Of a stretch of 28,839 bases of DNA, positions 1 through 28,839 are shown in pieces. Numbering within the stretch: the stretch's first letter is position 1; each line of letters begins with the position of its first letter. Origin of the DNA: a virus; the IMG/VR virus record IMGVR_UViG_3300025929_000043, positions 1 through 28,839 of that record, one strand, 5' to 3'. Below the pieces are notes generated by a model, which made no database searches, was not told the origin of the DNA, and was given only the letters and a program-made list of their open reading frames with translations. The translations under genes were made by a program, and so were the position numbers.

Positions 1-800
1 TACGCAAAAGCCCTTACGGATTTGGCATAACCTTCAAGCATTTCTAATTTATTTAAAGTCTCTGACAACTTTGCGGGGTCATAAGACAGCACAGGCGAGA
101 ATTCAGTTTGAGCAACATCCAAAGCTTTTTTACCGAGCTCAGGACAAATTCCAGCAGCCGGGCAAAACCTGCAGTGATCGCCAGCTATAATCGGAGCATT
201 TGGATCTTCTGTTTTTTCAGCAAATTGTTTTAAATCGGCGGCAAATTCCAATAAATCAAAAGCGTCAAAACGCCAACGCCTCACCGGGCCATCCATGTGA
301 GTGGCTCTGGGCTGAACGATGACAAGCTCCACTTGATCGCAAATAAACTCTGAAGACAACAAAGCCCCTAAACCGTAATACATAAGCTGAGAATTATTTT
401 CTACTTCAACCAAAATCCCTTGGCCGTATTTAAAATCATAAACTCTTAGTAGCTTTGTGGACGGATAATAAATAACTGCATCGGCAGTTCCATAAAGCCC
501 TGGATGAATAGATGAGAGATCAAATTTATGCTCGATTAAAACCTGATTTGATTTTCCACTCTCTCTTTGAATCAGCTCCACATAAAATTGAACTGCATTC
601 ATCATTTCTTCATCACCGCATTCAATAATGCCCGTACTTAACCAATGAGATGCAATCTCGTGCGCCCTGGTTCCCTCATCAGCATAAGAGGACTTGGGAG
701 ATTCTATCCCCTCACTCATTCGAACAGAACCAGGGCACGCCGACCAACGGTACATTGAAGATGCACCTATTTTTGAATGTTTATTTTTTTCAGTTTCCAT
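1..800 (-). CDS. Cas4/AddB-like PD-(D/E)XK nuclease, DUF2800 type (3' end cut by window)
   Basis: About 266 codons are visible; the gene runs off the left edge. The N-terminus (residues 11-27) has the pattern IGASSxxRWxxCPGS typical of DUF2800 phage proteins. Nuclease residues are E90, D107 (in GTADA) and D122-x-K124 (in DFKYG), which fit the PD-(D/E)XK core. C22 together with C210-x2-C213-x5-C219 matches the one-plus-three cysteine spacing of the 4Fe-4S cluster of Cas4 and AddB nucleases. From the family, the expected role is single-strand exonuclease or end resection in phage recombination and replication. It is the last visible gene of the minus-strand operon, 28 bp after its neighbour. 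The ATG start has no clear ribosome site, but it places the conserved N-terminal motif at the usual distance. Family call is firm; the metal cluster is inferred. Confidence 0.87.
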   Translation of the reverse strand, partial: METEKNKHSKIGASSMYRWSACPGSVRMSEGIESPKSSYADEGTRAHEIASHWLSTGIIECGDEEMMNAVQFYVELIQRESGKSNQVLIEHKFDLSSIHPGLYGTADAVIYYPSTKLLRVYDFKYGQGILVEVENNSQLMYYGLGALLSSEFICDQVELVIVQPRATHMDGPVRRWRFDAFDLLEFAADLKQFAEKTEDPNAPIIAGDHCRFCPAAGICPELGKKALDVAQTEFSPVLSYDPAKLSETLNKLEMLEGYAKSVRAFA

Positions 801-828
801 AAATTTAAATATTTCGTGACTATCTAAT

Positions 829-1347
829 TTATAAAGAGGCTTGAACTACAGCCATCAGCTCCTGGTAACGTACTTCAGAGACCTCACCCAAACGTGAGAC
901 GCCAAAGTCCTTGTATATTTCCAAAACTTTTTTTACACCCTTGGTGTCGCTTAGCTTTTTAATCTCAATTGAAAGAGCTTCCTTGGTGATCTTTGGAGCG
1001 TCTTCAATGTCTAAAATGGCAGGTGGGGTTTGTTTATTAAGATCAGCCTTAGCTTCAGCCATTTCCTCCAAAAGCTTTTGGGTTCTAATGGCTTTAGCCT
1101 GCATTTTTTCCTCTTCACTCATGGGAGGACGGCCTGCACGGCTCTTTATATTGGTATTGAGTTTAGGCGTCGGTTTTGATACTGGTAATGGACCTGTGTT
1201 TTGAGGTGCGGGCTCAGGTTCAAATCCAGTCGCGCCGACCATTAAAACTGGTGATTGTCCAGTGGAGCCTAGGTTAAAGGAATTTATAAAGGCTTTCATC
1301 TCATCAAGAACTGAGATGGTTTCCCCTGAAAAGCTAATCTTAATCAC
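829..1347 (-). CDS. Unknown phage protein of the DNA-metabolism operon
   Basis: 172 residues from a GTG start. I chose GTG at 1347 because GGGGG lies five bases before it and because the resulting N-terminus (MIKISFSGETI) reads like related phage proteins; a TTG at 1359 would add four residues. Visible parts: a short beta-like N-terminus (1-25), a proline-rich linker (about 40-70), a GRPP sequence resembling an AT-hook near residue 73, a charged helical stretch (75-105), and a C-terminal helical tail containing DFGVSRLGEV. This tail occurs in phage proteins encoded beside SNF2 helicases and DUF2800 nucleases, from memory of such operons. A DNA-binding or accessory role is a guess from the GRPP motif and the neighbours. 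No catalytic motif is visible. Confidence 0.75.
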   Translation of the reverse strand: MIKISFSGETISVLDEMKAFINSFNLGSTGQSPVLMVGATGFEPEPAPQNTGPLPVSKPTPKLNTNIKSRAGRPPMSEEEKMQAKAIRTQKLLEEMAEAKADLNKQTPPAILDIEDAPKITKEALSIEIKKLSDTKGVKKVLEIYKDFGVSRLGEVSEVRYQELMAVVQASL

Positions 1348-1373
1348 TTTTTCCCCCAATGACTTTTAAACTT

Positions 1374-2777
1374 TTACAATAATAAATCTGATATCGTGAT
1401 TTCGCGATTTGTATCTGGTTCAAAAATGTCTGTCAAGTCTTTAGTCTTTCGAGCCAATATTTCACAAACTCTTTCATCCAAAGAATTTGCTAGGCCAACA
1501 AATCTGACATTCACAGGATTTCTCTGGCCATGACGATGGCAGCGAGCGATGGCTTGGGCGTTTGCAGCCGGTGTCCATTCCTGCTCTGCCATTAAAACGT
1601 TGTGCGCAGCTGTTAAATTAATAGCAATTCCAGCCGCCGTAATGTTTGCAATAAAAACTCTATATTTTCCGTAATTATTAAATTTATCTATGTTTCCATG
1701 GGCTTTATTAAATTTAGAACCACCGTATAAAACCAGCGGATTATAATCCCGCAGCCTATTTCGCAAACCCTCGATAACCCCTCGATGAATTGCAAAGATA
1801 ACTATTTTTTCATATAAATTAGCGTCTAATTCAGACTTCACAAGCTCTGCTATTTTTTCAACTTTTTGAATTCCAATGTAGCGCCTCACCATTGAAACCG
1901 ATTTAGCCAAACCTTTTAAAACTTCAATGCTCTGAGTGTTGATGGCTTTATCGATGGATTGAAGCTCTGCTTTTAATCTCTCCTCTAATTCTGCTATTCT
2001 ATTTTCAGGATACAAATAGTTTACAAAAGCAAGATCCATGTCATAGTCCACCTCTCCTGATTCAACAACCAGGTTTGAGAAAAATATAGGTGGAATTTCA
2101 GTTCCTAATTCTGCTTTCATTCGCCTCAACATTATTTTAGCAAGGAGTCCACGGAGCTCTGGGATTTTATCTCTTTTTGTACCTGCAACTTGCCAGCCTT
2201 TTCCAGAAAATCCCGGACGTACATGACAAAACCGTTGTATGAAATTTTCATTTTTAAGATCGGTGACCCCGAAGGTATATAGTAGTGGCCAGAGTTCTCC
2301 GGCGTGATTTGGGGCTGGCGTCCCGGAGAGGACCCAGGTTTTGCATTTGGAGTTTTTGGATTGCTCATGAATTATTCCTTTTTTGCCAAAAATGGCGTGA
2401 GTTCTTTTTGCTTTAATGTTTTTCGCGTAATGAACCTCATCAATGATAAGCACGTCAAATTGACCAAGACAAGCTGGATTTAAACGAGTCAGTAAGTCAA
2501 ATGAAATGATTATGGAATTTTGAGAAATGATATCTTTGAGCGTAGTGAGTATTTGAAATTTACGGCCGATTTTTGAAAACTTTTGAAACTCTCGATCCCA
2601 ATTAATCCGTGCAACTGCAGGACAAACAACCAAAATTCTTTTTGCTTTTATAATATCGGCTGCAGTGATTGCTTGAGCAGATTTTCCAAGGCCCATCTCG
2701 TCTGCCAGCAGAGCCACTTTGCGGGATCTTAAAAACTCAGCGCCGGTAATTTGATATGGGAATAGTTTATTTTTCAA
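1374..2777 (-). CDS. SNF2-family (superfamily 2) DNA helicase/translocase
   Basis: 467 residues. A Q-motif-like start (LFPYQ) is followed by Walker A DEMGLGKS (26-33), Walker B DEVH (113-116), motif III SGTP (151-154) and motif VI ARCHRHGQ (about 411-418) with the arginine finger. This is a compact SNF2 ATPase like those of phages and SMARCAL1-type annealing helicases. It should use ATP to move on double-stranded DNA, remodelling forks or recombination intermediates during phage replication. The start is TTG: the only in-frame codons between it and an upstream TGA are AAT and CAG. It lies 11 bp inside the end of the preceding gene with no strong ribosome site, so translation is probably coupled. 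The neighbouring resolvase and nuclease support a recombination/repair role. Family call is secure; the precise substrate is not visible. Confidence 0.93.
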   Translation of the reverse strand: MKNKLFPYQITGAEFLRSRKVALLADEMGLGKSAQAITAADIIKAKRILVVCPAVARINWDREFQKFSKIGRKFQILTTLKDIISQNSIIISFDLLTRLNPACLGQFDVLIIDEVHYAKNIKAKRTHAIFGKKGIIHEQSKNSKCKTWVLSGTPAPNHAGELWPLLYTFGVTDLKNENFIQRFCHVRPGFSGKGWQVAGTKRDKIPELRGLLAKIMLRRMKAELGTEIPPIFFSNLVVESGEVDYDMDLAFVNYLYPENRIAELEERLKAELQSIDKAINTQSIEVLKGLAKSVSMVRRYIGIQKVEKIAELVKSELDANLYEKIVIFAIHRGVIEGLRNRLRDYNPLVLYGGSKFNKAHGNIDKFNNYGKYRVFIANITAAGIAINLTAAHNVLMAEQEWTPAANAQAIARCHRHGQRNPVNVRFVGLANSLDERVCEILARKTKDLTDIFEPDTNREITISDLLL

Positions 2778-3129
2778 CTGATTTCAGCGCTGCAAGACAA
2801 ATAGCGTGCGGGGCTGATTCGCCTGACTCAAACTTTGAATCGTCCACACTTACAAACTTCTTGGCAAAAAACGCCCTCCATTCAGTCGCGTTTTCTATCT
2901 CTGGACTAAATAATGTAAATGCATCTCGCCAATGTTTTGTGCGCATATGTTCCACCACTTCCCATGCTGCAGAAATGTCAGTGGAATAATCTGGAATCGG
3001 TTGTGTAGAAAAATTTTTGCCTGGATCTGGAGGAGGCCAATAATCTCCTTGTTCTTTAGTCACGGGAATTCCCATCACTTTCTCAGCAATCAATGCGTCT
3101 AGCTCGCGACCTGGTTTTAAATCTTTCAT
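2767..3129 (-). CDS. Phage ABA-sandwich domain protein
   Basis: 120 residues. The N-terminus (LKPGRELDALIAEKVMG), the central YSTDISAAWEVVEHM and the C-terminal APHAICLAAL form the pattern of the phage ABA sandwich family, a small alpha/beta fold common in phage early operons and of unknown function. A proline-rich loop WPPPDPG sits near residues 31-37. The ATG has GGGAAG seven bases upstream, inside the end of the preceding gene, whose TGA ends just before it. Its own end overlaps the helicase start by 11 bp, so the three genes are probably translated together. A role in DNA metabolism is inferred only from position. Confidence 0.8.
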   Translation of the reverse strand: MKDLKPGRELDALIAEKVMGIPVTKEQGDYWPPPDPGKNFSTQPIPDYSTDISAAWEVVEHMRTKHWRDAFTLFSPEIENATEWRAFFAKKFVSVDDSKFESGESAPHAICLAALKSVEK

Positions 3130-3130
3130 A

Positions 3131-3307
3131 TCAAAACTTCCCTATGTATTTAGCTTTAAATTTTCTCAATACGGCCAAAATCTTTTCAGGATCCTGAACA
3201 ATTATTTCCCCACCTGAAACGATAATGCTTGGTCGTTTGATAATGATAAGCTGATCGTTTTGATGGACATACCAAACACCATTAGCAGGGACAACCTTAA
3301 TTTTAAT
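3131..3307 (-). CDS. Small unknown protein, probable ATT start overlapping the resolvase stop
   Basis: 58 residues if started at ATT 3307-3305. The reading frame contains no ATG or GTG upstream of its body. The only ordinary alternative start is TTG at 3409, which would place 102 bp inside the resolvase gene and has no ribosome site (92 residues). By contrast, the ATT sits five bases after a perfect GGGAGGAG, and ATTAA overlaps the resolvase stop TAA like a usual ATGA coupling. The protein is basic and beta-rich (KIKVVPANGVWYVHQ, then LIIIKRPSIIVSGGEIIV), with a basic C-terminus, suggesting a small beta-barrel of the SH3 or OB kind. That fold is a guess. The gene ends directly before the ABA-sandwich gene. 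I recognise no family. Confidence 0.55.
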   Translation of the reverse strand: MKIKVVPANGVWYVHQNDQLIIIKRPSIIVSGGEIIVQDPEKILAVLRKFKAKYIGKF

Positions 3308-3800
3308 AAAATCTCCTCCCGAAATCGGCCAGTAAAAGGGCTTCAGCTCTACCGTCGTCTTTTTTCCTTGTCCATAAATAAGAACTGTTTGGGAATTTTT
3401 TAGATGCAAGAGCTCGAGAAGCGTCCTTATTAGAGCTTAATCCATAGACTCCTTTCCAAACTGCAGGGGGCACTGTAAAAACCGGGCACTTAAAGGCATG
3501 AAGCATCCCTATGACCAAACCCTTTGATACGCCAAAACCAAACATCGATGTGACTCCTTGGCCAGGCATAGCGTGGACGTCTTCAATGATGGCAATCTCC
3601 ACATCCCCGATGATTGCAGATAGCTCAGCGGCCAATATGGACGCGTTTATGATGTTTTTACCACCTGCTCCCTGAGGACTGAGCGGAAAGTCCCAAATCT
3701 TATGGGCCAGATTAGTGGTGGGGTTTAATAGCGCAAGAGCTCCTGATAAACCAGGATCAATTCCTAAGATGAAGGGTTTTTTAAACGGTTTTTGTTCCAT
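3303..3800 (-). CDS. RuvC-like Holliday junction resolvase
   Basis: 165 residues with the RNase H-like resolvase pattern. The first acidic residue is D15 in ILGIDPGLSGA, the second E73 in AIIEDVHAMPGQG, and the third set D148/D149 in KDDGRAEALLLA. The aromatic/glycine stretch SMFGFGVSKG (85-94) is typical of RuvC. Length is close to bacterial RuvC (about 170). It should cut four-way or branched DNA as a dimer with Mg2+, resolving recombination intermediates or debranching DNA before packaging. It is the first gene of the left operon. The ATG has no recognisable ribosome site, and an in-frame TAA lies two codons upstream, so the start is fixed near here. A weak promoter candidate lies 42 bp upstream. 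Confidence 0.92.
   Translation of the reverse strand: MEQKPFKKPFILGIDPGLSGALALLNPTTNLAHKIWDFPLSPQGAGGKNIINASILAAELSAIIGDVEIAIIEDVHAMPGQGVTSMFGFGVSKGLVIGMLHAFKCPVFTVPPAVWKGVYGLSSNKDASRALASKKFPNSSYLWTRKKDDGRAEALLLADFGRRFY
3305..3320 (-). promoter_or_regulatory. Shine-Dalgarno GGGAGGAG with AUU start codon
   Basis: Reading the minus strand, GGGAGGAG (3320-3313) is followed by ATTTT and then ATT (3307-3305). This is among the strongest ribosome sites in the window, yet no ATG, GTG or TTG follows at usable distance in the open frame. AUU initiation is established for infC and a few other bacterial genes. Confidence 0.5.
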
Positions 3801-3841
3801 TGATTAAGATTGAGCATGGAAGTTTGATCGGCGCAAATCGC

Positions 3842-3869
3842 ATAAAAGTGGTCGCGGTTTTTTGGCCAA
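3842..3869 (-). promoter_or_regulatory. Weak sigma70-like promoter candidate for the resolvase operon
   Basis: On the minus strand, TTGGCC (3869-3864) and TTTTAT (3847-3842) are separated by 16 bp, each matching four of six consensus bases. It is placed correctly before the RuvC-like gene. The match is weak and could be chance. Confidence 0.25.
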
Positions 3870-3978
3870 AGCTTGTGTTTGTATGGCCAAAATGAAGCGC
3901 CAAGACTTATTAATTGCACAATGCGAAAAGCTAATTGGAAACAATTGCCCAGAGGGGGGTGCGTCAGGGCATGACCAA

Positions 3979-4130
3979 ATGTCCACTGTTTTTGGAGTGG
4001 GCATCCACAGTGGGCATTTGTAAGTACTTGATATTGTTGGGAGTGGACATCAGTGGGCATTGCAGTGGGCATTGCAAACCAGTAGTGGGCATTACTTTCC
4101 GCACACTAGAAGTGCGGAAGTATGTCCACT
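3979..4130. repeat. Cluster of AGTGGGCAT repeats, iteron- or operator-like
   Basis: Copies of AGTGG(G/A)CAT start at 3996, 4009, 4042, 4052, 4064 and 4084 on the plus strand. Inverted copies ATGTCCACT lie at 3979-3987 and 4122-4130. Three of the steps between starts are 10-13 bp, about one helical turn. The first inverted copy can pair with the copy at 3996 (8-base loop), and the last with the copy at 4084. The cluster sits between a minus-strand operon (resolvase) and the proposed plus-strand RNA, in the largest gap of the window. That position suits a replication origin with iterons or a divergent operator for a phage regulator. No initiator or repressor gene is recognised nearby. Confidence 0.75.
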
Positions 4131-4731
4131 GGCTACTACTTGGATGATTGGAAATTAATTGTGGGTTGGAATTTACGGCTAAATAAAGCCGCCGAGTTTC
4201 GGCGAATTTGGGGTTTTGAAGTTTGAAGGTCTTTGAGGTTTTTAAACTCCACGGCTTTTAGATTTAACGGAGAGTTAAGATAAATGTCGGTGGAATTGAA
4301 AACGCCGAGCCCAATAGATTCTAAATTGGATTTTAGTGGTCTTGTGGGGTTTGAAGGTTTTTGTGAAAAATCGAGTCTCGGGTTTGGCAGTCTCGCCCGA
4401 TCCTCTATACCCTCGCTATGCCTTAGCTCTAGACTGCCTAGTTGAACCGCTAAGGCCATGAGACTTAGGAGAGGAGCGACCGGTCGTGAGACCGATGACT
4501 TAAACTCCCAGGAGCCTCAAGGTGAGGTTTTTCTGATTCAGTGTTGATGTATCACGGTGAGTGAATTTTTCAAGTGTCTTGTGTCAATTTGATCCGCTCT
4601 TGTTTGAGTGAGACCTTTGGTTTAACAAGACCATGAGGCGGTGGAACCTTTTGGGTGTTCAAAAACCCTCCAAGGCCTCATAAGGAAGTGAAACACCCCT
4701 TGGACTCGTGACCCTTGGGGTGTTTTTATTT
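4084..4731 (+). ncRNA. Proposed large structured non-coding RNA
   Basis: This stretch has no ORF with a ribosome site or recognisable product, yet it ends in a good plus-strand terminator. Possible helices: 4084-4092/4122-4130 enclosing 4097-4104/4112-4119; 4176-4180/4187-4191; 4287-4292/4303-4308; 4378-4382/4396-4400; 4386-4393/4431-4438; 4421-4427/4449-4455; 4481-4485/4490-4494 with a GTGA (GNRA) loop; 4515-4519/4523-4527; 4598-4604/4624-4630; 4633-4639/4675-4681 enclosing 4653-4656/4665-4668. The helices at 4378, 4386 and 4421 interlock as two successive pseudoknots. Short helices arise by chance, so the folding is an inference. No clear promoter was found, and the 5' end is arbitrary: it may lie anywhere from 3870 to about 4170. 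It does not match tmRNA, RNase P RNA, group I intron or tRNA signatures I know. Confidence 0.45.
4691..4731 (+). terminator. Intrinsic terminator, possibly bidirectional
   Basis: AAACACCCC (4691-4699) pairs perfectly with GGGGTGTTT (4717-4725) around a 17-base loop and is followed by TTATTT on the plus strand. It would end a plus-strand transcript that covers the geneless region. It also lies directly after the stop of the last gene of the converging small-gene operon, so it may stop that transcript too, although the U-run on that side is short (TTT). Confidence 0.75.
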
Positions 4732-4908
4732 ACCCACTTCTTTTTTAGTCAGCTCCATAAAATATTCCTTAGCATTGACAAAATCGGGGAATACGAGAGT
4801 TTCATTATTGACGACTTCGTACCATGTTCGATTTTCAGTGGTAACTCGGGCTAGCCATGTTTTTCCGTCATCTGATACGGCTAGTGTATCGATTTTTTTA
4901 GATTTCAC
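4726..4908 (-). CDS. Small unknown phage protein
   Basis: 60 residues from a GTG start at 4908. GTGA overlaps the stop of the preceding 40-residue gene and AAGGTG lies just upstream, so translation is coupled. The sequence is soluble and mixed alpha/beta: a lysine-rich start, a DDGKTWLARV strand, an aromatic NRTWYEV strand, and a helical lysine-rich tail. It is the last gene of the small-gene operon; its stop borders the terminator stem. I recognise no family. The WLARV...TWYEVVN pattern resembles a small beta-sheet domain, nothing more. Confidence 0.7.
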   Translation of the reverse strand: MKSKKIDTLAVSDDGKTWLARVTTENRTWYEVVNNETLVFPDFVNAKEYFMELTKKEVGK

Positions 4909-5027
4909 TCGGCACCTTCTTGTTCAATGACTTCGTAGATGTATCCCCATGCCGATTCGAAATCATCGAATTCAATGCCCCCGAAACAGACGTTCGAACA
5001 CCAGTCAATTATGATAAACTTTTTCAC
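4905..5027 (-). CDS. Very small acidic protein, 40 residues
   Basis: Starts at GTG 5027 in a GTGA overlap with the previous gene and ends in another GTGA overlap with the next. It begins KKFIIIDWCSNVCFGG and continues with an acidic, aromatic half (FDDFESAWGYIYEVIEQ). This is a strand-rich start followed by an amphipathic helix, a coherent small domain rather than random translation. Phages often carry tiny proteins starting (K)xIxIDWxSNxxF, from memory of such sequences; their function is unknown. The bases GGTGCCGAGTGAAA at its start are repeated at the start of the next gene. Confidence 0.72.
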   Translation of the reverse strand: MKKFIIIDWCSNVCFGGIEFDDFESAWGYIYEVIEQEGAE

Positions 5028-5314
5028 TCGGCACCGCCCGTTGCTTTGTTAATGGCATTTCTTAAGTCCCTAAGTTGTCCAATTATTTCTAGTCTGCATT
5101 GATAAGGCATTACGGCATCCAGTTTAGCAATTGCATCTGATAAGGCTTTAGATGCCTCTAACAATTCAGGTGCGGCGGCGATAAGTAAAGCTACATCTGA
5201 TTTAGTAGTTTCAACTTTACATTGAGTTTCGTAGCCGTTGCCATTGTAAGTGAAAAAATGAAGTTTAGTCGCTGAATGCCTTCTTACTTCCCAAGGTCCC
5301 TTTGTATGTTTCAT
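5024..5314 (-). CDS. Small phage protein with KHTKGPWEV / LIAAAPELLEA pattern
   Basis: 96 residues. The start at ATG 5314 is fixed by AAAGGAG eight bases upstream; a longer frame back to 5383 lacks a ribosome site and reads through a leader hairpin. The N-terminus MKHTKGPWEVRR and the later VALLIAAAPELLEASKAL are hallmarks of a widespread family of small phage proteins. These have a beta-rich first half, then a helix beginning at the IAAAPELLEAL motif. No function is established that I know of. The C-terminal half (about 60-90) is helical. It is the third gene of the small-gene operon and overlaps the next gene by GTGA. Confidence 0.85.
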   Translation of the reverse strand: MKHTKGPWEVRRHSATKLHFFTYNGNGYETQCKVETTKSDVALLIAAAPELLEASKALSDAIAKLDAVMPYQCRLEIIGQLRDLRNAINKATGGAE

Positions 5315-5322
5315 GTTTTTTT

Positions 5323-5349
5323 CTCCTTTAGACCCGGTTTCAACGGGTC
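5323..5349 (-). promoter_or_regulatory. Stem-loop directly before Shine-Dalgarno, copy 1
   Basis: On the minus strand, GACCCG (5349-5344), loop TTGAAAC, CGGGTC (5336-5331), then TAAAGGAG. Six perfect pairs end one base before the ribosome-site A-run. The layout (stem, TTGAA-containing loop, A-run, GGAG) is shared with two other genes of this operon, with different but fully paired stems. Confidence 0.7.
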
Positions 5350-5383
5350 GGTTTAGTCTCATCAGTACCGGCAACACCGGCAC

Positions 5384-5408
5384 ACTCCCTCTTGATAAGT
5401 GAGGGAGT
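5384..5408. repeat. Perfect inverted repeat between two small genes
   Basis: ACTCCCTC (5384-5391) and GAGGGAGT (5401-5408) pair perfectly around a 9-base loop. Neither side has an immediate U-run, so it is not a standard terminator. On the minus-strand transcript it lies seven bases after the stop of the frameshifted gene and may be an mRNA 3'-end or processing hairpin, or a leaky attenuator. Confidence 0.55.
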
Positions 5409-5414
5409 TTCGAC

Positions 5415-5635
5415 TTAGGCTTTTTTAACGGGCAAACTTTTTTTGAGTATTTCCAGATAAGACTCTAATGACTTCTCCAATTCAAAATACTTCTCGTGGT
5501 GATAGTTTGATTGAGTGTAGAGAACATGTCCGGCGTGTTTAACTATGGTTTGAGAAGTTTTAAAAACCCCTCAATCTCTTTTATTTTGCTTTTGATACCA
5601 TTTACTTGTTCTTTTGTTTGGCTTGACACTCTCAT
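5415..5635 (-). CDS. Small helical protein made by probable -1 frameshift (or a split gene)
   Basis: The first frame starts at ATG 5635, seven bases after GGAG, and runs 30 codons to TAG at 5543. It begins MRVSSQTKEQVNGIKSK. Codons 25-26 lie in T TTA AAA (5564-5558). A -1 shift there reads straight into an open frame ending at TAA 5415, whose product (IVKHAGHVLYTQSN, then helical, lysine-rich) looks coding but has no usable start. The joined protein would be 73 residues, mostly one long helix or coiled coil. Alternatives: a one-base indel in the GGGGTTTTTAAAA run (real mutation or sequencing error), or a 30-residue product only. It is the second gene of the small-gene operon. No family recognised. 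Confidence 0.6.
5558..5564 (-). other. Candidate -1 ribosomal frameshift site U UUA AAA
   Basis: The heptamer TTTAAAA is in the correct phase (X XXY YYZ) with the frame starting at 5635. The zero-frame stop TAG follows about 12 bases later, and the -1 frame stays open for another 47 codons. The heptamer type is established for programmed -1 frameshifting; use here is inferred. Confidence 0.5.
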
Positions 5636-5642
5636 TGTTTCA

Positions 5643-5673
5643 CTCCTTTTTTGGTCTCGGGTTCAATCGAGAC
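5643..5673 (-). promoter_or_regulatory. Stem-loop directly before Shine-Dalgarno, copy 2
   Basis: On the minus strand, GTCTCG (5673-5668), loop ATTGAACC, CGAGAC (5659-5654), then CCAAAAAAGGAG before the ATG at 5635. The loop is identical to copy 3, while the stem differs and stays paired. Confidence 0.75.
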
Positions 5674-5680
5674 GGTTAAA

Positions 5681-5848
5681 TTATAATCCGATTGTCTCCA
5701 GATCTTGAATTGATACGTTTGATTTTTGGTCCATTAAGGTTTTAACTTCTCTAGGACTTATCATACAAGCTCGGGCTATAAAAGCAGTCCAGCCTAGTAT
5801 TCCGAGAATGACTCCTAGACTTATTAATACCTGTATTGTTGTTCTCAT
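5681..5848 (-). CDS. Small single-pass membrane protein
   Basis: 55 residues from ATG 5848, which has GGAG seven bases upstream; the longer frame back to 5938 crosses the promoter and the leader hairpin and is not used. Residues 5-28 (IQVLISLGVILGILGWTAF...) form one hydrophobic membrane segment, followed by a polar 27-residue tail with a lysine/aspartate-rich centre. The arginine at position 2 and the polar tail leave topology open. First gene of the small-gene operon, directly after its promoter. Function unknown; small early membrane proteins of phages often affect the host envelope or exclusion, but nothing here shows it. Confidence 0.75.
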   Translation of the reverse strand: MRTTIQVLISLGVILGILGWTAFIARACMISPREVKTLMDQKSNVSIQDLETIGL

Positions 5849-5855
5849 TGTTTCG

Positions 5856-5884
5856 CTCCTTTTTTCACTCGGGTTCAATCGAGT
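5856..5884 (-). promoter_or_regulatory. Stem-loop directly before Shine-Dalgarno, copy 3
   Basis: On the minus strand, ACTCG (5884-5880), loop ATTGAACC, CGAGT (5871-5867), then GAAAAAAGGAG before the ATG at 5848. It lies in the leader made from the promoter at 5901-5929. Same loop and A-run as copy 2. Confidence 0.75.
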
Positions 5885-5900
5885 TTCGGTTTTTGATCGT

Positions 5901-5929
5901 GTTAAAGTAATTATCGGGCAATGCGTCAA
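5901..5929 (-). promoter_or_regulatory. Sigma70-like promoter of the small-gene operon
   Basis: On the minus strand, TTGACG (5929-5924) and TTTAAC (5906-5901) are separated by 17 bp: five and four consensus matches. The predicted start near 5894 gives a leader of about 45 bases holding stem-loop copy 3 and the ribosome site of the membrane-protein gene. Confidence 0.55.
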
Positions 5930-5938
5930 AAAACTCAA

Positions 5939-5960
5939 GTAAAATAAAAAACTATTTTAC
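5939..5960. repeat. Perfect AT-rich inverted repeat in the divergent intergenic region
   Basis: GTAAAATA (5939-5946) and TATTTTAC (5953-5960) are exact inverted copies with a 6-base spacer. It lies between the minus-strand promoter and the small terminase gene, a typical operator position for a dimeric regulator. It could also be chance in AT-rich DNA. Confidence 0.5.
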
Positions 5961-6002
5961 AAACGCTTGTAGTGATTGAATAAAAATGTTGTTTTAAAAT
6001 CA

Positions 6003-6530
6003 ATGGAAGATAAAAAACAAGTCTGGAATAAAAAGATCACTGCAGAAGTAGAAGATAAAATAATCGAACTACTTAAATCAGGTAAAAACATCACTCAAAC
6101 CTCAAAAATAATAGGCGTTCACCCCTCTACAATATGGAGTCATAAAGAAACATACCCTTTGTTCGCGACAAAATTCACAAGTGCGCGCATTGCAGGAGTA
6201 GAAATTTTGGTCGACGAGCTTCAAGACGTTGCTGATAACTATTCAGACCCACAAAAAGGAAGATTAAAATCTGACAACTTGAAATTCATTATTCAACACC
6301 GAGATCCGGCCAACTGGAGTGATAAGATTCAGCTAGATATAAATCAAAATATCGATATCAGAGGCGCATTGGATGAGGCAAAAAACAGAATTCGCGATAT
6401 CATACAAATACCATCGGCGCAACTAGTTGAATCAACAACAACAAAATTGATCGGCGCTACAGGTTGCCAACCTGATGACCAACAAAAAAATGCCCCGACT
6501 TTGGTGAGCATTGACGATTTGCTAAAATAA
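6003..6530 (+). CDS. Terminase small subunit
   Basis: 175 residues from ATG 6003; a TTG at 5976 would add nine. Neither start has a good ribosome site. Residues about 10-50 hold a helix-turn-helix (ITQTSKIIGVHPSTIWSHK), the DNA-recognition part of small terminases. A long helical region follows (SARIAGVEILVDELQDVADNY), as in the oligomerisation domain, then LKFIIQHRDPANWSDK, a phrase common in TerS proteins. It should bind the packaging site and regulate the large terminase, found 670 bp downstream after one small gene. It is the first gene of the plus-strand structural block. The C-terminal 50 residues are polar and low in complexity. Confidence 0.85.
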   Translation: MEDKKQVWNKKITAEVEDKIIELLKSGKNITQTSKIIGVHPSTIWSHKETYPLFATKFTSARIAGVEILVDELQDVADNYSDPQKGRLKSDNLKFIIQHRDPANWSDKIQLDINQNIDIRGALDEAKNRIRDIIQIPSAQLVESTTTKLIGATGCQPDDQQKNAPTLVSIDDLLK

Positions 6531-6556
6531 ACAAAGGCATTCCTAAAAAGACCGGC

Positions 6557-6577
6557 CCGGGGTGGCGGTACCCCCGG
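6557..6577. other. GC-rich hairpin in an otherwise AT-rich gap
   Basis: CCGGGG (6557-6562) pairs with CCCCGG (6572-6577) around a loop containing GGCGGTAC. The sequence CGGTACC recurs at about 6604. No U-run follows on the plus strand, so it is a poor terminator. Its place between the terminase genes makes a packaging-related site conceivable, without further evidence. Confidence 0.4.
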
Positions 6578-6621
6578 AAATAAAACTTCTGCCCATTATT
6601 AGCGGTACCTTTGCAAACAGG

Positions 6622-6730
6622 AATTTTATTTTTTTAAATTAATTAATTTAGTTAACGCAGTATTTAATCTTAATTAATTAAAATTAGTTTTTATTGTTTT
6701 TAATTTTTAAATTAATTCGTTTTTAAATTG
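6622..6730. other. AT-rich island with TTAATTAA-type repeats
   Basis: About 110 bp made almost only of A and T, with several overlapping AATTAATT and TTTTTAAATTAATT stretches. Nothing codes here. The gap 6531-6940 holds, in order, the GC-rich hairpin, this island, and one doubtful 27-codon frame. Such islands can melt easily (origin) or strengthen promoters; which applies cannot be told. Confidence 0.5.
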
Positions 6731-6776
6731 CTAGTTTGTGCTTCCACCAATCCAAATCCCTTGCTACCGATTAAAT

Positions 6777-6860
6777 ATGGCGGAATTTTTGTTTAGAACT
6801 AACCCCATGATTATTGTTTATGCCATCACGCTTGTTTTGGTTTTTTTGGTTAAAGTGTGA
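6777..6860 (+). CDS. Doubtful 27-residue membrane peptide
   Basis: ATG 6777 opens a frame with the hydrophobic stretch PMIIVYAITLVLVFLVKV at its C-terminus, which would make one membrane segment. No ribosome site precedes it, and T-rich DNA often encodes hydrophobic peptides by chance. Listed because it is the only possible gene in this gap. Confidence 0.2.
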   Translation: MAEFLFRTNPMIIVYAITLVLVFLVKV

Positions 6861-6940
6861 AGTGGTTCATAAATTTTATTTTTGCTCTTTTAACTTGGAC
6901 TTTAATTATTTGGTTAATCAAACGATAAAGGGGAATGAAG

Positions 6941-7195
6941 ATGAATGTGTTTTCACTGCTTGGCCACTTAGGAATGTTGATCCATATGGGAAAAGACATT
7001 AACGGTATAGTTCAAAACTTGGTTCAGAAAAAAGAATCAATGCCTTCATCTGCGGAGTTCCACCTACTCATCGATGACGCTATTGAATTTTTGCAAAGCG
7101 GACTTTTAAATCTTCCAGCTGATGTGCAAAAAAACATGATAGTGGCTTTGCAAACTGCAGAAGCTCAAATCTGGCCCGTAGCTCCAGCCGTATAA
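6941..7195 (+). CDS. Small unknown protein beside the large terminase
   Basis: 84 residues from ATG 6941. I prefer this to ATG 6935 because AAAGGGG (6927-6933) is seven bases before 6941 but only one base before 6935. The protein is mainly helical: a hydrophobic N-terminal helix (FSLLGHLGMLIHMG), a lysine-rich turn, a helix with LLIDDAIEFLQSGLLNL, and a proline-ended tail. It ends eight bases before the large terminase. No family recognised; a packaging accessory role is inferred only from position. Confidence 0.72.
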   Translation: MNVFSLLGHLGMLIHMGKDINGIVQNLVQKKESMPSSAEFHLLIDDAIEFLQSGLLNLPADVQKNMIVALQTAEAQIWPVAPAV

Positions 7196-7202
7196 ATTTT
7201 AC

Positions 7203-8741
7203 ATGGCCAATGACCAAAGGCCTTCAGCTGCCGATGAGCAGCGACTCATGGTTGAGTTGTGGGATCCGGCGCTAAAGGATAATTTATTAGCTTATGTCAT
7301 GTTTGTTTTTCCTTGGGGAAAGCGGGGAACACCTTTAGAAAATTTCAAAGGCCCAAGGGATTGGCAAAAAGAAGAGCTTAATAATATTTCCTACCACATC
7401 GCTGAAAATAAAAAATTAATTCTAAACGGTAAAATGCCAATTGTTTATAAATCAGCCACTGCATCTGGCCGAGGAGTTGGTAAATCGGCACTTGTCGGAA
7501 TGATTGTGAATTGGTTTTTAACGACAAGAATCGGTGCAACTATCATTGTGACTGCAAACACCGAGAGCCAGTTAAGAACAAAGACTTGGCCCGAGGTTGG
7601 TAAGTGGCACACGATGGCCATTAATTCCCACTGGTTTGATAAATCAGCACTTTCGTTAAAACCTTTTCCTTGGTTTGAGCAAGCGCTTAAAAAACAATTA
7701 AAAGTGGACACTGGTTATTACTATGCTCAAGCACAACTGTGGTCGGAGGAAAACCCGGATGCATTTGCAGGAGCCCATAATCAAAACGGCATGCTTCTTA
7801 TCTTTGATGAATCTTCTGGTATTCCTAGCCCTATATGGAAAGTATCAGAGGGCTTTTTCACAGAACCCATATTGGACCGCTACTGGTTTAATTTCTCTAA
7901 CCCTCGCCGTAACACTGGCGAATTTTTTGAGTGTTTTCATCGGTATCGAGATTATTGGAGAAGACGGAATTTAGATTCTCGGACCGTTGAAGGTACTGAT
8001 ATAAATTATTTAAACGAGCAAATACTCAGGCACGGAGAAGACTCTGATGAAGCACGCGTTGAAGTCAAAGGTGAATTCCCAAGACAAGGGGATAAGCAGT
8101 TTATCTCTAGAGAAATTATCACAAATGCTATCGACCGGCAGATTGAACCAGACGAACACGCAGCTCTTATCATGGGCGTCGACCCAGCCCGGTATGGTGA
8201 CGATTCAACTGTCATTCGATTTAGACAAGGCAGAAATGCAAGACTTATTGCGCCCATCGTGATGAAGGGTGCTGACAACATGGCGGTAGCTAATAAGTGT
8301 GCCGAGCTGATTCAAAAATATAATCCCGACGCCGTTTGTATTGATGCGGGAAATGGAACTGGGATTATAGATCGATTGCGAGAAATGAAATACAAGGTGT
8401 TTGAAGTTTGGTTTGGCGGAAAATCTGATGAGCAGGAATGGGCCAATAAAAGAACAGAGCTTTGGGATCGAATGCGAGATTGGCTTGGCGGAGGATGCAT
8501 CGATAAAGAGCAAGATCTCATCGATGACTTATCAGGACCTCAATATAAGTTCATGGGATCTTCAGATAAAATCATGCTTGAGACGAAAGAAGAGATGAAG
8601 CGTCGGGGATTTTCAAGTCCTGACCACGGAGATGCTTTGGCCTGTACGTTTGCCGTTAAGGTAGCAAGGCAGGACTTTAAAACCAGGCGCGGTGGAAGAT
8701 CTACCAGGGCTCGGGGCATGGACTTTGATCCATTAGAATAG
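7203..8741 (+). CDS. Terminase large subunit (packaging ATPase and nuclease)
   Basis: 512 residues, the full length of the family. ATPase domain: Walker A SGRGVGKS (88-95), Walker B LLIFDE (198-203), then a coupling-like motif FSNP (231-234). Nuclease domain of RNase H fold: D327 in GVDPARYGDDS, D381 in VCIDAGNGTG and D477 in PDHGDALA. It should drive DNA into the prohead through the portal and cut the concatemer, with the TerS encoded upstream. A basic tail (residues 492-505, RRGGRSTRAR) is typical. The ATG has a weak ribosome site, so coupling to the small upstream gene is likely. The mechanism of end cutting (cos or pac) is not visible. Confidence 0.96.
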   Translation: MANDQRPSAADEQRLMVELWDPALKDNLLAYVMFVFPWGKRGTPLENFKGPRDWQKEELNNISYHIAENKKLILNGKMPIVYKSATASGRGVGKSALVGMIVNWFLTTRIGATIIVTANTESQLRTKTWPEVGKWHTMAINSHWFDKSALSLKPFPWFEQALKKQLKVDTGYYYAQAQLWSEENPDAFAGAHNQNGMLLIFDESSGIPSPIWKVSEGFFTEPILDRYWFNFSNPRRNTGEFFECFHRYRDYWRRRNLDSRTVEGTDINYLNEQILRHGEDSDEARVEVKGEFPRQGDKQFISREIITNAIDRQIEPDEHAALIMGVDPARYGDDSTVIRFRQGRNARLIAPIVMKGADNMAVANKCAELIQKYNPDAVCIDAGNGTGIIDRLREMKYKVFEVWFGGKSDEQEWANKRTELWDRMRDWLGGGCIDKEQDLIDDLSGPQYKFMGSSDKIMLETKEEMKRRGFSSPDHGDALACTFAVKVARQDFKTRRGGRSTRARGMDFDPLE

Positions 8742-8793
8742 GTCTTGCCGCGATTAGAGTTTGGTGTGAATTTGAAAATAAGGGGTGAAATTT

Positions 8794-9012
8794 ATGGGTG
8801 GGGGTTCTTCTCAGCAATTGACTTTACCGGCGGCACCTGTAGCGCCGACTATTGATAATTCACAAGTAGCACTCGAAGCGGCTAGAAAGCAGCAAAAGGA
8901 AGCTAAAGGAGCTGCAGCCACTTTAATTTCTACACAGACAGTGGGCTCAAGTGGGTCTTCTATTTTGGCCCCAGGTTCTTCTCAAACTAAAAAATTAACG
9001 TTGGGTCAATGA
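8794..9012 (+). CDS. Small conserved phage protein between terminase and portal
   Basis: 72 residues. ATG 8794 is chosen because AGGGG ends eight bases before it; a GTG at 8785 falls inside that ribosome site. The N-terminus MGGGSSQ, an alanine/lysine-rich helix (about 28-43) and a C-terminus with TLISTQTVG...ILAPGSSQTKKLTLGQ match a common short-tailed-phage protein found at this position, whose tail usually reads TxLTGxxG...KTLLG. Function unknown; a structural or head-assembly role is likely from position. The stop overlaps the portal start by ATGA. Confidence 0.78.
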   Translation: MGGGSSQQLTLPAAPVAPTIDNSQVALEAARKQQKEAKGAAATLISTQTVGSSGSSILAPGSSQTKKLTLGQ

Positions 9013-10658
9013 TACAATCCAGAGCAGATCAAGAATTAGCAGCCTCGGTTATAAAAGAATTTAACCAAGCTGCAGCTTTACGTGGAAATTTTGAAACTCA
9101 CTGGCAAGAAATTGCGCAGAGAATGATCCCTAATGAGGTCGCATATTTTAATGCTTTTAATCAGCAGCGCAGCCAAGGGGAAAAAAGAACTCAGTTTGTT
9201 TTTGATTCAACAGCAGCAAACGCGCTTAAAAACTTTGCAGCCATCTTAGATTCCTTGCTCACACCTAGAAATGAAACTTGGCATCAGATCCAAGCTTCTG
9301 ATCCGTCTTTAAATAAAAGACGAGACGTGCAGCTTTGGATGGAAGAGGTTAACGGTTTACTATTTAAATATCGTTATGCCCCTAATGCTAACTTTGCCTC
9401 TCACAATCAAAAAAACTATAGAGCATTGGGAGCTTATGGAACAGGAACCCTATTTATAGACGAGTTAACTCGTGAAAAGGGTTTAAGATATCGCTACATT
9501 CATTTAGCTCAAATCTATTTCATGGAAAATCATCAAGGCTTGGTCGATAGGGCCTATAGATATTTCCCGATGACTGCTCGTCAAGCTTATCAAAAATGGG
9601 GTGATAATTGTGGTCCGGAGATTTGTGAAAAAGCAAAGTCAGCTCCAGACACTCAGCTTCAATTTATCCACTGTGTGAAACCCAGAGAAGATTTGGATGT
9701 CACTCGCTCTGACTACCGAGGCATGCGTTTTGTTTCATACTACATTTCGGTTCAAGGGCAGATATTACTTTCAGAAAATGGGTATAATACTTTCCCTTAT
9801 GCCATCTCAAGATACGAACAATTTGATAACGAAGTGTATGGAAGATCTCCAGCGATGGACGTCTTGCCAGCTGTTAAGACTTTAAACGAGCAGAAAAAAG
9901 CTCTGCTAAAACAAGCTCACCGAATTGTGGATCCAGTTTTACTTACTCACGATGACGGAGTGGCCGATGCTTTTGATTTCAGACCTGGCAGCATAAACGC
10001 TGGAGGCGTCTCAGCTCAAGGCCAACCCCTTGTCCACATGCTCCCCACCGGAAACATTCAAGCCGGTAAAGAGACAATGGATGACGAGCGAAAAATAATT
10101 AATGACGCATTCCTGGTTAATTTGTTTCAGATTTTAAATGAGACTCCAACTATGACGGCCACTGAAGTTATGGAAAGAGTTAAAGAGAAAAGTATTTTGC
10201 TTGCTCCAACTATCGGTCGCCAGCACTCAGAATATCTTGGTCCCATGATTGATCGAGAGCTCGATTTACTGGCCCGTCAAGGAATGCTACCTCCGATGCC
10301 AAGGGCGTTGATTGAAGCTCAAGGCCATTATAAAATGCAGTACTCATCTCCCATCACAAGATCTCAAAAAGCTGAAGAGGTCGCAGGTATGATGAGAACT
10401 TTGGAAAACACAATCAACATAGTCAATGCCACTCAAGACCCTTCACCACTTGATAATTTTAATTTTGATAAAATACTTCCAGAAGTGGCTACCATTCAAG
10501 GTGTTCCATACCACTGGATGAACAGCGTTGAAGATATAAAAAAGATCAGAGATCAAAGAGCACAAGACAAACAAGTTCAGCAGGCAACACAAGTGGCTCC
10601 AGGTGCAGCGGCTATGATTTCAGCGCAAGCGAAACAAACCGCTGCCAACAAACAATAA
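9009..10658 (+). CDS. Portal (head-tail connector) protein, T7 gp8-like
   Basis: 549 residues, close to T7 gp8 (536). The N-terminus (ADQELAASVIKEFNQAAALRGNFETHWQEIA), the DSTAANALKNFAAIL segment (about 68-82), LTPRNETWH and RALGAYGTGTLFIDE (about 140-154) are typical of the head-tail connector family. The C-terminus (from about 520) is rich in glutamine and alanine, as usual. It should form the dodecameric ring at the capsid vertex that serves as DNA channel and terminase dock. It overlaps the small preceding gene by four bases. Confidence 0.95.
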   Translation: MIQSRADQELAASVIKEFNQAAALRGNFETHWQEIAQRMIPNEVAYFNAFNQQRSQGEKRTQFVFDSTAANALKNFAAILDSLLTPRNETWHQIQASDPSLNKRRDVQLWMEEVNGLLFKYRYAPNANFASHNQKNYRALGAYGTGTLFIDELTREKGLRYRYIHLAQIYFMENHQGLVDRAYRYFPMTARQAYQKWGDNCGPEICEKAKSAPDTQLQFIHCVKPREDLDVTRSDYRGMRFVSYYISVQGQILLSENGYNTFPYAISRYEQFDNEVYGRSPAMDVLPAVKTLNEQKKALLKQAHRIVDPVLLTHDDGVADAFDFRPGSINAGGVSAQGQPLVHMLPTGNIQAGKETMDDERKIINDAFLVNLFQILNETPTMTATEVMERVKEKSILLAPTIGRQHSEYLGPMIDRELDLLARQGMLPPMPRALIEAQGHYKMQYSSPITRSQKAEEVAGMMRTLENTINIVNATQDPSPLDNFNFDKILPEVATIQGVPYHWMNSVEDIKKIRDQRAQDKQVQQATQVAPGAAAMISAQAKQTAANKQ

Positions 10659-10659
10659 T

Positions 10660-10680
10660 CGCATGATGCGGTTTTAATTC
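10660..10680 (+). terminator. Weak hairpin after the portal gene
   Basis: CGCA TGA TGCG (10660-10670) followed by GTTTTAATTC. The stem is only four to five pairs and the U-run is broken, so at most a leaky terminator. Confidence 0.25.
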
Positions 10681-10712
10681 TTTCAAGATGAAACTAAAAC
10701 TTTGAGGTCTTT

Positions 10713-10967
10713 ATTATAGAGGGTAGATCTAAATTACTAAGCTTGTTGTCGTTTAGAAAGCAGGCCTATCAGATTACTTTTAATAAAGAGAGCGTTCACG
10801 CTCAAAGAGTGATTAAGGATCTGGCCAAATTTTGTAGAGCCAATTCTACAACATTTCATCCGGATGCAAGAATGCATGCAGTTTTAGAAGGAAGACGAGA
10901 AACTTTTTTACGAATTCAACAGTTCATTCAGCTCACACCTGAAGAGCTTTTAAAAATATTAGAATAG
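10713..10967 (+). CDS. Bbp19-like phage protein, probable ATT (or ATA) start
   Basis: The core LAKFCRANSTTFHPDARMHAVLEGRRETFLRIQQFIQLTPEEL belongs to the Bbp19-like family found next to portal and scaffold genes of podoviruses (key residues FCR, HPD, EGRRE). Its function is unknown. The frame has no ATG; it opens after TAA at 10695. The usual call would be TTG 10743 (74 residues), whose only purine-rich site, GAGGG, lies 19 bases away. Instead GAGGT (10704-10708) stands four bases before ATT 10713 and seven before ATA 10716. That gives an 84-residue protein beginning with IEGRSKLLSLLSFRKQAY, nearer the usual family length. The start choice is my inference; the gene itself is well supported. 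Confidence 0.75.
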   Translation: MIEGRSKLLSLLSFRKQAYQITFNKESVHAQRVIKDLAKFCRANSTTFHPDARMHAVLEGRRETFLRIQQFIQLTPEELLKILE

Positions 10968-10977
10968 GGGAAAAGAT

Positions 10978-11865
10978 ATGGCAGACGTAGCAGCAGGCGG
11001 AACAACAATTCAATCAAGCGCAAGTGGCGCAACAGCAACAGTGGATCCGGCTTCACCAAGTCATGGAATGCCTGCAGCAGGAACAAGTACCGCCGCCGAT
11101 TGGACTGCATCTCTTCCGGATGCGCAAAAAGCGTATGTCAGTTCAAAAGGTTTTAAAGATCCTGCCATGGTTTTAGAATCTTATAAAAATTTAGAAACAT
11201 TAATGGGAGCTCCTAAAGATAGGCTTTTAAAATTGCCTGAGAAGTTTGATGCCCCAGAGATGGGTGAAGTTTATGATCGCTTGGGTCGGCCTAAAACTTC
11301 GGATGAGTACACGTTTGCAGCTCCGGAAGGAATGCAAGTTAATCAAGAGTTTTCAAAATTTGCTAAAGAGCTTTTTCATAAAGCTGGCCTTTCAAAAACC
11401 CAAGGCGAGCTTGTGGCTAATGAGTTTAATAAATACGCAAACGGAGATGCCGCTAAAAACCAACAAGCTCAAGCCCAACAATTGGCCACTGAGAAATCAG
11501 CACTTCAAAGAGAATGGGGAGCAGCTTTTGAAGATCAAACAAAGGCGTGTGGAAAAGCGGCTCAGACTTTTGGCCTAGGAAAAGAGGAGCTCACAAAACT
11601 TGAAAGTGCTTTGGGGTATTCAGCAACTATGAAGTTTTTGGCCCAAGTGGGATCAAAATTGGGAGAAGACTCTTTTGTAACTGGCGGTGAGTCTGGGTTC
11701 AAAGGGGCTCTGACTCCGGATGTGGCAAGGGGCCAGATTGCAGAACTAAAAGCCGATCAAGGTTGGGTCAGTAAATATCTAACCGGAGATAAAGAGGCAA
11801 GAAACCAGATGGAAAGATTGATGAGATATGCTCATCCAGAACCCGTTGATGGAATGCAATTTTAA
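10978..11865 (+). CDS. Capsid scaffold / assembly protein
   Basis: 295 residues directly before the major capsid gene. The N-terminus is alanine/threonine-rich and disordered (1-38). WTASLPDAQKAYVSSKGF and DPAMVLESYKNLETLMGAPKDRLLKLPE (about 65-75) are the usual scaffold-like pattern. A helical glutamine- and alanine-rich centre follows (about 130-180), and a basic C-terminus with NQMERLMRYAHPEP, as expected for a tail that contacts capsid protein. It should guide prohead shape and leave before packaging. ATG with GGGG ten bases upstream. Confidence 0.85.
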   Translation: MADVAAGGTTIQSSASGATATVDPASPSHGMPAAGTSTAADWTASLPDAQKAYVSSKGFKDPAMVLESYKNLETLMGAPKDRLLKLPEKFDAPEMGEVYDRLGRPKTSDEYTFAAPEGMQVNQEFSKFAKELFHKAGLSKTQGELVANEFNKYANGDAAKNQQAQAQQLATEKSALQREWGAAFEDQTKACGKAAQTFGLGKEELTKLESALGYSATMKFLAQVGSKLGEDSFVTGGESGFKGALTPDVARGQIAELKADQGWVSKYLTGDKEARNQMERLMRYAHPEPVDGMQF

Positions 11866-11883
11866 ATCTGGACTAAATATTTC

Positions 11884-11912
11884 TTGACGGTTTCCGAGTT
11901 AGTTGTTGGATT
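11884..11912 (+). promoter_or_regulatory. Sigma70-like promoter for the capsid gene
   Basis: TTGACG (11884-11889), 17-bp spacer, TGGATT (11907-11912), with TGT just before the -10 as an extended -10 element. The -35 is the same hexamer as in the small-gene operon promoter. Expected start is about 11919, just before the folded leader. A separate promoter would suit the high demand for capsid protein. Confidence 0.45.
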
Positions 11913-11918
11913 AGAAGT

Positions 11919-12113
11919 ATGGGAAAGCTTCCGGGAACCTCGAAAGAGGCCGGATGACAGTGGGAAAGACTGCGCCAATGCCTTCGGGTTTAAAGGAAGG
12001 TATGAAGTTGGTCCTGTGAGTTAGCGGATAAGGTTTCTAACGAAATCCCCGCTTGTCGATCAGATAAGCCCTTCGAAAACGATATCAACATTAACGTTTT
12101 TGGGAGGGACATC
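11919..12113 (+). ncRNA. Highly structured leader of the major capsid mRNA
   Basis: About 195 bases without a gene. Helices: TCCGG/CCGGA (11930-11934/11950-11954) enclosing CCTC-GAAA-GAGG (11938-11949), a long stem with a GNRA loop; CAGT/ACTG (11958/11969) with loop GGGAAAG; CCAA/TTGG (11975/12008) enclosing a seven-pair helix 11979-11985/11996-12002; a possible pseudoknot of GTTA/TAAC (12020/12038) with GCGG/CCGC (12024/12049); and AAAACG/CGTTTT (12076-12081/12095-12100) just before the ribosome site GGGAGGG. Several GAAA sequences sit in loop positions. It may control translation or stability of the capsid message, or be a separate small RNA. It fits no riboswitch or ribozyme signature I know. 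Confidence 0.6.
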
Positions 12114-13007
12114 ATGTCCGTAAATTTACCTACATTTTATGTGAATCAGTACGCTACAAACGTACAATTACTTCTTCAGCAAAAAGGATCTAAACTCCGT
12201 CCACACGTAATGTCTGGAAGCCATGTTGGTCAACAAGCATCTCCTGTGGATCAAATCGGTGCAGTTGTAATGCAGCCTGTGACCCAGCGCTTTGCGCCTA
12301 TTGGTCGCGTTGATGCATCCACTGATCGTCGATGGGTATTCCCCAGCGATTTTGATTTGCCACAAATGATTGATAGCTTCGACAAGCTTCGCTTGTTGAT
12401 TGACCCTCAATCTCATTATGTGACAAACGCCGTGCACGCAGCTGGCCGTCAATATGATGACTTACTTATCGCTGCTCAATCTGGAACCGCTAAAACAGGC
12501 GTTTCAGGAGCCACTTCAACAGTTCGATTGTCCGGTAACGATGTTGCCGTAAACTTTGCTTCAAGCTCAGACGTTGGTTTGACTGTTGCAAAAATCAGAG
12601 AAGGCAAACGCCTTTTGATGAAAAACCAAGTTGATCTTGAATCAGATGAAATTGTCTGCGTTGTAAATGCTCAATTGCATGACAACCTTTTAGCTGAAAC
12701 TCAAATCATCAGCATGGATTTTAACGACAAACCTGTTTTGGTTGACGGCATTGTGAAGAGATTTTTGGGAGTAAACTTTGTTTACTGCGAAAGATTGATT
12801 TTAGATGCAACAGACACGGACGCAACTCTTTGCCCCATGTTTGCTAAATCAGGAATGTATCTTGGAATTTGGAATGACATGGCCACTGACATCAGTCAGC
12901 GTAAAGATATTTCTGGACTTCCTTGGCAGACATATTTGTACATGACCGCAGGAGCTACAAGGCTTGAAGAGAAGAAAGTCGTAACCATTCTCACAGAGCA
13001 GTCATAA
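12114..13007 (+). CDS. Major capsid protein
   Basis: 297 residues. ATG with GGGAGGG six bases upstream, an unusually strong ribosome site. Position directly after the scaffold gene, the length, and a soluble mixed alpha/beta composition mark it as the capsid protein. Sequence features such as FYVNQYATNVQLLLQQKGSKLRP at the start, KIREGKRLLMKNQVD near the middle and the late SGMYLGIWNDMATDISQRKD match phage capsid proteins of the podovirus type (HK97 fold expected). It should form the icosahedral shell. It appears to have its own promoter and a folded leader, and a terminator-like hairpin follows. Confidence 0.92.
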   Translation: MSVNLPTFYVNQYATNVQLLLQQKGSKLRPHVMSGSHVGQQASPVDQIGAVVMQPVTQRFAPIGRVDASTDRRWVFPSDFDLPQMIDSFDKLRLLIDPQSHYVTNAVHAAGRQYDDLLIAAQSGTAKTGVSGATSTVRLSGNDVAVNFASSSDVGLTVAKIREGKRLLMKNQVDLESDEIVCVVNAQLHDNLLAETQIISMDFNDKPVLVDGIVKRFLGVNFVYCERLILDATDTDATLCPMFAKSGMYLGIWNDMATDISQRKDISGLPWQTYLYMTAGATRLEEKKVVTILTEQS

Positions 13008-13023
13008 TTAGAAACTTGTATTT

Positions 13024-13055
13024 GGTGGGGATTAATCTCCCCACCTTAATTTAAA
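13024..13055 (+). terminator. Intrinsic terminator after the capsid gene, probably leaky
   Basis: GGTGGGG (13024-13030) pairs with CCCCACC (13039-13045), extended by one A-T pair, loop TTAATC, then TTAATTT. Strong stem but short U-run. The downstream virion genes are closely spaced and have no visible promoter, so partial read-through is likely; this would give more capsid than accessory protein. Confidence 0.65.
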
Positions 13056-13067
13056 AGGAGAGTAACC

Positions 13068-13586
13068 ATGTCTGTAGCGACAATAAAATCAACTCAAATC
13101 ACAAACCGAGACGCGTCTCCGGAAGTGTTGAATAACGCAAGTGCAGCTGAAGGTTCTATAGTTGAAGCCATTGGCGTTTGCGCCGTAGGTGCAACTGATA
13201 CCACCGGATCCACTTATCGTTTTTTATCCATTCCTTCAAACGCAAGAATTTCAAGTGTTCAGTTATGGTCAGACGCTAGCGCTGGCGCAAACATGACTTT
13301 GAGCATGGATTTATACGACACCACTGCAAACGCAGGTGCGATCGTTAAATCAGGTTTCTTTAAATCTTCTCTAGATCCCTCGACAAGATTTGCCGCATCT
13401 GATGCCACATTTACCGCATCAGGAGCCGGAACAAATTTGATGTCTGGAGCTGAGAAAATGGTTTGGCAGAATCTCTCCGGAGTAAGTTCAGACCCCAATA
13501 AATGGTACGATGTTGTTGTAACTTCGGGTGCAAACAACTCTACCACTGGTTTTAACTTGATCGTTAAAGTTGCGTATTCAGTTTAA
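13068..13586 (+). CDS. Virion protein, paralogue 1 (possible head decoration)
   Basis: 172 residues, ATG with AAAAGGAG seven bases upstream. The protein is beta-rich and short of charge. It shares with the next gene the pattern K-S-T-x-I-T-N-x-D-A near the start, an AxDTxGSxYRF stretch around residue 45, an SDAxSGA(N/T) segment and an xxLYDxxxNAG segment. It therefore arose by tandem duplication. Position just after the capsid gene suggests a head decoration, vertex or cement protein, which is inferred. No Pfam family comes to mind with certainty. Confidence 0.75.
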   Translation: MSVATIKSTQITNRDASPEVLNNASAAEGSIVEAIGVCAVGATDTTGSTYRFLSIPSNARISSVQLWSDASAGANMTLSMDLYDTTANAGAIVKSGFFKSSLDPSTRFAASDATFTASGAGTNLMSGAEKMVWQNLSGVSSDPNKWYDVVVTSGANNSTTGFNLIVKVAYSV

Positions 13587-13603
13587 TAAAAAGGGGATCT
13601 TAA

Positions 13604-14113
13604 ATGGGAGTTGCAAACACTAAATCTACCGGCATTACAAACTCTGATGCCGGGTTTCCTTCGGTTCATAACAATAACTTTTTAGTTAAAGGCCCTGTGT
13701 ATTGTGCAGCTGGAACTGCGGCAGTAGTCGCAGCCGACACAAGTGGAAGCGTTTATCGTTTTGCTCGTGTTCCATCTGGATGCAGAGTTCATGGGATGAG
13801 AATATTTTCAGATGCCATCAGTGGAGCCACAAGCGCCACAGTTGGACTTTATAATATTCAAGACACCGCTGGAAATCAGGGATCGGCAGTAAGTGCTGCT
13901 TTGTTTGCAACTGGCATTGATTTGTCGGTCGCTCAAACAGAGCCCTACGATGTTATTTTTAACAACCTTGGCATTTCCAATGTTGAGAAAAGACTGTGGG
14001 AGCTACTCGGATTATCGGCAGATCCAATGATAATGTATGACATTTGCGTTGTTGGAACGACATTAAGTTCAAGTTCCGGAAATATCGCAATGCAGATTGA
14101 ATTCACAATTTAA
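13604..14113 (+). CDS. Virion protein, paralogue 2 (possible head decoration)
   Basis: 169 residues, ATG with AAGGGG eight bases upstream. It is a diverged copy of the preceding gene: the KSTGITNSDA start, AADTSGSVYRF and FSDAISGATSATVGLYNIQDTAGNQG align with the same positions there. The C-terminal halves both end in a hydrophobic strand (NLIVKVAYSV in the first, AMQIEFTI here). Two copies may take different sites on the capsid or tail. Function inferred from place only. Confidence 0.75.
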   Translation: MGVANTKSTGITNSDAGFPSVHNNNFLVKGPVYCAAGTAAVVAADTSGSVYRFARVPSGCRVHGMRIFSDAISGATSATVGLYNIQDTAGNQGSAVSAALFATGIDLSVAQTEPYDVIFNNLGISNVEKRLWELLGLSADPMIMYDICVVGTTLSSSSGNIAMQIEFTI

Positions 14114-14122
14114 GGAGAATTT

Positions 14123-14344
14123 ATGGCAAGTGCTTTTTACGGATTAAACAGGGGACAAACTGGAAGAACAAGTGCTGCTGGAACTCAGCAAGTTACTGAA
14201 AGCGCCACTACTACTGGATCCACTGATGTTGAAGTTAGAATAGATCTAACTAAAGGTCTTACAAAAGCTGAAATCCTAATCCTAGTGGAAAGATTGAAAG
14301 AGTGGATTTTAAAAAACCAATCTAAGTTTCTGTCTGATTTATAA
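14123..14344 (+). CDS. Small virion-cluster protein
   Basis: 73 residues, ATG with AAGGAG six bases upstream. A serine/threonine-rich first half (about 5-40) contains SATTTGSTDVEVRIDL, a strand. The second half is a single amphipathic helix (KAEILILVERLKEWILKN). This beta-then-helix layout occurs in short phage proteins near the capsid gene. Function unknown. Confidence 0.72.
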   Translation: MASAFYGLNRGQTGRTSAAGTQQVTESATTTGSTDVEVRIDLTKGLTKAEILILVERLKEWILKNQSKFLSDL

Positions 14345-14355
14345 AGGGAGTTTAA

Positions 14356-14661
14356 ATGGCAAAGCTTTATGTAACTGAATATTCAACTCAACCTATTGTT
14401 CGAACTGGACAGATGGGTGGTATGGGTCAAGAGCCTTGCATCGTCAACGCTAATAGCCCAATTAGTTTTAGCACACATGCCGAGAGTGCTGCTTTTAATG
14501 CGAACACTAAGTTTATCAGAGTTCACACCGACGCTATTTGCTGCATAAAAATAGGACCTGCTGTTACGGCGACTGTTAATGATGCGAGAATGGCTGCAGG
14601 CACTACCGAATATTTTGGTGTTAGACCTGGAGATATAATCTCCGTGGTTTCTACTACATAA
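14356..14661 (+). CDS. Small beta-rich virion protein
   Basis: 101 residues, ATG with AAGGGAG six bases upstream. It begins MAKLYVTEY and has the pattern FNANTKFIRVHTDAICCIKIGPAVTATVND, then YFGVRPGDIISVV. The same pattern is frequent in small virion-cluster proteins of podoviruses near capsid genes. It looks like a compact beta-sandwich. A decoration or head-stabilising role is plausible, not shown. Confidence 0.75.
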   Translation: MAKLYVTEYSTQPIVRTGQMGGMGQEPCIVNANSPISFSTHAESAAFNANTKFIRVHTDAICCIKIGPAVTATVNDARMAAGTTEYFGVRPGDIISVVSTT

Positions 14662-14677
14662 AAAGGGAGATTGAAAA

Positions 14678-15181
14678 ATGGCTTTTGGAAATGTAATAGC
14701 TCCCCCACCGGCTTTAGCGGTGCAAGAGGTTAAAGACTTAATCGCTCTCATCACTGACCCTAAAAAAGCAAGTCAGCTGCTGGCTCAAATTGAAGCGTCT
14801 GTTAAAAGCGCAAACGAGGCAGTCAGTGCTCAAAATGACAAGAGCTTAGAGATCAGTAATGGTCTTAAAATGATTGAAGCTCAAAAAGCTGATTTGTTAA
14901 AAAGAGAGAGTGAAGTCGCCGGTAAATTACAACTGGCTCAAGATACGGCATCAAACTTTGATGAGCGAGAAGTGGCTCTAATAGCAGGAGAGCATGAGCT
15001 TGAGGCTCAACAAAAGAACTTCTCTAGTGAATACGCTTCTGTAATGAATGATCTGAAAAAGCAGTTAAAAGAAGCTGCCAAAGCTAAAGCCGATGCCGAG
15101 CAAATGCAATCTGAAGCCGAAGCCTCAATTAAAAAATATAACGACAAAGAAGCTGCTCTAAAAAATGCGATAGGAAACTAA
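14678..15181 (+). CDS. Coiled-coil protein of the virion cluster
   Basis: 167 residues, ATG with AAGGGAG eight bases upstream. Apart from a proline-containing start (APPPALAVQEV) it is one long charged helix with alternating alanine, glutamate, lysine and leucine (about 15-165), that is a coiled coil. An EREVALIAGEHELEAQQKNF segment is typical. It could be a structural rod, an assembly helper or a non-virion protein. No family recognised. It ends four bases before the next gene. Confidence 0.7.
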   Translation: MAFGNVIAPPPALAVQEVKDLIALITDPKKASQLLAQIEASVKSANEAVSAQNDKSLEISNGLKMIEAQKADLLKRESEVAGKLQLAQDTASNFDEREVALIAGEHELEAQQKNFSSEYASVMNDLKKQLKEAAKAKADAEQMQSEAEASIKKYNDKEAALKNAIGN

Positions 15182-15185
15182 CCCT

Positions 15186-17393
15186 ATGGCTGTTAACTGG
15201 ACCGGAAGTTACGCAATCACTGGTTTGGGTAGCGGCACACCTACAGGGGTTACAAGCACAACTTTAACAAACACGAATGCGACTTTTCCAACTTCTCCAA
15301 GCTTAGTAAATTGGACCATAAGGGTTTTGACTGGAGTTGGAACCGGATCGACTGCGGTCATTACTTCAAATACATCTACAGTTCTGACATTCAGCGGTGG
15401 TTGGTCCAGCACTCAGCCAACCACAGGCTCAACTTATGAACTAGTGGCTATTATTGCAAACGGAGACGCCGTCACAGGTGCTTTAACTTTTGGCAATAAC
15501 TGCATTACAGAAATAGCCAACAATGCGGTTGTGACCGTTAGCTCTGCAGTCGCTGTTACATTTAATGGTACGTGCATAGTTAGGTGGAATAAAACCGAAA
15601 CGACTTATGCCACTATCCAGTGGGCAAACAGAACCACCTCAACAATGGGCGCGTGGACCGGGCTTAACTTAAACGGAGCAAGTCTTTCAGGCGGCGGAAT
15701 TAATTGGATTAAAATTATGGATGCCGCGACTGCTTTAACTATAGCGCCGGGCTCTGCCACTGGAACAGGTTCTGGCATTGGCCCCTTGTGGGTTGATGCG
15801 TGCCTAAACTCTGTATGGACTTCAAGCGGAACTTTAGATCAAAACAAAGTTTGGTCTGGTATTTATGCGGCCAATTGCAAAAGTGCAAACCTAGGTTATG
15901 CAACAGGCGGAAGCTCATTTAGCGAAATATTCCAAAGATGTTGGATTGAGAAAAGTTTTTCATCAATTTGCACATTTGCAAGTAACGCCTCAACCATTCA
16001 AATGCTACGAGACTCAGTAAATTTGTGTTTGCAAAATCAGCAAATGGATAACGTCGGAGGATCTTCAAAATTCAATATTGTTCAAGATAATTACTACAGC
16101 GGCACAGAGCAAAACGACGGGGCCATTCTGATGGGTAATAGCACCGGAACCGGCACAGTAAATTATCAAATGCAGAGAAATGTTATTAATTCCTCAAGGT
16201 CAGGTTTTGGCGGTGGAAGTAGTTCTCTAGGTGTTTTTAAATCTGCCTTTAATGATTGGATCAAAGATCGCTGGACGGCGTTTCAATGCATTAATATTAC
16301 AAACTCTACAAGTTACGGCACATCAACGTCTGACAATGATTACATGTCTGGGACAAACGGAGGATGTTTAGAAAATATTGATACTTCAGCTTCTACGACA
16401 TCGACGGCAACTCCTCATCAATATTCAGTATTAACTGCCACTCGCACAAATGCTAAGAGCGTAAGAAATAGACCCTTAGTTATTGACAACGTGGTTGTTG
16501 GAACTCCGACTGATAAATCTGTGGCTGTAAATTTTGATTGCCAAAACGGGGCTGTATCCGGTCAGGGGTCAAGTTCGGTAACGTCGGATTCTGCAAGTGG
16601 CCAAACTGTTTTATCAACCACCACAACGACTGGCTTTGAAGTAAATGAACTAATTGAAATTGGTTATGGAACTGCGAGATATGAAACGGCTCGAATCGCT
16701 TCAATTTCCGCAGGCACTTCGCTAACATTAACCGCAAATCTAGCTTTCTCTCACACAGCGGCCCAAGCTGACACAATCAAGAAACAGCTACGTCATTTTG
16801 GTTTACCTTTTGTTAGGTACGGCACTTCATCGGGTTCTTACAACATGCAAACTGAAATCCCACAAGAGTCAGAGACCAGGGGTTTGTTGTTTGCTGGTTT
16901 TAAAACGACATACAATGGAACGGCTTTATCTTGGAACAGATTAGGTCACTCACTCACTCTTAACAATCTATACCCATCCACAACCTATTACATTCAAGCT
17001 TGTGCTTACACACCTCATGGCGAGCTTTTAACTTCAACTGAAACTTCCTTCACCACTGCTGCAGATACTCTCTACTCAGACCCAGGTGTGGCTAACGTAA
17101 GGCTTGCCACCACTTACAGTTTCAATGGATCTTCCAACAGAACCGGAACAGCCAGAATTCCAGCAATTGCAAACGTTAAAATTGGATATGCCTATGACTC
17201 ATCAGATTCTTTGACCGGAACCTACGATGGATCAGACAGGTACACCGATCCACTTGAGGCCAACGTAAAATCCGGAGTCACTTACACTTTTAACACTGTT
17301 TTAAAAACCGGAATTTACGTCTTGGCGGTAATAATTCTCAGCACAGTTTTGCAATTTCCAACAGATCGCTTTGGTAAAATGGGGGGTATGTAA
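15186..17393 (+). CDS. Large beta-rich virion protein (spike- or appendage-like)
   Basis: 735 residues, low in charge and rich in threonine, serine, glycine and asparagine. The N-terminal 75 residues (VTSTTLTNTNATF..., WTIRVLTGVGTGSTAVITSN...) form a beta module repeated in many phage virion proteins. A similar module occurs at about 475-525 (QTVLSTTTTTGFEVNE, RIASISAG). The middle could be a beta-helix. Residues about 563-627 look like a fibronectin type III domain (LNNLYPSTTYYIQACAYT). Then three repeats of about 27 residues with NVRxxTTYSFN...TGT follow. The last 20 residues turn hydrophobic (YVLAVIILSTVLQF) and differ in style. TAATG overlaps the next gene. It may be a head fibre, whisker or tail appendage. 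No catalytic motif is visible. Confidence 0.7.
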   Translation: MAVNWTGSYAITGLGSGTPTGVTSTTLTNTNATFPTSPSLVNWTIRVLTGVGTGSTAVITSNTSTVLTFSGGWSSTQPTTGSTYELVAIIANGDAVTGALTFGNNCITEIANNAVVTVSSAVAVTFNGTCIVRWNKTETTYATIQWANRTTSTMGAWTGLNLNGASLSGGGINWIKIMDAATALTIAPGSATGTGSGIGPLWVDACLNSVWTSSGTLDQNKVWSGIYAANCKSANLGYATGGSSFSEIFQRCWIEKSFSSICTFASNASTIQMLRDSVNLCLQNQQMDNVGGSSKFNIVQDNYYSGTEQNDGAILMGNSTGTGTVNYQMQRNVINSSRSGFGGGSSSLGVFKSAFNDWIKDRWTAFQCINITNSTSYGTSTSDNDYMSGTNGGCLENIDTSASTTSTATPHQYSVLTATRTNAKSVRNRPLVIDNVVVGTPTDKSVAVNFDCQNGAVSGQGSSSVTSDSASGQTVLSTTTTTGFEVNELIEIGYGTARYETARIASISAGTSLTLTANLAFSHTAAQADTIKKQLRHFGLPFVRYGTSSGSYNMQTEIPQESETRGLLFAGFKTTYNGTALSWNRLGHSLTLNNLYPSTTYYIQACAYTPHGELLTSTETSFTTAADTLYSDPGVANVRLATTYSFNGSSNRTGTARIPAIANVKIGYAYDSSDSLTGTYDGSDRYTDPLEANVKSGVTYTFNTVLKTGIYVLAVIILSTVLQFPTDRFGKMGGM

Positions 17394-18016
17394 TGGCTTC
17401 TGATGTTGACATTTGTAACAGAGCACTTCAAAAGCTAGGAGCTAAAAGAATTGCCTCCCTGGCGGAAGCCTCCGTTTCAGCTAGAGCTGTTAACTTGGCT
17501 TATCCTATAATTAGAAAATCAGAGCTTAGAAAGTATGATTGGAATTTTGCTATCACTAGGGTTCAGCTTGCCGCTGGTACTCCAGCTCCAACTTGGGGTA
17601 GATCAAATTCATACACACTTCCAGCTGATTTTCTTAAACTGACAAATTCTTATCCTGAGACTTTTTACAGTGCTGACAATAACACTTTGTCTTTTGGATC
17701 TTCTACTTCGGCCACAGGTCAAAGCGATTGGGTTATAGAAGCTGGAAATAAAATCGTAACAAACCAAACAGCTCCTTTAAATGTTCGATACATTGCAGAC
17801 ATTACAGACACTACAACTTGGGATTCTATATTTTGTGAAGTTGTCTCAACAGCTTTGGCGATTGAAGTCTGTGAAGAGATCACTCAATCAAATTCTAAAA
17901 AAGCAGCATTAATGCAGGAATATTTACAACTCATTGGAGATGCAAAACACGCCTCTTCAATTGAAATAGCACCGGCTGATCCGGCACCGGATACTTATTT
18001 AACTTGTAGAAACTAA
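17393..18016 (+). CDS. Tail tubular protein A / adaptor, T7 gp11-like
   Basis: 207 residues (T7 gp11 is 196). Begins SDVDICNRALQKLGAKRIASL, followed by AYPIIRKSELRKYDWNFAITRVQLA (about 38-62) and SYTLPADFLKL, the standard pattern of this family. The C-terminal part is helical (STALAIEVCEEITQSNSKK). It should form the dodecameric ring joining portal and nozzle. ATG overlaps the preceding stop as TAATG, with GGGGGG nearby. Confidence 0.92.
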   Translation: MASDVDICNRALQKLGAKRIASLAEASVSARAVNLAYPIIRKSELRKYDWNFAITRVQLAAGTPAPTWGRSNSYTLPADFLKLTNSYPETFYSADNNTLSFGSSTSATGQSDWVIEAGNKIVTNQTAPLNVRYIADITDTTTWDSIFCEVVSTALAIEVCEEITQSNSKKAALMQEYLQLIGDAKHASSIEIAPADPAPDTYLTCRN

Positions 18017-18026
18017 GAGGGTTTAA

Positions 18027-20357
18027 ATGGCAAGGGCATCAACAATTCAAGATAGTTTTGCAGGCGGAGAGATAAGCCCTTTATCTCAAGGCCGAGTTAC
18101 AATTCCAAGGTACAAGGAATGTTTAGCCATTTGCGAAAACTACATTCCTTTACTCCAAGGTCCAATTACCCGCAGACCTGGCTCTGAGTTTGTTTTTCCG
18201 GTAAAAGATCAAACCGCTAAGACGAGATTAATCCCTTTTGTTTTTTCAACAAGTCAATCCTACATGCTGGAATTTGGGAACCAATACATTAGAGTTTTTA
18301 AAGACGGGGCAATTCTCACTAGCGTTTCAAAAAACATAACTGGGATTACTCAGGCAAATCCTGCGGTAGTGACCTCAAATTCTCACGGCTATTCGAATGG
18401 CGATCGAATTGTCGTTTCCGGTGTTTTAGGAATGACTGAATTAAACAACAGAGAATTTGTTGTGGCCAACGTCACTACAAACACCTTCCAACTCACCGGG
18501 GAAAACAGCACCGGCTACACAGCTTATGCTTCAGCAGGTACAGCTTCAAAAATTTACGAGATTACTTCTCCGTATCTAACGGCGGATCTTCCGGCCATTC
18601 AATACGTACAAAGTGATGACATTATTTATCTCGCGCATTCCAGTTATCAGCCGCAAAGAGTGATTCGTCTCGCAGAAGCAAGTTGGGTATGCACTTCATT
18701 TAATAACCAAGACGGGCCTTACTACGATGTCTCCGGAATGGACTCGATCAATTCTATAACACTGACACTGACAATAAATAACCTGACTCATGTAGCTATC
18801 ATAACTTTGTCAGACATAACGGGTAGCTTAAACAATCAAACAGGATTTCAATCAACAGATGTCGGTAGAGTTGTTAGAATTTTCAATGGCACGGACTGGT
18901 TTTGGTCCAGAATAAATTCTGTTTTAGATGCGACCGACGCCACTGTTAGTATTAATTTTTTTAACTATGCGTCCAAAGATCCGGTCACCGCTGTCACAAA
19001 CATAACCAACATGGCCCAATCGACTGCGTTTTCTACCTTTAGGTGGGGCCTTTGGAGCGGCTATGATGGATATCCGTCCACTGTCGTTATTCATCAAGAC
19101 AGAGTAGTGTTCGGAGGAGCCACTTTAAATCCATCTCGATTTGATGGAAGTAACGCTTCAAACTATGAAATTTTCAGCCCCACCGATGCAGTAGGAAATG
19201 TCACTGCTGCGCATTCATACGGCTTCTCTGTTGGGGGGTTAGATTTTAATCAAACCCAATGGATGACGACAGATGAGCGTGGACTTTTAATGGGGACTAG
19301 CGGGGCAGAATGGGTCGTCAATGGCTCAGACGCCGGAAGCGCACTTGATGCGTTAAGCGTATCTGCCAGCAAGACAACTTCTGCAGGAGGCGCAAATGTC
19401 CAAGCTGTTCAGCTAGGAAAAAACAGCCTTTTTGTTCAGTTAGGCGGAAATAAAGTAAGAGAGCTACAACCATCCATTTATACAATCTACGGTTTTGTCG
19501 CTAACGATTTAACTCAGTTTGCAGAGCACATCACTCAAAGCGGAATTGTAAGACTTGCAGCTCAGAAAAATCCTCAGACAATGGCGTGGGCATTACGGGC
19601 AGACGGCGTCTTAACAGCTATGACATACGAGAGAGATCTTGAAGCTCTTAAGGTCGGCTGGTCAAGACACATAATGGGAGGCGTTTCAACTTCGGTGGAA
19701 GACGTTGCAGTAATACCTTCATCTGATGGTTTGTCTGATCAAGTTTATTTAATAGTCAAGAGGACAATCAACGGCACAACAGCTCGATACATCGAATATT
19801 TAACTCCGATATTTGGCTCAGCCGACACTTTGTCAGACGCATTTCAATTGGACTCAGGACTTTCTTATTCAGGTTCTGCAACTACAACCATCTCTGGGAT
19901 TAATCATTTAAATGGTGAAACGCTCATAGCACTTGCCGATGGAGTGGAAGTTACAAATCTTGTCCCTGTTAACGGCAGAATAACTCTGCCTGTTGCCGCT
20001 TCTAACGTTGTTGTCGGTTATGCGTTTGATAGCAAAGGCCAAAAGCTTAGATCAGACGCAGGAGCTGCAGATGGATCAGCTATTGGAAAAACTCGTAGAA
20101 CAAACAGAGTGGGTTTTCATTTATTAAACACCCTAGGATTTAAGTTTGGCCCTGATTTTGGATCTCTTGATGAGGTCACACTCGATAGTTCTCAAGCAGG
20201 CACTATGGCCGACACTTCTGCTCTTTTCACAGGAATTACAACTCAGCTTCTCTCTTCAGGCTATGACTTTGACAATATGTTTTGTTGGCAACAATCGGGT
20301 CCATTTCCGGGGACTATTTTAGGAATATTCCCCGATATGGAAACACAGGATAGGTAA
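18027..20357 (+). CDS. Tail tubular protein B / nozzle, T7 gp12-like
   Basis: 776 residues (T7 gp12 is 794). The N-terminus IQDSFAGGEISPLSQGRVTIPRYKECLAICENYIPLLQGPITRRPGS is diagnostic in its parts: GGE(I/V)SPxxxGR, then the N(Y/F)xxxxxGxxxRRPG motif. The protein is beta-rich throughout, with an HSYGFSVGGLDFNQTQWM / GLLMGTSGAEWVV region around 395-435 that is typical too. It should form the hexameric distal tube that attaches fibres. ATG with GAGGG eight bases upstream, 10 bp after the gp11-like gene. Confidence 0.95.
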   Translation: MARASTIQDSFAGGEISPLSQGRVTIPRYKECLAICENYIPLLQGPITRRPGSEFVFPVKDQTAKTRLIPFVFSTSQSYMLEFGNQYIRVFKDGAILTSVSKNITGITQANPAVVTSNSHGYSNGDRIVVSGVLGMTELNNREFVVANVTTNTFQLTGENSTGYTAYASAGTASKIYEITSPYLTADLPAIQYVQSDDIIYLAHSSYQPQRVIRLAEASWVCTSFNNQDGPYYDVSGMDSINSITLTLTINNLTHVAIITLSDITGSLNNQTGFQSTDVGRVVRIFNGTDWFWSRINSVLDATDATVSINFFNYASKDPVTAVTNITNMAQSTAFSTFRWGLWSGYDGYPSTVVIHQDRVVFGGATLNPSRFDGSNASNYEIFSPTDAVGNVTAAHSYGFSVGGLDFNQTQWMTTDERGLLMGTSGAEWVVNGSDAGSALDALSVSASKTTSAGGANVQAVQLGKNSLFVQLGGNKVRELQPSIYTIYGFVANDLTQFAEHITQSGIVRLAAQKNPQTMAWALRADGVLTAMTYERDLEALKVGWSRHIMGGVSTSVEDVAVIPSSDGLSDQVYLIVKRTINGTTARYIEYLTPIFGSADTLSDAFQLDSGLSYSGSATTTISGINHLNGETLIALADGVEVTNLVPVNGRITLPVAASNVVVGYAFDSKGQKLRSDAGAADGSAIGKTRRTNRVGFHLLNTLGFKFGPDFGSLDEVTLDSSQAGTMADTSALFTGITTQLLSSGYDFDNMFCWQQSGPFPGTILGIFPDMETQDR

Positions 20358-20800
20358 TGGAAGTAATGCAATTTAAAGCAGAACACTTTGATTATTTATT
20401 AGAAAACGGCATCACTGATGCCAAGCTAAAACCTTGGCTTAAAAAAGAGCATGGAATTTCCTTAGAAGCCGGAAATGAAACTTACACAATTTTAGACGAC
20501 GATAAAAAGCCAGTAGTTATTGGCGGCATCAGACAATATTGGTTTAACCGAGGAGAAGCCTGGCTGATAATCGGAAACACCAAACGAAAAGACTTTATTA
20601 AAATACATAAAATTGTTCAAAAGTTTTTAGATCTCTCACCGATCAAGCGCATCGAGATGGTTGTTGATTACAACTATCTAGAAGGCCACAGATGGGCTCA
20701 CACATTAGGTTTTAAAAAAGAAGCTGAATGCTTGAAGTGCTATCGATCAGATGGAGGGGACGTATCTTTATACGCAATGGTGAAACAAAATGAAAGTTGA
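20357..20800 (+). CDS. GNAT-fold protein, T7 gp13-like position
   Basis: 147 residues. The layout fits a GNAT acetyltransferase fold: a first strand with EHFDYLLENG, TYTILDDDKKPVVIGGIRQYW (about 42-62), a helix IHKIVQKFLDL, and the late GHRWAHTLGFKKEAECLKCYRSDGGD, like the end of GNAT domains. The acetyl-CoA loop (R/QxxGxG/A) is not obvious, so activity is uncertain. Proteins of this family lie between gp12 and the internal virion proteins in T7-like phages (gp13/DUF2833). There gp13 is an assembly or ejection factor. TAATG overlap with the nozzle gene; it also overlaps the next gene by 11 bp. Confidence 0.75.
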   Translation: MEVMQFKAEHFDYLLENGITDAKLKPWLKKEHGISLEAGNETYTILDDDKKPVVIGGIRQYWFNRGEAWLIIGNTKRKDFIKIHKIVQKFLDLSPIKRIEMVVDYNYLEGHRWAHTLGFKKEAECLKCYRSDGGDVSLYAMVKQNES

Positions 20801-21179
20801 GCGCTTTGCGCCAGAGCATTTATTCGAAGTTAATTCTTGGTGGAATGCTGCAGGATACGGCTCCATGCCTTTTCATGGTTTCCCTAAAAACACTTTTGTT
20901 ATTTTTGATGGGGATAAGCCCATAGTTGTGGGGAGTGTTTATCTCACAGACACCTGTCTTTGTTATATGGACAATATTGTTTCAAATCCAGCTTCCACAA
21001 AAAATGAAAGACAGATCGCAGTTGAATTACTTTTCACCTGCCTTGTGAATGCGGCAAAAGTTTCCGGTAAAACGCATTGGTCTGCACATTCGAAATTAAA
21101 TGTAATGGGAGAGTGGTCTCAGAAGTTTAAAGAAACCCAGCGTGGTGAGAACCATTTCTGGTTTACAGGAGAATTATAA
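20790..21179 (+). CDS. Second GNAT-fold protein
   Basis: 129 residues. Starts MKVERFAPEHLFEVNSWWNAAGY and has a strand pair NTFVIFDGDKPIVVGSVYLTD and a helix KNERQIAVELLFTCLVNAAK, in the order expected for a GNAT-like domain, but shorter and without the usual C-terminal strand. The catalytic glycine loop is not visible. It may be a diverged partner of the preceding gene. ATG lies 11 bp inside the end of that gene, so translation is coupled. Function unknown; a virion or assembly role is inferred. Confidence 0.68.
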   Translation: MKVERFAPEHLFEVNSWWNAAGYGSMPFHGFPKNTFVIFDGDKPIVVGSVYLTDTCLCYMDNIVSNPASTKNERQIAVELLFTCLVNAAKVSGKTHWSAHSKLNVMGEWSQKFKETQRGENHFWFTGEL

Positions 21180-21180
21180 G

Positions 21181-21645
21181 ATGCCTCCAGCCTTACTAGT
21201 AGTGGGAGCGCTTGCCGCCGGAGCCGTAAAAGCAGTTGGTGATAACCAAAAGGCTCAAGCGCAAGCTCAAGAAGATGAATTTAATGCCTCGGTTAAAGGG
21301 CAGCAAGCTTTGCAAGCTGTTGCTAAAGCAAATGAAGATGCACGAATTTCACAAGTTCATTCAGATGCTTTTATTGGACAACAAAGAGCAAACTACGGAG
21401 CTTCCGGAGTTAGCGGGGGAAGTGGATCAGCGCAAGATGTACTTCAGGCATCAGCTGCGAATGCAGAATTGGATGTTTTAAACATTAAACATGAAGGCGA
21501 CATGCAAGCCTGGGCTCTTAGAACAGGAGCGCAAGAGGATCAGCAGTCAGCAAGTAATGCTAGGTCAGCAGGTGGATGGGCTGTAGCAGGAGATATTTTA
21601 GGCGCAGGAGTTCAGGCCGGAAGCTACGCGAGTATGAAACATTAA
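21181..21645 (+). CDS. Internal virion protein, T7 gp14-like
   Basis: 154 residues. The start is ATG 21181 with AGGAG eight bases before it; a frame back to 21142 would overlap the previous gene for 39 bases. The N-terminus has a hydrophobic glycine/alanine segment (PALLVVGALAAGAVKAV), then a long alanine/glutamine helix. QQRANYGASGVSGGSGSAQDVL (about 64-85) is typical of gp14-like proteins. The C-terminus has a second hydrophobic glycine-rich stretch. By analogy it should be ejected and insert into the outer membrane as part of the DNA-entry channel. Confidence 0.82.
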   Translation: MPPALLVVGALAAGAVKAVGDNQKAQAQAQEDEFNASVKGQQALQAVAKANEDARISQVHSDAFIGQQRANYGASGVSGGSGSAQDVLQASAANAELDVLNIKHEGDMQAWALRTGAQEDQQSASNARSAGGWAVAGDILGAGVQAGSYASMKH

Positions 21646-21657
21646 TGAGGAAATTAA

Positions 21658-23196
21658 ATGCCACAAATTAGGCAGTACGAACAACAAGTAAATGCAGCAG
21701 GACCTGCAAATGTGCAACAAGCCAATGCCAGCACTTTCGGTGGTAACGTTGGCGATGCGGTACGTGGTTTTGGTTCTGAAATATCCAATGCAGCAGATGT
21801 TTTGTATAGGCGTGAAGTTCAAAACGATGTGTCAGACGTTGACTCAAAGGTTTCAAACGCAAGAGCAAAATTAACCACCGACTTACTAGATCAAAAGCAA
21901 AAAGGCACTTTAGATGTAGATCAGTTCAAAGCTCATGTTGATGAGACCTTAGATGCCGCAAGCCAGGACATTAAAACAAACGAGGGTCAAAACCTTTTTA
22001 ATCGTCATAAAGCTGCAGCACAATTGGAATTCACTAGATCAGCCATTGAAGGTGCAGCGGATTTAGCTGGTAAAAAAACAGTAGCTAACTATAGAGACGC
22101 TGAGAACGTTGACATAGGAATTTTGGCTAATGATCCCTCTCAGCGAGACACATTACTGGCTAAGCGCAGAGACTGGGTTGATTCTCAGGTGCAGTCAGGA
22201 CTTTTGCAAGCTGATCAAGCTGATAAATTAAAATTAGACGCTAATCAGGTTTATGCAGAAGCTGCAATGAGGGGAACTGCTAGATTCTCTCCAGAGCTTG
22301 CTCAAAAACAATTAGATAATCCATCAGATCCGGTTAACAACCTTCTCGGTGAAACTGGCCGATATAAAATGCAGATTGAAGTTCAGCATTATCAGAACTC
22401 TAAAAATACCACGGTGCTAAAGATGCAAAAAGCTGCAGACGATGCAGCAGCTGCAAAAGCTCAGGAAATCCAAAGTGGATGGTACGACAAATTAGCAAAG
22501 AATCAGCTCTCAGCAGATGAAGTGAATTTTGGTCCTCAAAGTAAAGACGTTGATTGGCAAGATAAAAAGAAATTCATAGACATGATGAGAGCCCGCCAAG
22601 AGGAAGGGCCAGTTAGAGGCGACGGCCCTGGGATGACAACAGCTTTGGCCAATATCTGGAAACCAAACAATGATCCAACTAAAACGGTCCACACCGAAGA
22701 CGATCTCAGGCAGATGTATCTTAATAAGCAGCTTAGCTTTAGCGGATTTCAAAAGGCTCAAGCTGAGTTTGCTAGAAACTCAAGTGGAGCAACTGCTGAA
22801 TTAAACGCATTTAAAAAGTCCAACCTTTGGAAAGATGCCTATAACCAAATAGCAAAACCAAATGCCATGGGAATAGCTGATCCCCAGGGGCTTCATAACT
22901 TTAATATGTGGCAAACAGAAACCATGGACAAAATCCATAATGGTCAAAAAGATGGAAGCTTTAATAATTCTTGGCTCACTGATGAGAAAAACGATAACTA
23001 CCTCGGTAACTTTTCAAAATATCAGCGATCTATGGATGACATCATTAAAGACCAAGCAGCCAGGATTTCAAACACTCATCCCGATACAGGTGAGGAGATG
23101 GTTCAAGTTGTTAATCCATCTGGCGTTAGCGGTAAAATTCCAAAATCAAAATTACAGGAAAAATTAAAAGCTGGTTATAAGCAGGTAGGTAAATAG
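21658..23196 (+). CDS. Internal virion protein, T7 gp15-like
   Basis: 512 residues (T7 gp15 is 747). Almost wholly helical and glutamine/alanine/aspartate-rich: NAADVLYRREVQNDVSDVDSKVSNARAKL (about 42-70), LFNRHKAAAQLEF, and long repeats of alpha-helix to about residue 300. A looser C-terminal part includes NPSGVSGKIPKSKLQ. This pattern and position match the internal core protein C of podoviruses, ejected to form the periplasmic tunnel. ATG after GAGG; its TAG overlaps the GTG of the next gene by one base. Confidence 0.82.
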   Translation: MPQIRQYEQQVNAAGPANVQQANASTFGGNVGDAVRGFGSEISNAADVLYRREVQNDVSDVDSKVSNARAKLTTDLLDQKQKGTLDVDQFKAHVDETLDAASQDIKTNEGQNLFNRHKAAAQLEFTRSAIEGAADLAGKKTVANYRDAENVDIGILANDPSQRDTLLAKRRDWVDSQVQSGLLQADQADKLKLDANQVYAEAAMRGTARFSPELAQKQLDNPSDPVNNLLGETGRYKMQIEVQHYQNSKNTTVLKMQKAADDAAAAKAQEIQSGWYDKLAKNQLSADEVNFGPQSKDVDWQDKKKFIDMMRARQEEGPVRGDGPGMTTALANIWKPNNDPTKTVHTEDDLRQMYLNKQLSFSGFQKAQAEFARNSSGATAELNAFKKSNLWKDAYNQIAKPNAMGIADPQGLHNFNMWQTETMDKIHNGQKDGSFNNSWLTDEKNDNYLGNFSKYQRSMDDIIKDQAARISNTHPDTGEEMVQVVNPSGVSGKIPKSKLQEKLKAGYKQVGK

Positions 23197-26100
23197 TGGC
23201 TGATCCTGATTTCATTCCAGATCAACAGCAGCCACAAGATCCGGACTTTATTCCGGATGCACCTAAAGAGCCAAATCTCTCTGCGCTTAAGTCGTATGTT
23301 GGCGCAAACATCAAAGATCATTTTGCAGCTGGAGATACCGAAGAATCGAAATTAAAAGCACAAGATAAAAAGCAAAGTGCAGCTACAACTGCAAAGGGTT
23401 TTATTGATGCCTTAGAAGCTGGCTACCAAGGCTCTGCCACAGGTCTTGCAATCAGGGGAAAATTGCCAGATATAAATTTACCGGAGCATGCGCCAACAGC
23501 TTATAAAATAGCCTCTCAAATTGGGGGTCTTGCTGATCTCCCTTTGATGGCTGCAGCCGGTGCAGGGGGAGCATTAGCTGGAGGGGCAGCAGGGACGGCA
23601 GAAGCGCCAGTATTGGGGACAGTGAGTGGCGCTGCTGTTGGTGGGGGAGCCGCAGCGTTTGCCGTCCCTGCTGCCATGAGAAAAATATTGGTAGATCACT
23701 ACGAAAAAGGCGACATCATGGATGCCCATGATTTTGCAACTCGTGTGGCTTCAACTTCATGGGAGGCGATCAAAGGTGCAACAGTCGGAGCCGCAACAGC
23801 TCTCACCGGGGGAGCCACTAAGTTTGCAGGACCTTTAGTTCAAGGGGCTTCAGAACTAGCGGCCATGACAACTTCTGCAGCTGCTCTTGAAGGCCATCTT
23901 CCAGAGCCTTCTGATTTTGTGGCAGGCGCGGTGGTTATTGGTGGGCTTCACGGAGTAGGAGTTCTTAAGCCAAAGCTTTCAAACATCTATGCGGCCACAG
24001 GGGAGTTGCCTTCAGAGATTGCTAAAAAAGCTGAAGTGGATGTGAATTTAAAACAAGATTTAATTGCTGGTAATTTAAACGAGCCAATCCCTCCAGTTAA
24101 AATTGGAGAAGATAATAAATCTCTGGTTTCAGAACCCGTCACTCCAAAGGACTTACAACCAAAAACACCTGCCATATTAGAAAAAGACACTCTTCCTCGC
24201 ACTGAAGATGAAAAGGCCATTCTTTCAAAAATAGGTGAAAGCGCTGAAGTTCCAGGTTCAACACTTAAAGAAAAGTGGCAAGACTGGTATCAAAAAAACA
24301 TAGATAAAAATTCGCCTCTTAAATACGCCATTCAAGAGGCTGAAGCTAGGGGCGCTGAGATTGCTCCGGATAAAGATGCCTTCCAAGCAGCCACTCGCTT
24401 TGCCGCTTACCAAGATCGAGTGGGATCTTTTTACGAATATGGAACCCGTGACTTTGACACTGGAAAAGTAAACGGTGAGGGTCTTAATCAGATCTATGCT
24501 GACATCCCTAATAAAGACATGAACGGCTTTCGCGCTTACGGTATGGCTGCTCGGGGATTAGAACTTCATGAGCGTGGAATTAAACCGTGGGCTGATTTTG
24601 ATCCGGAACAAGCAAAGAGAGTTGTCGATGCAGGAGCAGATAAATACGAGGCCATAAATCAGCGCCGAGTTGATTTTAAAAACAGAGTTTTAGATTACGT
24701 TCAAAAGTCTGGCCTTATTGATGAAGATGCCAAGCAAAGAATGATGGATGCTAACACCAAGGCATTTCCGTTTCACAGAGTCCAAGAGCCAGACGTATTC
24801 ACAGGTTCAAAATCCGGTGGGGCCATACTTAAAAAGATCTATGGCTCGGACAAATTAATTTTAGATCCAGTTCTTTCAGACTACCAAGACACCGCGCTCA
24901 TGATCAAAAGTGCCATGGTCAATGACGTTAGAAATACATTTTACGAAAACATGAAGGCTGGAAACTTGGTGGATGAGGGCGAAGGAAATCCTGATGCCTA
25001 CCTAAAAAAAGTCCCAGTGGACATGAAAGCCATTTCTGTAGGCTCTGATGAATTATCAGCGGCACTAGCTAAACAAGGAATAGATTTAAAGGCAGATGAC
25101 ATCAATGTATTTAGACCCGAGCACGGTGTTCTAGCAGACAACCAGATTGCCTTTAAGGTGGACGGAAAACGAGTGGTCTATGAGGGACCCCCTGGCGTCA
25201 TTGAGTCGTTAAAAGCCCTCGATGGCGACGGGGCTGCCATGGGCATTTGGACAAAGTTTATGGCAGGCTTTGCCAAAATGGAGAGAATCGGAAACACCTC
25301 TTCTCCAACTTTTGGCTTTTCTCACTTTTTTAGATCAGCAGCAATGAGCGGAGTCTATTCAAAGACTGGCCAAATTCCATTCTTTGATGCAGCTAAAGTT
25401 ATTCCCGACATCATTAATAAATCAGAGCTTTATAGAGACGCTGAGTATCAAGGGGCTTTTTCAAAAGTGTTTGAGCCCATTAATAATCAATTCATGGAAA
25501 AAAGCATTGAGTCAGCAGGCATTGAAACTAACTTTGCTCAGAAAGCTTGGAACGTAGTTAAGCATCCTCTAGATGCAGCAGAAGCTTGGATCAAACTCAC
25601 GGATAGCGCATCTCGTTTGGCTGAATATAAAGGAGCCATCGAGCAAGGTAAATCTCCTGAAGAGGCCGCATCTTTAGCTCGCTCTGTTGTAGTTGATTAT
25701 CAAAAAGTAGGTTTGGAAAAATCAGCCATCAGGCAAACAACTGCTTTTATCGGTGTTCATATAAACTCAATGGATCGATTGCGCCTTGCTTTTGTTGAAG
25801 ATCCAAAAAGCACTATCGCTCGTTTAGGCGTGATCTCTGGAATTTCAGCAGCACTATGGGCAGTGAATAAAGACGATGAGGCTATTAACTCTCTCCCGTC
25901 TTGGCAAAAAGGTTTATTTTGGAATGTGAATTTGTCCCGTGCTACTCAAGGGGCAGCTTATAATCCAAAAGATGCAACTATTTTAAGACTTCCAAAACCT
26001 TGGGCTGCAGGGATTGCTTTCGGAACAGGAGTGGAAGTGGCTTTGGATTTAGCTTTTAAACATAGCCAAAGCGCTGGTTCTGATTTTGCCAAAACTCTTT

Positions 26101-26837
26101 TGGGATCAGTGGTTCCGATGCCTATCCCAAATATGGTGGCTCCAATGATCGATCAAGCCGCTAATAAACAATTCACAAGTGGAAGGCCTCTAGTCTCTGC
26201 AGATAAAGAGCGCTTACTACCTGAACTTCGTTATGAGCAGTACACATCAGAAACCGCAAAGCAATTAGCTAAAGTCATAGGATATGTGCCTCTTGTAAAA
26301 GACATTGGCCCAAGTGCTGATCCATTGGCATCTCCCACAGTTGTTGAAAACTATGTCAGGGGATGGACTGGAACCATGGGGGGCTTAGCATTAAAGATTT
26401 CAGATGCAGGCCTACGTGCTGCGGGGATTGGTAACCAACACACAAAACCTGAAGAGAGCATTGCTGATTATCCGTTCTTTGATTCTTTTGTATCTAGATA
26501 TCCTTCAATGAAAAATCAAAACCTCACTGACTTTTATGCCAATAAAAAAGCTGCTGATGAAGTTATGAACTCATTAAAGATGTCCGGGAAACAAGCAGAC
26601 CTTGATACCTATAATAGAATTAATAGCCAACATACCGAATTAAATTTAGACGGGATTGGAAATGCTATTGGAAAAGCAAAGCAAACTCTGGACGCTGTTC
26701 AATTTAGATCAGACATCCCGCCAGTAGAAAAACGTCAACTCATGGACACTTTGATTTATCAAATAGGCTCTATGGCCAAGATGGGAAACAGCATGGCAGA
26801 TGAATATAAAAAAGCTGCCAAAGTGAAGGGGAACTAA
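23196..26837 (+). CDS. Large internal/ejection polyvalent protein (gp16-like position)
   Basis: 1213 residues from GTG 23196. Begins with two copies of DPDFIPD, then an alanine/glycine-rich hydrophobic segment (about 108-235, with GAGGALAGGAAG), suited to membrane interaction. The middle (about 380-700) is mixed alpha/beta. The region about 795-880, with LTDSASRLAEYKGAIEQGKSPEEAA and TTAFIGVHINSMDRL, fits the large polyvalent protein-associated domain 38 (LPD38). Such proteins are known or predicted to be injected with phage DNA. No lysozyme or transglycosylase motif like that of T7 gp16 was seen. It lies where gp16 lies in T7-like genomes, between gp15-like and fibre genes. Role: DNA ejection, possibly with effector parts. 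Confidence 0.82.
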   Translation: MADPDFIPDQQQPQDPDFIPDAPKEPNLSALKSYVGANIKDHFAAGDTEESKLKAQDKKQSAATTAKGFIDALEAGYQGSATGLAIRGKLPDINLPEHAPTAYKIASQIGGLADLPLMAAAGAGGALAGGAAGTAEAPVLGTVSGAAVGGGAAAFAVPAAMRKILVDHYEKGDIMDAHDFATRVASTSWEAIKGATVGAATALTGGATKFAGPLVQGASELAAMTTSAAALEGHLPEPSDFVAGAVVIGGLHGVGVLKPKLSNIYAATGELPSEIAKKAEVDVNLKQDLIAGNLNEPIPPVKIGEDNKSLVSEPVTPKDLQPKTPAILEKDTLPRTEDEKAILSKIGESAEVPGSTLKEKWQDWYQKNIDKNSPLKYAIQEAEARGAEIAPDKDAFQAATRFAAYQDRVGSFYEYGTRDFDTGKVNGEGLNQIYADIPNKDMNGFRAYGMAARGLELHERGIKPWADFDPEQAKRVVDAGADKYEAINQRRVDFKNRVLDYVQKSGLIDEDAKQRMMDANTKAFPFHRVQEPDVFTGSKSGGAILKKIYGSDKLILDPVLSDYQDTALMIKSAMVNDVRNTFYENMKAGNLVDEGEGNPDAYLKKVPVDMKAISVGSDELSAALAKQGIDLKADDINVFRPEHGVLADNQIAFKVDGKRVVYEGPPGVIESLKALDGDGAAMGIWTKFMAGFAKMERIGNTSSPTFGFSHFFRSAAMSGVYSKTGQIPFFDAAKVIPDIINKSELYRDAEYQGAFSKVFEPINNQFMEKSIESAGIETNFAQKAWNVVKHPLDAAEAWIKLTDSASRLAEYKGAIEQGKSPEEAASLARSVVVDYQKVGLEKSAIRQTTAFIGVHINSMDRLRLAFVEDPKSTIARLGVISGISAALWAVNKDDEAINSLPSWQKGLFWNVNLSRATQGAAYNPKDATILRLPKPWAAGIAFGTGVEVALDLAFKHSQSAGSDFAKTLLGSVVPMPIPNMVAPMIDQAANKQFTSGRPLVSADKERLLPELRYEQYTSETAKQLAKVIGYVPLVKDIGPSADPLASPTVVENYVRGWTGTMGGLALKISDAGLRAAGIGNQHTKPEESIADYPFFDSFVSRYPSMKNQNLTDFYANKKAADEVMNSLKMSGKQADLDTYNRINSQHTELNLDGIGNAIGKAKQTLDAVQFRSDIPPVEKRQLMDTLIYQIGSMAKMGNSMADEYKKAAKVKGN

Positions 26838-26838
26838 G

Positions 26839-28236
26839 ATGTCAGTTGAATCAGAAATCATAAGAGTCCAGTACGCCGGTAACGGCACGACGACTAATTT
26901 CTCATTTCCATATGCTTTTTTAGATGCCACAGATCTTGATGTCTACCTTGTAGATTCAAGCGGGGTAGGGACCTTTCAAACCTTTGTAAGTCAATATGAT
27001 GTCATAGGTGCTTACGATCCACTGACACTTGACTACACAGATTTCAGCGCTGGAGCGTCTGTTAATTTTGTAACGGCTCCTAGTGGCGCTTACACAGTTG
27101 TGATTTTACGAAATAATCCAACCAATCAAGACACTTCACTTTCCGGAAGCTCTGCTTATGTGGGTTCAGTCTTGGAATATGCTTTAGACAAACTTGCCAT
27201 GATGGTTCAGTTTTTAACTGAGAGATCCTCAAGGTCCATAAGACTTGCTGACTACGATCCCGTAACTACTTTTGATATGACTCTTCCGCATGATGAGTTG
27301 CAAGCTTCAAGCTTGATCTCAATTAATGCTGCAGGTACAGGACTTGAATCTACTTTGATTTCTGGATTACTTGCTCAAGCACAATCTGGAACTGTAACTC
27401 CGCTTCCCGCAAGTAAAGCCGTAGTGAGTGACAGTGCTGGAGCATTAGATGTCTCTGCTACAACTTCCACTGAATTAGGATACGTATCCGGAGTTACTTC
27501 AGCAATCCAAACACAGTTAAACGGAAAACAAGCAACTCTTACTTTGCCACTTTCAATTGCAAACGGTGGATCCGGTGCAGCCACAAAAGCTGCAGCTTTT
27601 GATGCACTCCAACCCATGACAACTTCCGGAGATATTATTTACGGCGGCGCAAGTGGGACGGGGACTCGTCTTGCAAAAGGATCAGATGGCCAAGTCCTAA
27701 CTCTGGCTTCTGGAGTTCCGTCTTGGGCTGCAGCTTCTGGATCTGTTGCAATCGCTGCGCTGTTGAACAGTAGAGTTACTGGATCTGCGCCCACAACGCT
27801 TGGACAATACAGATCGTATTTAAGAACAGGTGGAACGGTAACGTTAACAGAAACTAACGGCGCTCCCACTGCTGCGCCAAGTTCAGCTGATGGGATTGCA
27901 CTTTATGCTGACGGAAGCGGTGCGACTGGCTCAACCAGTAATCACCCGATAGCTTATGACATATTTATAGGTGCAAATAAAAAATGGACTCTTCGGGCAT
28001 TCGCAACCTCTTCCAGGGCTGGAATTATAGACATTTCGCCAGGGTACGGGGGTGTCAACGGCGCCACTGGTATAGCAGCACAGTATGGGTATCATACAGG
28101 TTATAACCCGACGACTGGAATTTTTAAAATATGGGCACTAGCCGAGGCAAATTCAGATGGCCATTTTGTCGGTAAAACGGATGCTTATGGCGCGGCCACC
28201 ACGGGGTTTTTCGACCTCTATGTGTCGGATATTTAA
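26839..28236 (+). CDS. Tail fibre protein, T7 gp17-like N-terminus
   Basis: 465 residues. Residues 1-135 (IIRVQYAGNGTTTNFSFPYAFLD, VILRNNPTNQDTSL, ALDKLAMMVQFLTERSSRSIRL) form the T7 tail-fibre N-terminal domain that plugs into the gp11/gp12 interface. The middle holds the common fibre segment SIANGGSGAATKAAAFDAL and GDIIYGGASGTGTRLAKGSDGQVLTLASGVPSWAA, a beta-repeat shaft. The C-terminus (about 330-465) is a distinct glycine-rich receptor-binding domain. No chaperone gene or depolymerase motif is visible. Two bases after the previous stop, ATG with GGGG upstream. Confidence 0.9.
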   Translation: MSVESEIIRVQYAGNGTTTNFSFPYAFLDATDLDVYLVDSSGVGTFQTFVSQYDVIGAYDPLTLDYTDFSAGASVNFVTAPSGAYTVVILRNNPTNQDTSLSGSSAYVGSVLEYALDKLAMMVQFLTERSSRSIRLADYDPVTTFDMTLPHDELQASSLISINAAGTGLESTLISGLLAQAQSGTVTPLPASKAVVSDSAGALDVSATTSTELGYVSGVTSAIQTQLNGKQATLTLPLSIANGGSGAATKAAAFDALQPMTTSGDIIYGGASGTGTRLAKGSDGQVLTLASGVPSWAAASGSVAIAALLNSRVTGSAPTTLGQYRSYLRTGGTVTLTETNGAPTAAPSSADGIALYADGSGATGSTSNHPIAYDIFIGANKKWTLRAFATSSRAGIIDISPGYGGVNGATGIAAQYGYHTGYNPTTGIFKIWALAEANSDGHFVGKTDAYGAATTGFFDLYVSDI

Positions 28237-28653
28237 ATGACCCAACTCTTTCATGACGGTCCATTCTGGGTTTTTATGACAACTCTGGTAGGAGCGATCA
28301 GATGGCTTGTGAAGGTCATCTACGTTTACAAAATGAAGCACACTATTTTCAAAAATCAAATGGAGATGAAAGTCGTAGATACCTTAAAAAAGGTTGTTGA
28401 AGACATTAAGCCAATGATCGAGCGCCATGAAGCATCTATCGGAAAGCTTGAGGTCTCAATCCAAAACATGGCCGTTATTTATTCCAACATGACTGAGATG
28501 ATGGCTTCACTTCAAAAAAACTACGAAGCTTTTGAGTCAAGGATGTCAAAGGTTTCAGAAGGTGCAAACATCGTCATGGATAGAGTCAGAGCCATGGAAA
28601 CTGAAATCATTAATTTCAAAAATGGGAATATTTTTATCAGGACTAAGAAATGA
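28237..28653 (+). CDS. Membrane-anchored coiled-coil protein (possible inner-membrane spanin)
   Basis: 138 residues. Residues about 9-31 (PFWVFMTTLVGAIRWLVKVIYVY) form a hydrophobic N-terminal segment with two internal basic residues. The rest (about 38-135) is a charged coiled coil (LKKVVEDIKPMIERHEASIGKL, ...). One membrane anchor plus a periplasmic coiled coil is the design of Rz-like spanins, and the place after the fibre gene suits a lysis cassette. No proline-rich outer-membrane partner is seen. A small structural protein is the alternative. ATG follows the fibre TAA directly; ATGA overlaps the next gene. Confidence 0.68.
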   Translation: MTQLFHDGPFWVFMTTLVGAIRWLVKVIYVYKMKHTIFKNQMEMKVVDTLKKVVEDIKPMIERHEASIGKLEVSIQNMAVIYSNMTEMMASLQKNYEAFESRMSKVSEGANIVMDRVRAMETEIINFKNGNIFIRTKK

Positions 28654-28839
28654 AAAATTTAAAGCATCCTAAAAACTGGCTGCCATTTTCTGTTCTAATG
28701 GTCGCAGGGGCTTTGGCCGTTAATCCCGATCACTGGCAAATGCAGATCATGTTCGGAGAAATGGCTCTTTCGTTTTGGCTAGGGTATGAAATCATCAAAC
28801 GCGTAGCACTACTTCCAGCCATCGCTTTTTGGTACGTCA
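28650..28839 (+). CDS. Membrane protein, holin-like (3' end cut by window)
   Basis: 63 codons visible. Three hydrophobic stretches: about 11-24 (WLPFSVLMVAGALAV), 34-48 (MFGEMALSFWLGYEI) and 52-63 (VALLPAIAFWYV, still open at the edge). Short multi-pass membrane proteins encoded beside a coiled-coil membrane gene are commonly holins, which form lesions in the inner membrane to let endolysin out. That role is inferred; the endolysin would lie beyond the window. ATG in an ATGA overlap with the preceding gene. Confidence 0.6.
   Translation, partial: MKNLKHPKNWLPFSVLMVAGALAVNPDHWQMQIMFGEMALSFWLGYEIIKRVALLPAIAFWYV

Follow-up and report, generated by a model that had tools for sequence, protein, structure and literature searches.

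In cluster A mycobacteriophages (Alma, RedRock, LadyBird and others) the prophage origin region expresses a non-coding RNA that is required for replication, and these RNA-based origins, which adjoin a parABS cassette, have no RepA initiator (PMC7157519). Iteron plasmid origins with an AT-rich element have been reviewed (PMC4980987). Many members of GOLLD exceed 800 nt, and GOLLD and ROOL, which have covariance models of their own, are often found near tRNA genes or islands (PMC12286853).

The window analysed here is the whole stretch of 28,839 nucleotides at positions 1-28,839 of record IMGVR_UViG_3300025929_000043, an incomplete genome. It contains a geneless region in which an array of short repeats is adjoined by a compact structured element, called the core below. 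The likeness to the cluster A mycobacteriophages lies in the temperate phages and in a putative RNA beside a probable origin; unlike those origins, this one has an iteron array. No parABS genes were found among the scanned ORFs of the incomplete window or in the annotation of MW202898, a relative. As in iteron plasmid origins, the short repeats are clustered and occur in both orientations, and the repeats of relatives flank an AT-rich tract, but the AT-rich stretch of the window is weak (best 40 nt, 0.72) and a structured element adjoins the array. In ColE1, RNA I and RNA II are linked to the origin and regulate through a kiss between two RNAs; the core is alike in working principle only, its kiss being made within one strand. 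With GOLLD and ROOL (PMC12286853) the core has in common that it is an RNA-like element of phages or prophages without an assigned function, containing pseudoknots and kissing loops, but it is far smaller (about 145 nt), matches none of their covariance models and lies in a window without a tRNA gene.

The geneless stretch and its repeat array

The stretch 3801-4725 is flanked by a ruvC-like gene (3303-3800, minus) and by a small-gene operon (4726-5938, minus). The ORFs tested in it gave no Pfam or PHROGs match above the curated cut-offs, the one sub-threshold match being attributable to chance. Since none of these ORFs has a credible match, the stretch stays geneless, in agreement with a preliminary description which had stated that about 920 bp carry no believable gene. 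A search for sigma-70-like promoters on both strands of 3780-4780 was also negative, and no tRNA genes were found within the window, the genome being incomplete. A second stretch lacking a long ORF, in part very AT-rich (GC down to 0.25), is located at 6531-6934, where it separates the small terminase gene from the gene that follows. As to the relatives, CI-like repressors are encoded by L011 and L019, and MW202898 (Podoviridae sp. ct8d5349) carries annotated genes for a DNA polymerase, a VapE-type protein and a XerD-like recombinase.

Part of the region that had been proposed as a single structured RNA proved to be an iteron array (Table 1), which the preliminary description had missed. The AGTGGRCAT repeat occurs nine times in the whole window against 0.31 expected, and eight of the nine copies lie inside the array. 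In relatives retrieved via terminase or RuvC, repeats of other sequence are over-represented at the corresponding position (L011, L311, L211, L019 and L315); the excess is marginal in L015, and in L312, L318, L325, L326 and L089 the repeat count was not above that of shuffles, although an AT-rich stretch is present in most of them. The repeats of several relatives sit around AT-rich tracts, which are clear in L011, L311, L211 and L315 (0.93-0.97 over 40 nt). Judged from these sequences, the array is most likely the replication origin of a temperate podophage; it may instead consist of centromere-like sites or operators.

Table 1. Positions and sequences of the features in the geneless region of the window, with the repeats found at the equivalent place in relatives
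Feature	Position	Strand	Sequence and remarks
Iteron array	3979-4130		eight AGTGGRCAT copies in 152 bp; probably a replication origin, or else another array bound by protein
AGTGGRCAT, six copies	3996, 4009, 4042, 4052, 4064, 4084	+	
AGTGGRCAT, two copies	3979-3987, 4122-4130	-	at the array ends
Inverted repeat	4095-4120		CTTTCCGCAC/GTGCGGAAG; lies within the array and separates copies 7 and 8; read from the sequence
G-rich spacer	4136-4375	+	GC skew +0.43
Hairpin c	4378-4400	+	TCGGGT 4378-4383 / GCCCGA 4395-4400; loop carries the 5' arm of helix a
Kissing helix a	4386-4438	+	GGCAGTCT 4386-4393 / AGACTGCC 4431-4438; joins the loops of c and b
Hairpin b	4420-4456	+	GCCTTAGC 4420-4427 / GCTAAGGC 4449-4456
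Loop motif GTTGAAC	4441-4447	+	invariant among the four homologues; 1-3 nt 5' of the 3' arm of b
Helix d	4456-4522	+	CCATGAG 4456-4462 / CTCAAGG 4516-4522; one A-A mismatch
GNRA hairpin	4481-4494	+	CGGTC-GTGA-GACCG; enclosed by helix d
Terminator-like hairpin	4515-4532	+	CCTCA-AGG-TGAGG, then TTTTT; recognised in the sequence, function putative
Intrinsic-terminator-like hairpin	4691-4731	+	AAACACCCC/GGGGTGTTT, 4691-4699/4717-4725, then TTATTT; located where the convergent operon has its stop codon
Repeat of L011	array-equivalent place		TTGCCTAAG
Repeats of L311	array-equivalent place		GTACAAA/CGAGTAC
Repeat of L211	array-equivalent place		GTGGCCA
Repeat of L019	array-equivalent place		ACTAGAA
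Repeat of L315	array-equivalent place		TCAGACA

A kissing-hairpin core and its homologues

The compact core extends from 4378 to 4522. All the pairings named in the preliminary description were present in the sequence: the terminator stem with its TTATTT, the GNRA hairpin, the helices at 4378, 4386 and 4421, and a stem at 4633-4681. The three helices had been described as two chained pseudoknots. They are real, but because each arm of helix a is part of a hairpin loop, one of c and the other of b, they form one intramolecular kissing-hairpin unit and not a chain of two. A helix follows hairpin b in all four homologues, the L011 version being CATGGTC/GACCATG; in the window, this helix d and the terminator-like hairpin at 4515-4532 are mutually exclusive, because the bases of the 3' arm of d are common to both.

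The preliminary description had proposed that related phages be examined for covarying pairs, and such pairs were found. The terminase of L011 is 67% and its RuvC about 53% identical to those of the window. The alignment of the two regions was built from sequence only, with no use of structure, and helices a and b had been named before any homologue was known. In 30 of the 32 cells of helices a and b, window and L011 were paired in the same columns, L011 having CTTAACC/GGTTAAG at helix a and CCTATAC/GTATAGG at helix b. Nine double compensatory changes were counted, a number reached in none of 500 shuffles: both sides were altered in five of eight pairs of helix a and in four of eight pairs of helix b. 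When the columns were slid as a control, the paired fraction dropped to 16-56%. The strings CGATCCTCT and GTTGAACC were conserved and mainly unpaired. Since the similarity in sequence between window and L011 is by itself borderline, the argument rests on the structural agreement.

Two further phages carry the element. A weak covariance-model match (12.1 bits, E 2.2), together with a terminase scan, led to L311, which has hairpin c as TTGAAGCG/CGCTTCAA, the kissing helix as CCGCG/CGCGG and hairpin b as CTATGTCA/TGACATAG, with GTTGAACC immediately 5' of the 3' arm of b. In L211, read as the reverse complement, CGACGCC/GGCGTCG, CTAGGT/GCCTAG, CCCCG/CGGGG and GTTGAAC were found. Helix order, GTTGAAC, spacing and gene position are all like those of the window, and hairpin c has another sequence in L011, L311 and L211 with its topology unchanged. 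L311 and L211 were compared by a descriptor rather than by columns, because MAFFT left the helices of the four cores unaligned. The one descriptor found the element in all four regions, with spacers of 9-19 nt between c' and b, 1-5 nt between a' and GTTGAAC, and 1-3 nt between GTTGAAC and b'. With both strands searched, its scores were reached in 0, 1, 0 and 0 of 5000 dinucleotide shuffles for the window, L011, L311 and L211, respectively, counts that are optimistic because knowledge of the homologues went into the design of the descriptor and into one later relaxation of it. The column test with L011 is free of this after-the-fact shaping.

The element is known from these four lineages only, and in a further 5.7 Mb of sequence the descriptor had about 30 matches, of which many fell into coding DNA. 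These two points, together with the borderline similarity of window and L011, could be explained by random pairings with no conserved fold. The nine double changes in a structure-free alignment and the recurrence at the equivalent gene position in L311 and L211 argue against this explanation, which we consider very improbable. The proposal of a structured element with real pseudoknot pairing, outside the known families, has passed this test of covariation, and the preliminary interpretation as a whole is partly supported. In most relatives bearing an origin-like array no match to the core was found; the core is therefore dispensable for replication in general.

An RNA like GOLLD or ROOL, very large and ornate and occupying the entire geneless region, is favoured by the size of the gap, its strong folding in the window and the phage setting. 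Folding of 4136-4740 on the plus strand gave z = -4.85 (20 shuffles), and 4140-4690 gave z = -2.8 on the plus and -4.3 on the minus strand, whereas equally long coding controls ranged from -0.3 to +1.2. However, conservation was demonstrated for the core of about 145 nt and not for the 5' part or the 3' stem (4535-4690), in place of the roughly 600 nt of structured RNA that had been claimed. Both the window and L011 show better-than-chance folding between iterons and core, but in L311 this part folds no better than shuffles (z +2.7), and no counterpart of the stem at 4633-4681 was found in L011, L311 or L211. The first 330 nt hold the iterons, and the remainder of the region outside the core is iterons and spacer. 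Rfam covariance models, those of GOLLD and ROOL included, gave no match at the gathering threshold, and neither GOLLD nor ROOL was among the weak matches listed; the preliminary description had likewise noted none of their signatures. Size, Rfam and the missing tRNA setting all speak against a GOLLD/ROOL-type RNA, the least credible of the readings considered here. As the 5' fold, the 3' stem and, in most relatives, the core itself are not shared, the element is small, belongs to a sub-group and is not a giant RNA. In this way a vague idea of an ornate RNA gives way to something small and testable: its fold is defined, its loop motif is invariant, and its place by a likely origin is fixed.

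Strand and possible role

The criteria for the strand (G-U pairs, GNRA loops, z-scores) were contradictory, G-U versus A-C evidence being split. We lean slightly to the plus strand, which is plausible from the terminator-like hairpins 3' of the core (4515-4532 and 4691-4731), from a T6 run 3' of the core in L311, and from TTGAACC, a motif that also makes up the loop of the hairpins preceding the small-gene ribosome-binding sites on their mRNA strand. On the minus strand, folding z-scores were slightly better in three of the four cores, L011, L311 and L211 have only about 45-70 nt between the core and the stop codon that ends the convergent small gene, a T7 run (TCCTTTTTTT) follows hairpin c in L311, and a terminator-like site is present in the window at 4205-4189. 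These minus-strand features would suit a structured 3'-UTR of the mRNA of the small-gene operon (5938 to 4726), with a function in stability, processing or termination. The operon also bears a hammerhead-like ribozyme, so that its mRNA may undergo processing at the RNA level. In the window, however, the core and the operon's stop codon are about 270 nt apart with a plus-strand terminator in between, and GTTGAACC reads plus in the core whereas the loops resembling it that precede the small genes belong to the minus-strand mRNA. A 3'-UTR element is a main rival to the explanation preferred below, possible though somewhat unlikely.

The explanation that we tentatively prefer is that the geneless region is an origin module, composed of iterons and an untranslated plus-strand core RNA acting together with the origin. 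The iterons, the geneless stretch, the fold with its covariation and the constant position are observed; origin function, strand and transcription we infer, and the link to replication is taken from the position of the core. Against this explanation stand the negative promoter search, the slightly better folding of the minus strand, the weak AT-rich stretch of the window and the lack of the core in most array-bearing relatives. In the proposed mechanism the array would be the binding site of a putative phage replication initiator, and the core RNA would be transcribed in the plus direction, away from the iterons, ending at the hairpin 4515-4532 or at 4691-4731. Hairpins c and b would be locked via kissing helix a, so as to display GUUGAAC beside the stem of b, where a protein or a partner RNA could recognise it. 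The untranslated RNA might then work with the adjacent origin as a primer, as a transcriptional activator of the origin, or in copy-number control. If so, a single origin would rely on an initiator protein and a structured RNA together, and it would join the few phage origins that are known to use RNA.

The element could also act as DNA, the single strand folding at the opened origin and being bound by primase or by another replication or packaging protein, in the manner of the single-strand initiation sites of some iteron plasmids. It adjoins the iteron array, the conserved helices are almost all Watson-Crick so that either strand can fold, and the relative MW202898 encodes its own DNA polymerase and VapE-type protein. 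But relatives with such genes, MW202898 among them, lack the core, and RNA more typically than DNA combines a loop-loop kissing helix with a conserved single-stranded heptamer; we judge a DNA element improbable.

It is doubtful, though conceivable, that the core represents an undescribed class of origin-linked phage RNAs, characterized by intramolecular kissing hairpins and an invariant GUUGAAC, which controls or primes replication from protein-dependent iteron origins in temperate podophages. The four sequence-diverse homologues are a ready system for compensatory mutation, and the module of repressor genes, iterons, core, small genes and hammerhead-like ribozyme marks a little-studied group of temperate podophages.

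Further searches and other structured elements

No match to the region was obtained by blastn against 50,697 phage records, and a two-sequence covariance model (R1), run on about 2.8 Mb of loci and on 35 whole records, yielded no other strong homologue. Searches with short DNA patterns across viral contigs kept, among the matches listed, only L011 and a near-twin contig (L002/L009), which is 99.99% identical to the window over their overlap and yields no covariation; the other top-ranked contigs were rejected on reading, being coding-like or without the fold. The strict pattern did not occur in the genome contigs, and a terL search there gave two MAGs that were of no help. Three more candidates were discarded: L277, whose relative L275 lacks the motif; L046, of similar topology but built from iteron-like inverted repeats; and a stretch of L015 that partly encodes a small protein and has no core.

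L277 (11190-11760, minus) and L275 (11700-12120, minus) do possess a structured intergenic region (z -4.8 in L277) that is partly conserved, with 84% identity between the two, and unrelated to the core of the window. A short geneless stretch of MW202898 (L089, 16344-16530), 3' of a small-terminase-like gene, has hairpins and a T-rich end and looks from its sequence like another structured RNA.

In the small-gene operon of the window a type II hammerhead-like ribozyme (RF02276) lies upstream of a small gene at 5352-5415 on the minus strand. The match has 26.8 bits, below the gathering score of 37, with E 9e-4 for the 181 bases searched, and activity is doubtful because the expected cleavage-site base appears to be G (GUG). 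Similar type II sequences with a GUC site are found near small genes of the equivalent module in L011 (about 2794-2878, minus), L010 (1328-1391, minus) and L211 (about 5040-5107, plus). Three minus-strand hairpins of the window (5867-5884, 5654-5673 and 5331-5349), each of which directly precedes a ribosome-binding site with its start codon, have the loop ATTGAACC or TTGAAAC, which resembles GTTGAACC of the core. The freshwater-2 motif (RF02980) is weakly matched at 5312-5382.
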